Shown one piece after another: positions 1-50,333 of a DNA stretch of 50,333 nucleotides; positions within the stretch are counted from its first letter, which is position 1; the number at the start of each line of letters is the position of its first letter. The stretch lies in contig NZ_FNCB01000017.1 in assembly GCF_900100855.1 (NCBI RefSeq), forward strand, positions 1 to 50,333, written 5' to 3'. The stretch is from Idiomarina zobellii (GTDB lineage: Bacteria; Pseudomonadota; Gammaproteobacteria; Enterobacterales; Alteromonadaceae). Made by a program: the position numbers and the translations under genes. The notes under the pieces were generated by a model. The model saw nothing but the letters and a program-made list of their open reading frames with translations, made no database searches and had not been told where the DNA came from.

Positions 1-57
1 CTGGCCCGAATCTCCTGGGCTATGCTACACAAGCAGCAGGAATTTAAATTGAATTAA
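1..57 (+). CDS. IS110-family transposase, C-terminal fragment (partial at window edge)
   Basis: Frame 1 reads LARISWAMLHKQQEFKLN and stops with TAA at 55-57. A C-terminus of the form (L)AR-I-(A/S)WAML followed by a short charged tail is typical of IS110-family DEDD recombinases, which also carry a catalytic serine in this C-terminal half. Only 18 residues are visible, so no catalytic residue can be checked. The call rests on this tail together with the structured non-coding region directly downstream. Confidence 0.55.
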   Translation: MARISWAMLHKQQEFKLN

Positions 58-59
58 AA

Positions 60-266
60 CAGTATTTAAGTCTCATCCAGCAATGCGTAGTTGCATGGTG
101 CAACAGGTAAAACCGACCCTTGAGATGCCGAGAGAACCTAGTGAGTTATAACTCAGAAGGGACGATATAGCGCCAAGGGTGCGGTTATCCATGAAGGCCA
201 GAGCTCACTGAGGAATCACTTGCAGCTCAAAACAGGCCGTATATACGAGTGCAGTTTTATCCTGTC
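60..266 (+). ncRNA. putative IS1111-type bridge RNA region
   Basis: No reading frame with gene character lies here, but short hairpins are dense: GTTGCA/TGCAAC around a TGG loop (90-104), the palindrome TGAGTTATAACTCA (142-155) and CGTATATACG (238-247). In IS110-family elements the non-coding end encodes a bridge RNA with two internal loops that pair with target and donor DNA; in IS1111-type elements it lies 3' of the transposase. Position and hairpin density fit this. The exact RNA ends and the guide loops were not determined, and identity is inferred from context. Confidence 0.45.
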
Positions 267-335
267 CACCTCACGCAAAGCTGGTTAGCAACAAGGTGAA
301 ATTATGTAACTAAACAACTTGCGTAATGTGAGGTG
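267..335. repeat. inverted repeat near the IS right end
   Basis: CACCTCAC (267-274) is the exact reverse complement of GTGAGGTG (328-335). Pairing can continue inward with GCAAAG (275-280) against CTTGC (318-322), with a five-base bulge. It could be a subterminal structure of the IS or part of its non-coding RNA. Confidence 0.5.
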
Positions 336-401
336 TCCATATATGGGTTTACGGCGTCCGGGCAGCTCCATAATATACATCCCAGCATTCATTATTTCCG
401 C

Positions 402-430
402 TTGCGTCAGCCGGGCAAAACGGGTAAAAT
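402..430 (+). promoter_or_regulatory. guaB promoter
   Basis: TTGCGT (402-407) and TAAAAT (425-430) are separated by 17 bases, a good sigma-70 match. Transcription would begin near 437, giving a leader of about 30 bases before the guaB start. The promoter lies about 60 bases downstream of the inferred IS boundary, so the insertion appears to leave it intact. Confidence 0.55.
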
Positions 431-467
431 CCACCCGCAACATGAATCCAGTCACGGAGTGTTGCAC

Positions 468-1937
468 ATGCTGCGAATTGCCCAAGAAGCCTTGACCTTT
501 GACGACGTTCTGCTCGTTCCTGGTCATTCCGAAGTTCTCCCCCATACCGCTGATTTACGCACGCAATTAACGCGTGGAATTTCAATGAATATTCCGATGG
601 TTTCGGCCGCCATGGATACGGTTACCGAATCAGCATTGGCAATTGCGCTGGCGCAAGAAGGTGGTATTGGTTTTGTCCACAAAAACATGACACCAGAGCA
701 GCAGGCTGCACACGTCCGTAAAGTCAAAAAATACGAAAGTGGCATGGTTACAGACCCTGTTACTGTCCAACCGACAACAACCATTGGTGAAATTAAACAA
801 CTGACTGCCGAGCATGGCTTTCAGGGGTTTCCTGTGGTTGAGAAAAACGGTGATTTAGTCGGTATTGTGACTGGCCGTGATACCCGTTTTGAAGATGATG
901 ACGCGAAAGAGATTCGCCATGTCATGACGGGCAAAGATCGCTTGGTGAGTGTGCATGAAACGGCACAAAGCGATGAAATACTGCAGCTTATGCACAAGCA
1001 TCGTATTGAAAAGATTTTAGTTGTGGATGACGCTTTCAAACTGAAGGGCATGATAACCCTGAAAGATTTTGAAAAAGCGGAAAACAAACCGAATGCCTGT
1101 AAAGATGAAAAAGGCTCTTTACGTGTTGGTGCTGCGGTTGGCGTTGGTGCTGGCACGGAAGAGCGCATCCAGCTTTTAGTTGAAGCGGGTGTTGATGTAC
1201 TGCTTATTGATACTTCGCACGGTCATTCACAAGGTGTGTTAGACCGCGTTAAACAAGCGCGTAAAGACTACCCCGATTTACAAATTATTGCCGGCAACGT
1301 TGCGACCGCAGCGGGCGCTAAGGCGTTAGTTGAAGCCGGCGTCGATGCCGTGAAAGTTGGTATTGGTCCAGGCTCTATTTGTACAACGCGTATTGTTACC
1401 GGTTGTGGTGTGCCGCAAATCAGCGCCATTAGTGACGCGGTTGATGCATTAAAAGGCTCTGGCGTTCCTATTATTGCCGATGGCGGTATTCGCTTTTCAG
1501 GTGACATTGCTAAAGCTCTGGCGGCTGGCGCGCACTGCGTTATGGTTGGCAGCATGCTAGCCGGTACTGAAGAGTCACCGGGGGAAGTCGAGCTTTACCA
1601 GGGACGCTACTATAAATCGTACCGTGGTATGGGCAGCTTAGGCGCCATGAACCAAAGCAACGGCTCGTCTGACCGCTACTTCCAGAAAAGTAATGAAGCC
1701 GACAAGTTGGTACCGGAAGGTATTGAAGGACGCATCGCATACAAAGGCCCAATTTCTGCCATTATCCATCAGCAAATGGGCGGTCTGCGCTCGGCAATGG
1801 GTTTGACCGGTTGCCCGACTATTGAAGACATGCGCACCAAACCGCAGTTCGTAAAAGTGACGGCTGCCGGCATGGGCGAATCACACGTACACGATGTGCA
1901 TATTACGAAAGAAGCACCGAACTACCGCAGCTCTTAA
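468..1937 (+). CDS. guaB: IMP dehydrogenase
   Basis: GuaB oxidises IMP to XMP with NAD+, the first committed step of GMP synthesis, in the cytoplasm. The protein is 489 residues, close to the usual 488-490. It starts [19 protein letters not shown], the standard N-terminus. The frame is open upstream to 333, but those 45 codons do not resemble the family, and GGAG at 457-460 places the start at 468. Two CBS domains (roughly residues 90-205) interrupt the TIM barrel. The catalytic loop GPGSICTTR puts the nucleophile at Cys305, followed by the [10 protein letters not shown] flap region. guaA follows after 11 bases, so the two are almost certainly cotranscribed. Confidence 0.97.
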
Positions 1938-1948
1938 CAGGATGACGA

Positions 1949-3526
1949 ATGACTAGAGATATCCATGATCACCGAATATTGATTTTAGACTTTGGCTCGC
2001 AGTATACACAGCTGATAGCCCGCCGTATTCGTGAAATAGGTGTTTACTGTGAGCTTTGGGCGTGGGACGTTGACGAAGCCGATATTCGGGATTTTAATCC
2101 GAAGGGCATTATTCTTTCTGGTGGTCCGGAAAGCGTCGCTGAAGAAGGCTCGCCGCGTGCGCCAGACTATGTATTCGAAGCCGGCGTGCCTGTGTTTGGT
2201 ATTTGCTACGGCATGCAAACGATGGCGCATCAATTAGGCGGCTCAGTGCAGTGCTCATTAGAGCGCGAGTTCGGTTACGCACAAATTGAACTGGTGGAAA
2301 AAAGCCCTCTGTTTGAAGCCATTGAAGATGCCGTCTCTGAGTCAGGTGCGCCTCTACTGGATGTTTGGATGAGTCACGGTGACAAGGTTGAAGCTATTCC
2401 TGAAGGCTTCCACACCGTCGCAAAAACGTCTTACTGCCCTTATGCAGCAATGGCGGACGAAGAGCGTCAATTTTATGGTGTTCAGTTTCACCCGGAAGTA
2501 ACACATACCCGCCAGGGCGAGCGTATGTTGGAGCACTTTGTCAGCGGTATTTGCGGCTGTGAAAAGCAATGGACACCGGCGAAGATTATTGATGACGCGG
2601 TAGAGCGTATTCGCGAACAAGTCGGTACTGACAAAGTCATTCTGGGCTTGTCGGGCGGTGTTGATTCATCGGTTACGGCAATGCTGTTGCACCGTGCCAT
2701 TGGCGACCAACTGACCTGTATTTTCGTAGATAACGGTTTGCTGCGCTTAAATGAAGCAGAGCAAGTGATGGAAATGTTCGGCGACCATTATGGCCTGAAC
2801 ATTCTGCCTATTGCCGCTGAAGATCGCTTCTTAGATGCGCTTAAAGGCGAAAATGACCCGGAGAAGAAGCGTAAAATTATCGGTAATACCTTCATTGAGA
2901 TTTTTGATGAAGAAGCCGGTAAGCTGACCGAAGTGGATTGGTTAGCACAGGGAACTATTTACCCTGACGTGATTGAGTCGGCGGGCTCGAAAACGGGTAA
3001 GGCGCACGTCATTAAGTCACACCATAATGTGGGCGGCTTGCCTGAAGATATGCGTTTGAAGCTGGTTGAGCCATTGCGTGAATTGTTTAAAGACGAGGTG
3101 CGCAAAATAGGTCTGGAGCTTGGCTTGCCGTATAACATGCTGTATCGCCATCCGTTCCCTGGGCCAGGCTTAGGCGTTCGTGTATTGGGCGAAATTAAGA
3201 AAGAGTACTGTGACTTGCTGCGTCGTGCTGATGCTATCTTCATTGAAGAGCTGCACAATGCAGACTGGTATCACAAAGTCAGCCAGGCATTTGCGGTATT
3301 CCTGCCGGTGCGTTCTGTGGGCGTTATGGGTGACCAGCGTAAGTATGACTGGGTTATTGCGATTCGTGCCGTTGAGACCATCGACTTCATGACGGCACGT
3401 TGGGCACACCTGCCTTATGAACTGTTGGAGAAAGTCTCTAACCGCATTATTAATGAAGTTAACGGCATCTCCCGTGTGACTTACGACATCTCTGGTAAGC
3501 CTCCCGCAACGATAGAGTGGGAATAG
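1949..3526 (+). CDS. guaA: GMP synthase (glutamine-hydrolysing)
   Basis: GuaA converts XMP to GMP using ATP and ammonia from glutamine. It has 525 residues, the normal size. The N-terminal class I amidotransferase domain (about 1-205) carries GICYGMQ with the nucleophile at Cys86, and His/Glu in the FHPEVTHT segment. The ATP-pyrophosphatase domain has the P-loop-like GLSGGVDSS near residue 232, and the C-terminal dimerisation domain ends KPPATIEWE. It is the second gene of a guaBA operon. Oddly, its TAG stop (3524-3526) already forms part of the left arm of a large hairpin element. Confidence 0.97.
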
Positions 3527-3657
3527 CTATTGACTGGCTGTCGCAGGGAACCTTCCGAAAGACGCCCGCAAGTACATCCCTGTGGGGCTTGAGAGCGCCG
3601 TCCATGGCGCTGCACACTTTCTCCAGATTTTCCTGCGACAGCGTTACGTCAATAGCT
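3525..3657 (-). repeat. structured hairpin element, copy 1 (reverse orientation)
   Basis: Outer arms AGCTATTGAC (3525-3534) with GTCAATAGCT (3648-3657), and GCTGTCGCAGG (3537-3547) with CCTGCGACAGC (3632-3642), pair perfectly across a small internal loop. The core (3561-3617) read on the minus strand follows the order GTGT, stem AGCGCC/GGCGCT around ATGGAC, TCAAGC, stem CCC/GGG, GCGTC. The same skeleton occurs at 5941-6110, 10647-10773 and 11733-11896. The hairpin begins at the guaA stop codon, so it may also terminate or protect the guaBA transcript. An open frame crossing it on the minus strand is not considered a gene. Confidence 0.8.
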
Positions 3658-3772
3658 GATACCTTCGACACTCTGGCATAACGTGCCTTAACACTCGTAA
3701 CGCTTGCAAGTGCCTCAACTGCCTTTTGAGCTCTCCCCCGACAGTTCTTCATTACTAGCGAATAAGTTATTT

Positions 3773-3829
3773 TGACAGTTATTCTTGTCATTTCTGTGTT
3801 TTTTACTATTATGACAAATATATTTGTCA
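3773..3829 (+). promoter_or_regulatory. hipBA-1 promoter with paired operators
   Basis: Two 18-bp palindromes share TGACA-N8-TGTCA: an imperfect one at 3773-3790 and a perfect one, TGACAAATATATTTGTCA, at 3812-3829. Their starts are 39 bases apart. A plausible promoter (TTGTCA 3785-3790, 16-base spacer, TATTAT 3807-3812) overlaps both, so HipB bound there would block RNA polymerase. Two operators over the promoter fit autoregulation as known for HipBA of E. coli. Confidence 0.7.
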
Positions 3830-3843
3830 AAAAACTATTTGTT

Positions 3844-4095
3844 ATGACTCCACGAAAAGAAATTGGTAAGCAGCTTCAGCAAGAGCGTAAGGCTCAAAAA
3901 ATGTCACAAACGGAAGCTGCGGAGAAGATTAAAAGTAATCGTCAAACTATTTCAGCAATTGAGAGAGGTGTTTACCTGGGCTCGATTGCGACGTTTGAAA
4001 GGTACCTAATGCTCTTTGGCTATTCGCTGGCCATTACGAAAACAAAAATGCCGACGTTTGAAGAGCTTGATGACTTATTCCCGATGGAGGACTGA
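3844..4095 (+). CDS. hipB: HipB-like XRE-family antitoxin (module 1)
   Basis: An 83-residue helix-turn-helix protein starting MTPRKEIGKQLQQERKAQ. Residues about 8-62 form an XRE domain (KMSQTEAAEKIKSNRQTISAIERG), and the tail ends with acidic and hydrophobic residues. The frame is open further upstream to 3772, but those codons run through the operator palindromes, so the ATG at 3844 is preferred. The hipA gene starts five bases after its stop. It is inferred to neutralise HipA and repress the operon through the two TGACA-N8-TGTCA sites. Confidence 0.85.
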   Translation: MTPRKEIGKQLQQERKAQKMSQTEAAEKIKSNRQTISAIERGVYLGSIATFERYLMLFGYSLAITKTKMPTFEELDDLFPMED

Positions 4096-4100
4096 ATAAA

Positions 4101-5312
4101 ATGGCTGATGAATTAGCTCAGTATCCATCGCGTATAAGAGAACTCGAGATATACCTGAACGACCAACTGGCGGGGCGGCTGGTTCATGGTGCTCAGTATA
4201 GCTTTAGCTACGAAAAAAACGCCTGTCCGGTGTCTCTTTCTATGCCCAACCGGCTGGATCCGTATTCGTCAGGAAAGTTACCACCAATTTTTACGATGAA
4301 CTTGCCGGAAGGTTTTGTGCGTCGATATATTGAGGAGCGATTAAGGCGCTATGCGATTGTAAACGACATGTATCTGTTAGCGCTGCAGGGGGATAACGGA
4401 ATTGGCGCTATTAATTATCGGAATAATGAGTTGCCGCAAAGACCTCTGGAGAAAACGTCTCTGCAAGATATTTTGTCTTGGGATAATTCAAAAGAGTTGT
4501 TATTTCCGCAGCTTCTTGAGCGTTACTATTTGCAAACAGCGATATCTGGAGTTCAACCAAAAGTTGTTGTTCCCTCAGAAAAAGCGACGTTAGTTTATCC
4601 GGATTTGATCATTAAAACCTCCGATGAAGAATTTCCTAAACTCACCGCCAATGAGTTTATCTGTATGTCTGCGGCTAAGTTTTGTGACTTAGAGACACCT
4701 GACTTTTGGTTGTCTGATGATAGGCAGAACTTTGTCATGAGACGCTTCGATATTAATGGTGATAAAAAATACGCAGTTGAGGATTTTTGTGTACTCACCA
4801 AAAGAGACTCGACTGACAAATATCGCTCAAGTTATGAGCAAGTTATGAAAGTGGTTAAATTATTTACGCAGAGCACAAAGCAGCTTAATAAGTTGTATCA
4901 GTACATTGTTTTTAATGTTCTGATTGGTAATGGGGATGCTCACCTTAAAAACTTTTCCATTTTTTACGATGTTGCGAATAACAACGATATTCGACTGACG
5001 CCTATTTACGATGTGACGCATACAATTATTTATCCGACCATAGATAACGATATGGCGCTTAAGTTGTATGGAAGCAAAGCCTTTCCATCGGCTTATTATT
5101 TAAGAAAGTTGGGTGAGGATTTTGGTATAGCGAAACCCCTTGAGCAAATAGAAGTGATGGCGGATAAGTTATCTGACTTTATTAATGATTTTTCGGACTG
5201 GGCTATTTTCCCTGAGCTAAAAGAGTCACTGGAGCAACATCTATCTCGTGTAATGGTATCCCAGCCAACCATTAAAGGCTTCCGGCATCATAAAAGACGA
5301 AAATATACCTAA
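4101..5312 (+). CDS. hipA: HipA-family serine/threonine kinase toxin (module 1, intact)
   Basis: A 403-residue HipA-fold kinase. Family members such as E. coli HipA phosphorylate glutamyl-tRNA synthetase and induce dormancy; the target here is unknown. Visible parts are the N-subdomain with NLPEGFVRRYIEERL, the glycine-rich segment SGVQPK (near 148), the ATP-site lysine in LIIKTS, the MRRFD segment, the catalytic loop GNGDAHLKNF with Asp279, and the metal-binding YDV with Asp304. Everything needed for kinase activity seems present. GGAGG at 4086-4090, inside the 3' end of hipB, serves the ATG. The sequence is clearly different from the two other HipA genes in the window, so these are not recent duplicates. 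Confidence 0.88.
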   Translation: MADELAQYPSRIRELEIYLNDQLAGRLVHGAQYSFSYEKNACPVSLSMPNRLDPYSSGKLPPIFTMNLPEGFVRRYIEERLRRYAIVNDMYLLALQGDNGIGAINYRNNELPQRPLEKTSLQDILSWDNSKELLFPQLLERYYLQTAISGVQPKVVVPSEKATLVYPDLIIKTSDEEFPKLTANEFICMSAAKFCDLETPDFWLSDDRQNFVMRRFDINGDKKYAVEDFCVLTKRDSTDKYRSSYEQVMKVVKLFTQSTKQLNKLYQYIVFNVLIGNGDAHLKNFSIFYDVANNNDIRLTPIYDVTHTIIYPTIDNDMALKLYGSKAFPSAYYLRKLGEDFGIAKPLEQIEVMADKLSDFINDFSDWAIFPELKESLEQHLSRVMVSQPTIKGFRHHKRRKYT

Positions 5313-5401
5313 CTTAGTTTTACCGAACTTTTACAGTGAGAAGCCTGTTGAAAAGCCTTTTAGGTGCGATAATAGAATTATTGTAACCAAGGAGGTAAGT
5401 C

Positions 5402-5926
5402 ATGAAAAAGTTCGTATTATCAACAGCGCTAATTGCAAGTGGTTCGCTTTTCTTCTCAGCAGCGAGCAATGCTGACAGTGTTAATTATATTAGCGGTGGT
5501 TTTAACGACTTTTACAACTCAGACTTTTATGTAGAAGGCTCAACGAGTATTGCCGACAACTGGGTTGGCGAAGTGCAATTTACCGACATGGGTGATTACT
5601 CACTTCGCGCTGGCGCTAAGTATTTTCTGGATATGGGTGCAGACCGCCAGTTCAACACTTTCTTGAAAGGTGGTGTTAGTCATTATGACTTTGGTAACAG
5701 CGATGACACTAGCGCTTATGCTGGTATCGGCGCTATGACCAAGTTAAGTCAGCAGACTACCGCAATTGTTGATGCGGGTTACGACTGGGGTTTAGACGGC
5801 TTTGCATCGGTTAGCGCACGTTTACGTTATGCGTTTACTGACCGCTTCTCAGCTGACGCGGGTTTCCGCGGTAACTTCAACAGCATCGACAACGAAGTTC
5901 ACTTAGGTGTTACTTACAGCTTCTAA
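5402..5926 (+). CDS. small outer-membrane beta-barrel protein
   Basis: A 174-residue exported protein preceded by a strong AAGGAGG ribosome site. The signal peptide (MKKFVLSTALIASGSLFFSAASNA, cut after about residue 24) is followed by alternating hydrophobic/polar strands with turns of Gly/Asp/Asn. It ends LGVTYSF, the terminal aromatic signature of outer-membrane barrels. About eight strands fit the length, as in OmpA/OmpW-type small barrels. Function is not recognised. It sits between hipBA-1 and a hairpin element, inside the region bracketed by two hairpins, although nothing in its sequence suggests a toxin-antitoxin role. Confidence 0.8.
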   Translation: MKKFVLSTALIASGSLFFSAASNADSVNYISGGFNDFYNSDFYVEGSTSIADNWVGEVQFTDMGDYSLRAGAKYFLDMGADRQFNTFLKGGVSHYDFGNSDDTSAYAGIGAMTKLSQQTTAIVDAGYDWGLDGFASVSARLRYAFTDRFSADAGFRGNFNSIDNEVHLGVTYSF

Positions 5927-5940
5927 GCGTTGATACAAGC

Positions 5941-6110
5941 ATTGAAAGGTAGGGAGAGTCGCTTGTGAGCGCAAAGAGTATGAAGCCCCTAATGACGGAG
6001 TGTCGAAGGCCACGGAAGGCCTTCGTCAAGCCCTCATGGATGAGCTTGTAGCGTCTCCGACATAAGGGGCTTTATGCTCAAGCGAAACAAGTGATTCCCC
6101 TACCTTGAAT
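5941..6110 (+). repeat. structured hairpin element, copy 2 (forward orientation)
   Basis: The outer arms, starting AAGGTAGGG (5946-5954) and ending CCCTACCTT, pair imperfectly over about 55 bases, including AAGCCCCT with AGGGGCTT. The core (6000-6065) reads GTGT, stem CGAAGGCC/GGCCTTCG around ACGGAA, TCAAGC, stem CTCAT/ATGAG around GG, and GCGTC. It fills the gap between two convergent genes, from 14 bases after one stop codon to the stop of the next, so it may act as a bidirectional terminator. Confidence 0.8.
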
Positions 6111-6859
6111 TAAAGCACCACCGTATTTTTATGCGGTGGTGTTTTTGTGAGTAGCTCTCGTAGCTGTGCTTCGTAACTGGGTTTTAGATGAGTCACCCAA
6201 AGCTCTTTGGGCTGTAGCTTTAAACTGGCTAAAGCTTCCCGGAGCAAGCTTGGTGTCATGTGTTTGGTTTTCTGTGCGACGTCCATGAGCTCATCGGGAA
6301 AAGCGCATTCCAGCATTAATGTATCAATGTCACCGAGTGCGTTGAGTTGCTGGGTTAAAACGCTGCCGGCAATGGTATCCGCACAAAAGACAAAGTGTTG
6401 GCCGTTGTTCTTCACGCTGTAACCGACGGTTGGCACGCTATGCTCCACTTCAAAAGCTTTAATGCTCATGTCATCAATATCCACGCAATGGCCGGGCTGA
6501 ATTTCTTCAAATTTTAAAATGGCTCCGGCACCTTCGGTCATGCTGCTGAACTCTGGCCATATGTCACCATTAAAAATATTGTCACGCAGTTTTGCCAGGG
6601 TATGCGGCAAAGCGTAAACCGTAACGGGTAAGTGCTCACTGTCGTATTGATTGCTTAAAAACGTGGGGAGTGCGGCAATGTGGTCCATATGGGAATGGGT
6701 CAAAAAGACATGACGCACTTGCCGCATTTGCGCCAGGCTTAAACGGTTTAAGCCGGTGCCGGCGTCAATAATGATGTTGGAGCGCAGCTGAATGCAGGTG
6801 GAACCATTTTTATTGTCGCCGCTCAAACCACCACTGCAACCTAACACTTGAATATTCAC
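6110..6859 (-). CDS. metallo-beta-lactamase-fold hydrolase, class II cyclic-nucleotide phosphodiesterase-like
   Basis: The protein carries the zinc motif HVFLTHSHMDHIAALP (HxHxDH), a following His in the VEHSVPTVGYSV segment, an Asp in FCADTIAG, and His in LWVTHLKPSYE. The order and spacing suit the class II 3',5'-cyclic-nucleotide phosphodiesterase branch, though other hydrolases share the fold, so the substrate is uncertain. The conserved part begins VNIQVLGCSGG. I chose GTG at 6859 (249 residues); GTG at 6868 is an alternative, and an ATG at 6961 would overlap the divergent gene at 6929. No signal peptide is evident. It converges with the gene at 5402 across a hairpin element. Confidence 0.78.
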   Translation of the reverse strand: MNIQVLGCSGGLSGDNKNGSTCIQLRSNIIIDAGTGLNRLSLAQMRQVRHVFLTHSHMDHIAALPTFLSNQYDSEHLPVTVYALPHTLAKLRDNIFNGDIWPEFSSMTEGAGAILKFEEIQPGHCVDIDDMSIKAFEVEHSVPTVGYSVKNNGQHFVFCADTIAGSVLTQQLNALGDIDTLMLECAFPDELMDVAQKTKHMTPSLLREALASLKLQPKELWVTHLKPSYEAQLRELLTKTPPHKNTVVL

Positions 6860-6928
6860 AAATGACACCCATCTTGGATTACACTGGGATGAAAGAGTAT
6901 CATACTTAAAAACAGCCGAGGAGGCGTC

Positions 6929-7588
6929 ATGCCCGAAGCCGACAATACACCTGCACAGCACAGCTCACCCATATTACCGCAACTCATTATTCTGACCGTC
7001 TTTTGGATTGGTTTACAGCTGGTTGCCAGTTGGGTTAAGCCGGGTTTTTCGCATATGAGTCAGTATATTAGCGAAATTAATGCCACCGGCACTCAGGCGG
7101 CAGGTGTTTTGGGTTGGGTCGGCTTTATTCCGCTGGGCATGATTGCGGCGGGTTTGCTGCTCACTGTACGCCCACACATACGAGTAAAAGGCGTTAGTCA
7201 GTTTGGTTGGTCATTATTGTTTTTCTATCCGCTGGCTTATATTGGCAGTGCGCTGGCGCCTTGCGACACCGGCTGTCCGGTAGACGGCTCAAGTTCGCAG
7301 GCGATACATAACGGTATTGCCGTTATCAGTTACTTTGGTTTTGCGTTGGGGGCATTGTTATTGGCGCTGACGCCGAAAACCACCTGGCCGGTTCGCGCGG
7401 CTTTTGTATTATTAGCGTTTATTGTTGCCTTAGGCTTCCTGTTGATGACTTCGCCGGAGCTGGCTGAGATTCGGGGCGCAGTACAACGTTATGTTGAAGT
7501 GGCGCAATTAATTGTCTTCTGGCTGCTACTGTGGCTGAAAGATTCGCAGGCCAATGGCGGTCAAACAACGGGAGCGCAGCATGAGTAA
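6929..7588 (+). CDS. DUF998-family membrane protein
   Basis: A 219-residue inner-membrane protein with six likely transmembrane helices (about residues 19-40, 58-80, 93-112, 125-147, 153-172 and 187-203). The first two loops (WVKPGFSHMSQYISEINATGT) and the CDTGCPVDG segment between helices 3 and 4 fit DUF998. The biochemical role is unknown. GAGGAGG lies just before the start. Its stop overlaps the copA start by eight bases, so the genes are translationally coupled. Whether the paired cysteines have any link with copper is open. Confidence 0.8.
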   Translation: MPEADNTPAQHSSPILPQLIILTVFWIGLQLVASWVKPGFSHMSQYISEINATGTQAAGVLGWVGFIPLGMIAAGLLLTVRPHIRVKGVSQFGWSLLFFYPLAYIGSALAPCDTGCPVDGSSSQAIHNGIAVISYFGFALGALLLALTPKTTWPVRAAFVLLAFIVALGFLLMTSPELAEIRGAVQRYVEVAQLIVFWLLLWLKDSQANGGQTTGAQHE

Positions 7589-9842
7589 ATCTGTTCGTTT
7601 AGGCATTCAGGGAATGAGTTGTGGGTCGTGCGCCGGTCGTGTGGACAAAGCGCTGAACGGATTAGAGGGTGTGGAAGCGTCGGTGAACCTGGCGTCGGAC
7701 AGCGCCGAAGTGACCTATGCTGACAAGCTATCCGTGGATGACTTGATTAAAGCGGTGCAGGACGCAGGCTACGATGCCCACGAAGTGGTTGATCGCGACA
7801 AACAAATGCGCGAACAGCGTGAGCAACAGGCAAAAGAAATGCGCACGTTAAAAGGCCAGTTATGGCTTTCTGCATTGCTGACGCTGCCGGTGTTTATACT
7901 GGCCATGGGCAACCATATGGTGCCGGTATTTTCCGAGTGGGTGCATAACTCACTGGGCTTACAGACCAGCTGGTGGATACAGTTAGTGCTTACTACGGTG
8001 GTATTAGCGGTTCCTGGCGCGCGTTTTTATAAGTTGGGTATGCCTGCTTTATTCCGTGGGGCGCCGGACATGAACTCCCTGGTGGCTTTGGGCGCTACCG
8101 CCGCCTGGGGTTACTCGGTCGTGGCAACAATAGTTCCCTCCTGGCTGCCCAGCGAGTCAGTGAACGTTTACTTCGAAGCTTCTGCGGTTATTGTCACGCT
8201 GATATTGGCGGGGCGCTTTATGGAAGCGCGTGCCAAAAGCCATACGTCCGATGCTATTCAGCGACTGATGAGTCTGCAAAGTAAAACCGCACGAGTCGTG
8301 CGGGACGGTGAGGTGACCGAAGTCGATATTGCTGAACTGGGTAAAGGTGATGAAATTGAAGTGCGTCCGGGCGAGCGTATTGCACTGGATGGCGAAGTGT
8401 CTTCCGGTGACAGTTATGTGAACGAAGCCATGATTACCGGCGAACCCGAGCCGGTACATAAAGAAAAAGGCGACAAAGTGGTCGGCGGTACGCTTAATGA
8501 AAAAGGCACGCTGCGGTTTAAGGTCACAGCGACCGGCGAAGGCACCGTGCTGGCGCAGATTATCCGTATGGTTGAGCAGGCTCAGGGCAGTAAATTGCCG
8601 ATTCAGGATACTGTGAACCGTATTACATTATGGTTTGTACCGGCGGTCATGCTGGTGGCGTTGCTAACCTTTGTGGTGTGGTACTTTGTGGCCAGTGAGT
8701 CAGCACTGACCTTTGCGCTGGTTAACGCGGTGGCGGTGCTAATTATTGCCTGCCCCTGCGCAATGGGGCTGGCAACGCCTACGTCTATTATGGTGGGTAC
8801 AGGTCGCGGTGCTGAAATGGGCGTACTGTTCCGTCAGGGCAGTGCTCTGCAGGCGTTGCAGCAGTCGAAAGGCGTTATTTTTGATAAAACCGGCACGCTG
8901 ACAGAAGGCAAACCGACCATTACCGACTGGCTTACCCTGAGTGACTTTGAGGAAAAAGAGGTACTGACATTAGCAGCCTCGGTTGAAGCTAAGTCAGAGC
9001 ACCCCACCGCAGAAGCTCTGGTCAACTACGCCAAAGAGCAGGACATTAAAGTGAGCGAACCCGACAGCTTTGAAGCCATTTCCGGCTTGGGTGCTACGGG
9101 TAAAGTCGATGGTAAAACGCTTTATATTGGTACCAGCGAGCTGATGCAGGACAACGGTATTGCGCTTGATAACGAACCTGATGACGCGAAAAGCTGGTCT
9201 GAAAGCGGCCGCACACCCATTTATGTGGCGGTCGATGGAAAGCTGGCTGCGGTATTTACTCAGGATGATCCTATTAAGTCCAGCGCCAAAGAATTGATTA
9301 AACGCTTGCATGACGACGGCCTGAAAACGGCAATGGTCACAGGAGATGCCGAGTCCACTGCAAAACGCATTGCGAAAGAACTGGGCATTGACGAGGTGGT
9401 GGCTAACGTTAAACCCGATGGCAAAGTGGATGCCGTAAAGCGCCTTAAGAAGGAGTGGGGTCAAGTCATATTTGTAGGGGACGGTATTAATGATGCGCCG
9501 GCATTGGCCTCTGCTGACGTGGGCTTTGCTATAGGCACGGGCACCGACGTGGCGATTGAATCCGCCGATGTGGTGCTGATGTCAGATAATCTGACCGTGG
9601 TGCAACAATCATTTGCGCTGTCGGAAGCGACTATGCGCAACATTCGTCAGAATTTATTCTGGGCGTTTGCTTATAATACTGCGCTGATTCCTGTCGCGGC
9701 GGGTGTACTGTATCCGTTTTTCGGGATTTTGCTGTCGCCGATGCTGGCGGCAGGTGCGATGGCGCTGTCCAGCGTCTTTGTCATAACTAACGCGCTGCGT
9801 CTTAAAACGGTAAGCCTGGGCGCACAGGCGGAAAAGGAATAA
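7581..9842 (+). CDS. copA: copper-exporting P1B-type ATPase
   Basis: A 753-residue P-type ATPase that would pump Cu(I) out of the cytoplasm. One N-terminal heavy-metal domain has GMSCGSCAGRV (Cys14, Cys17). The membrane domain carries the Cu(I) motif CPC at 391-393, then the phosphorylated Asp435 in DKTGTLTEG, TGEPEPV in the actuator domain, and GDGINDAPAL in the P domain. Other family members often have two metal-binding domains; here there is one. The ATG at 7581 is chosen because MSKSVRLGIQGMSC is the normal N-terminus; an in-frame ATG at 7554 lies deep in the previous gene. murI follows after six bases. Confidence 0.95.
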   Translation: MSKSVRLGIQGMSCGSCAGRVDKALNGLEGVEASVNLASDSAEVTYADKLSVDDLIKAVQDAGYDAHEVVDRDKQMREQREQQAKEMRTLKGQLWLSALLTLPVFILAMGNHMVPVFSEWVHNSLGLQTSWWIQLVLTTVVLAVPGARFYKLGMPALFRGAPDMNSLVALGATAAWGYSVVATIVPSWLPSESVNVYFEASAVIVTLILAGRFMEARAKSHTSDAIQRLMSLQSKTARVVRDGEVTEVDIAELGKGDEIEVRPGERIALDGEVSSGDSYVNEAMITGEPEPVHKEKGDKVVGGTLNEKGTLRFKVTATGEGTVLAQIIRMVEQAQGSKLPIQDTVNRITLWFVPAVMLVALLTFVVWYFVASESALTFALVNAVAVLIIACPCAMGLATPTSIMVGTGRGAEMGVLFRQGSALQALQQSKGVIFDKTGTLTEGKPTITDWLTLSDFEEKEVLTLAASVEAKSEHPTAEALVNYAKEQDIKVSEPDSFEAISGLGATGKVDGKTLYIGTSELMQDNGIALDNEPDDAKSWSESGRTPIYVAVDGKLAAVFTQDDPIKSSAKELIKRLHDDGLKTAMVTGDAESTAKRIAKELGIDEVVANVKPDGKVDAVKRLKKEWGQVIFVGDGINDAPALASADVGFAIGTGTDVAIESADVVLMSDNLTVVQQSFALSEATMRNIRQNLFWAFAYNTALIPVAAGVLYPFFGILLSPMLAAGAMALSSVFVITNALRLKTVSLGAQAEKE

Positions 9843-9848
9843 ACAGAC

Positions 9849-10595
9849 ATGAAAGTCGGAGTTTTTGACAGCGGTGTGGGTGGTTTAACGGTAGCTCGAT
9901 CGTTGCAGCAAAGCGGTTGTTTCAGCGAGCTGCTGTATTACGGAGACACCGCCCGAGTGCCTTACGGTAGCAAAGACAGCAATACGGTAACGCGCTACGC
10001 GCTGGAAGCTGTGGAGTTTTTTAACGGCGCCGATGTAGATTGCCTGGTAGTGGCCTGTAACACCGTGAGTGTGACCGCATTAGAGCAAATGCAAAAGTTC
10101 TCTAACAAGCCAGTTTACGGGGTGCTGGAGCCAGGTGTTATGGCATTGCAGCAACTGCAGGGTATTGATACCAGCGCCCGGGTACTGGTTATTGCTACGC
10201 GTTCAACCATAAATTCCGGTGCCTATCAGCAGCAGATACAAGCGTTGGGCTATAGTCAGGTAGACGCCATGCCTACGCCGCTGTTTGTGCCTATTGTCGA
10301 AGAAGAGCTTTACGACGGGCCGATACTGCAGGAAACCTTTAAGCATTATTTCAGCAAGCTTGAAAAGCCTGATGTGGTGCTTCTGGGCTGTACGCACTTT
10401 CCGCTGATAGCCGAGAGCATTTCCGACTACTTCAACGGCGCCAAAACCATCCATTCCGGCGAGGCCATGCTGGCCTGGCTAAAGCAACACCTGGACTTAA
10501 GCGCCCAGTTTGAAAGCACACCGCTGCACATCATCGCCACCGAAAACGTCGACGCCGTCAAACGCACCGCCACCCGCTGGGGCCTAAAACTTTAG
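9849..10595 (+). CDS. murI: glutamate racemase
   Basis: MurI interconverts L- and D-glutamate, supplying D-Glu for peptidoglycan. It has 248 residues. Both catalytic cysteines are present: Cys70 in VACNTVS and Cys181 in LGCTHFPL. The N-terminus VGVFDSGVGGLTV is diagnostic, with YYGDTARVPYG following. It appears to be the last gene of a DUF998-copA-murI transcription unit, which ties an essential cell-wall gene to a copper-export gene. The transcript end is probably the hairpin beginning 11 bases after the stop codon. Confidence 0.95.
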   Translation: MKVGVFDSGVGGLTVARSLQQSGCFSELLYYGDTARVPYGSKDSNTVTRYALEAVEFFNGADVDCLVVACNTVSVTALEQMQKFSNKPVYGVLEPGVMALQQLQGIDTSARVLVIATRSTINSGAYQQQIQALGYSQVDAMPTPLFVPIVEEELYDGPILQETFKHYFSKLEKPDVVLLGCTHFPLIAESISDYFNGAKTIHSGEAMLAWLKQHLDLSAQFESTPLHIIATENVDAVKRTATRWGLKL

Positions 10596-10605
10596 CCTGG
10601 ACCCA

Positions 10606-10874
10606 CGTAGCCTGACATTTATGTCAGGTGAGATATGGAGGACAACGCGAGTGCTGCGGTTATCAGTGGGGCTTTGGAGGACGCCCGCGAGTACGTCCCT
10701 GTAGGGCTTGAGCAGCGCCATCCATGGCGCTGCACACCTCCAAAGCCCCACTGGTAACCCTTGAAGCACTCGCTATTCCGCGTTTATAACCGATACGTAG
10801 CCTCTGATGTACTAAGTCAAAGGCTCTCTTTGCAACGCACGCGGTATCCCACCTGACATAAATATCATGCTACG
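10606..10874. repeat. nested inverted repeat enclosing hairpin copy 3
   Basis: A 24-base segment at 10606-10629 matches the reverse complement of 10851-10874 at 22 of 24 positions. The left copy is itself a hairpin, CCTGACAT-TT-ATGTCAGG (10611-10628), just after murI. Hairpin element copy 3 lies inside. A similar CCTGACGT hairpin ends the RND operon at 19628. This accounts for most of the 447-base gap between murI and higB. Confidence 0.6.
10647..10773 (-). repeat. structured hairpin element, copy 3 (reverse orientation)
   Basis: The outer arms 10647-10680 and 10737-10773 pair almost perfectly over about 34 bases (GCGAGTGCT with AGCACTCGC; GTGGGGCTTTGGAGG with CCTCCAAAGCCCCAC). The core on the minus strand is GTGT, stem GCAGCGCC/GGCGCTGC around ATGGAT, TCAAGC, stem CCCT/AGGG, GCGTC. 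Core sequence is nearly identical to copy 1, yet the arms are unrelated in sequence, so pairing rather than sequence is kept. Confidence 0.8.
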
Positions 10875-10965
10875 CCTCTAGCATATTAATTCTTATGCCT
10901 CTTTAATCCTTCTCTTATTTTCTTCTTGTGAAATGTAGCTACTCTCAATAGATAAAAAGGTTTAT

Positions 10966-11019
10966 TTCCCGTATTGGGAATTTTATTGACAAAACTTCTT
11001 TTTTTCCCATAATGGGAAA
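10966..11019 (+). promoter_or_regulatory. higBA promoter with paired operators
   Basis: Two palindromes share TTCCC-N5-GGGAA, at 10966-10980 and 11004-11018; the second extends to TTTCCCAT-A-ATGGGAAA (11003-11019). Their starts are 38 bases apart. TTGACA (10986-10991) and CATAAT (11008-11013), 16 bases apart, form a promoter whose -10 lies inside the second operator. HigA is the likely repressor. Confidence 0.7.
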
Positions 11020-11042
11020 TTAGGTTAGGGATAACTACGTTC

Positions 11043-11342
11043 ATGAGAATTATATCAAGGGCAACTCTTCGCGAGTTTTGGGAAAAGCCTAGCTACAGGG
11101 ATGCAGAGCAACCTTTAAAAGCGTGGTTCGATGAAGCTCGATATGCGTCATGGGAAAAGCCCCAGGATATAAAAGAGCAATACCGGCATGCGAGTTTTAT
11201 AGCTAATAATCGGGTTGTGTTTAATATCCACGGTAACAAGTACCGGCTTGTTGTCGCGATGAAGTATGAGTTCTCGATGATTTACATTCGTTTCGTTGGT
11301 ACGCATAAGCAATACGACGCAATTGATGCAGAAACAATTTAG
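11043..11342 (+). CDS. higB: HigB-type mRNA interferase toxin
   Basis: A 99-residue basic protein matching the HigB toxin family: MRIISRATLREFWEKP, a central AEQPLKAWFDEARYASWEKPQDI segment, then VVFNIHGNKYRLVVAMKY and a C-terminal YIRFVGTHKQYDAID. Members of this branch are RelE-fold ribonucleases that cut mRNA at the ribosome. The toxin gene comes first, as is usual for higBA. The antitoxin gene begins 11 bases after its stop. Confidence 0.88.
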   Translation: MRIISRATLREFWEKPSYRDAEQPLKAWFDEARYASWEKPQDIKEQYRHASFIANNRVVFNIHGNKYRLVVAMKYEFSMIYIRFVGTHKQYDAIDAETI

Positions 11343-11352
11343 AGGTGAGGGT

Positions 11353-11730
11353 ATGACTATAAAGCCCATAAAAACAGCTGAGGATCATCAGCGTGCACTG
11401 GCTCGTATTGATGAGCTTTGGGATGCTGAACCCAACACAGAAGCGGCTGATGAACTTGATATTCTGGTGACTTTGATCGAAGCGTATGAAGAAGCGAAGT
11501 ATAAAATCGATGCGCCCGATCCTGTGGAAGCGATTAAATTCAGAATGGATCAGGAGGGCCTGAGAGATTCTGACTTGGTGCCATTTTTAGGTCAGAGGAG
11601 TCGGGTTAGTGAGGTTTTAAATCGGAAACGGCGTTTAACGCTGCCTATGATTCGACGCCTTCATAGCGGCTTACATATACCTCTGGAATGCCTGGTTATG
11701 GATTACGAACTAGATCGAACTGAAGCTTGA
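11353..11730 (+). CDS. higA: HigA-type antitoxin
   Basis: A 125-residue protein starting MTIKPIKTAEDHQRALARI, with an N-terminal toxin-binding region (about 1-60) rich in acidic residues and a C-terminal helix-turn-helix domain (about 65-115, DLVPFLGQRSRVSEVLNRKRRLTLPMIRRL). This is the order seen in HigA of the E. coli type. AGGTGAGGG precedes the ATG at 11353. Longer in-frame starts lie inside higB and are not needed. It should bind the two TTCCC-N5-GGGAA operators upstream of higB. Confidence 0.88.
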   Translation: MTIKPIKTAEDHQRALARIDELWDAEPNTEAADELDILVTLIEAYEEAKYKIDAPDPVEAIKFRMDQEGLRDSDLVPFLGQRSRVSEVLNRKRRLTLPMIRRLHSGLHIPLECLVMDYELDRTEA

Positions 11731-11732
11731 TG

Positions 11733-11896
11733 AGCGGTTGTTAAGGCGCATGTAAGCGTTACGAGTGTTGAAGGGCTTTATGTCAGAGTGTCGAAGGCCA
11801 TGGATGGCCTTCGTCAAGCGTTCATGGATGAACTTGCAGCGTCTCTGGCATAAAGCCCTTCAACGCTCCAGCGAAACATGCGCCTTAACAGCCGCT
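11733..11896 (+). repeat. structured hairpin element, copy 4 (forward orientation)
   Basis: The element starts three bases after the higA stop. The outer arms pair over about 55 bases, including GTTAAGGCGCATGT with ACATGCGCCTTAAC and GTTGAAGGGCTTTATG with CATAAAGCCCTTCAAC. The core (11788-11853) is GTGT, stem CGAAGGCC/GGCCTTCG around ATGGAT, TCAAGC, stem GTTCAT/ATGAAC around GG, GCGTC. Core sequence is close to copy 2; arms share only short patches such as AGCGAAAC. Confidence 0.8.
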
Positions 11897-11982
11897 TCCT
11901 CCCAAGCCCAGCGAAACATGTGAATCGCAGCCGCGTTTTGCTATGATATTCGTATTACTTTGGCTTTCAGGAGTTTGTACTT

Positions 11983-13671
11983 ATGCCGCAGACGCAGCGC
12001 CCGCTTTATATTCCTTATTCTGGTCCGAATTTGTTGGAAACCCCGTTGCTGAACAAAGGCAGTGCGTTCAGTAAGGAAGAGCGCGCGGCGTTTAACCTGA
12101 CGGGGCTATTGCCGCCTCGCTACGAGAGCATTGAAGAGCAGGCTGAGCGGGCGTACATGCAGTACAAGAGCTTTGAAACGCCTTTGAATAAGCACATTTA
12201 TCTGCGCGCTATTCAGGACAACAACGAAACCTTGTTCTACCGCTTACTGGCGGATCATCTGGAAGAGATGATGCCAATCATCTACACCCCGACGGTGGGT
12301 GATGCTTGTGAAAAATTCTCGGATATTTACCGCAGCTCACGCGGCTTGTTCATTTCTTATTCTGAACGCGACCAGCTGGACGACATTTTGCGCAACGCCA
12401 CGAAGCAAAAAGTAAAAGTCATAGTCGTCACCGACGGAGAACGCATTCTGGGCTTGGGTGACCAGGGCATTGGTGGCATGGGCATTCCAATTGGAAAGCT
12501 GTCGCTGTATACCGCTTGTGGTGGTATTAGCCCTGCGTACACCTTGCCGGTGATGCTGGATGTAGGCACCAACAATGAAAAACTGCTGGAAGACCCAATG
12601 TACATGGGCGCGCGTCACAAGCGTATTAATCAGGAAGAGTACGACGATTTCCTGGATAAATTTATTAAAGCTGTTACTAAACGTTGGCCGGAAGTGATGC
12701 TGCAGTTTGAGGACTTTGCTCAGCCTAATGCGATGCCACTGCTGCGTCGCTATCGTGATGAAGTCTGCTGCTTTAACGATGATATTCAGGGAACGGCGTC
12801 TGTCACCGTGGGTACTTTATTGGCGGCGTGTCGCCAGAAAGGTAAAAAGCTCAGCGAGCAGAAAGTGGTGTTTGTTGGTGCCGGCTCTGCGGGTTGTGGT
12901 ATTGCTGAGCAGGTTATGATTCAAATGACTGCTGAGGGCTTAACGGAGGAGCAGGCGAAGAAGCAAATTTTCATGGTTGACCGTTATGGTTTGGTCATGG
13001 ACACCATGGATGGTTTACGCGACTTCCAGCAGGCGTTGGCGCAAAAAACCGATGATTTAAACGACTGGGAATACAGTGGTGACTATCCGTCGTTGCTGGA
13101 TGTAATGCATTGTGCTGAGCCAGATATTCTCATTGGTGTGTCCGGGCAGGCTGGCTTGTTTACCGAGCAAGTGATTGAGGCGATGGCAAAAAATGTCGAG
13201 CGGCCTATTATTTTCCCATTGAGCAACCCGTCTAAGCACGTGGAAGCGCATCCGGCTGATGTTCTTAAATGGACGAAAGGCAAGGCAATTGTGGCGACCG
13301 GTAGCCCCTTTGGCGAGGTTGAGTATGACGGTCAGTTGTATCCGATAGCGCAGTGTAACAACAGTTACATTTTCCCGGGCATTGGTCTGGGTGTGTTGTC
13401 GGTTAAGGCGCGTCTGGTTAGCGATGAAATGCTACGTGTGGCCAGTAAAACGCTGGCTGAGGCTTCTCCGAGCGCAAACGGGAAAGGTGACGCGCTATTA
13501 CCGGCGTTCAATGACTTAACTCAACTTAGTAAAGACATTGCGTTTGCGGTGGGTAAAGTGGCTCAGCGGGAAGGCCTGGCGCTTGAAATTGATGACGATA
13601 CGCTGCGTGAGCGCATCGACAACAATTTCTGGAAGCCGGAATACCGCTTTTATAAGCGCGTCAGCATTTAA
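11983..13671 (+). CDS. maeA: NAD-dependent malic enzyme
   Basis: MaeA decarboxylates malate to pyruvate, reducing NAD+, and links the TCA cycle to gluconeogenic and acetyl-CoA pools. At 562 residues it matches the long bacterial form (about 565). Visible signatures are [14 protein letters not shown] in the malate-binding domain, [26 protein letters not shown] near the metal site, and the Rossmann loop [19 protein letters not shown] lies about ten bases before the ATG. The gene overlaps the 3' end of the convergent PLP-enzyme gene by four bases. Given the glyoxylate-shunt genes in this window, use of acetate or fatty acids is plausible. Confidence 0.94.
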
Positions 13672-14819
13672 GCGTGTGCGCTGTCGATGGCCTGTTGTAA
13701 GTCTTTCAGCAGGTCGTCGGCGCTTTCGATACCGACCGACAAACGCAATAAGTCTGAAGGAACCGGGGTGTCTGGTCCTTCAATACTGGCGCGGTGCTCA
13801 ATTAGACTCTCTACGCCACCTAATGACGTAGCGCGATGCCAAAGCTGAGTTTGCGCAGCAACGGCAATAGCGGCTTTCTCACCACCCGCCAGACGAATAG
13901 ACAACATACCGCCAAAGCCTCCCTGCATTTGCTTCGCGGCAACCTCATGCCCGGCAAAGCTTTTAAGCCCCGGATACAGCACTTCGACGATGTTAGGGTG
14001 TTGCTCTAACTGCTCAGCAATGTACAGCGCATTTTGACAGCTCTCGCGCACTCGTAAAAATAAGGTACGCATGCCGCGCAGCAGCTGGGACGCATCTTGA
14101 GGACTGGGTACTGCACCACTTTGTGCGCGAATAGCCACTAACCGCTGCCAGAACTCATTGTTTTCCCGCGCCGCCAACGCACCAGAAATAACATCAGAGT
14201 GACCGTTTAGATATTTGGTGGCTGAATGCATGACAATATCGGCACTTAAATCCAACGGCTTAGTGAGTAATGGTGTTGCAACGGTGGAGTCTACCGCCAG
14301 TAGCGCTCCGCAACTTTTTGCAATAGCCGACACGGCTTCTATATCGGTAACTGTCCACAGCGGGTTCCCCGGTGTTTCTAACCAAATAAGAGTCGGTGCT
14401 TTCTCATTGACTGACTCTTGCAACTCTTCGAGGTTACTCGTGTCTACAAAACGTATGTGTAATCCGGTGTCCTGACCAAAGGTTTTCAGCCACTGGCGCA
14501 GCGCCCAGTACATCACCTTAGGTGCTATAATGGAGTCACCGGGTTTTAAGGCTTGAAAGACCGCTGTCGCTGCCGCCATACCAGAGGCAAACAAGCGAGC
14601 ATCAACAGCGTTTTCAAGCTCTGCCAGAAGCTTTTCAGCCGGGCGATAGGTCGGGTTGTCAGCTCTGGAATACACCAAACCGGAGCGGTACTGGTTATCG
14701 CTGTCGCGTAGATAGGTGGTAGATGTGTATACTGGGGGAATAATAGATACATCTTTAATGTATTTATTGATTCCGCCTTGTGCGAGCACAGACTGTGATG
14801 AAAAACGTGTTGTCGTCAT
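13668..14819 (-). CDS. cystathionine gamma-synthase/beta-lyase family PLP enzyme
   Basis: A 383-residue Cys/Met-metabolism PLP enzyme. The lysine that binds PLP is Lys202 in [12 protein letters not shown]. Other family features are [32 protein letters not shown], the phosphate-binding SGMAAA segment, and [11 protein letters not shown]. Members include cystathionine gamma-synthase, beta-lyase and related lyases; the [12 protein letters not shown] motif and length fit the beta-lyase/MetC-like side, but the precise reaction cannot be fixed from motifs. It appears to be a single-gene unit convergent with maeA. Confidence 0.85.
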
Positions 14820-14928
14820 AGAAGTCTCGTAAGGTTATCGTGTAAATATCTCGTACAAAGTAATCTCAATGCGAGATTTTACGTAATAAGGAAGTAGTTC
14901 GTTTCATCCTACATGAAGGAGTATTGTA

Positions 14929-15375
14929 ATGCGTTATATTTTGTCTTTATTAGCAGGTTCATTGTTGTTTGTCGCAAACGCAGCGCAAGCCAACGAATGT
15001 GAGCTCACTATCGATAGCACTGACAACATGAGGTTTGATAAAAAGGAGCTATCAGTTCCTGCCAGCTGTAGCGAAGTAACTTTAACTCTGACGCACTCAG
15101 GTAAGTTGGACAAAAAAGTTATGGGACACAACTGGGTATTAAGTGAAGCGGGTGACATGCAGTCGGTCGTGCAGCAGGGTATGTCAGCAGGTCTGGAAAG
15201 CAATTATGTGCCAGAGTCTGACGCCGTTATTGCCGCAACTGATGTTATCGGCGGTGGTGAAGAGACCTCAGTGACGTTTTCTACTGAAGGTATGAGTGCT
15301 GACGGTGAGTACAAGTTCTTTTGTACTTTCCCGGGTCACTCAGCCATCATGCAAGGTACATTCTCTATTAAGTAA
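14929..15375 (+). CDS. azu: azurin
   Basis: A 148-residue periplasmic blue copper protein. The signal peptide MRYILSLLAGSLLFVANAAQA is followed by mature ECELTIDSTDNMRFDKKEL. All copper ligands are visible: His in MGHNWV, then Cys, His and Met in FFCTFPGHSAIMQG, plus the disulfide partners near the mature N-terminus and PASC. It would shuttle electrons in the periplasm, for instance to cytochrome c peroxidase or an oxidase. GAAGGAG precedes the start, and a strong terminator follows, so it is probably monocistronic. Confidence 0.94.
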   Translation: MRYILSLLAGSLLFVANAAQANECELTIDSTDNMRFDKKELSVPASCSEVTLTLTHSGKLDKKVMGHNWVLSEAGDMQSVVQQGMSAGLESNYVPESDAVIAATDVIGGGEETSVTFSTEGMSADGEYKFFCTFPGHSAIMQGTFSIK

Positions 15376-15415
15376 CTGTTAATAGCAGAATTACTGACAC
15401 AATGAGATGATACAG

Positions 15416-15442
15416 CTGCAGCCATTGGGCTGCAGTTTTTTT
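15416..15442 (+). terminator. rho-independent terminator after azurin
   Basis: CTGCAGCC (15416-15423) pairs with GGCTGCAG (15428-15435) around a four-base loop, followed by seven T. It lies only 18 bases before the start of the next gene, so it separates azurin from the RND operon or acts as an attenuator for it. Confidence 0.85.
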
Positions 15443-15459
15443 GGAGTTAACCGAAGTTT

Positions 15460-16515
15460 ATGAAGCATTTTTTGTCGATTGCAGTATTAGGTTTGTTGTC
15501 TGCCTTTATGTACGCAAGTGCAGCGCAAGCTCAACAGTTTGGCTCTCGTGAAGCTTTGGTGCTGGTTGAGCCTGTGCAGTTTGAGCAGGAGAAAAACCGA
15601 GTTGAAGCGGTGGGAACGGCGGAAGCAGCACGTTCTATCACTATTTATCCGGCGGTGGGCGACCGTGTGGTCGCGGTGTATTTCGAGCCCGGACAAGTGG
15701 TGGAAGAAGGTGAGCTTTTGGTCGAGCTGGATGCAAGACGACAAAAAGTAGCGGTTGAGCAAGCGCAAATCAACTTAAGAGATGCGCAGCGCACTGTTGA
15801 GCGTTTGCGCGAAAGTCATGAGCGCGGCGCAGTGCCTCAGTCAGAGCTTGATAATGCGGTACTGCTAAAAGACTTAGCTCGTGTCGAATTAGATAATGCC
15901 AAAATTGAGCTGGAAGACCGCTTTATTCGTGCACCCTTTGAAGGTGTCATAGGCATTACCGACGTGGAAGTGGGGGATCGCATTGACGAGCAAACAGCTA
16001 TTGCGACCTTGGATGACCGCTCTTCGTTATTAATTGATTTCAAAATTCCTGAAGCGGCGGTATCGCTATTGGGCGAAGGTGCCGAGCTGAAAGTGCAGCC
16101 GTGGCGTTATTCAGGGCAACCAGTAACGGCAGAAATTGTTGAAATGGACTCTCGGATTAATCCGCAAACACGGATGTATCGCGCCCGGGCACGCATTAAT
16201 AATGAAAATGATGATTTTCTGCCGGGAACCAGTTTCCGTACGTCTATTTCTCTTGCTGGTCAGGAGTTCGCAGCAATTCCGGAAGCGGCCTTGTCCTGGG
16301 GCGTGAATAACCCGTTTGTCTGGGTGGTTGAAGGCAAAAATGCGAAGCGCGTGGAAGTTCAAATTGAGCAGCGTTTAGCGGGTCGGGTATTAGTCTCAGG
16401 CAATATTCAGCGAGACGACTTGCTAATTGTTGAGGGTGTGCAGAGCTTACGTGATGGGCAGCCGGTTAAGTTTGACCGTACCACCTTGGATAACGGCGGG
16501 GAGCTTAGCGAATAA
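15460..16515 (+). CDS. RND efflux periplasmic adaptor (membrane fusion protein)
   Basis: A 351-residue HlyD/AcrA-type adaptor. A signal peptide (cut after ...SAAQA, about residue 24) has no lipobox, so the protein is likely soluble or held by the pump. The barrel-sandwich half-motifs are seen around VGDRVVAVYFEPGQVVEEGELLVELD and RAPFEGVIGITDVEVGDRI, separated by a coiled-coil hairpin (about residues 95-150). It joins inner-membrane pump and outer-membrane channel. Its TAA overlaps the ATG of the pump gene by one base. No TolC-type gene is in the unit, so a shared channel is presumably used. The exported compounds are unknown. Confidence 0.9.
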   Translation: MKHFLSIAVLGLLSAFMYASAAQAQQFGSREALVLVEPVQFEQEKNRVEAVGTAEAARSITIYPAVGDRVVAVYFEPGQVVEEGELLVELDARRQKVAVEQAQINLRDAQRTVERLRESHERGAVPQSELDNAVLLKDLARVELDNAKIELEDRFIRAPFEGVIGITDVEVGDRIDEQTAIATLDDRSSLLIDFKIPEAAVSLLGEGAELKVQPWRYSGQPVTAEIVEMDSRINPQTRMYRARARINNENDDFLPGTSFRTSISLAGQEFAAIPEAALSWGVNNPFVWVVEGKNAKRVEVQIEQRLAGRVLVSGNIQRDDLLIVEGVQSLRDGQPVKFDRTTLDNGGELSE

Positions 16516-19500
16516 TGTCTGATAAGCAACTCGATACGCATACCGATACTAACGACTTACCGTCGGTGTCTATCCGCCGGCCGGTACTGATTGTTGTACT
16601 CAATATTCTGATTGCCATTGCTGGTGTAGCGGCACTGATGGGTGTTGAAGTGCGTGAGCTGCCCGATGTTGACCGACCTGTCGTTGGTGTGAGTGCCTCT
16701 CTGCCCGGTGGTGCGCCAGAAACCGTCGATGCGGAAGTGACCAGTATTTTAGAAGGGGCGGCAGCGCGTGTTTCGGGTGTCAGAAACATTAACTCGCAGA
16801 GTGAAGAAAACAGCGCCCGTATCTCCATTGAATTTAACCCGGGGGTTGACCTGGATGTGGTTGCGGCGGAAGTTCGTGAAGCGGTGAACCAGGTTCGCAG
16901 AGAGCTCCCCGATGACGTTGAACAAGTTAACGTTCGCAAGGCTGACAATGACGCACGCTCGGTACTGGATATTGCAGTCAGCAGCGACACCTTAACGCTT
17001 GAACAGTTAACACGCCGACTCGAGACGGACTTATCACCTGAGTTTTTGGCCATAAATGGTGTGGCTGATGTGCGCTTAAATGGTGATCGTGAACGGGTTA
17101 TGCGGGTGGATCTGGATCCACTGAAACTGGTGAGCTTTGGTATTTCGGTCACAGATGTCGCCGACGCATTACGTCAGGCTCCGTTTGATGTGCCTGCGGG
17201 GAGTTTGAAGTCGACGGATCAGCGTTTGATTATTCGTGCCGATGCGACGGCAATCAACGAAGAGCAAGTCGAGAATATTATTATTCAGGACGACATTCGT
17301 GTGGGTGATGTCGCTCAAGCGTATTTTGCGCCGTCGGATGCCAGCAGCTTCGTGCGCTTGGATGGCAAGCCGGTGGTAGGTTTGGGAGTTATTCGTCAGG
17401 CGGGCTCTAACACCATTGAAATTTCTGACCGGGCCATTCAGGTACTGGAGCGTCTGCGCGATCGCTTCCCGGATATGGAAATGACCATTACCAATGACGA
17501 TGCGCAGTTTATTCGTAAGTCGGTGGCGGAAGTTGTTACTACCCTTGCTATAACTATTGTGTTGGTGGTGGGAACCTTATGGGTATTTATTGGCTCTTTC
17601 CGGGCGACTATTATTCCGGCGCTGTCGATACCCGTGGCTTTATTTGGTGCGGTTGCCGCCATATGGCTGATGGGCTTTTCGGTCAACATATTGACCTTGT
17701 TGGCACTGGTTCTGGCCACCGGTTTGATTGTCGATGACGCTATTGTTGTCACGGAGAATATTCAGCGACGCCGTAATATGGGGCTCGGCAGCCGCGCCGC
17801 GGCCGTCCTGGCGACGCGAGAAGTGTTCTTCGCGGTGGTTGCGACGACAGCAGTTCTGGTTGCTGTATTTGTGCCCATTGCGTTTTTACCGTCAACCGCA
17901 GGTCGGTTATTTCGGGAGTTTGGCGGAGTGCTTGCCGCGGCCGTCGTTATTTCGTCTTTCGTGGCACTGTCGCTAGTACCGGCGTTTACGGCGCGTTTGC
18001 CTAAATCTGCCGGTAAAACCAATATCTTCGGCGGTATTGGCCACAAGTTCAAAGGGTTCTATCAAAGAACACTCCATAAGGCGCTGAATGCCAGCTGGGT
18101 GATAGGCGTAGTGTCGTTACTGGCAGCTGGCGGTGGCGTGGTGCTATTCGAGCAAATCGATAGTGAACTCATGCCCGATGAAGACCGCGGTGCGGTAAGA
18201 GTTTTTGCGCGTGGACCAGACGGTGTTGGTGTTAAGTTTATGGACCGACAGGCGCGTCAGCTGGAAGAGATCTTGCTCGAATATAAAGAAAGCGGCGACA
18301 TTGAGTCCATTTATACCGTAGTTGGTCAGTGGGACCCGAACATTGTCTTTATCAGTGCCAACCTGAAGCCGTGGGAAGAGCGGGACATTAGTCAGCAGGA
18401 GATTATTGAGAATATCCGTGAGCCATTAAGCCAGGTACCGGGCGCGCCGGGCCGAGCCTTTGGTGACAACAGCCTGAATTTGCGAGGCCAGGGCGGTGGT
18501 ATTGAAATGGCTATCACGGGCGAAAACTACGCCGAAATCTTTAAAGTTGCGCGCGAATTTACCGCTGAAGTTGAGCGACAGATTCCGGAAATGGGCAACT
18601 TAAATGTGTCGTATCAGCCTACACAGCCTCAGTTGCGCGTGAAAATTGACCGTCGCCGGGCAGCGGAGCTAGGCGTATCGCTTAGTGATATATCGTCGAC
18701 ATTGCGCGCCGCAATTGATGGCGATGACGTCGCTGACTTAAACGTCGGTGACCAACAAGTTCCACTCATGCTGCGCACTCGTAACAATATTATTCAGTCG
18801 CCGCAAGACATGCAGAATCTGTATGTGTCCTCAAGCGATGGTGGCTTAGTACCAATTTCCAGTGTCTCGGAAATTGTTGAAGAGGGCGTGTCGGCAGAGC
18901 TTGAGCGTCAGGCGCAGCGTCGCGCCATAGAAATTGACGGTGACTTACCGGAAGAGTTGCCTATGTCTGAAGCGGTAGAGCAGTTGCGTGCGGTTGCACA
19001 GGATGTTTTGCCAGACGGCATGGGCTTAGTGTTCCTGGGCGAAGCCTCGACCTTTGAGGACACCTCTCAGGAAGTGGCAATGACGTACATTCTGGCATTC
19101 TTAATAGTTCTGCTGGTATTGGCGGCACAATTCGAGTCGGTGAACAGTGCGGTGGTGGTTATGTTGACAGTGCCCTTTGGTATTGCTGCAGCAATTTATG
19201 CGTTGTTCTTAACTGGCACGTCAATGAACATCTATTCGCAAATCGGCTTAGTCATGTTGATAGGCTTGCTGGCAAAGAACTCCGTATTATTAGTGGAGTT
19301 TGCCGACCAATTGCGCGACCGCGGATTTAGCGTTCGTGAGGCTATAGAGGAAGCCGCGCTGATACGCCTGCGTCCAATTATGATGACTCTGGTGTCGACC
19401 ATTTTAGGTGGTTTACCGCTGATATTGTCAGCCGGTGCCGGCGCAGAAGCTCGTAACTCCATTGGTTGGGTGGTATTTGGTGGCTTAGGTTTAGCCACGC

Positions 19501-19610
19501 TGTTTACCTTGTATCTAACGCCAGTACTGTACTTGTGGTTAGCCCGCTTCACTAAACCACGCGCTGACGAAGCCTCGCGCCTGGAAAAAGAAATGCAAGA
19601 AGCAAGGTAG
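16515..19610 (+). CDS. RND-family efflux pump, inner-membrane permease
   Basis: A 1031-residue AcrB/MexF-class transporter, a proton-driven pump of the inner membrane with 12 helices and two large periplasmic loops. The first helix follows SIRRPVLIVVLNILIAIAG. The proton-relay aspartates sit in TGLIVDDAIVVTENI of helix 4, and the second half repeats the fold (MTYILAFLIVLLVLAAQFES, then LLAKNSVLLVEFADQLRDRG). It is translationally coupled to the adaptor gene. Its closest functional class within the hydrophobe/amphiphile exporters cannot be told by eye. A hairpin 18 bases after the stop probably ends the transcript. Confidence 0.94.
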   Translation: MSDKQLDTHTDTNDLPSVSIRRPVLIVVLNILIAIAGVAALMGVEVRELPDVDRPVVGVSASLPGGAPETVDAEVTSILEGAAARVSGVRNINSQSEENSARISIEFNPGVDLDVVAAEVREAVNQVRRELPDDVEQVNVRKADNDARSVLDIAVSSDTLTLEQLTRRLETDLSPEFLAINGVADVRLNGDRERVMRVDLDPLKLVSFGISVTDVADALRQAPFDVPAGSLKSTDQRLIIRADATAINEEQVENIIIQDDIRVGDVAQAYFAPSDASSFVRLDGKPVVGLGVIRQAGSNTIEISDRAIQVLERLRDRFPDMEMTITNDDAQFIRKSVAEVVTTLAITIVLVVGTLWVFIGSFRATIIPALSIPVALFGAVAAIWLMGFSVNILTLLALVLATGLIVDDAIVVTENIQRRRNMGLGSRAAAVLATREVFFAVVATTAVLVAVFVPIAFLPSTAGRLFREFGGVLAAAVVISSFVALSLVPAFTARLPKSAGKTNIFGGIGHKFKGFYQRTLHKALNASWVIGVVSLLAAGGGVVLFEQIDSELMPDEDRGAVRVFARGPDGVGVKFMDRQARQLEEILLEYKESGDIESIYTVVGQWDPNIVFISANLKPWEERDISQQEIIENIREPLSQVPGAPGRAFGDNSLNLRGQGGGIEMAITGENYAEIFKVAREFTAEVERQIPEMGNLNVSYQPTQPQLRVKIDRRRAAELGVSLSDISSTLRAAIDGDDVADLNVGDQQVPLMLRTRNNIIQSPQDMQNLYVSSSDGGLVPISSVSEIVEEGVSAELERQAQRRAIEIDGDLPEELPMSEAVEQLRAVAQDVLPDGMGLVFLGEASTFEDTSQEVAMTYILAFLIVLLVLAAQFESVNSAVVVMLTVPFGIAAAIYALFLTGTSMNIYSQIGLVMLIGLLAKNSVLLVEFADQLRDRGFSVREAIEEAALIRLRPIMMTLVSTILGGLPLILSAGAGAEARNSIGWVVFGGLGLATLFTLYLTPVLYLWLARFTKPRADEASRLEKEMQEAR

Positions 19611-19627
19611 CCTGCCGTTGGAGCACT

Positions 19628-19654
19628 GTACCTGACGTTATTTACGTCAGGTAC
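19628..19654 (+). terminator. hairpin terminator after the RND operon
   Basis: GTACCTGACGT (19628-19638) and ACGTCAGGTAC (19644-19654) form a perfect 11-bp stem with a TATTT loop. There is no clean T-run, only an AT-rich tail. The stem resembles the CCTGACAT hairpin found after murI at 10611. Confidence 0.6.
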
Positions 19655-19667
19655 GATTCTTATTTTA

Positions 19668-19720
19668 TGCTATAATAGTAGCAATTAATCGTAATAAAAG
19701 ACCATTTTTGCTGCTATTAT
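19668..19720 (+). promoter_or_regulatory. hipBA-2 promoter and operator
   Basis: TG-C-TATAAT (19668-19676) is an extended -10 element. ATAATAGTAGCAA (19672-19684) and TTGCTGCTATTAT (19708-19720) form an inverted repeat with 12 of 13 matches. The left half covers the -10 and the right half overlaps the hipB start codon, so a bound repressor could block initiation. Confidence 0.6.
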
Positions 19721-19994
19721 GACACTTCAGCTAAACACAGCGTTTGACACGCAACTAGATTTAAAGCGACATATGAAGCAGCGCAGGAAAGCTCATAAGC
19801 TTTCTGTAGAGGCGTTGGCGGAAAAGTCGGGCGTGCCTTATGGGACTATTCGTAAGTTTGAGAGCACCGGGAATATCTCGTTACGCCAATTTCTCATGTT
19901 GGTGGAAGCATTGGGAGAGCTCAACAAGCTGCGCGAATTTCTGAAACAGGAAGAGAATCCCAAAACGATAGAAGAGGTTCTGAACAATGCTTGA
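19719..19994 (+). CDS. HipB-like XRE-family antitoxin (module 2)
   Basis: A 91-residue XRE helix-turn-helix protein, MTLQLNTAFDTQLDLKRHMKQRRKAHKLSVE..., with the domain at about residues 16-70 (LSVEALAEKSGVPYGTIRKFESTGNISLRQFLMLVEAL). It is intact although its toxin partner is broken, so it may now work only as a repressor or be on the way to loss. It overlaps the toxin gene by eight bases (ATGCTTGA), the typical coupling of this HipBA subtype. Its operator lies over its own promoter and start codon. Confidence 0.85.
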   Translation: MTLQLNTAFDTQLDLKRHMKQRRKAHKLSVEALAEKSGVPYGTIRKFESTGNISLRQFLMLVEALGELNKLREFLKQEENPKTIEEVLNNA

Positions 19995-20984
19995 AACACC
20001 TCTTCAGGTAAAAAGAACACTGACAACCGGTCAGTGCATCGATGTTGGAGCCTTGGCTGAAAATAAAACGGGTGTGTACTTTCAGTACGACAAAGAGTAC
20101 CTGCAGCGTCGAAACTCGTCGTTAGCACCGTTCAATTTAGCCTTTTCGAAGGAGCTTCAAAAGGCACCTAAACAACCTCATTATGGGCTGCATGGTGTTT
20201 TCGCTGATAGCTTGCCGGACGGTTGGGGACTTTACCTACTCGATAGGGTACTACGAAAGAACGGGTTTAACCCTCAAAGGGTCAGTGCACTTGAGCGTTT
20301 AGCCGTTATTGGCGGAAATTGCCTGGGTGCGTTGTCGTATCAACCACAAACCTCGCTTAATCAGTCTCCAACAGAAGATATAGCTTTGACTGCTTTGGGA
20401 AAAGAAGCGGTTAAAGAGTTTGAGGGAACGGAAACCGAGCTCATTGAACACTTACAAACTGCCGGTGGCTCTGGAGGTGCGCGACCGAAACTAAATGCCA
20501 CATTGATGGAAAACGGACAGTACTCAACGCATCCTTTAGAGAACCATCTTTGGATTATGTCGATTTGGTTAAAGCAACGAGGTTGCTATGTGGTGTTGAT
20601 GATGCCAAAAAGCTTGTAAAGCGGATGTTGTTCAATTACATAATGGTAAACTAGGATGACCATTCAAAGAACTTCAGTTTTCTGGCCGACGATGAGGATA
20701 ACTGGCAGCTCTCACCATGCTACGACATTGTATACAGCCCATCGCCATACGAGGAGCACATGACAGCTTTCAACGGCAATGGTCGCTTTCCCGATAAAGA
20801 AGCGCTCGAGATAATAGCTGCCCAGGCTGGTTTTAATAATTCGAAGCCCATTAATCAGATGGTGGAGGAAATCGCAGAGGCCGCTCAGTCGTTCGAGACT
20901 GAGGCGAAGTGTGTTGGTGTATCAAATACACTGATAAGAACAATAACGGAAGATATAAAAAAGCGTATTTCAACGATTAGTTAA
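19987..20984 (+). pseudogene. decayed hipA toxin gene (module 2)
   Basis: The first part encodes a normal HipA start (ADSLPDGWGLYLLDRVLR, GGSGGARPK) up to about 20535. The frame then shifts: HipA-like sequence resumes from about 20541 in another frame with EPSLDYVDLVKATRLLCG. Between them the expected kinase middle, including the ATP-site lysine and the KRFDR segment, is missing; I estimate roughly 100 or more residues. A TAG at 20652-20654 then interrupts the catalytic loop (VN-stop-DDHSKNFSFL), probably from a CAG codon. Downstream sequence reads on to the stop at 20984, including WQLSPCYDIVYS. Three lesions mean no active kinase. Its 3' end overlaps the convergent gene by eight bases. Confidence 0.85.
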
Positions 20985-21705
20985 CGTCCCAACGGCGGCG
21001 GATTTGATCAAGTTCGCCGTTGTTTTCTAACGCTTCCAGAGCTTTATTTAATTGATTCAGTAATTCGTCACTGCCCGCTTTTACCGCAAAGCCGACAGGC
21101 ACATTGATGTCGGGTTGCCATAAAACACGTACGTTGATATCCAGCTGCTTTGCCAGGTAACGGCCTACTGCTTCCGGCATGATAACGGCTTCCACTTCAC
21201 CCATTGCCAACTGGTTCATTGCTTCAGCTTTTGACGATGCCTGATTAATACGAATCGCGTTATCCAGGCCTATGTCCTGCAAGTGCGCTTCCAATACCGA
21301 ATGCCGGTCACCGCTAATACGTTTGCCGACCAACCCGCGTACGGATTCAGGACTGCTTTCATTGTCTAAAACAAACAAAGTAGTGACGCGATTATAATAC
21401 GGACTGGAAAAGTCAAAATACTGCTGACGAATGGTGGTTTGCTCCATGCCCATTGCCATGTCGAGCTCGCCGAAACGCAGTAAACTGACCACGTTGTCCC
21501 AGTCGTGTTGGTGTAGCGTGTACTCTTTATTCAAATAATTGAACACCGCTTTGGTGACATCCACATCAAACCCAGTCAGCTCGCCATTTTCTGCAAACTG
21601 ATACGGCGGGTAGCCGGTGGCTAAACCAATGTCTTCAGCGTTACTGAACGCTGAAGAGCTCAGGCTTAAAAAGGCCGTTAGGGTGAGTGTGGAAAGTCTG
21701 CTCAT
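20977..21705 (-). CDS. periplasmic solute-binding protein, family 3
   Basis: A 242-residue exported protein with a signal peptide ending near SSAFSNA. The mature part begins EDIGLATGYPPYQFAENGELTGFDVDV, the usual start of family 3 binding proteins, and continues with AMGMEQTTIRQQYFDFSSPYY, the ligand-contact region. Such proteins bind amino acids or similar small polar ligands. No transporter gene is next to it. It is instead the last gene of a unit with a sensor kinase and a TerB-like protein; its ATG follows the TerB stop directly (TAAATG). A sensory role is possible but unproven. Confidence 0.85.
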   Translation of the reverse strand: MSRLSTLTLTAFLSLSSSAFSNAEDIGLATGYPPYQFAENGELTGFDVDVTKAVFNYLNKEYTLHQHDWDNVVSLLRFGELDMAMGMEQTTIRQQYFDFSSPYYNRVTTLFVLDNESSPESVRGLVGKRISGDRHSVLEAHLQDIGLDNAIRINQASSKAEAMNQLAMGEVEAVIMPEAVGRYLAKQLDINVRVLWQPDINVPVGFAVKAGSDELLNQLNKALEALENNGELDQIRRRWDVN

Positions 21706-22161
21706 TTAGTGTCCTGTTACGGAAAGTTTCGCCTTTATATAGTCAGCGTGGCTTATGTACAACAAGTCGGCAAGCTTGCGAAGCATTGCTTCTTCGTGCG
21801 GATCAAGTTCATTATCAGTGTAGGCAACAGCCCACAAACTTTCCAATAATTGGACTTTTTCGCTGTATTCGAGGGCTTTGAGAGGTGCTGTAAAATCGTG
21901 CAGAGAAGCGGCTTCTTTTACTGCTTCTACGGCTTTATCAACAGCGCTTTCCGCAGCACTCCCTTCAAGTTGATATTCGTTTTTCAAGTCCGCTAGCAGG
22001 TAGTCGCGCTCTTCATTCGACAACACACCATCGGCCAGGCTAATTTCAGTCATGAGTATGAGTGATAAAAACGCCTCGTCGCTGAGACCCTCTGCATGAT
22101 ACTGCTTCGTCTGCTCCGCTGCTGGAGCAACATTAAAAAAGCTTTGTAAGGCTTTAAGCAT
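21706..22161 (-). CDS. TerB-like (tellurite-resistance TerB domain) protein
   Basis: A 151-residue, mostly helical, acidic cytoplasmic protein. The segments LSLILMTEISLADGVLSNEERDYL and LLESLWAVAYTDNELDPHEEAMLRKLADLL are two copies of the acidic metal-binding pattern (ADG-x-S/D-x-x-E) of the TerB fold. TerB-domain proteins are linked to stress responses and membrane-associated complexes; a specific function here is not known. It lies eight bases after the kinase gene and directly before the solute-binding protein gene. Confidence 0.8.
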   Translation of the reverse strand: MLKALQSFFNVAPAAEQTKQYHAEGLSDEAFLSLILMTEISLADGVLSNEERDYLLADLKNEYQLEGSAAESAVDKAVEAVKEAASLHDFTAPLKALEYSEKVQLLESLWAVAYTDNELDPHEEAMLRKLADLLYISHADYIKAKLSVTGH

Positions 22162-22169
22162 ACAACATC

Positions 22170-23537
22170 CTACTTCTGTAAATTGGGTAAATAAAAGGAA
22201 AACACCGTGCCTTCCCCCGGTGTTGATTGGACGTCGATTTCGCCCTTAAGTTTCTGCGTTACTAAGTTATAAACAATAGAGAGTCCAAGTCCTGAACCAC
22301 CGTTGTGTCGAGAGGTGGTGAAAAAGGGCTCGAAAATATCTTTCAATGTATCGCTATCAATACCTTTTCCATTGTCGGAAAAGACAAACTGTACACCGTC
22401 TTTTTCCGGCTCCGCTGAAATCAGAATGCGATGCTCTTCGTCGGGCTCAACAAAAGCGTGCTCGTTAGTATTACTGATTAAATTCGTCACGATTTGCGCT
22501 AAAGCGCCTTGGTAAGTTCGTAAGGTGGTGGCTTCATCACAGCGAATATCAATACTGACTTTTTTCTTTTTCACCATCGGCTTCAGGCTTAAGGTGAGTG
22601 CCTGTAAATAATCTTTCAGTTGGCAGTCCACCAGCTCAAAGCTGGACTGATCAACCGCCGTTTTCTTAAAGTTTTGTATGAGAGTGGCGGCGCGCTCGAG
22701 GTTACTGTTCAGCAGGTCGTAGGCTTCAAAGGTATCGTCGATAAACTGGTTAAGCTGCTTTTTCGAAATAGAGCCTTCGGTAAAGGCCTGCTTCAGCTTT
22801 TTCAAACGATGCTCACAATGTGTGACTGCGGTCACCGAAATGCCTAGCGGCGTATTCACTTCGTGCGCAACGCCGGCCACTAGCTTCCCTAAAGCGGCCA
22901 TTTTCTCCGTTTCAATGAGTCGCTCTTGTGCTTGTTTAAAGTTATCGAGCGCCTTGGTTAATGACTGTGTGCGTTCTGCAACCATACTTTCGAGTTGCTC
23001 GTTCTGACGAATCAGTAGCTGCTCAAAACGTTCGCGTTCCGCCGCACTCACTGCGCGCCCATAAATGTCGGCGAGAACCCCCACAAAAGCGACTTCGTCT
23101 GGTGTCCAGCTGCGGTGCTCTTTGCGTGTTTCGCAGCACATAACACCTATCATTTCACCCTTATGACGAAGGGGCACATCCAGTACCCCATAAATGCCGT
23201 ACTCGGGTAAGTAGTCAGGGGCGAGTTCGGCGGTAATAGGGTTATTACGCGCATCGTTGGCAATAATGGTGCGCTCTGTTTCAAGTGCTTCAAAGTAAGA
23301 CGGCAACTCGGACTTTCTCAACACGGGAGTTTCAGCGTCTTGGCGCAAGGTATCAATCAAGGCAGTCGCAATCATGCTTTGCTTGTCGGGCTGTAACTCC
23401 CAGATACTGACTCGCGTAATATCCAGACCTTTTAAGGCTGAATCCAGAATAAACTGTGAGGCACGTGCTAGGTTGCCACCGTCGATTTCCGGTGAGCGGG
23501 ACACTTCGAGCAAAATGTTTTCCAGTGACTCGTTCAT
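22170..23537 (-). CDS. GAF-domain sensor histidine kinase
   Basis: A 455-residue kinase with no obvious transmembrane segment, so probably cytosolic. An N-terminal GAF domain (about 10-170, with VLDVPLRHKGEMIGVMCCE) is followed by a coiled coil (about 175-215). The dimerisation domain has the phospho-acceptor His225 in GVAHEVNTPLG, and the ATPase domain has an N box (LISNTNEHAF), DNGKGID and GGSGLGLSIV. No response regulator is adjacent; the unit instead contains TerB-like and solute-binding protein genes. The GAF domain may sense a small molecule or a redox signal. Confidence 0.9.
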   Translation of the reverse strand: MNESLENILLEVSRSPEIDGGNLARASQFILDSALKGLDITRVSIWELQPDKQSMIATALIDTLRQDAETPVLRKSELPSYFEALETERTIIANDARNNPITAELAPDYLPEYGIYGVLDVPLRHKGEMIGVMCCETRKEHRSWTPDEVAFVGVLADIYGRAVSAAERERFEQLLIRQNEQLESMVAERTQSLTKALDNFKQAQERLIETEKMAALGKLVAGVAHEVNTPLGISVTAVTHCEHRLKKLKQAFTEGSISKKQLNQFIDDTFEAYDLLNSNLERAATLIQNFKKTAVDQSSFELVDCQLKDYLQALTLSLKPMVKKKKVSIDIRCDEATTLRTYQGALAQIVTNLISNTNEHAFVEPDEEHRILISAEPEKDGVQFVFSDNGKGIDSDTLKDIFEPFFTTSRHNGGSGLGLSIVYNLVTQKLKGEIDVQSTPGEGTVFSFYLPNLQK

Positions 23538-23702
23538 TGTTTATCCGTTTGTTGATCACCTGTTAACTATAACGTAATGAAAGACTTTGTCTATTGGTTG
23601 ACCTGTTCATTAAACGACAAGAATGCGCATTTGGACGAGCTTAACTGGACTTTTTTTATAAAGGTTCATACAAAGGGAGCACGTTTTAAAAGAGGCAATA
23701 CC

Positions 23703-23770
23703 ATGAAAAAGACAACATTAACCTTGGCGGTGCGATATTACCAGCGCCTCGCGAGCGAGACGCCTTTTTC
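23703..23770 (+). other. possible gene remnant or leader with terminator-like hairpin
   Basis: AGAGG lies shortly before an ATG at 23703 that opens MKKTTLTLAVRYYQRLASE, resembling the start of an exported protein. Within 40 bases comes a GC-rich hairpin (CTCGC-GA-GCGAG with flanking GCG/CGC) followed by TTTTT near 23764. The frame then runs antisense into the LysR gene, and its codons there look meaningless. It may be a truncated gene, a leader peptide or a small RNA. Little else is visible in 23538-23795. Confidence 0.25.
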
Positions 23771-23795
23771 TGGGAAGAGTAAAGGTAATAGTGGC

Positions 23796-24731
23796 TCAGG
23801 ACGCCGCCGCGGTTTCAGAAACCACCTGGCGGAACCAGCGGTGTCCTGCGTCGTGTTGTAAAAGCGGCGACCAAATCATGGTCAGTGTCAGTCCCGGAAT
23901 ATCAAACGGCGGCGCTTTCATAACCAGTTGGTCGTCGTCTTTATAAAGTTCGGCGGCTTGAGTTGGCAGTGTGGCAACCAGCCCCTGACGTGCCAAGTAC
24001 ATAGCGACGTGATAATTACGCGTAAATACTTTTATGTGGCGACGCTTGCCAATTTTATCGAGCGCATCGTCGACCCAACCCAGCTTCTGAACATCGTGCG
24101 GATCCATCCCGACACCGACACCAAAACCGGTTTTACTGACCCAAACATGCTGCGCTGTTAAGTAATTATCGAGCGTGTAGTTGTCGAGCAGCGGGTGGTC
24201 TTTATGTATTAAGCAGGAAAATTCGTCGGTCCAGAGAATTTTTTGGTGAAACGACTGTGGCAGCTGTTCAAATCGGTTAATGGCTAAGTCGACTTTGCCG
24301 TTTTCTACGTCATGAAAGCTAATGTCACTGGGCGTCATTATGTCTAACGACACGTTTGGGGCTTGTTCGTCGAGCTTTTCCAGTAACCGAGGCATCAGCG
24401 TTGATGCAGCATAGTCGGACGCCATAATACGAAAAACACGCTCACTGGTTGGCGCATCGAACTCCCGCACCGGCTGTATCATTTCTTCTACTGAATACAG
24501 CACAGTGCGCAGCGACTCCTGCATATCCAGAGCGCGCTGAGTTGGTTGCATCCCGTCGCTGGTGCGTACCAGAATAGGGTCATTGAGCAAGTTACGCAGA
24601 CGTTTCAGACCGTTACTCATGGCTGGTTGCGTAATATTCAGCTGCGCCGCCGCCCGCGTGACGTTCTTCTCGCGCAACAAAACATCCAGGTAAACCAGCA
24701 GGTTAAGATCAATATCTTTAATGGTATTCAT
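23796..24731 (-). CDS. LysR-family transcriptional regulator
   Basis: A 311-residue regulator. Residues about 8-67 form the winged helix-turn-helix (NLLVYLDVLLREKNVTRAAAQLNITQPAMSNGLKRLR), followed by the effector domain from about 95. The N-terminus DIDLNLLVYLDVLLRE and LVRTSDGMQPTQRA resemble the NodD/LeuO-like branch, whose members respond to small aromatic or unknown effectors. No divergent structural gene suggests its target; the next gene upstream is the hipBA-3 module, an unlikely partner. Regulatory role is certain by family, target unknown. Confidence 0.9.
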   Translation of the reverse strand: MNTIKDIDLNLLVYLDVLLREKNVTRAAAQLNITQPAMSNGLKRLRNLLNDPILVRTSDGMQPTQRALDMQESLRTVLYSVEEMIQPVREFDAPTSERVFRIMASDYAASTLMPRLLEKLDEQAPNVSLDIMTPSDISFHDVENGKVDLAINRFEQLPQSFHQKILWTDEFSCLIHKDHPLLDNYTLDNYLTAQHVWVSKTGFGVGVGMDPHDVQKLGWVDDALDKIGKRRHIKVFTRNYHVAMYLARQGLVATLPTQAAELYKDDDQLVMKAPPFDIPGLTLTMIWSPLLQHDAGHRWFRQVVSETAAAS

Positions 24732-24832
24732 AACTGTCCAGAATCAGTGGGATATGAAAAATCTATCGGCATTATAAATAGGGTGAATGTATAACGCTAG
24801 CGCTGTTTATTTCGGATAACGCTTAAATTTAT

Positions 24833-24896
24833 TTGATTATTTTTATTAATCCACCATAATTAATTTATTAATGTCTTTATCAATTATATTTGGTGG
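24833..24896 (+). promoter_or_regulatory. hipBA-3 promoter and operator
   Basis: TTGATT (24833-24838) and CATAAT (24855-24860) are 16 bases apart. CCACCA (24851-24856) and TGGTGG (24891-24896) form an inverted repeat, with TTAA outside and AATT-type sequence inside each arm. The left arm overlaps the -10; the right arm ends four bases before the GTG start. Confidence 0.5.
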
Positions 24897-24900
24897 TTAA

Positions 24901-25191
24901 GTGCTTGTCGCTGAAGAGTTCTTATCAACGCTGGGGAAGCTCATAAAGCACCAGCGATCGCTGTCTATGGATCAAGCCGAGTTCGCCAAACGCTTAGGGT
25001 GCGGCGTCAATACGGTTTATCGTATGGAAAAAGGGCAGCCTGTAAATTCTCTGACACTATTGTCCGCGTTAGAGTTACTCGGGTTACTTGAGCATTTCAC
25101 CAAAGTGCTTGACGACCAGTACGCGCGCGTCGCGAACGGGCCACAACGCAAACGTCGTAAGCTGGACGAGGACTTTTCAAATGACTTCTAA
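24901..25191 (+). CDS. HipB-like XRE-family antitoxin (module 3)
   Basis: A 96-residue protein with a GTG start, reading (M)LVAEEFLSTLGKLIKHQR. The XRE domain (about 10-65) has LSMDQAEFAKRLGCGVNTVYRMEKGQPV, and the C-terminus is basic then acidic (QRKRRKLDEDFSNDF). It overlaps the toxin gene by 11 bases. It is presumed to repress through the CCACCA/TGGTGG repeat just upstream and to hold the HipA partner inactive. Confidence 0.85.
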   Translation: MLVAEEFLSTLGKLIKHQRSLSMDQAEFAKRLGCGVNTVYRMEKGQPVNSLTLLSALELLGLLEHFTKVLDDQYARVANGPQRKRRKLDEDFSNDF

Positions 25192-26341
25192 AGCGTATGT
25201 GTTTATTGAAGGCTTAGAGAGCGAGCCGGTTGTTTGCGGCATGCTGCAATATGATGCCGTCAATTCACTGGGGCGCTTTCGTTATGGCCAATCGTATTTA
25301 GCGCGCGATAATGCATTTGCATTGGATCCTATCCATTTACCCCTCTCAGAAGAGATATTTGAAACCCGCGCTAATAAGGGTCTATTTGGGGTTTTGATGG
25401 ACGCCGGTGCTGATGCCTGGGGACGGAAACTGATTAACCAACTGAGAAAAACGAAACCTGAGAATGAGTTGGAATACTTAATTGCCGGTGCCTCAATGGG
25501 CGTGGGGGCTGTTAGTTTCAGTCTTTCACAGTCAAAAGCCAAAGCAAAAGTCTCTCGAAATACCTTAGATGACTTGCAGCTGCTTATTTCCGGAAAAAAA
25601 GCCATTTTGAGCGCTGAAAAAGTGTCTGTTGAAGTCAAAAAGGCCTTTCAGTATGGCGAGTCGATGGGTGGAGCAAGGCCGAAAACGTTGTTACAGCATG
25701 AAAATCAGCTTTTTCTAATAAAATTTAACCGCTCTGATGACCTTTATAATGTCGCCCGCGTTGAGGCCGCCACCATGGCTATGCTGAGTGAACTCGATGG
25801 CGTACGTGTTGCTAAAACAACGCTTGTTGAAGGTGATGAAGATGTGTTGATGAGCCGGCGCTTTGACCGACACGGTGTCGATATAACACATCACTTTATG
25901 AGTGCAAATTCGTTGCTGTCGGACGGGAGTGTCAGTGAAGCCATGCTTAAAAGCAGTTATTCGTACGGTGCACTGGCCGAGTATTTGCGTAAGTACAGTG
26001 AGTCGCCTGATGATGCGCCCGAGCTGTTTAAACGTATGGTATTTAACGTGCTCATAGGTAATACAGACGACCATGGTCGTAATCATGCGTTGCTGTGGGA
26101 TTTAAAAAGCGGAGGTTGGCGCCTGTCTCCGGCTTACGATGTATTACCTATTAATAATAGCCAACAACACGCATTGGGTATTGGTGATGAAGGCAGAAAA
26201 GGGAGTTTGGCGAATCTGCTATCGCAAAGTCGACGGTTTGCGGTATCGCCGGCAAAAGCGCAAAAAATTGTCCAATCTACTCAAGAGCTGGTGAGTGGCC
26301 TCGTTATTTTGCATCTCAAGGCGTCGGTGAGGCTGATATAG
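25181..26341 (+). CDS. HipA-family kinase toxin (module 3), frameshifted at the 3' end
   Basis: The ATG at 25181 gives MTSKAYVFIEGLESEPVVCG; an earlier in-frame ATG lies inside hipB. Visible motifs are LMDAGADAWGRKLI, the glycine-rich MGGARPK, the ATP-site lysine in FLIKFNRS, MSRRFDRHG, catalytic GNTDDHGRNHALL (Asp296) and SPAYDVLP (Asp320). The present frame ends LVSGLVILHLKASVRLI at 26341, unlike any HipA. In another frame from about 26294 the sequence reads EWPRYFASQGVGEADIESLK and stops at 26391, a proper HipA tail. One lost base near 26290-26297 explains this. The kinase core is untouched, so activity is uncertain rather than excluded; a sequencing error is also possible. Confidence 0.8.
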   Translation: MTSKAYVFIEGLESEPVVCGMLQYDAVNSLGRFRYGQSYLARDNAFALDPIHLPLSEEIFETRANKGLFGVLMDAGADAWGRKLINQLRKTKPENELEYLIAGASMGVGAVSFSLSQSKAKAKVSRNTLDDLQLLISGKKAILSAEKVSVEVKKAFQYGESMGGARPKTLLQHENQLFLIKFNRSDDLYNVARVEAATMAMLSELDGVRVAKTTLVEGDEDVLMSRRFDRHGVDITHHFMSANSLLSDGSVSEAMLKSSYSYGALAEYLRKYSESPDDAPELFKRMVFNVLIGNTDDHGRNHALLWDLKSGGWRLSPAYDVLPINNSQQHALGIGDEGRKGSLANLLSQSRRFAVSPAKAQKIVQSTQELVSGLVILHLKASVRLI

Positions 26342-26391
26342 AAAGCTTAAAAGCGATTATCCCGACTTCTGAACAACTGAAGGCTCCATAA

Positions 26392-28086
26392 ATGAATATC
26401 ACTTCAGAAACACTGGCACGTAGTATTCTCGATGGCTTTCATACCCATTACCGGCGTTTTCAGGCGCTGACGCAGGGGGCGCGGGAGCGCTTTTTGAAGC
26501 GGGACTGGACGGCAGTGGTATCGGCGGCAGCTGAGCGCATTCATTATTATGATCATCAGGTGGCGCTTACGGCCAAAAAGGTAGAACGTCGTGTCGATAA
26601 AGAGCTCGACGAAGCTTTGTGGCAGGCAACGCGGCAACGGTATCAGCAGCTATTGCAGTTTCACCCGCAGGCGGAGCTTGCTGAAACCTTTTACAACTCG
26701 GTGTTTTGCCGGGTGTTCGACCGTGCTTATTTTCACAATGACTATATTTTTGTGGAGACGGTTTTGGCGAACCACATTCCGGTGCCGGTGGAGAACGAGT
26801 GCCACTCATACTTTCCTGTGGTTGATGGCTTAGAAAAAACACTGACTCGCGTGTTTGACGACATAGGCCTGGGCGGTGAGTTTGAGAATTTTGAAAACGA
26901 TATAGAGCAGCTGCGGGATAAGTTCTTCGAGCGCGCGACCGAGACCGACATTGAAGCCCACAATTTACGCATTGATGTCTTAAAAGCGCCGTTTTACCGC
27001 AATAAAGCGGCGTACATTGTCGGACGGGTGGTGACGGAAAATAACCACTATCCTTTTATTGTCCCTGTACTGATTAACTCTCAGGGCAAACTTTATGTGG
27101 ACGCTTTTATTACGCGCTCGGACAGAATGGCGACCATTTTTGGTTTTGCCCGCTCCTATTTTATGGTGGAAACCGAGTCGCCGTCGGCGCTGGTCCGTTT
27201 TTTAAAAGACTTAATGCCGCACAAAACCCTGGCAGAACTGTACTCGTCGGTGGGCTTTCATAAGCAGGGAAAAACCGAGTTTTATCGGGAGTTTTTGCAT
27301 CATTTACGCCGCACCGATGACCAGTTAGTCGCCGCCCCCGGTGTTAAAGGTATGGTCATGACGGTGTTTACGCTGCCGTCTTTTCCGTATGTGTTTAAGA
27401 TCATTAATGACCGCTTAGGCAATACCAAAGAGTTTGGCCGACAGACGGTGATTGACCGTTACCGTATGGTTAAACGACACGACCGCGTTGGGCGTATGGC
27501 AGATACCCTCGAGTTTGTCGATGTCGCCTTGCCGCTGGAACGAATTTCAGCGGACTTACTGGAAGAGTTTAAGCAACGCATTGCTAACTCCATTTCAATT
27601 GAAGGCGATACGTTAGTCATCCATCAGTTATTTGTTGAACGCCGTATGACTCCGCTGAACCTGTATTTAGAATACGCCAATGACGCTGAAATTGATGCGG
27701 CAATGGACGAATACGGCTGGGCGTTAAAAGATATGATGGCAGCCAATATTTTTCCCGGCGACATGCTGCTGAAAAACTTCGGTGTGACCCGACATAAGCG
27801 CGTGGTCTTTTACGACTATGACGAAGTTCGATACTTAACGGATATGAGCTTTCGTAAGCTGCCCCAGAACGACTGGGAAGTGTCTATGGCGCCTGACGAT
27901 GTGTTTCCTGAGCAGCTGGCGCAGTTTGCGGTACCGCAGGCCAAATACCGCGACCCATTACTGAAGCGTCACCCGGAGCTGGTTGATCCGACTTACTGGC
28001 GGCGCATACAAAAACACATCCGCGAGGGTGTTCTGACGGATGTGTTTCCTTATGAAGCCGAGCTGCGTTTTACGCGGAGGTTTTAA
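26392..28086 (+). CDS. aceK: isocitrate dehydrogenase kinase/phosphatase
   Basis: AceK phosphorylates and dephosphorylates isocitrate dehydrogenase, switching carbon between the TCA cycle and the glyoxylate bypass. It has 564 residues, near the normal 570-580. The regulatory N-half is followed by the kinase part with the nucleotide loop [33 protein letters not shown], and the metal-site segments [16 protein letters not shown]. The start directly abuts the original hipA-3 stop codon, and the gene overlaps the convergent aceA by 17 bases. In E. coli aceK is the third gene of aceBAK; here it is on the opposite strand and may rely on a promoter within or before hipBA-3. Confidence 0.95.
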
Positions 28087-29407
28087 ACTGCTCTTCTTCG
28101 GTTGAGCCGGTCAGTGCGGTGACGGATGACACGCCGCCCTGAATCACATTGGTAAGCTCGTCAAAGTATCCAGTGCCTACTTCCTGTTGGTGGGCCACGA
28201 AGGTGTAGCCTTTGTCTGCCGCTTCAAACTCCTGTTGCTGCAGTTTTACGTAGGCTGACATGTCGTTGCGTGCGTAGTCGTGCGCCAGTTCGAACATGTG
28301 GTACCACATATTGTGCACGCCCGCTAAGGTAATGAACTGGAATTTGTAACCCATCGCAGCTAATTCGCGCTGGAATTTGGCAATGGTGGCGTCGTCCAGA
28401 TTACGTTTCCAGTTAAACGACGGCGAGCAGTTATAGGCTAATAGCTTACCTGGGTATTTCGCGTGAATGGCCTCGGCAAACTGACGCGCTTCGTCTAAGT
28501 CAGGCTTCGCCGTTTCACACCAGATTAAATCAGCAAATGGCGCATAGGCTAAGCCGCGTGAAATGGCCTGTTCAATACCCGGTTTAACGCGATAGAAGCC
28601 TTCTGCTGTGCGGTCACCGGTAATGAACGGTTTGTCGTTCGGGTCAAAGTCGGAAGTCAGCAAGTCGGCGGCGTTAGCATCAGTACGTGCAACAATGAGC
28701 GTTGGCGTACCAGCAACGTCAGCGGCTAAACGTGCGGCGGACAGTTTCTGTACGGCTTCTTGCGTAGGCACCAGTACCTTACCACCCATGTGACCACATT
28801 TTTTAACGGACGCTAACTGATCTTCAAAGTGAACCCCGGCGGCACCGGCTTTTATCATGTTTTTCATCAGTTCATAGGCGTTAAGTACGCCGCCAAAACC
28901 GGCTTCGGCGTCAGCGACAATGGGCGCAAAGTAGTCGACATAGTTGTCGTCTTCCGGTGTTACGCCTTTTGACCACTGAATTTGGTCAGCGCGGGCGAAC
29001 GAGTTATTAATGCGCTCAACCACGGTGGGCACTGAATCGACCGGATACAGCGACTGGTCCGGGTACATGCTGCACGCAGAGTTATTGTCTGCAGCAACCT
29101 GCCAGCCTGACAAGTAGATGGCTTGTAAACCGGCTTTCACTTGCTGCACAGCCTGACCGCCGGTTAATGCGCCCAGTGCGTTGACATAGTCTTTGCCGAA
29201 CTTTTCCTGAGCTTTGCCGTGAATTAACTGCCACAGTTTGTTCGCCCCGTTTTTGGCGTAGGTATACTCCGGTTGCACGGTGCCGCGTAAGCGAACAACG
29301 TCTTCGGCACTGTAAGGGCGCTCAATACCGTCCCAGCGTGAGTCTTTGTCCCACTGCTCTTGTAACTCTTTAACTTGCTGAGCGAATGATAAGTTTGTGG
29401 TTGTCAT
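28070..29407 (-). CDS. aceA: isocitrate lyase
   Basis: AceA splits isocitrate into succinate and glyoxylate, allowing growth on acetate or fatty acids. It has 445 residues. The catalytic loop [10 protein letters not shown] is present, as are [13 protein letters not shown]-type metal-binding residues (here [11 protein letters not shown]), WCETAKPD and YNCSPSFNW. It is 43 bases downstream of aceB and presumably cotranscribed. No sign of alteration. Confidence 0.96.
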
Positions 29408-29450
29408 GATCGTATTCCTTGTTGTTCTTTAATAATGTTGTGAATTGAAA

Positions 29451-31034
29451 TTAGTTGAGTTGCTCGTAGCCGGGCAGGGTCAAAAAGTCGACCAGCTCGT
29501 CGGCGGTGGTGATGTTTTCAAGCAGTGTCAACGCCTGTTCAAACGGCTCGTTACTCCAGCGCTCGCTACCCACTTCTTTTTTTACGACGTCGGCTTCTTC
29601 CTGCAGAAGTTGCGTGAATAAGGCTTTGGTGACCGGCGTGCCGTCCGAGAGCTTTTTGCCATGACGGATCCATTGCCAGATAGAGGTGCGGGAAATTTCT
29701 GCGGTGGCAGCGTCTTCCATCAGACCATAAATTGGTACGCAGCCTTTGCCGTTTAACCAGGCTGCAATGTATTGTAGAGACACGCGAATGTTGGTGCGCA
29801 TGCCGGTTTCGGTGCGCTCGCCGTCACATGGCTGAAGTAATAACGCTTGGTCAATATCATTGTCGTCTTCGCGCAGTACATGCAGCTGATTGTCACCTTT
29901 AATACCATCAACAAAGATCTTGCGAACGGTATCGGCAAGACCGGGATGGGCTATCCAGGTGCCGTCGTGCCCGTTGTCTCGCTCCAGCGTCTTATCGGCG
30001 TGGACTTTAGCGAGGATTTTTTCGTTCTCAGCTGGATCTTTGCTGGGAATAAAAGCCGCCATGCCGCCCATCGCCAATGCGCCCCGTTGATGGCAGGTTT
30101 TGACCAATAAGCGCGAATAAGCGTTTAAGAACGGTTTGTCCATGCTGACGACCTGACGGTCAGGTAAGACACGATCGGCGTGCGCTTTCAGGGTTTTGAT
30201 GTAGCTGAAAATGTAGTCCCAGCGACCACAGTTCAGTGCGGCAATGTGGTCTTTTAAGGCGTGCAGAATCTCGTGCATCTGAAATACCGCTGGCAGCGTT
30301 TCAATAAGCACGGTGGCTCGAATGGTGCTGGTCTTTAAGTTAAATTTTTTCTCGGTGAAGTGGAAAACGTCGGCCCACCATTTCGCTTCATCGCTGTGCT
30401 CGAGTTTCGGCAGGTAGTAATACACGCCAGAGCCCTGCTGCAGGCGTTGCTGGTAGTTCAGTAAAAAGTACAAAGCAAAATCCATCAAGGCGCCGGGAAT
30501 CGCCTGACCATTGCGCTGTACGTGTTTCTCCGGTAGGTGCAACCCACGAACCCGGGCAATAAGCAGCGCCGGGTTCTCGCCGACTTTGTAATGTTTACCG
30601 CTGTTAGGATCGGTGTAGGTCATGCCGCCAATATTAGCGTCGCGCAAGTTAATTTGGCCGTTCACCATGCCGTCCCAGGTGGGCGACTGTGAGTCTTCAA
30701 AGTCGGCCATGTAGCAGTCGACGTTTGCGTTTAGTGCATTAATGACCATTTTGCGGTCGACGGGGCCAGTAATTTCCAGGCGACGTTTTTTTAAGTCTTT
30801 TGGCAGTTCGGCAATTTTCCAATGGCCTTCGCGAATGCCCTGGGTGTTGGGATCAAAGTCGGGAAGGGCACCGCTGTCGTAATAAGCCTGACGTTGCTGG
30901 CGATTTTCCAGTAGCTCGTTTAAACGAGGCTGAAACGTATCCACCAGCTCGGCAAGAAACTCTTGATGCTCATCGCTGAATAACGTTTTCGCATTGTTAT
31001 CAAGCGGCTGACTGAATTGAAATAGATTGTTCAT
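29451..31034 (-). CDS. aceB: malate synthase A
   Basis: AceB condenses glyoxylate with acetyl-CoA to malate. The 527-residue length suits the A isoform (about 530). Characteristic stretches are DFEDSQSPTW, TIRATVLIETLPAVFQM with the catalytic Arg and Glu, LNCGRWDYIFSYIK, GGMAAFIPSK, and the C-terminal AEISRTSIWQWIRHG. It is the first gene of aceBA. An inverted repeat (31039-31072) lies immediately before the start codon and may be an operator. Confidence 0.96.
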   Translation of the reverse strand: MNNLFQFSQPLDNNAKTLFSDEHQEFLAELVDTFQPRLNELLENRQQRQAYYDSGALPDFDPNTQGIREGHWKIAELPKDLKKRRLEITGPVDRKMVINALNANVDCYMADFEDSQSPTWDGMVNGQINLRDANIGGMTYTDPNSGKHYKVGENPALLIARVRGLHLPEKHVQRNGQAIPGALMDFALYFLLNYQQRLQQGSGVYYYLPKLEHSDEAKWWADVFHFTEKKFNLKTSTIRATVLIETLPAVFQMHEILHALKDHIAALNCGRWDYIFSYIKTLKAHADRVLPDRQVVSMDKPFLNAYSRLLVKTCHQRGALAMGGMAAFIPSKDPAENEKILAKVHADKTLERDNGHDGTWIAHPGLADTVRKIFVDGIKGDNQLHVLREDDNDIDQALLLQPCDGERTETGMRTNIRVSLQYIAAWLNGKGCVPIYGLMEDAATAEISRTSIWQWIRHGKKLSDGTPVTKALFTQLLQEEADVVKKEVGSERWSNEPFEQALTLLENITTADELVDFLTLPGYEQLN

Positions 31035-31038
31035 TTTT

Positions 31039-31072
31039 GAATCCGTTGTTACTGGTTTGTTAACACGGATTC
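31039..31072. promoter_or_regulatory. inverted repeat at the aceB start, possible operator
   Basis: GAATCCGT (31039-31046) and ACGGATTC (31065-31072) pair perfectly over eight bases with an 18-base spacer. The nearer arm is only four bases from the aceB ATG, covering the region of the ribosome site, so a DNA-bound repressor or an RNA fold could act here. The regulator is unknown. Confidence 0.4.
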
Positions 31073-31193
31073 AGAATAGGCGCTGGTCGCACCATTAGTC
31101 TAATTTATGCAGTAAATTAACGGTATTCACGTAAGTTATTTTAATGTTGAAGGTAGCTGTGTCTAAAATTCGAGCGGGGCTAGTCTGACTAAT

Positions 31194-31225
31194 CTTTTAA
31201 ATACTATTTTAATAGTATTTAAAAG
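31194..31225. repeat. perfect AT-rich inverted repeat
   Basis: CTTTTAAATACTATT (31194-31208) and AATAGTATTTAAAAG (31211-31225) form a perfect 15-bp stem with a TT loop, about 160 bases upstream of aceB and 95 bases beyond the chemoreceptor stop. It is too AT-rich for a typical terminator; a protein-binding site is more likely. Confidence 0.6.
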
Positions 31226-31277
31226 GGTATGGAGCGGCTGTAGATAGATAATTCTATTTAAATAGACTTTTAGATGA

Positions 31278-31309
31278 GTGTAAGAGAAGGCATTGGCCCT
31301 CTCTTACAC
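31278..31309 (-). terminator. hairpin after the chemoreceptor gene
   Basis: GTGTAAGAGA (31278-31287) and TCTCTTACAC (31300-31309) form a 10-bp stem, 10 bases beyond the stop of the minus-strand gene. The T-run typical of intrinsic terminators is absent on both strands. Confidence 0.5.
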
Positions 31310-31319
31310 ACTACGGAGT

Positions 31320-32945
31320 TTAGATTCTAAAGCGTTTGACTAATTCGCTCAGACTAACAGCCAAGCGTGACAGCTCGTCACTAGACGCGTTGGTCTGTTC
31401 GGCACCGGACGCGGTTGAGTTAGACAGGTCGCGAATGCTGACCAGGTTCTTATCAACGTCACGAGCCACATTGGCTTGCTCTTCAGCGGCGCTGGCAATG
31501 GAGGTGTTATGGTTGTTGATTTCGCTGACAGCGGTTGCAATAAGTTGCAATGCTTCGCCCGCTTCACGAGCCACATCGAGTGTGCGAGTCGCTCGTTCCA
31601 TGCTTTTCTCCATGGTTGATACAGAGCGGTCGCTGGATTCGTTAATGGCCTTAACCATGTCCTCAATTTCAACGGTCGACTGCTGAGTCTTGTGAGCCAA
31701 AGAGCGTACTTCGTCGGCAACCACCGCAAAGCCTCGACCCGATTCACCAGCGCGTGCGGCTTCAATGGCTGCGTTCAGTGCCAGTAAGTTGGTTTGTTCG
31801 GCAATACCACGAATAACTTCCAATACCTTGGTAATGCTGGTAACTTTTTCTGCAAGTTCAGTTACGTTACTCGACGAGTCACCAATTTCTTGTGACAACT
31901 CTTCGATGGCTCTGACGGTTTGGCGAACTCTGTCGTCACCTTGTTGTGCTTGACGGTTGGCTTCTTCAGACGCTTCCGATGCATTTTGTGCATCCTGAGC
32001 CACGGTTTCGACAGCGGTAGTCAACTCGTTAACGGCAGTCGCTGCCTGTTCGAGTTCTTCGGTTTGCTGCTGAATAGTGCGGGTCGAATCTTGTGTTACC
32101 GAGCTTAACTCTTCAGAGGTTGACGCCAGCTGTTCGGAAGACTCAGAAATAGTACTGATGGATTCGCGCAGCTCGTCACGAGTTTTAATCAATTGTCTCA
32201 GTAATTGAGCCGGTTCATCGTTGCCGACAACGTCTATGGTTTGAGTTAAGTCGCGAGAGGCGATGACTTTAGCAAAATCCACAGCGGCGGATATTGGGCT
32301 GACGACACTTTTGGTTATCATAATAGCAAAGAAAATGAGTAACGATACGACCGCAATAATCGCAATGATGACAGCGATGTTGGCGCTTTCATGAACATTG
32401 GCCGCATTATCGCTTGCATCACTGATTAACGCCATTTCGCGCTGCTGAAGCTGGTCCAATTTAGCCGATATTTCACCACTCAATGGAATTAATGAGTTTT
32501 CACGCAGTGATGCGATAACATCAGGAAGTCTTGCATTAACTAACTCTAGAAACTGCTTGTTGAGCTGCCAATATTTTTTATCAAGCGCTTTGTACTCGTT
32601 AAACAGTTTTCGTGCTTCAGGGTCTTCGATAAGAGAACTGTATTCTTCCTGGGCTTCTTTTAAACTGGCCGAAGCTGAATCTAATCTATCTAAGTAGCGT
32701 TGCAGACGGTTAGGGTCGTTTAAATAGGTGTAAACGTTAGCTGAGTATATGTTGACGTAAAGAAACTCGTTATTTAGTGCATTGACTTTTTCCACTGCAG
32801 GCACTTGCTTGTCGGTAATAACATGCATGCGATCGGCAATGGCGCCCATTCTATTGAGAGCAAACAGCCCAAGAACGATAACGAATACGCCGATTAGACC
32901 GAATGCCCCAATGGCTCTGGTACCTATAGAAAACTGTCGTAACAT
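31320..32945 (-). CDS. methyl-accepting chemotaxis protein
   Basis: A 541-residue chemoreceptor. The first membrane helix (about 12-30) is followed by a periplasmic four-helix-bundle sensor (about 31-190), a second helix ([21 protein letters not shown]), a HAMP domain and a long cytoplasmic coiled coil. The signalling tip reads [42 protein letters not shown], nearly invariant in the family. The C-terminus ends LVKRFRI without the NWxxF peptide that recruits CheR/CheB. The ligand is unknown. No chemotaxis or flagellar gene is adjacent. Confidence 0.93.
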
Positions 32946-33021
32946 GTGATGATCCTTTTACTAACGTTTAAACGACCTGGCATTAATCTAAATCAATGAT
33001 GCTGCTTGTTTGTATCGGCAG

Positions 33022-34188
33022 CTAGTCGGAAAAACAATAGCTTTTTAATAACTTTTTTAGTTTTTCTTGAGTCGGTTCAATAGTTTCGGTCAATAAATAC
33101 TCGTCGGGCTGATGCGCTTGTTTTATTGAACCGGGGCCCATAACTAAGGTTTCGCAACCTAACTCTTGCAGAAAAGGTGCTTCGGTGCAGTAGTTTACGG
33201 CCTGCGCTTGTGACTGCGAGACTTTTTCGGCGAGTTGTACCAAGGCTGTGTCAGGCGCTTGCTCAAATGCAGGAACTGGGTGGTGCAACGAGATAAGTTC
33301 GACACTGCCCGGATAGCGTTTTTGTATGCCTTTGGTTGCTTTATGCAAATGGACGTAGAGTTCATCGACAGATAATCCGGGGAGAGGGCGCACGTCTAAA
33401 TGGAGTTCACAACAGCCGCAAATACGGTTGGCGTTGTCGCCACCATGAATGTGCCCGAAGTTCATCGTTGGTTGGGGCACAGTGAAGCTTGAATTTGAAT
33501 ATTTATGCTTAAATTCTTCTTTGAGTTGCATGAGTGAAGAAATGACTTCGTTCATAAGTTCAATAGCATTAATACCCAGCGCTGGATCGGAGCTGTGACC
33601 AGAGCGGCCGGTAATGCGAATGACCTCGCTCATATGGCCTTTGTGTGCATAAACAGGGCGCATGTCGGTAGGCTCGCCTATGACACAATAATCGGGGTGA
33701 AGGTTAGCAAAGCGACTGACTTCACGTGCACCATTCATGGTGGTTTCTTCGTCGGCAGTGGCCAGTACCATAATAGGCTTGGTTTGTTGGTGGGTATCCA
33801 GTTCACTCAAAGCTTGCATAACAAAGGCAAAAAAGCCTTTCATATCAATACTGCCAAGCCCGTACCAGCGGTTATCCTGTTCGGTGAGTTTAAAAGGGTC
33901 AAAATTCCACCGGCTGGCATCGTAGGGCACTGTATCGGTGTGCCCTGATAGCAGCAACCCGCCATTTCCTGTACCACGGCGAGCCAGTAAATTGTATTTA
34001 CCCTGCTGACTTTTTAGTTCGTTAATCTCGCACTCAAACCCAAGCAAATCCAGCCACTCAGCCAATAAGTCAATAACCTTTTTATTGCTGGTGTCCCATT
34101 TCGGGTCGGTCGCACTAATAGACGGAATAGCAATCAATTGCTGGTACATCGAAAAGAAAGAAGGTAACGACTGAGCGTTCATAAACAC
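33022..34188 (-). CDS. argE: acetylornithine deacetylase
   Basis: ArgE removes the acetyl group from N-acetylornithine to give ornithine. It is a 388-residue M20-family zinc enzyme: LLSGHTDTVPYD supplies the first metal His/Asp, LATADEETTMNGA the catalytic Glu pair, and CVIGEPTDMRP another metal ligand; the dimerisation domain contains GRSGHSSDP. It is divergent from argC with 92 bases between, the same arrangement as in E. coli, and shares the ArgR-type sites there. Confidence 0.94.
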   Translation of the reverse strand: MFMNAQSLPSFFSMYQQLIAIPSISATDPKWDTSNKKVIDLLAEWLDLLGFECEINELKSQQGKYNLLARRGTGNGGLLLSGHTDTVPYDASRWNFDPFKLTEQDNRWYGLGSIDMKGFFAFVMQALSELDTHQQTKPIMVLATADEETTMNGAREVSRFANLHPDYCVIGEPTDMRPVYAHKGHMSEVIRITGRSGHSSDPALGINAIELMNEVISSLMQLKEEFKHKYSNSSFTVPQPTMNFGHIHGGDNANRICGCCELHLDVRPLPGLSVDELYVHLHKATKGIQKRYPGSVELISLHHPVPAFEQAPDTALVQLAEKVSQSQAQAVNYCTEAPFLQELGCETLVMGPGSIKQAHQPDEYLLTETIEPTQEKLKKLLKSYCFSD

Positions 34189-34206
34189 GACTCCAAGTAA
34201 AATAGT

Positions 34207-34262
34207 TATTCATTATTATTGCATAAATATTTTTATTCGTTTATTCTGCATTTTTAAGCATA
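34207..34262. promoter_or_regulatory. argE-argC intergenic control region with ARG-box-like sites
   Basis: Several overlapping AT-rich imperfect palindromes resemble the ArgR consensus (TGAAT-WWWW-ATTCA): TATTCATTATTATTGCATA (34208-34226), TGCATAAATATTTTTATTCG (34220-34239) and TGCATTTTTAAGCA (34247-34260). Sites arranged in tandem between divergent arg genes are what hexameric ArgR needs. They are visual matches only. Confidence 0.5.
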
Positions 34263-34280
34263 AACAGCAATGGTTTTTTC

Positions 34281-35306
34281 ATGCAGTACCAGACACAACA
34301 GTCACACACCGTCGCCATTATTGGAGCCAGCGGCTATGTTGGCGCCGAACTCTCACGGTTAATACAGAAGCACTCAGCTCTAAAGCTGTTTGGCTGCTAC
34401 GTGTCTGAGCATAGCAGTGATGCAGGCACCTTGCTCGGCGATTTACATCCGCAATATGCACATTCTTTAGCTGCACCTTTGCAGCCCTTGTCGAGCGCTG
34501 CTAAAGCGGCGATTATTGAACAAGCGGACACGGTATTTTTATGCACGGATCATGCGGTTAGTGTGGCATTGGCACCCGATTTTTTGCAGGCGGGGCTTAA
34601 AGTTATCGACTTGTCTGGTGGGTTTCGGCTGCACGATGTAAACCAGTATTCCGAATTTTATGGCTTTGAGCACAAGCACACCGACTGGTTAGACAGAGCG
34701 GTGTATGGTCTGGCTGAGTGGCACGCTGCGGATATTACAACCGCACAGCTGGTTGCGGTGCCCGGCTGTTATCCAACTGCTGCATTAATGGCGCTGCTTC
34801 CGCTAAAACAAAAAGCGTTGCTTACCGACAAAAAAGTGATTGTAAATGCGGTATCTGGTGTTACCGGGGCAGGACGTAAAGCATCACTGACCAGTCACGG
34901 TGCTGAGTTATCGCTACAAGCTTACGGACTCTTTGGTCACAGGCACACACCGGAAATAGCTCAACAGCTGCAACAAGAGGTGCTTTTCACGCCGCATTTA
35001 GCAAACTTCCCGAGAGGCATCTTAGCAACCGTTTATGCAACCTTGAATGACACGGTGACTGACGATGACCTTGCCAACGCTTATCAGTGCTATGCGAATA
35101 CACCTTTGGTACGGGCGAAAAGTCAAAGCCGCCCCGCTATTAAGGACGTGGTGCAGCAGCCATTTGTGGATATTGGCTGGCACCGGCAGGGTAACCAACT
35201 CATTGTGCTGTCGGCAATTGATAACTTACTGAAAGGCGCGGCGAGTCAGGCTATTCAGTGCATTAATCTGCAACAGGGGCTGCCGGTTGAGGAGGGCTTG
35301 CTATGA
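34281..35306 (+). CDS. argC: N-acetyl-gamma-glutamyl-phosphate reductase
   Basis: ArgC reduces N-acetylglutamyl phosphate to the semialdehyde with NADPH. It has 341 residues, with an N-terminal Rossmann motif AIIGASGYVGAELSRLI and the active-site cysteine in VPGCYPTAALMALLPL. HRHTPEI carries a conserved catalytic His. It is first in the argCBFGH(A) operon and overlaps argB by four bases. Confidence 0.95.
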   Translation: MQYQTQQSHTVAIIGASGYVGAELSRLIQKHSALKLFGCYVSEHSSDAGTLLGDLHPQYAHSLAAPLQPLSSAAKAAIIEQADTVFLCTDHAVSVALAPDFLQAGLKVIDLSGGFRLHDVNQYSEFYGFEHKHTDWLDRAVYGLAEWHAADITTAQLVAVPGCYPTAALMALLPLKQKALLTDKKVIVNAVSGVTGAGRKASLTSHGAELSLQAYGLFGHRHTPEIAQQLQQEVLFTPHLANFPRGILATVYATLNDTVTDDDLANAYQCYANTPLVRAKSQSRPAIKDVVQQPFVDIGWHRQGNQLIVLSAIDNLLKGAASQAIQCINLQQGLPVEEGLL

Positions 35307-36040
35307 AAGTCATAAAACTCGGTGGCAGCCTGTTAGAACAACCGGAAGCTTTAAGTGCGTTGTTTCAGTCACTGCAACAAAACGATGATGACATTGTGCT
35401 CGTGCACGGCGGCGGAGCGCTGGTACAACAGTGGTTGACAACGGCCGGTTTACAGAGTGAAAAGGTGAATGGTTTAAGAGTCAGCCCTGAGCAACACATG
35501 CTCTATATAGTTGGTGGTCTGGCGGGTGCGGCCAATAAAACCTTAATGAAACAAGCTATTACCGCAGGTTTAAAACCTATTGGTTTGACGCTTTATGAAG
35601 CGGGCGTTCTTTGTGCTAAACAGTCTGAAAACTTAGGTCAGGTTGGCGTCTGTCAGACTTCGGAAGCTACGCCCGGACTGTTGGCCGACTTACTGATGCA
35701 TGGCTACCTACCCATTATCAGCTCTATCGGCTTTGGCGAAAACGGCGACTGGTTCAATGTGAATGCCGACGACGCCGCTGTGGCCGTCGCTGCCACCTAC
35801 AATGCCGACTTGTTGTTTATTACCGACGTTGAAGCGGTGTTGGACGGCACTGGAACCCCTTTAAGCCATCTCAATTCAGAGTCTATTCAGCAACTTACCC
35901 AGGCGGGAGTGATTAAAGACGGCATGGAGGTAAAAGTTCGCGGGGCGTTAAGCGCCGCAAAACGCTTACGACGATGTGTGCGAATTGGCAGTTGGAATGT
36001 AATGAATAACCCCTTTTCAGGCACACAGATTAGTGAGTAA
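35303..36040 (+). CDS. argB: acetylglutamate kinase
   Basis: ArgB phosphorylates N-acetylglutamate. The 245-residue size is of the short, E. coli-like form (258), which lacks the N-terminal helix tied to arginine feedback inhibition. Motifs are VIKLGGSLLE, VLVHGGGALV, FNVNADDAAVAVA and LLFITDVEAVLDG, and GMEVKVRGALSA binds the nucleotide. The start overlaps argC (ATGA); argF follows after two bases. Confidence 0.95.
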   Translation: MKVIKLGGSLLEQPEALSALFQSLQQNDDDIVLVHGGGALVQQWLTTAGLQSEKVNGLRVSPEQHMLYIVGGLAGAANKTLMKQAITAGLKPIGLTLYEAGVLCAKQSENLGQVGVCQTSEATPGLLADLLMHGYLPIISSIGFGENGDWFNVNADDAAVAVAATYNADLLFITDVEAVLDGTGTPLSHLNSESIQQLTQAGVIKDGMEVKVRGALSAAKRLRRCVRIGSWNVMNNPFSGTQISE

Positions 36041-36042
36041 GT

Positions 36043-36993
36043 ATGATGAAACATTGTTTATCCGGGCTGGAGTTTTCTCCGGCTGACACGTTACAGTTAT
36101 TGGCGTTAGCGCAAGCGCAAAAAGCCTACCCCGAAAACTACCAACACACGCTGGCCGGCAAAAGCGTGGTTACCCTATTTGAAAAACCAAGCCTGCGCAC
36201 GCGACTGTCTTTTGATATTGGTTTGCAGAAATTAGGCGGTCATGCCGTGTACCTGAACGAGCAGGGGCAGGGTATGGGCGTACGGGAAACCGTCGCCGAT
36301 TACGCAAGAAACCTCTCCTGCTGGGCGGATGCCATTGTCGCCCGGGTGATGTCGCATAGCACCTTAGAAGAATTAGCGCAGCACGCATCAGTTCCTGTGG
36401 TGAACAGTCTGTGCGACTTGTTTCACCCCTGCCAGGCACTGGCGGACTTTCTAACTTTGCAGGAGCAGTACGGCAAGCTGAAGGGCTTGAAGTTAGTGTA
36501 CCTAGGTGACGGCAACAACGTGTCGCACTCGCTGATGCTAACCGCCGCCACAGTAGGCACCGATTGCACCATTATTTGCCCGAAAGGCTATGAGCCCGAT
36601 GCGGATCTTGTGGAAAAAGCGAAGACTTTGGCGAAGAAGAGCGGCGCCAACATTGTTGTAACGCATGATATTGCTGCGGTGGCAGGCGCCGACGCACTCT
36701 ACACCGACACCTGGGTGTCCATGGGGGATGACAAACCTCTGGATGAAGTACGCGAGATTTTCCACCCCTATCAAATTAACGCGCAGCTGGTTGAGCACAG
36801 TGGTGCCACTTCGGTGCTGCACTGCCAGCCGGCACACCGCGGCTATGAAATTACCTCCGATGTTATGGACGGCCCACTGTCGCGCTGTTTTCAGCAGGCT
36901 GAGAACCGGCTTTACGCACAAAACGCCTTATTAACCTTGTTATTAAACCCAACGGCAGCAGTACTGCCAGAATCTATGGAGAAAGCCTCATGA
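36043..36993 (+). CDS. argF: ornithine carbamoyltransferase
   Basis: ArgF makes citrulline from ornithine and carbamoyl phosphate. It has 316 residues. The carbamoyl-phosphate loop reads [13 protein letters not shown] rather than the common STRTR, and the ornithine loop reads HCQPAHRG (Cys261-Gln262-Pro263) where HCLP is usual. The SMG loop of true OTCases is present (DTWVSMGDD), and [12 protein letters not shown] is normal. These mixed features suggest OTCase with a divergent active site; an acetyl- or succinyl-ornithine enzyme is less likely because argE is present. It overlaps argG by four bases. Confidence 0.88.
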
Positions 36994-38201
36994 GTCACGT
37001 GAAGAAAGTTGTATTGGCCTATTCTGGCGGTCTGGACACCTCGGCCATTGTGCCCTGGTTAAAAGAAAATTATGGCTGTGAAGTGGTGGCTTTTGTGGCT
37101 GATGTTGGCCAGGGCGCCGAAGAGCTGGAAGGCGTGGAAGAAAAAGCCAAAGCGTCCGGTGCGTCCGAATGCCACGTGGTTGATTTAAAAGACGAGTTTG
37201 TGAAGAGCTACGTGTACCCAACACTCAAAACCGGAGCCATTTACGAAGGCACCTATTTGCTGGGTACGGCCATGGCGCGTCCGATTATTGCCAAAGCGCA
37301 AGTTGAGGTGGCCCGTAAAGTGGGTGCGGATGCGCTGGCGCACGGTTGTACCGGTAAAGGGAATGATCAGGTCCGCTTTGAGTCCTGCTACGCCGCTTTA
37401 GCTCCTGACTTACACGTGATAGCTCCGTGGCGCGAGTGGGAGCTGAGCAGCCGCGAGTCTCTGTTGGGTTATTTGGCGGAGCGGGATATCCCGTGCTCGG
37501 CGTCAGCCACCAAAATCTACAGCCGTGATGCCAACGCCTGGCATATTTCGCACGAAGGCGGCGAACTGGAATACCCCTGGTGTGAGCCAACGGATAAAGT
37601 CTGGACCATGACGACATCGCCCGAGCAGGCACCGGATAAACCGGAGTATGTTTCCGTTAAGGTCAAAAATGGTGAAATTACGGCGGTGAATGACAAGGCG
37701 CTGTCGCCTTTTGAATGCCTGGATGTGTTGAATGACATTGCCGCGAAACATGGTGTCGGGCGCGTGGATATTGTGGAAAACCGTTTAGTGGGCATGAAAA
37801 GCCGCGGCTGCTACGAAACCCCTGGCGGCACCGTCATGATGGTGGCCTTGCAGGCTATTGACGAGCTGGTATTGGATAAAACCAGCCGCAGCTGGAAAGC
37901 GCAGTTGAGCGAGCAGTTCGCCCAGCTGTTGTATGACGGACGCTGGTTTACCCCATTGCAGCAGTCGGTCATGAGCGCGGCACAATCACTGTGCTCGACC
38001 GCCAGCGGCGACGTGGTGCTGAAGCTCTATAAAGGCTCAGTGACTGCGGTTCAGAAACGTTCTCCGAATAGCTTATACAGCGAAGACTTTGCGACTTTTG
38101 GTGCGGACGAAGTCTATAACCAGGCGCACGCCGAAGGCTTTATTCGGTTGTTCTCCCTTCCTAGCCGGATAGCGGCGTTACAGAAGCAACAAAAGGGGTA
38201 G
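36990..38201 (+). CDS. argG: argininosuccinate synthase
   Basis: ArgG joins citrulline and aspartate using ATP. The 403-residue size fits the common short type. The ATP loop is [31 protein letters not shown] and APWREWEL are family signatures. It is translationally coupled to argF and four bases or fewer from argH, so the block is a tight operon. Confidence 0.96.
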
Positions 38202-38204
38202 ATT

Positions 38205-40067
38205 ATGGCGCTATGGGGTGGACGTTTTGCGGCAGGACCCGATGCCGCGTTTCAGCAGTTTAATGACTCGCTGCCTTTTGACTATGTGTTAGCTGAGCAG
38301 GATATCACCGGCTCTAAAGCCTGGGCGAATGCGTTGCACAAGGTTGGCGTACTGAACAGTGATGAATGTCAGCAGTTACAGCAGGCATTGAATGAACTGC
38401 TCAGTGAGGTGCGAGAAGACCCTGCGGCAGTCGCGGTGGGCGGCGATGAGGATATTCATTCTTTTGTGGAAGCGGCACTGATAGCCAAAGTAGGTGATTT
38501 AGCCAAAAAGCTGCATACCGGGCGCAGCCGTAATGATCAGGTTGCTACGGATTTACGCTTGTGGTGCCGTGAGCAGGCCGGAGCTCTGCAACAGTCGTTA
38601 AAGCAGACTCAGCAGGCATTGCTGGATCTGGCGCAACGTGAAAAAGACACGGTCATACCCGGTTACACACACCTGCAACGGGCGCAACCGGTTTTGCTGG
38701 CGCACTGGTGCCTGGCCTATGTGGAAATGCTGCAACGTGATAGTGGGCGCTTACAAGACGCCACTGATCGGCTCAATAAAAGCCCTTTAGGTTGCGGAGC
38801 TTTGGCGGGTACGGCTTATGCAGTTGACCGCGAAGCCATTGCCAGCGAGTTGGGTTTTAGTGAAGCAACGCGCAACAGTCTGGACTCAGTATCTGACCGT
38901 GACTTTGTGGTGGAGCTGTTAAGCACCGCGTCGTTGTCGATGCTGCATTTGTCGCGCTTAGCGGAAGATTTAATTTTCTACAATTCAGGCGAAGCAGGCT
39001 TTATTGAGCTGGCCGATAATGTGACCTCGGGGTCTTCGCTCATGCCGCAGAAGAAAAATCCGGACGCGCTGGAGTTGGTGCGGGGTAAAAGTGGCCGGGT
39101 GGTGGGGGCGTTAACCGGCTTAATGATGACCTTAAAAGCGCTGCCATTGGCTTACAACAAAGACATGCAGGAGGACAAGGAAGGGCTGTTCGATGCTTTT
39201 ACCACCTGGCAGGCGTCACTGGCTATGGTGACTTCGACCCTGAATGGTCTGACGGTTAAGCATGAAGTCTGTCGCACAGCGGCGCAGGGCGGTTACGCGA
39301 ATGCGACGGAATTAGCGGATTATATGGTGTCCAAAGGTATTCCTTTCCGGCAAGCGCATCACAACGTCGGTGAACTGGTGCAACAGGCTATTCAGGCGAA
39401 AAAACCATTAGAGGATATGCCGCTGGAGGCGTTTCAGGCAGTGGCCCCGGTGATTGAGCAGGATGTTTATGACTGGCTGACGCTGGACGCTCTGCTGGAA
39501 AAACGTTGCGCGCTGGGCGGTACCTCGCCGCAACGGGTGAATGAAGCTTTAAAAGCGACACAGCAGCAACAGCAGATTCAGGTGCGTGACGCCAACTTAG
39601 GGGATATTGGTGCCATTTTAGATTTAGTTCAGCACTGGGCCGGAGCCGGCGAGAACCTGCCACGAGCTAAAGATGACATTGTGCATTCTATTAACGAATT
39701 TGCGGTGACCGAAGTGAACGGCAAGGTCATGGGCTGTGCGTCTTTGTATATCTACACCACGGGCTTAGCGGAAATTCGTTCGCTGGGTGTTAATCCAAAA
39801 ACCGAGGTGCGTGGTCAGGGTCGTATGCTGGTGGCTTACTTACTGAAAAAAGCCCGTTTGTTGCAGCTAAACCGGGTGATTGTACTGACCCGGGTGCCGG
39901 ACTTTTTTGAGCAGCAGGGTTTTGACCATTGCTCGAAAGACACCTTACCGGAAAAGGTCATGAAGGACTGTGAGATTTGCCCAAGGCTGGCCAACTGCGA
40001 CGAGCTGGCCATGGAATACCACCTTGAGCAGCCAAACGAACAGTTAATTTTTCGCTCGGCTTGTTAG
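38205..40067 (+). CDS. argH: argininosuccinate lyase fused to N-acetylglutamate synthase-type acetyltransferase
   Basis: A 620-residue fusion. Residues 1 to about 450 are argininosuccinate lyase with [16 protein letters not shown] and the signature loop [15 protein letters not shown]. After a short Gln-rich linker (TQQQQQ), residues about 458-620 form a GNAT domain ([37 protein letters not shown], with the acetyl-CoA loop). This arrangement, called argH(A), is known in Vibrio, Moritella, Alteromonas and relatives, where the tail supplies the first step of the pathway. So one protein would serve the first and last steps. A Cys-containing tail [14 protein letters not shown] is seen near the end. 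Confidence 0.94.
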
Positions 40068-40140
40068 TCAGGTTAGGGTTACTTATCCAACAAGTGCAAA
40101 GATCAAAAACTCGAGTTTTGGTTACAGAACCGTGAATATT

Positions 40141-40187
40141 TTGTGACACTTTTGTGTTGTCACAATGCTGTCATGCAAGCGTCTTAA
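40141..40187 (+). promoter_or_regulatory. inverted repeat and Pho-box-like site upstream of the lipoprotein/TonB receptor pair
   Basis: TTGTGACA (40141-40148) and TGTCACAA (40158-40165) are perfect inverted arms with a nine-base spacer. Directly after comes CTGTCAT (40168-40174), identical to a PHO-box half; the second half (GCGTCTT, four bases later) matches only weakly. The 171-base gap before the lipoprotein holds nothing else recognisable. Confidence 0.35.
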
Positions 40188-40238
40188 TCTGCTCCCGACT
40201 TAAATCACAACATGATATCAAGAAGTCGGGAGAACCCA

Positions 40239-41816
40239 ATGAAATTCAATACCTTATTTAAAATCTCTGCGGTAAGTGCAGCACTTTTCTTAGCGGGCTG
40301 TGGTGGCGATATCAACGTAACCCCAACTGTGAACAACGGCGGTGGTTCAAATGCAGGTGGCGACACAGGTGGTGACAGCGGCTCATCAAACCCGTGTGCG
40401 ACTTACGCAGACGTTCAGGGTGAGTATGACGGTCAAGACTGCTCTTATGACACTGACTTTGCCAGCGCAACGATTGAAATTACTGAAGACATTACGTTTG
40501 ATGAGCTACCGGATGGCGGTGTTCACGTGTTCGAAGGTGCTTTGCAGATTGGCGAAGACTGTGACACCACAACCGATTGTGAAATTAACCAAAATGGTCC
40601 GGTGATGACGGTTGAGCCAGGCGCTATCTTAGCCTTCACATCAGGTGAAGCGATTATTCAGGTTGCCCGAGGCGCTCAGTTGAACGCCATTGGTACGTTC
40701 GATAAGCCTATTAAATTTACCTCAGCAAATGAGTTTGACCGTTTAAACGTCTCCGGCGACGCCCCACGCTACGCGGACTGGGGCGGTATCATCATCAACG
40801 GTAATGGTGTTACCAACGAATGTACTGATGCTGAACGTGACGGTGGTACCTGTAACCGTGAATCGGAAGGTATTGTCAGCTTCTACGGCGGTAACGACAA
40901 CACTGACAACAGTGGCTCAATGAAGTACGCACAAATTTGGTACGCAGGCTCAGGCCCTCGTGACGGCGGTGATGGTGACGACTTGAACTCACTAACGTTG
41001 AACGCAGTAGGTTCAGGCTCTTCTTACGAATTCATTCACATTCATCAGGGTTTTGATGACGGCATCGAGTTTTTCGGTGGTGCGGCTGACCTGAAGCATA
41101 TTGTAGTAACCGATACTCAGGACGACTCAATTGATATGGATGCAGGCTGGCAGGGCCGAGCTCAGTTCATGTTCATTAAGCACGGCACAGTGACTGTTGA
41201 TGGTCAGACCAACTACATGGGTAACGGTGGTTTTGAGGCTGACGGTGAGAAAAACAATGGTCCGGACTACTCGCAAGCACCAACATCTGCACCGACTATC
41301 GCTAACGTGACTATTATCACTACCGACGGCACATCCGTACGTGATAACGACCCTTCAATCGCTACGAAATTTGACGATAACTTCCAGGGTCAAATGTACA
41401 ACGTACTGAAAATCAAAGAAAACGGTACGGCAGATGACGGCTGTGTCTTCTTCACGTCAGACGGTGAAGCGGGTGTTGATAACGGTGGCCTGGACTTCTA
41501 TAGCTCAGTACTGGCGTGTACTAACAACTTTGTGAACACCGGTGACAATACTTTCTCTGACGGCGAAACCTACACCCAGTGGTATCAAAACGACAGTGAG
41601 AATGAAATTCTGGATGGTTCAGCAACTGTGCTGAATGACGACGGCATTTCAACGGATATGTCTTCATCAATCACCATTGCAGCGGATGACTTAACCGCAC
41701 TGAACGATGACTTCTTTACCCCGGTTGATTTCATCGGTGCATTGTCTAACGACGACACCAGCTCTGAGTGGTATCAGTGGGTAGACAACGCAGTAACAGC
41801 TTCTGAGCAGGACTAA
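40239..41816 (+). CDS. surface/periplasmic lipoprotein, probable beta-helix fold
   Basis: A 525-residue lipoprotein. The signal peptide ends in the lipobox LAGC (Cys21), followed by GGD and then a low-complexity Gly/Ser/Asn linker (about 29-57). The rest is acidic, with repeated short strands such as GAQLNAIGTFDKPIKFTS, WGGIIINGNG and HIHQGFDDGIEFFGGAADLKHIVV, a pattern of right-handed parallel beta-helices. ATG 40239 is chosen for its signal peptide; an in-frame ATG at 40212 is less suitable. It precedes a TonB-dependent receptor by 72 bases, so it may capture substrate for it. Substrate unknown; phosphate or a phosphorylated compound is one guess based on the upstream site. Confidence 0.8.
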   Translation: MKFNTLFKISAVSAALFLAGCGGDINVTPTVNNGGGSNAGGDTGGDSGSSNPCATYADVQGEYDGQDCSYDTDFASATIEITEDITFDELPDGGVHVFEGALQIGEDCDTTTDCEINQNGPVMTVEPGAILAFTSGEAIIQVARGAQLNAIGTFDKPIKFTSANEFDRLNVSGDAPRYADWGGIIINGNGVTNECTDAERDGGTCNRESEGIVSFYGGNDNTDNSGSMKYAQIWYAGSGPRDGGDGDDLNSLTLNAVGSGSSYEFIHIHQGFDDGIEFFGGAADLKHIVVTDTQDDSIDMDAGWQGRAQFMFIKHGTVTVDGQTNYMGNGGFEADGEKNNGPDYSQAPTSAPTIANVTIITTDGTSVRDNDPSIATKFDDNFQGQMYNVLKIKENGTADDGCVFFTSDGEAGVDNGGLDFYSSVLACTNNFVNTGDNTFSDGETYTQWYQNDSENEILDGSATVLNDDGISTDMSSSITIAADDLTALNDDFFTPVDFIGALSNDDTSSEWYQWVDNAVTASEQD

Positions 41817-41888
41817 GTTGAGTTACAGGTTAATGAATAGGCGCACATGAGTTGCGCCTATTTTCCGATTTTAGTGTAGGAGTTAGTT

Positions 41889-44594
41889 ATGAAAAACCAC
41901 TACAAACTCAAGCCTGTAGCGTTAGCGGTTAGCCTTGGTCTGGTTGCGACAAGCCCGGCAGCATTGGCACAACAAGCTGATGAAACTAACGTAGAACGTG
42001 AGTCAACTATTGAAGAAGTGGTGACTACCGGCAGTCGTTTGCAAGGAAGTGCGGCTGCAGTTGTTGAAGAGCGTAAAAATCAAGCTTTTGTGGCGGACAT
42101 TTTAGGCGCAGAACAGCTATCTCGCTCTGGTGACAGTGACGCTGCTTCAGCGCTGCGTCGAGTCACCGGTTTGACCCTTGTCGATGGTAAGTTCATCTAT
42201 GTTCGTGGTTTAGGTGAGCGTTACTCCAGTGCGCGCATCAACGGCGCTAGCATACCGAGCCCGGACTTAACGCGTAATGTGGTGCCGCTGGACATTATTC
42301 CATCGACCATTATTGAAAGCATGGCGGTACAAAAGGTATTTTCACCGTCGATGCCGGCGGCTTTTGGTGGCGGTAATATCGATATTCGCACGCGTTCATT
42401 GCCGAATGACTTTGTCTTTAATGTTGAAGCCGGTGTCGGTCTAAACAGTAATGCCGACGAAGGCTATACCTATAACCGCAACGACAGTGGCATTCCTGCG
42501 GGAATTCAGGACGCTATTGGTCGATACGAAGGCGATTTTAGCTTACGTAATATTATTAATACCGACGGCTTAACTGGCAGCGGTACTAGCGCGGGGGATC
42601 AGGCTCGTGCCATCAACGCGTCGCTGGCTAAGCAATTGCCGCGAGATATGGTGCTTCAGGAAGAGTCGTTAGACCCTAACTTTGATTTAAAAGCGACCTT
42701 GGGTAACAGCTTTGATGAGTCCTGGTTTGGCGGAACCTTTGGCGTATTGGCTGCTGCTTCCTACGACAATGACTGGGATGCATCAGAGCGTCGTAATGCC
42801 GTCATTAGTAACAACGCCGAAGCAGGCTGTTCAACGTCCTTAGAAACCGCGGAAGACGTTTCTAACTCGTGTTACAACACTTTGTCTGAAACCACTGTAA
42901 CCACAGAAACTGAACGTTTAAATGGTTTCTTAACGGCGGGCTATCAGCTCGACACTCACAACGTTAGCTATACCAAAATTTATCTGGAAGACTCAGAGGA
43001 CGAGTCAGAATTTGGTATTAAGCAAAGCCCGAACGGCAGTAACTTAAAAACCATTGCAGGAACGGGTATAGCTAACCGAGAGCATGAGTTTAAATATGAA
43101 GAGCGTGTTCTGGATGTTGACCAATTCCGCGGTCAGCACACCTTTATGGACTACTGGGGTGTTGGGTTTGACTGGCAGTACACAGAGTCAAAAGCGGAAA
43201 CGGACATTCCGACCGATGTGTCTTACCGTTTTGATGACATCTACAACACTGATGGAAGCTTCTCTGAGACTCGTGTAACGGGTGATGACAACCGGGCGAT
43301 TTTCCAGTTCGTTGACATGGAAGACAACGTGAAATCTTACGGTGGTAACTTCTCGCTCCCAATTATGTTGTCTGGTATTGAGCTGGAGCTGAAAGCGGGT
43401 TATGACTTTATGGATAAAGCTCGTTATTACAGCACCAGTCGCTTCAGTTTGGATAACGCCTCAGGTTCACGCCTGTCTGTGTTGGATGACTTGGACAATG
43501 TATTGGGTGTTACCGGTTATTTGACGGATGAGGTCATTGACGAAAACGATTTTCGTATTACCTTCCGTGAACCGGGCGCGCCAAATGCAGACGACTATTT
43601 AGCCGCTCAGAAAATTGATGCGTATTACGGTGAGTTCGACGCCATATTCGACAATACCTGGCGTGTCAGTGGTGGTATTCGCTACGAAGACTTTAAACAA
43701 GTGTCATTGGCGACCTCGAGCTTAATTTTCGACGAGCAGGATTTAAATAATTACTTTAATCCTCAGCGCGTTGTCGACAGTTCGATTTCCGAAGACGATA
43801 TTTATACTGCTTTGTCGCTGACCTACATGGCAAGTGATAATTACCAGCTTCGCTTTGGTTATGGTGAAACAGTCGTTCGCCCGGACTTGCGTGAAACGGT
43901 ACCTGTCGCTTACTACGACCCGGTTACAGACATTCGTACCTTTGGTACTGCTGGCCTGCAAAGTAGTGACTTGAAAAACTACGACGCTCGTTTCGAGTAC
44001 TATGCGGATAACGGAGATAACTACACCGTTGCAGCGTTTTATAAGGATATTTCGAACCCGATAGAGTCGGTACTTCGTGTCGGAGATGAAGACTACACAT
44101 TGACCTATGTTAACGGTGAGTCCGCTGAAGTCTACGGGGTTGAGTTTGAGTGGTTGCACGACTTAGGCTACCTGGCGAACGGCTTCTTCACCTCAGGTAA
44201 CTTAACCTGGAGTGACTCAGAAGCGTCGATTGACCCTGCGTTGGCGGGTAACTTAACCAACCCGACGAAGCGTATGACCGGACATTCAGAGTATGTCGCT
44301 AACTTCCAGTTAAACTACGATTCTGCTAACGGTGAGCACTCAACCTCGTTGGTTTACAACGTCTTTGGTGAACGCATTCTGGCAGCCGGTGTTGGTGGTC
44401 GTGATGACGCTTATGAGCAACCATTCCATTCACTGGACTTGGTTTACAATTACTACCCGAACTTCAACTCAAAGATTGGCTTAAAAGTGGAAAACTTGCT
44501 GGGTGAAGATCAGGAAGTGAACCAATCGGACATTTTAGTCCGTAGTAAAGAAGTAGGAACCGTCGTTAGCTTGAGTTACAGCTACGAGTTTTAA
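41889..44594 (+). CDS. TonB-dependent outer-membrane receptor
   Basis: A 901-residue receptor. The signal peptide ends near AALA, and the TonB box region is probably STIEEVVTTGSRL (about 38-50). The plug domain shows VADILGAEQLSRSGDSDAASALRRVTGLTL, IYVRGLGERYSS and AFGGGNIDIRT. A long beta barrel follows, ending VVSLSYSYEF with the terminal Phe. It takes up a scarce large ligand using TonB energy. It sits after the lipoprotein gene and before a strong terminator, so the two form one unit. Nothing shows a siderophore or vitamin role. Confidence 0.92.
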   Translation: MKNHYKLKPVALAVSLGLVATSPAALAQQADETNVERESTIEEVVTTGSRLQGSAAAVVEERKNQAFVADILGAEQLSRSGDSDAASALRRVTGLTLVDGKFIYVRGLGERYSSARINGASIPSPDLTRNVVPLDIIPSTIIESMAVQKVFSPSMPAAFGGGNIDIRTRSLPNDFVFNVEAGVGLNSNADEGYTYNRNDSGIPAGIQDAIGRYEGDFSLRNIINTDGLTGSGTSAGDQARAINASLAKQLPRDMVLQEESLDPNFDLKATLGNSFDESWFGGTFGVLAAASYDNDWDASERRNAVISNNAEAGCSTSLETAEDVSNSCYNTLSETTVTTETERLNGFLTAGYQLDTHNVSYTKIYLEDSEDESEFGIKQSPNGSNLKTIAGTGIANREHEFKYEERVLDVDQFRGQHTFMDYWGVGFDWQYTESKAETDIPTDVSYRFDDIYNTDGSFSETRVTGDDNRAIFQFVDMEDNVKSYGGNFSLPIMLSGIELELKAGYDFMDKARYYSTSRFSLDNASGSRLSVLDDLDNVLGVTGYLTDEVIDENDFRITFREPGAPNADDYLAAQKIDAYYGEFDAIFDNTWRVSGGIRYEDFKQVSLATSSLIFDEQDLNNYFNPQRVVDSSISEDDIYTALSLTYMASDNYQLRFGYGETVVRPDLRETVPVAYYDPVTDIRTFGTAGLQSSDLKNYDARFEYYADNGDNYTVAAFYKDISNPIESVLRVGDEDYTLTYVNGESAEVYGVEFEWLHDLGYLANGFFTSGNLTWSDSEASIDPALAGNLTNPTKRMTGHSEYVANFQLNYDSANGEHSTSLVYNVFGERILAAGVGGRDDAYEQPFHSLDLVYNYYPNFNSKIGLKVENLLGEDQEVNQSDILVRSKEVGTVVSLSYSYEF

Positions 44595-44631
44595 ACGAAG
44601 TAATCCCTGGTTGTTATTGTTGTAATTGCAC

Positions 44632-44658
44632 GCCACCTCATCTGAGGTGGCTTTTTTT
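44632..44658 (+). terminator. rho-independent terminator after the TonB receptor
   Basis: GCCACCTCA (44632-44640) and TGAGGTGGC (44643-44651) pair perfectly with a two-base spacer, followed by seven T. It stands between convergent genes. Confidence 0.92.
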
Positions 44659-44664
44659 ATGCGT

Positions 44665-45564
44665 CTATGCGTCTGCTTTTGTCATTTTTATTTCCAGCGG
44701 TTTTAGCGTGTCTAAATGCACGTCGCGTTGCGGGAAGGCAATAACAATGTTGCTTTCGGCGAAGAGCTTATCTATTTTAAAACGAATATCGGACTGAACA
44801 CGACGAATATCCATAGGGGCTTCAACCGCTGTCCAGAACATTAAATTAAAGGTTAAGCTGTTGTCACCAAAGTCATCGAAGAACACTTCAATTGGCAGTT
44901 CCTGAACAATTTTTTCGTGTTTACTGGCTGCTTCCAACATCAGCTCGCGTACTTTATCTATCGGTGAGCCATAAGCCACTCCTACTGTCACCGTACTGCG
45001 TATTTCTGTTGAAACCAGCGTCCAGTTAACCACACGTTGCTCCAGAAAGTAGCTATTCGGAACCAATACATGAACGCCATCATAACGTTTAATTCGCACA
45101 CACCGATTACCAATTTCTTCAATGCGACCTCGTTCATTTTCCAGCTCGACAATATCGCCAATACGAATAGGGCGCTCGGCAATCAGAATCATGCCCGATA
45201 TTAAGTTATTCAATAAGTTCTGAGCACCAAAACCCACACCAATGGCCAGTGCACCACCGAGTACGGCAAATATCGTAATAGGTATGCCGGCAACCGGCAG
45301 GGCAATGAGTACGATAAGAACGTAAGCTAAAAATGAAAACAACTTACGAAAGGCGAAAATCGTATTCTGCGACGCATGGGCAGATTTCAGTGCGCGCTTG
45401 ACCAGCCGTGAACCCACCCAGCGAATGACAATAACACCCACAACAATGAGCGCCAGGGCAATAATAACCTGGCTTAAATGAATTTGTGCGTCTCCGGTTT
45501 TCCAAAGCTCGGTATTCCAAATTTTACTAAAATTCGTGGAAACATCAGTCCAGGACATTTGCAT
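44665..45564 (-). CDS. MscS-family mechanosensitive channel
   Basis: A 299-residue inner-membrane channel. Three transmembrane helices are visible: about 28-50, 73-92, and the pore helix 97-130 (FAVLGGALAIGVGFGAQNLLNNLISGMILIAERPIRIGDIVE), the Gly/Ala-packed TM3 of MscS. A beta domain (RGRIEEIGNRCVRIKRYDG, VLVPNSYFLEQRVVNWT) and an alpha/beta C-domain follow. It would release solutes on hypo-osmotic shock. The length is near E. coli MscS (286). It has its own promoter, divergent from the ABC-F gene. Confidence 0.92.
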   Translation of the reverse strand: MQMSWTDVSTNFSKIWNTELWKTGDAQIHLSQVIIALALIVVGVIVIRWVGSRLVKRALKSAHASQNTIFAFRKLFSFLAYVLIVLIALPVAGIPITIFAVLGGALAIGVGFGAQNLLNNLISGMILIAERPIRIGDIVELENERGRIEEIGNRCVRIKRYDGVHVLVPNSYFLEQRVVNWTLVSTEIRSTVTVGVAYGSPIDKVRELMLEAASKHEKIVQELPIEVFFDDFGDNSLTFNLMFWTAVEAPMDIRRVQSDIRFKIDKLFAESNIVIAFPQRDVHLDTLKPLEIKMTKADA

Positions 45565-45663
45565 CGTCTATTTACCTATTTGTGAATCTTTCTTTGTAAT
45601 TTACGGGAAAAACACGTACATTGCGCGCTCAATTTTTACTCCCTCATTCTGGATATAGATTAC

Positions 45664-47256
45664 GTGATTTCTGCTGCAAATATCACCATGCAATTTGGTG
45701 CGAAGCCTCTTTTTGAAAATATTTCTGTTAAATTCGGCAATGGCAATCGTTACGGCCTTATTGGTGCTAATGGCTGCGGTAAGTCGACCTTTATGCGCAT
45801 TTTAAGTGGTGAGCAAGAGCCATCCGCCGGTAACGTGTCGTTAGAGCCCAACACCCGCATTGGTAAATTGCGTCAGGACCAGTTTGCCTACGAAGAATAC
45901 AGCGTGGTTGATGCCGTCATTATGGGGCACGAAGAGCTCTGGGCAGTAAAAGAAGAGCGCGATCGCATATACAGCAGCGGTGAGATGAGTGAAGAAGACG
46001 GCATGCGTGTAGCCGATTTGGAAACCGAGTTCGCTGAAATGGATGGTTACACAGCCGAGTCTCGTGCTGGCGAATTGCTGTTGGGTTTAGGTATACCGGT
46101 AGAGCAGCACTTCGGCTTAATGTCGGCGTTGGCACCGGGCGTTAAAATTCGAGTTTTGCTGGCGCAGGTACTGTTCTCTGAGCCGGATATTATGTTGTTA
46201 GATGAGCCGACCAACAACCTGGACATTAACACCATTCGCTGGTTAGAAGATGTGCTGGCGGAAAAGCAAAGCACCATGATCATTATTTCGCACGACCGTC
46301 ACTTTCTGAACACGGTGTGTACGCACATGGCGGATATTGATTACGGTGAGTTGCGTGTTTACCCAGGCAACTATGACGAATATATGTTTGCTGCGACTCA
46401 GGCGCGTGAGCAACTGATGAATGATAACGCTAAGAAGAAAGAGAAGATTGCAGAGCTGCAGAGTTTTGTTAGCCGCTTCTCGGCGAATGCGTCGAAAGCC
46501 AAACAGGCGACATCGCGCCAACGACAAATGGAAAAAATTCAGCTGGAAGAAGTGAAAGCCTCAAGCCGGGTAAACCCGTACATTCGGTTCACGCAAGAGA
46601 AGAAGCTGTACCGGCTGGCGCTTGAAACCGAGAATGTGCGTAAAAGCTTTGACGAGCAGGCGGTATTGAAAGGCTTGAGTACCTCGGTAGAAGTGGGCGA
46701 AAAAGTCGCCATTATTGGTGCCAATGGTATTGGTAAAACGACTTTGCTGAAATGTTTGATGGGCGACTATACACCGGAATCCGGCAGTATCAAATGGTCA
46801 GAAAATGCCAATATTGGTTATTACGCTCAGGACCACGCTCACCTGTTCAAACAGGAAATGACGGTGTACGAGTGGATGTATCAATGGAAGCAACCCAGTG
46901 ACGACGAGCAGTCGATACGCGGTGTTTTGGGGCGTATGCTGTTTTCGTCAGACGATATTCAAAAGCCAGTGTCTATTTTGTCCGGTGGTGAGAAAGGGCG
47001 GATGATATTCGGTAAGTTAATTCTTCAGAAGCCCAATATTCTGGTGATGGATGAACCGACCAACCATTTGGATATGGAATCTATTGAGTCTCTGAACCTG
47101 GCGTTGGAGCAGTTCGAGGGTACTTTGCTATTTGTCAGTCATGACCGCGAATTTGTGTCTTCACTGGCTACTCGTATTATTGAAATTACCGACAAAGGCT
47201 TACGCGACTTTGCCGGCAGTTATGACGAGTATTTGGCACAGCTGGCTGCTGCTTAG
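45664..47256 (+). CDS. ybiT: ABC-F family ATPase, YbiT-like
   Basis: A 530-residue protein with two ABC domains and no membrane segment. The Walker A motifs are GANGCGKST (about 34-42) and GANGIGKTT; the Walker B motifs read [10 protein letters not shown] and [10 protein letters not shown]. The first signature is unusual ([15 protein letters not shown] instead of LSGG), as in E. coli YbiT; the second is LSGGEKGR. The linker between domains (about 245-310) is rich in Lys/Arg. ABC-F proteins bind the ribosomal E site and relieve stalls. It starts with GTG at 45664, opening [19 protein letters not shown]. Confidence 0.9.
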
Positions 47257-47912
47257 TAGAAGTTCTTTGAGTTAAAGGTTTCTTTCAGGCTGTTTGCAAA
47301 AGCCACGAATTTCTCTTTAATGGTGCGTTTGACTTTTACCTCAACCGAACCGAGCACGTGAAAGCCTTCAATGCGAATATGGGGAACTTGCTTCAGGTTT
47401 CCCATGGACGGCGCTTTGTTTTCAGTGGAGCCAAGAATATTAAATACGTTGGTGCTTATCATGATTTCTTCAGGCACGTAAATCTCGAGACTTGAAAGCA
47501 TCCCGACCACTTTGATCGTCACATCGGGGTGTTGGAATACCGCATCTGTAAAGTCGAGTTCGACAGAGCCCAGAAAGTCATACACCGTTATTTCACGCGG
47601 TACCGTCCATACGCCTGTTCGCTCGTTGGATGATAAAATAGAGACCACATTTTCTGTTGGTTGAGCACGACCCTCACCATATTGTGGTGAGAATTGCTTT
47701 TCTTTCATACTGTCGTAAGAGGTATCAGGTTTTAGCTCTAAGTCTTCAACCAGTTTTGCTAATTGGCTATGCTCCGTTGCGTCCATCGCCGCATCGAGAC
47801 GGCGCTCAAACGCTTCTGAGGAAAGTTCCCCGTGACCGTAGTTCATGACCAGTTGGTCAATAGTTTCCTCACGAACCTTGTCTAAAGGTCGATCTTCGAA
47901 TTTCACACTCAT
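47253..47912 (-). CDS. LiaF-like cell-envelope response protein (DUF1707 plus LiaF C-terminal domain)
   Basis: A 219-residue soluble protein without signal peptide or membrane segment. The N-terminal part ([40 protein letters not shown]) resembles the DUF1707/SHOCT-like helical domain. The C-terminal part (about 100-205) has repeated short strands, [29 protein letters not shown] and VLGSVEVKV, typical of LiaF C-terminal beta-solenoids. Such proteins are linked to envelope stress in Gram-positives. Its last four bases overlap the convergent ABC-F gene. Function in this organism is unknown. Confidence 0.75.
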
Positions 47913-48105
47913 AATGCGTCCTTATTGTTCTTGTCTTTTTATTATGAGTCATAATGCAAGAGTTAAGCCAAAAACAAAATCTATATAAATCAGTGTGTTA
48001 AAAATTAAATCCTAAAGCTGGCTATTATATTTCGCCATTATTTAGCAGAATCGGCCATCTACTTGAATCTAGCGGTTCATACGAAATGACATTTTAGGAG
48101 GCAGA

Positions 48106-49317
48106 ATGACCCATGGTGTAGGCATTACCGAAGCAAAGACCGCCCTCGATGCATTAGAAGATATGACACTGAATGTTCAGCCCATTACATTGGAAGAGTA
48201 TCAGGCGAGAGTCGACAAAGCCCAGACATTGATGCGAGCCAAAGGCATCGATGCGATGTATTTAAATGCGGGTACTAATTTAGAGTATTTTACCGGTTTA
48301 AAATGGTACCCAAGTGAGCGTCTGGTGGGCGCAATTGTGCCTGTCGAAGGCGCGGTTACATTAATAGCGCCTGCGTTTGAAATTGGGTCACTAACGCAAG
48401 CGATGAAGCTGCCAATGAAGACCTTGCTGTGGGAAGAACACGAATCACCCTACGATTATATTATTGATTTTCTGAAAGAGAATGAATTGACCAAGGGTAA
48501 ACTCGCGCTGGACGAGTCATCGTCTTATAGCATTGTTTCAAACCTTGAGGAGCGCTATCCGGCAGCGCAAATGTGCGACGCAAAAGTGATTACCGCTGAG
48601 TGTCGCATGCATAAGTCAAACGCTGAGCTCGCACACATACAAACCGCAATGGATATGACCATGGCGGTGCATCGTGCGACCGGGGCAATGCTACAGGAAG
48701 GGGTAACGGCCTCAGAGGTGCGGGCGTTTATTGACGAAGCTCATCGCAAAGTGGGCGCAAGTGGATCTTTCTTCTGCATTGTATTGTTTGGTCAGGGGAC
48801 CAGTTACCCGCATGGCGTCAGTCATGAACAAAAACTGGAAAAAAATGACTGGGTCCTAATTGATACTGGTTGTAAGTTACATGGTTACCATTCTGACATT
48901 ACCCGCACGTATCCATTCGGTGAGGCTAATGCTGAGCAAAAGACATTCTGGCAATACGAGCGGCAGCTTCAGCAAGCCGCATTTGATGCCGCGCACAATG
49001 GAAATACCTGCGAGTCGGTGGATGATGCGGTACGAGAGGAACTCGCTAAGCTTGGCTTAAAAGCGGACTATCAGTTACCCGGTGTCCCTCATCGAACGGG
49101 GCACGGTATTGGCATGGATTTACATGAATGGCCTTATCTGGTGGGCGGTGATAAAACCGTATTGGCACCGGGAATGTGCTTTAGCAACGAGCCGATGGTC
49201 ATAAAACCAAACGCTTTTGGCGTCCGTTTAGAAGATCATTTCTATATAACGGACGACGGCCCTGTGTGGTTTACCGAGCCGTCGCGTGCAATGGATGACC
49301 CGTTTAATTTAGCGTGA
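48106..49317 (+). CDS. M24-family metallopeptidase (Xaa-Pro dipeptidase/aminopeptidase type)
   Basis: A 403-residue pita-bread peptidase. An N-terminal creatinase-like domain (about 30-165) precedes the catalytic domain. All five metal ligands are visible: Asp in VLIDTGCKL, Asp in HSDITRTY, His in HRTGHGIGMD, Glu in CFSNEPMV and Glu in GVRLEDHF. The signature best fits prolidase or aminopeptidase P-like enzymes that cleave X-Pro bonds. AGGAGG lies before the ATG. It is monocistronic, with a hairpin about 50 bases after the stop. The 193-base gap upstream (47913-48105) shows no other feature. Confidence 0.9.
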   Translation: MTHGVGITEAKTALDALEDMTLNVQPITLEEYQARVDKAQTLMRAKGIDAMYLNAGTNLEYFTGLKWYPSERLVGAIVPVEGAVTLIAPAFEIGSLTQAMKLPMKTLLWEEHESPYDYIIDFLKENELTKGKLALDESSSYSIVSNLEERYPAAQMCDAKVITAECRMHKSNAELAHIQTAMDMTMAVHRATGAMLQEGVTASEVRAFIDEAHRKVGASGSFFCIVLFGQGTSYPHGVSHEQKLEKNDWVLIDTGCKLHGYHSDITRTYPFGEANAEQKTFWQYERQLQQAAFDAAHNGNTCESVDDAVREELAKLGLKADYQLPGVPHRTGHGIGMDLHEWPYLVGGDKTVLAPGMCFSNEPMVIKPNAFGVRLEDHFYITDDGPVWFTEPSRAMDDPFNLA

Positions 49318-49368
49318 ATTAAATGGATAGCCGGAGCCATAGATGAAACCAGTGGCCTTACTGTCGAC

Positions 49369-49394
49369 ATAAGGTGCGCATCACCGCACCTTAT
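49369..49394 (+). terminator. hairpin after the M24 peptidase gene
   Basis: ATAAGGTGCG (49369-49378) and CGCACCTTAT (49385-49394) form a perfect 10-bp stem with a six-base loop. The tail is AT-rich but lacks a T-run. It lies between convergent genes. Confidence 0.6.
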
Positions 49395-49461
49395 ATTATG
49401 TCACCCATAGCGACTTATCGTCTCGTATGGCATGGATAGAGCCAATCATCGGTATTGCTAA

Positions 49462-50028
49462 TTAACGATCTATCATACTGAGATAAGCCTTTACGAATCG
49501 CTCTGCGCTGGCTTCATCAACCCCGAAATATAAACTCGGTTCAATGAGCTCCATTTCAATAATGGCGGGCGTATTATCATTCAATAAAGCAACATCAATT
49601 CTTGCATAGAGCAGTGTCTCGTCGACGCATCCTAACGCTCGCTCGGCTACTTCTTTGATGGCATTATCAGGATTCACCTGAAAGAATTCACCGCCGTGCT
49701 CTTCTTGAACTCTAAAGTCGCCGTTAGCGGGGCACTTTTTAATGGCATGACTGAAGACCCCGCCAAAATAGAATAATGAATATTCACCGTGCTCTACAAT
49801 GGAGTTTAAAAACGGCTGCAACATGAATTCGCGACCGGCTGGGAAGTGTTCGGTCAGTGACTCTATCAATGCATCGGTAGAGCTGTCCTTTGACAGTCGG
49901 AACGTATCGTCTGCGTTGGCCGAAACTGTGGGTTTAATGATCAACTGCTGATTAGGCCATTTTACTTGAGCAGACCTTAACGTGTTGGTATTAAATGACT
50001 TTCGGTAGTGTTCAGAATTCTGTGTCAT
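49462..50028 (-). pseudogene. ATP-grasp protein, 5' part replaced by an insertion sequence
   Basis: The surviving 3' part encodes the ATP-grasp core: LIIKPTVSANADDTFRLS, REFMLQPFLNSI, GEYSLFYFGGVFSHAIKK, and LLYARIDVALLNDNTPAIIEMELIEPSLYFG with the metal-binding Asp and Glu. Family members of this type (glutathione-synthetase-like, DcsG-like) are about 280-300 residues, so roughly 100 N-terminal residues are missing. The first eight or nine codons of the present open frame (MTQNSEHYR) come from the IS end beginning near 50004, so the start codon at 50028 is accidental. The missing 5' part may lie beyond the IS. Activity is unlikely. Confidence 0.8.
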
Positions 50029-50333
50029 TTCGTTAAACTAAGCAAAAAAGAGATGACATATGACCAAAACCAATTTCGACATGGATGCCGCTTTAAAGCA
50101 GTTGCGTGAAGGCAAAGACCTCACCGGCAAAGACGGCATCCTGACACCGCTTATTAAACAACTCACCGAAGCCGCGATGCAGGCTGAGCTTGAAGAGCAT
50201 CTCAGTGATAAAGAGCAATCTAACCGCAAGAACGGTTCGACGTCAAAAACAGTCAAGAGTCCTGCCGGCAGCTTTGAATTAGATACGCCCCGCGACAGAG
50301 CCGGCTCATTTGAGCCGAAACTGGTTAAAAAAC
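50004..50333 (+). mobile_element. left end of an IS256-family insertion sequence (partial at window edge)
   Basis: The sequence GGTAGTGTTCAGAATTCTG, starting near 50004, looks like an IS256-family terminal inverted repeat and precedes the transposase start by about 56 bases, a normal distance. The boundary is inferred from where ATP-grasp homology ends. The right end and target duplication lie outside the window. Confidence 0.7.
50060..50333 (+). CDS. IS256-family transposase, N-terminal fragment (partial at window edge)
   Basis: ATG at 50060 opens MTKTNFDMDAALKQLREG, followed by GILTPLIKQLTEAAMQAELEEHL, the helical N-terminal segment shared by Mutator/IS256 transposases, and RKNGSTSKTVKSPAGSFELDTPRDRAGSFEP, the typical basic and DR-rich region. 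About 91 codons are visible; the DDE catalytic residues lie beyond the window. The frame is intact as far as it goes. Confidence 0.9.
   Translation, partial: MTKTNFDMDAALKQLREGKDLTGKDGILTPLIKQLTEAAMQAELEEHLSDKEQSNRKNGSTSKTVKSPAGSFELDTPRDRAGSFEPKLVKK

Follow-up and report, generated by a model that had tools for sequence, protein, structure and literature searches.

The closest described relative of the elements analysed here is YPAL/RU-2, a published 168-nt repeat of Yersinia characterised by insertion at or next to dyad symmetries and by target site duplications of 3–26 bp. Other palindromic repeats, the REPs, measure 20–40 bp according to the accessible part of PMC3733652. Two Rfam families are also of relevance, namely the candidate structured RNA TwoAYGGAY (RF01731), for which binding of CsrA has already been proposed (PMC4333381, accessible part), and Ysr224 (RF02770), a family of Yersinia sRNAs. 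CsrA bridges sites that are 10–63 nt apart (PMC7652899, accessible part). In a literature search that reached little of the subscription literature no link of YPAL to CsrA or TwoAYGGAY was found, and the accessible part of PMC9788540 gave no sign of the same element among the CsrA-related sRNAs of Alcanivorax.

The window, a stretch of 50,333 nucleotides from Idiomarina zobellii, carries copies of a dispersed palindromic repeat which has no genes of its own and is homologous to the YPAL/RU-2 elements of Yersinia and Pectobacterium. The family is present in many Gammaproteobacteria. In each copy a long outer stem carries at its top two hairpins with ANGGAN loops, 22–25 nt apart. Copies adjoin the 3′ ends of genes, and one may be nested within another or stand in its place.

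Copies in the window

Four full copies and one half copy are located in the window:

3525..3657, minus strand: B-type copy, core 3561-3617, 65.4 bits with model R1; loops ATGGAC (3600-3605) and AGGGAT (3576-3581), the latter with only two flanking pairs
3662..3719, minus strand: half A-type copy, comprising the GTGT-side arm and the 5′ half of stem 1
5941..6110, plus strand: A-type copy, core 6000-6055, 98.8 bits with model R1; loops ACGGAA (6012-6017) and ATGGAT (6036-6041)
10640..10782, minus strand: B-type copy, core 10680-10737, 93.5 bits with model R1; loops ATGGAT (10720-10725) and AGGGAC (10695-10700)
11733..11896, plus strand: A-type copy, core 11788-11843, 104.8 bits with model R1; loop ATGGAT at both 11800-11805 and 11824-11829

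Type A is defined by stem 1 CGAAGGCC (5984-6071 and 11772-11859, plus strand) and type B by stem 1 GCAGCGCC (3545-3633 and 10664-10753, minus strand). An earlier note on this DNA had listed the four full copies, all of which were found where it placed them, and the skeleton that it ascribed to them (GTGT, stem 1, ATGGAT-type loop, stem 1′, TCAAGC, stem 2, GCGTC) is indeed shared once the copies are in register. The stop codon of guaA overlaps the first bases of the 3525..3657 copy, and the gene 6110-6961, on the minus strand, has its stop codon where the 5941..6110 copy ends.

The half copy, absent from the earlier list, adjoins the B-type copy at 3525..3657, is 83% complementary to 11740-11797 and does not fold by itself (z 0.04 for 3650-3730). 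Half-copies might reflect cleavage at the tip of stem 1, but are no more than suggestive of it.

Conservation of a branched fold

For each of the four full copies, none of 200 dinucleotide shuffles folded as well as the real sequence when treated as DNA (z of −10.5 for 11760-11870, −6.8 for 5975-6085, −10.5 for 10647-10773 and −4.6 for 3525-3657). The long outer arms, said previously to keep pairing in spite of their differences, do pair and covary: in 10 copies from this genome both sides had changed at 15 of the 16 outer pairs, and pairing was retained in 92.0% of cells compared to a shuffled mean of 65.5% (no shuffle among 500 was as high) and to 38–45% in a control with slid partners. Pairing was similarly 96.1% (slid, 38–47%) in 72 matches from six Idiomarina genomes and 91.0% (slid, 37–47%) in 100 matches from 69 loci outside Idiomarina, both counts being taken from model-fitted alignments and leaning to the model. 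Over 57 copies the outer arms have a median of 52 paired positions (longest, 72) and differ between loci. The register proposed for stem 2 holds in part, pairing in 70% of cells only and fitting the B copies badly; the stem assigned to the latter as CCC/GGG we read as TAC-AGGGAY-GTA. Minimum-energy RNA folds draw the second hairpin of the window copies in other registers and not as a hexaloop hairpin.

Four orthologous copies beside guaA display double changes at three arm pairs, two of which are paired in all four sequences and the third broken in one; 35 of the 45 pairs are invariant.

Mismatches in the arms allow the two strands to be told apart. Among 97 representatives, G.T mismatches on the ANGGAN strand outnumber A.C mismatches by 96 to 25, an excess as extreme as which was not obtained in any of 20000 sign flips by element, and A.G outnumber C.T by 68 to 16. 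The excess of G.T over A.C is seen both in copies antisense (62 vs 22) and in copies sense (28 vs 4) to the nearest gene end; T.T versus A.A is reversed in direction (18 vs 32). When only the inner 16 pairs of distant copies of known orientation are considered the bias is absent (5 vs 4, 2 vs 3), emerging with the full arms, and a control on GTAG-REP hairpins yielded too few mismatches (2 G.T and 1 A.C in 50 hairpins). It is thus the ANGGAN strand on which folding is preserved. The bias names a strand rather than RNA, since G.T and A.G are the milder mismatches in single-stranded DNA also.

The compensatory changes had been taken earlier to indicate selection on a branched fold rather than simple repeat copying. 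Selection on such a fold is supported by the covariation, by the double changes beside guaA and by the strand-naming mismatch bias; the opposition to copying has to be given up, as the element is a dispersed repeat as well.

Distribution and relationship to described families

Further copies are found in the same genome, which contains 24 model matches. Matches are present in 26 of the 60 genomes searched, this one included, and searches of plasmids with types A and B gave none at E 0.01. Model R1 matched 21 times over both sets of 36 loci (guaA sites and stretches upstream of the malic enzyme gene). Divergent gaps hold none of 65 Idiomarina elements and 3 of 58 other elements. In convergent gaps, 39 of 42 Idiomarina copies are antisense to the gene with the nearest 3′ end, and the transcript of that gene would display the complementary loops.

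The RU-2 sequence, as printed in the accessible part of PMC2759123, was used as a BLASTN query against the loci collected in this analysis. Among the 25 matches listed, none of which is from the window, five Pectobacterium loci are 81–85% identical over 71–108 nt (E down to 2e-23). Identity in relatives from Idiomarina goes up to 88%, over 51 nt (E 2.4e-10); in the genome of the window, locus L056 matches at 82.6% over 69 nt (E 8e-10) and locus L054 at 86% over 51 nt. RU-2 itself has the loops AAGGAT and ATGGAT, 24 nt apart. Like YPAL, the window family consists of intergenic, multi-copy palindromes of ∼130–168 bp with internal inverted repeats. The earlier note had held that a match to an already described repeat family would speak against its interpretation, and YPAL/RU-2 provides such a match; the family is thus not new, and its membership among the relatives of YPAL/RU-2 is well supported.

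No Rfam family matched within the window at its gathering score. TwoAYGGAY scored 29 bits on 10640..10782 (E 0.28), and its gathering score of 43 was reached in none of six genomes, the best match being 36.9 in this genome and 42.4 overall, in a Marinobacter. Ysr224, with a gathering score of 70, attained 27.8–32.8 bits in this genome; its seven matches above the cut-off were all in a Pectobacterium. Among the R1 copies of this genome two are matched by RF01731 and three by RF02770, on opposite strands, with one copy matched by both.

ANGGAN loops and CsrA

Of the 63 distinct matches in Idiomarina, 55 have two ANGGAN hairpins of at least 3 pairs; on the opposite strand 2 of the 63 do, and among 1260 shuffles none. 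The eight exceptions comprise three weak reverse-strand matches and five with one loop, including the window copy at 3525. Outside Idiomarina, where 69 of the 100 matches had been selected by a pattern already containing such loop letters, the figure is 89 of 93, and 24 of 28 for the distinct pattern-unselected matches alone. The loops are spaced 22–25 nt apart in all 143 copies counted, which falls within the CsrA bridging range of 10–63 nt. The sequence UACARGGAYGU, near the CsrA SELEX consensus RUACARGGAUGU, occurs in 22 of 63 Idiomarina and 4 of 28 unselected other copies; the exact consensus occurs in 0 of 63 and 0 of 28, respectively, its occurrence in 48 of 93 copies outside Idiomarina overall being forced by the selecting pattern. 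The paired loops follow the site pattern of CsrA/RsmA. All 26 copy-bearing genomes have a CsrA match, but this says little because CsrA is found in 59 of the 60 genomes.

On balance, and with moderate confidence, we read the elements as non-autonomous mobile palindromes at gene 3′ ends, the conserved core of which is a putative bivalent CsrA-binding RNA. The fold would be kept as RNA, the dimeric regulator CsrA/RsmA would engage both hairpins as one bivalent site, and transcribed copies might act as CsrA-binding 3′-UTR elements or decoys (sponges). An activity provided in trans would move the copies.

Alternative explanations

Alternatively, the ANGGAN strand may serve a transposase as a folded single-stranded DNA target, with the loops as contacts and without any RNA function. 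Copies are dispersed, mosaic and arranged in inverted pairs, as such an element would be; at the guaA site of one genome (G002) an A copy lies inside outermost arms common with genomes that carry a B copy there, one site in locus L071 lacks the hairpin pair and retains part of one arm, and the strand bias is equally expected for single-stranded DNA. Neither a clean empty site nor a target in its state before insertion was seen at these loci. However, the loop pattern ANGGAN, that of CsrA sites, is kept in two different hairpins while its second and last letters vary freely, and a DNA enzyme has no evident need of it; a search for Y1_Tnp gave no associated enzyme. We consider this explanation rather unlikely.

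Protective or terminator-like 3′-UTR hairpins kept for the adjacent gene are a poorer prospect still. Few or no copies in divergent gaps would suit them, and five genomes without a guaA-side copy (G009, G010, G012, G013 and G018) show by eye a GC hairpin and T-run after guaA instead, but no T-run is seen by eye after the window hairpins, and relative to most neighbouring genes in Idiomarina the foldable strand is the antisense one.

REP/REPIN-type repeats moved by RAYT, a Y1 tyrosine transposase, seem highly improbable. The core of the present copies measures 56–58 nt as against the 20–40 bp given for REPs in the accessible part of PMC3733652, and the GTAG tag is absent from the copies. Hairpin pairs inverted across short gaps, together with BIME-like alternating arrays in genome G027, are reminiscent of such repeats, but PF01797 has no match in the genome of the window, and Y1_Tnp occurs in 15 of the 26 copy-bearing genomes and in 19 of the 34 that lack copies. 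RAYT mobilisation was rejected on this lack of association over the 60 genomes. The recurring mobility protein anticipated by the earlier note did not emerge from the Y1_Tnp/RAYT search, and the ORFs of 15 stretches were viewed by eye.

That B (minus) and A (plus) hairpins flank a module as ends of mobile toxin-antitoxin cassettes can hardly be maintained: one window pair encloses the hipBA-like genes at 3772-5312, the other a higB-like gene and its partner at 11043-11730, and at one conserved locus hairpins also enclose a pair that we take to be Phd/RelE-like, but the idea was dropped on orthologous guaA sites (320 nt viewed per genome), where the next gene directly follows the hairpin, without hipBA, in G005, G007 and G017, and a hipB-like start is accompanied by a half hairpin in G008 and G016 and by none in G015; moreover, in the first window pair each hairpin lies against the stop codon of a different gene, and the same inverted hairpins pair over gene-free gaps of about 85–125 bp.

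Significance and comparison with known systems

The reading as a mobile palindrome with a CsrA-binding core can be extended, tentatively, to a transposable gammaproteobacterial repeat whose sole conserved payload is a putative bivalent CsrA/RsmA-binding RNA, each insertion adding a CsrA site or decoy and total copy number tuning Csr; YPAL, gammaproteobacterial TwoAYGGAY-like elements and Ysr224 might then be one thing. This would unite a mobile Yersinia repeat, a candidate structured RNA and an opposite-strand Yersinia sRNA family, and name the strand that folds. If CsrA binds both ANGGAN loops, a selfish repeat would distribute the sites of a global regulator. New here are the paired ANGGAN loops in both inner hairpins and the strand bias of G.T over A.C.

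GTAG and CGTC REPs are likewise palindromic repeats near gene 3′ ends that form dimers, whereas the window family is larger, branched and without the GTAG tag; the CGTC-tagged REPs, suggested by the GCGTC close, were set aside because their format of stem, loop and tail differs (all as described in the accessible part of PMC3733652). The GGA hairpins at bridging distance recall the CsrA sponge RNAs of the CsrB/RsmZ type, from which the family differs in that its copies are numerous and dispersed, with two sites each and no evident promoter. TwoAYGGAY shares the outer stem over two A-GGA-loop hairpins, the GCGUC close and the strand, but Rfam types it as a cis-regulatory RNA and all matches found are below its gathering score. 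Ysr224 is the same kind of element on the opposite strand. The likeness is closest to YPAL/RU-2, both in sequence (stem 1 with an ANGGAN loop, TCRAGC, TAC-hexaloop-GTA and the GGCGTC close) and in layout (long imperfect outer arms, intergenic and multi-copy); unlike YPAL/RU-2, the Idiomarina copies are of two types, A and B, often paired in inverted orientation.

Fold, covariation and spread of the hairpin copies

All four hairpin copies claimed for the window were found at the positions given for them, and each folds better than 200 of 200 of its own shuffles. They belong to two types of branched repeat, A and B, in which outer arms are capped by two inner hairpins; toxin-antitoxin genes lie between copies.

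3545-3633, minus strand, B-type copy
3772-5312, HipBA-like toxin-antitoxin genes, between hairpin copies (PF01381, PF07804)
5984-6071, plus strand, A-type copy
10664-10753, minus strand, B-type copy
11043-11730, HigB-like toxin-antitoxin genes, between hairpin copies (PF09907; partner without Pfam match)
11772-11859, plus strand, A-type copy

The covarying stems proposed in the earlier note were borne out in an alignment of these copies with six more from the same genome (10 sequences), where 20 of the 29 pairs tested show two-sided change; in the outer helix 15 of 16 pairs do, and 95% of cells are paired. The further copies that the note expected a covariance model to find also exist: the covariance model R1 gave 24 matches in GCF_900100855.1 (2.58 Mb) and matched 26 of 60 genomes, this one included (14/19 within the genus, 12/41 outside it). 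A pattern scan of named genomes matched at least 120 stretches, with the sources of the 80 listed including Marinobacter, Microbulbifer, Vreelandella, Billgrantia, Pectobacterium and Idiomarina.

Folding strand and predicted CsrA sites

Mismatches were compared in 142 distinct copies, each retaining 10 or more of the 16 inner arm pairs; the arms had been paired by a strand-neutral aligner. On the strand carrying the ANGGAN loops of the inner hairpins, G.T against A.C stood at 50 v 17 (23 Idiomarina) and 46 v 8 (74 others) among representatives at 75% identity, and at 26 v 11 (11 Idiomarina, p 0.02) and 34 v 7 (51 others) at 60%. Pooled, the 97 representatives gave 96 v 25, a bias equalled by 0 of 20000 sign flips, with an expected ratio of 1.08 from base composition; in the same representatives A.G v C.T was 68 v 16, G.G v C.C 25 v 8 and T.T v A.A 18 v 32. 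Relative to the gene whose 3' end is nearest, antisense copies (62 v 22) and sense copies (28 v 4) both show the G.T excess. It is therefore the ANGGAN strand whose fold is maintained. In RNA as in single-stranded DNA, G.T and A.G count as the milder mismatches, so RNA is favoured through the loop pattern and not by the mismatch test alone.

The Idiomarina set comprised 72 R1 matches (21 sources, six genomes), 69 of at least 80 nt, 63 of these distinct. Of the 63, 55 contain at least two ANGGAN loops flanked by three or more pairs; because this count admits loops anywhere in the match, one of the sites may in a few copies belong to an arm. Five have one loop and three, all weak reverse-strand matches, have none. 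Elsewhere (100 matches, 69 loci, 93 distinct copies), two loops were present in 89/93, 69 of the 100 matches having been chosen by the scan pattern, and in 24/28 distinct copies not so chosen. Within the core region alone, 143 of the 63 + 93 distinct copies have exactly two sites, always spaced by 22-25 nt. Stem 1 is present in the minimum-energy RNA folds of those copies that were tried, whereas the second hairpin is variable and, in window copies, mostly not drawn as a hexaloop.

Passages of PMC7652899 supplied the CsrA SELEX consensus, the rule that GGA lies in a loop, and the distance of 10-63 nt over which sites are bridged. The exact consensus was found in 0/63 Idiomarina and 0/28 unselected other copies, UACARGGAYGU in 22/63 and 4/28. 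The CsrA gene is present in 59/60 genomes, and its presence therefore says little. That the repeat acts as an RNA bound by CsrA, a dimeric regulator, is likely but unproven, and we hold it with about even confidence.

Gene context, turnover and neighbours

By crude ORF calls (at least 100 aa, both neighbours within 600 nt, orthologues counted repeatedly), the gaps that hold Idiomarina elements are convergent in 42 cases, tandem in 23 and divergent in 0; for the other elements the figures are 23, 32 and 3, respectively.

The 320 nt 3' of guaA were compared in all 19 genomes of the genus. A B copy is present in the own genome, G005, G007 and G017, an A copy within the same outermost arms in G002, and half a B copy in G008 and G016; for full copies the R1 search agrees. 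The other 12 genomes have no copy in these 320 nt, and in five of them, G009, G010, G012, G013 and G018, a hairpin with a T-run is visible by eye. When the four full orthologues are compared, two-sided change is seen at three arm pairs (two paired in 4/4 sequences, the third broken in one); of 45 arm pairs, four vary on one side and 35 are invariant. At one site the A copy of locus L066 is inverted relative to L054 and L061. A hairpin pair present in L062, L055 and L069 is absent from L071, where part of an arm is left.

The enclosed hipBA-like and higB-like genes at first suggested that the hairpins are ends of toxin-antitoxin cassettes, a reading that was dropped after orthologous sites beside guaA were seen to separate genes from hairpins. 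What we take to be a second HipBA-like pair (L054, 1858-3554) directly adjoins a B hairpin in the own genome and is missing from the corresponding position in L061 and L066. A Y1 transposase is a poor candidate mover, being present in 15/26 genomes with copies and 19/34 without.

Several neighbouring features were also recorded. The presence of hipBA next to guaA varies between species. The protein encoded at 5402-5926 has 174 aa, begins with what resembles a signal peptide and has no Pfam match; its start or end is visible by eye 3' of guaA in several relatives. An inverted pair of GTAG-tagged REP-like hairpins (10606-10635 and 10845-10874; GTAGCCTGACAT...ATGTCAGG) flanks a window B copy; the Idiomarina loci that were read contain 50 hairpins of this kind, though Y1_Tnp had no match in the own genome. 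Presumed IS110-like transposase genes lie beside or inside hairpins (L055, 1800-2050; L063, 2322-3353), and one of them seems to have inserted into the stem-2 region.

Relationship to known repeat families

In a permissive Rfam scan, 10651-10766 matched TwoAYGGAY (RF01731) at 29 bits, below the gathering score of 43. When six genomes were searched with RF01731, 37 matches in five of them reached E 0.01 or better, with 0 above the cut-off. Ysr224 (RF02770) gave 44 in 6/6, of which the seven above the cut-off were all in one Pectobacterium; all those in the control E. coli were under it. In the own genome every match (two for RF01731, three for RF02770) falls on an R1 copy, those of RF02770 on the opposite strand, and one copy is matched by both. 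A CsrA motif in TwoAYGGAY is already noted in a passage of PMC4333381.

YPAL, or RU-2, a Yersinia repeat of ~168 nt, is abundant in most Yersinia according to the portion of PMC2847712 that treats it; a section of a review (PMC2229807) describes it as mobile, targeting dyad symmetry or its vicinity and able to affect upstream transcripts. In BLASTN, the Yersinia pestis sequence printed in an excerpt of PMC2759123 matched Pectobacterium, Marinobacter and Idiomarina loci, own-genome copies among them. The same two loops are shared by RU-2/YPAL and the Idiomarina copies. We therefore assign the window copies to the YPAL/RU-2 superfamily, a membership that we regard as established with little doubt, and not to RF01731 or RF02770 as thresholded.
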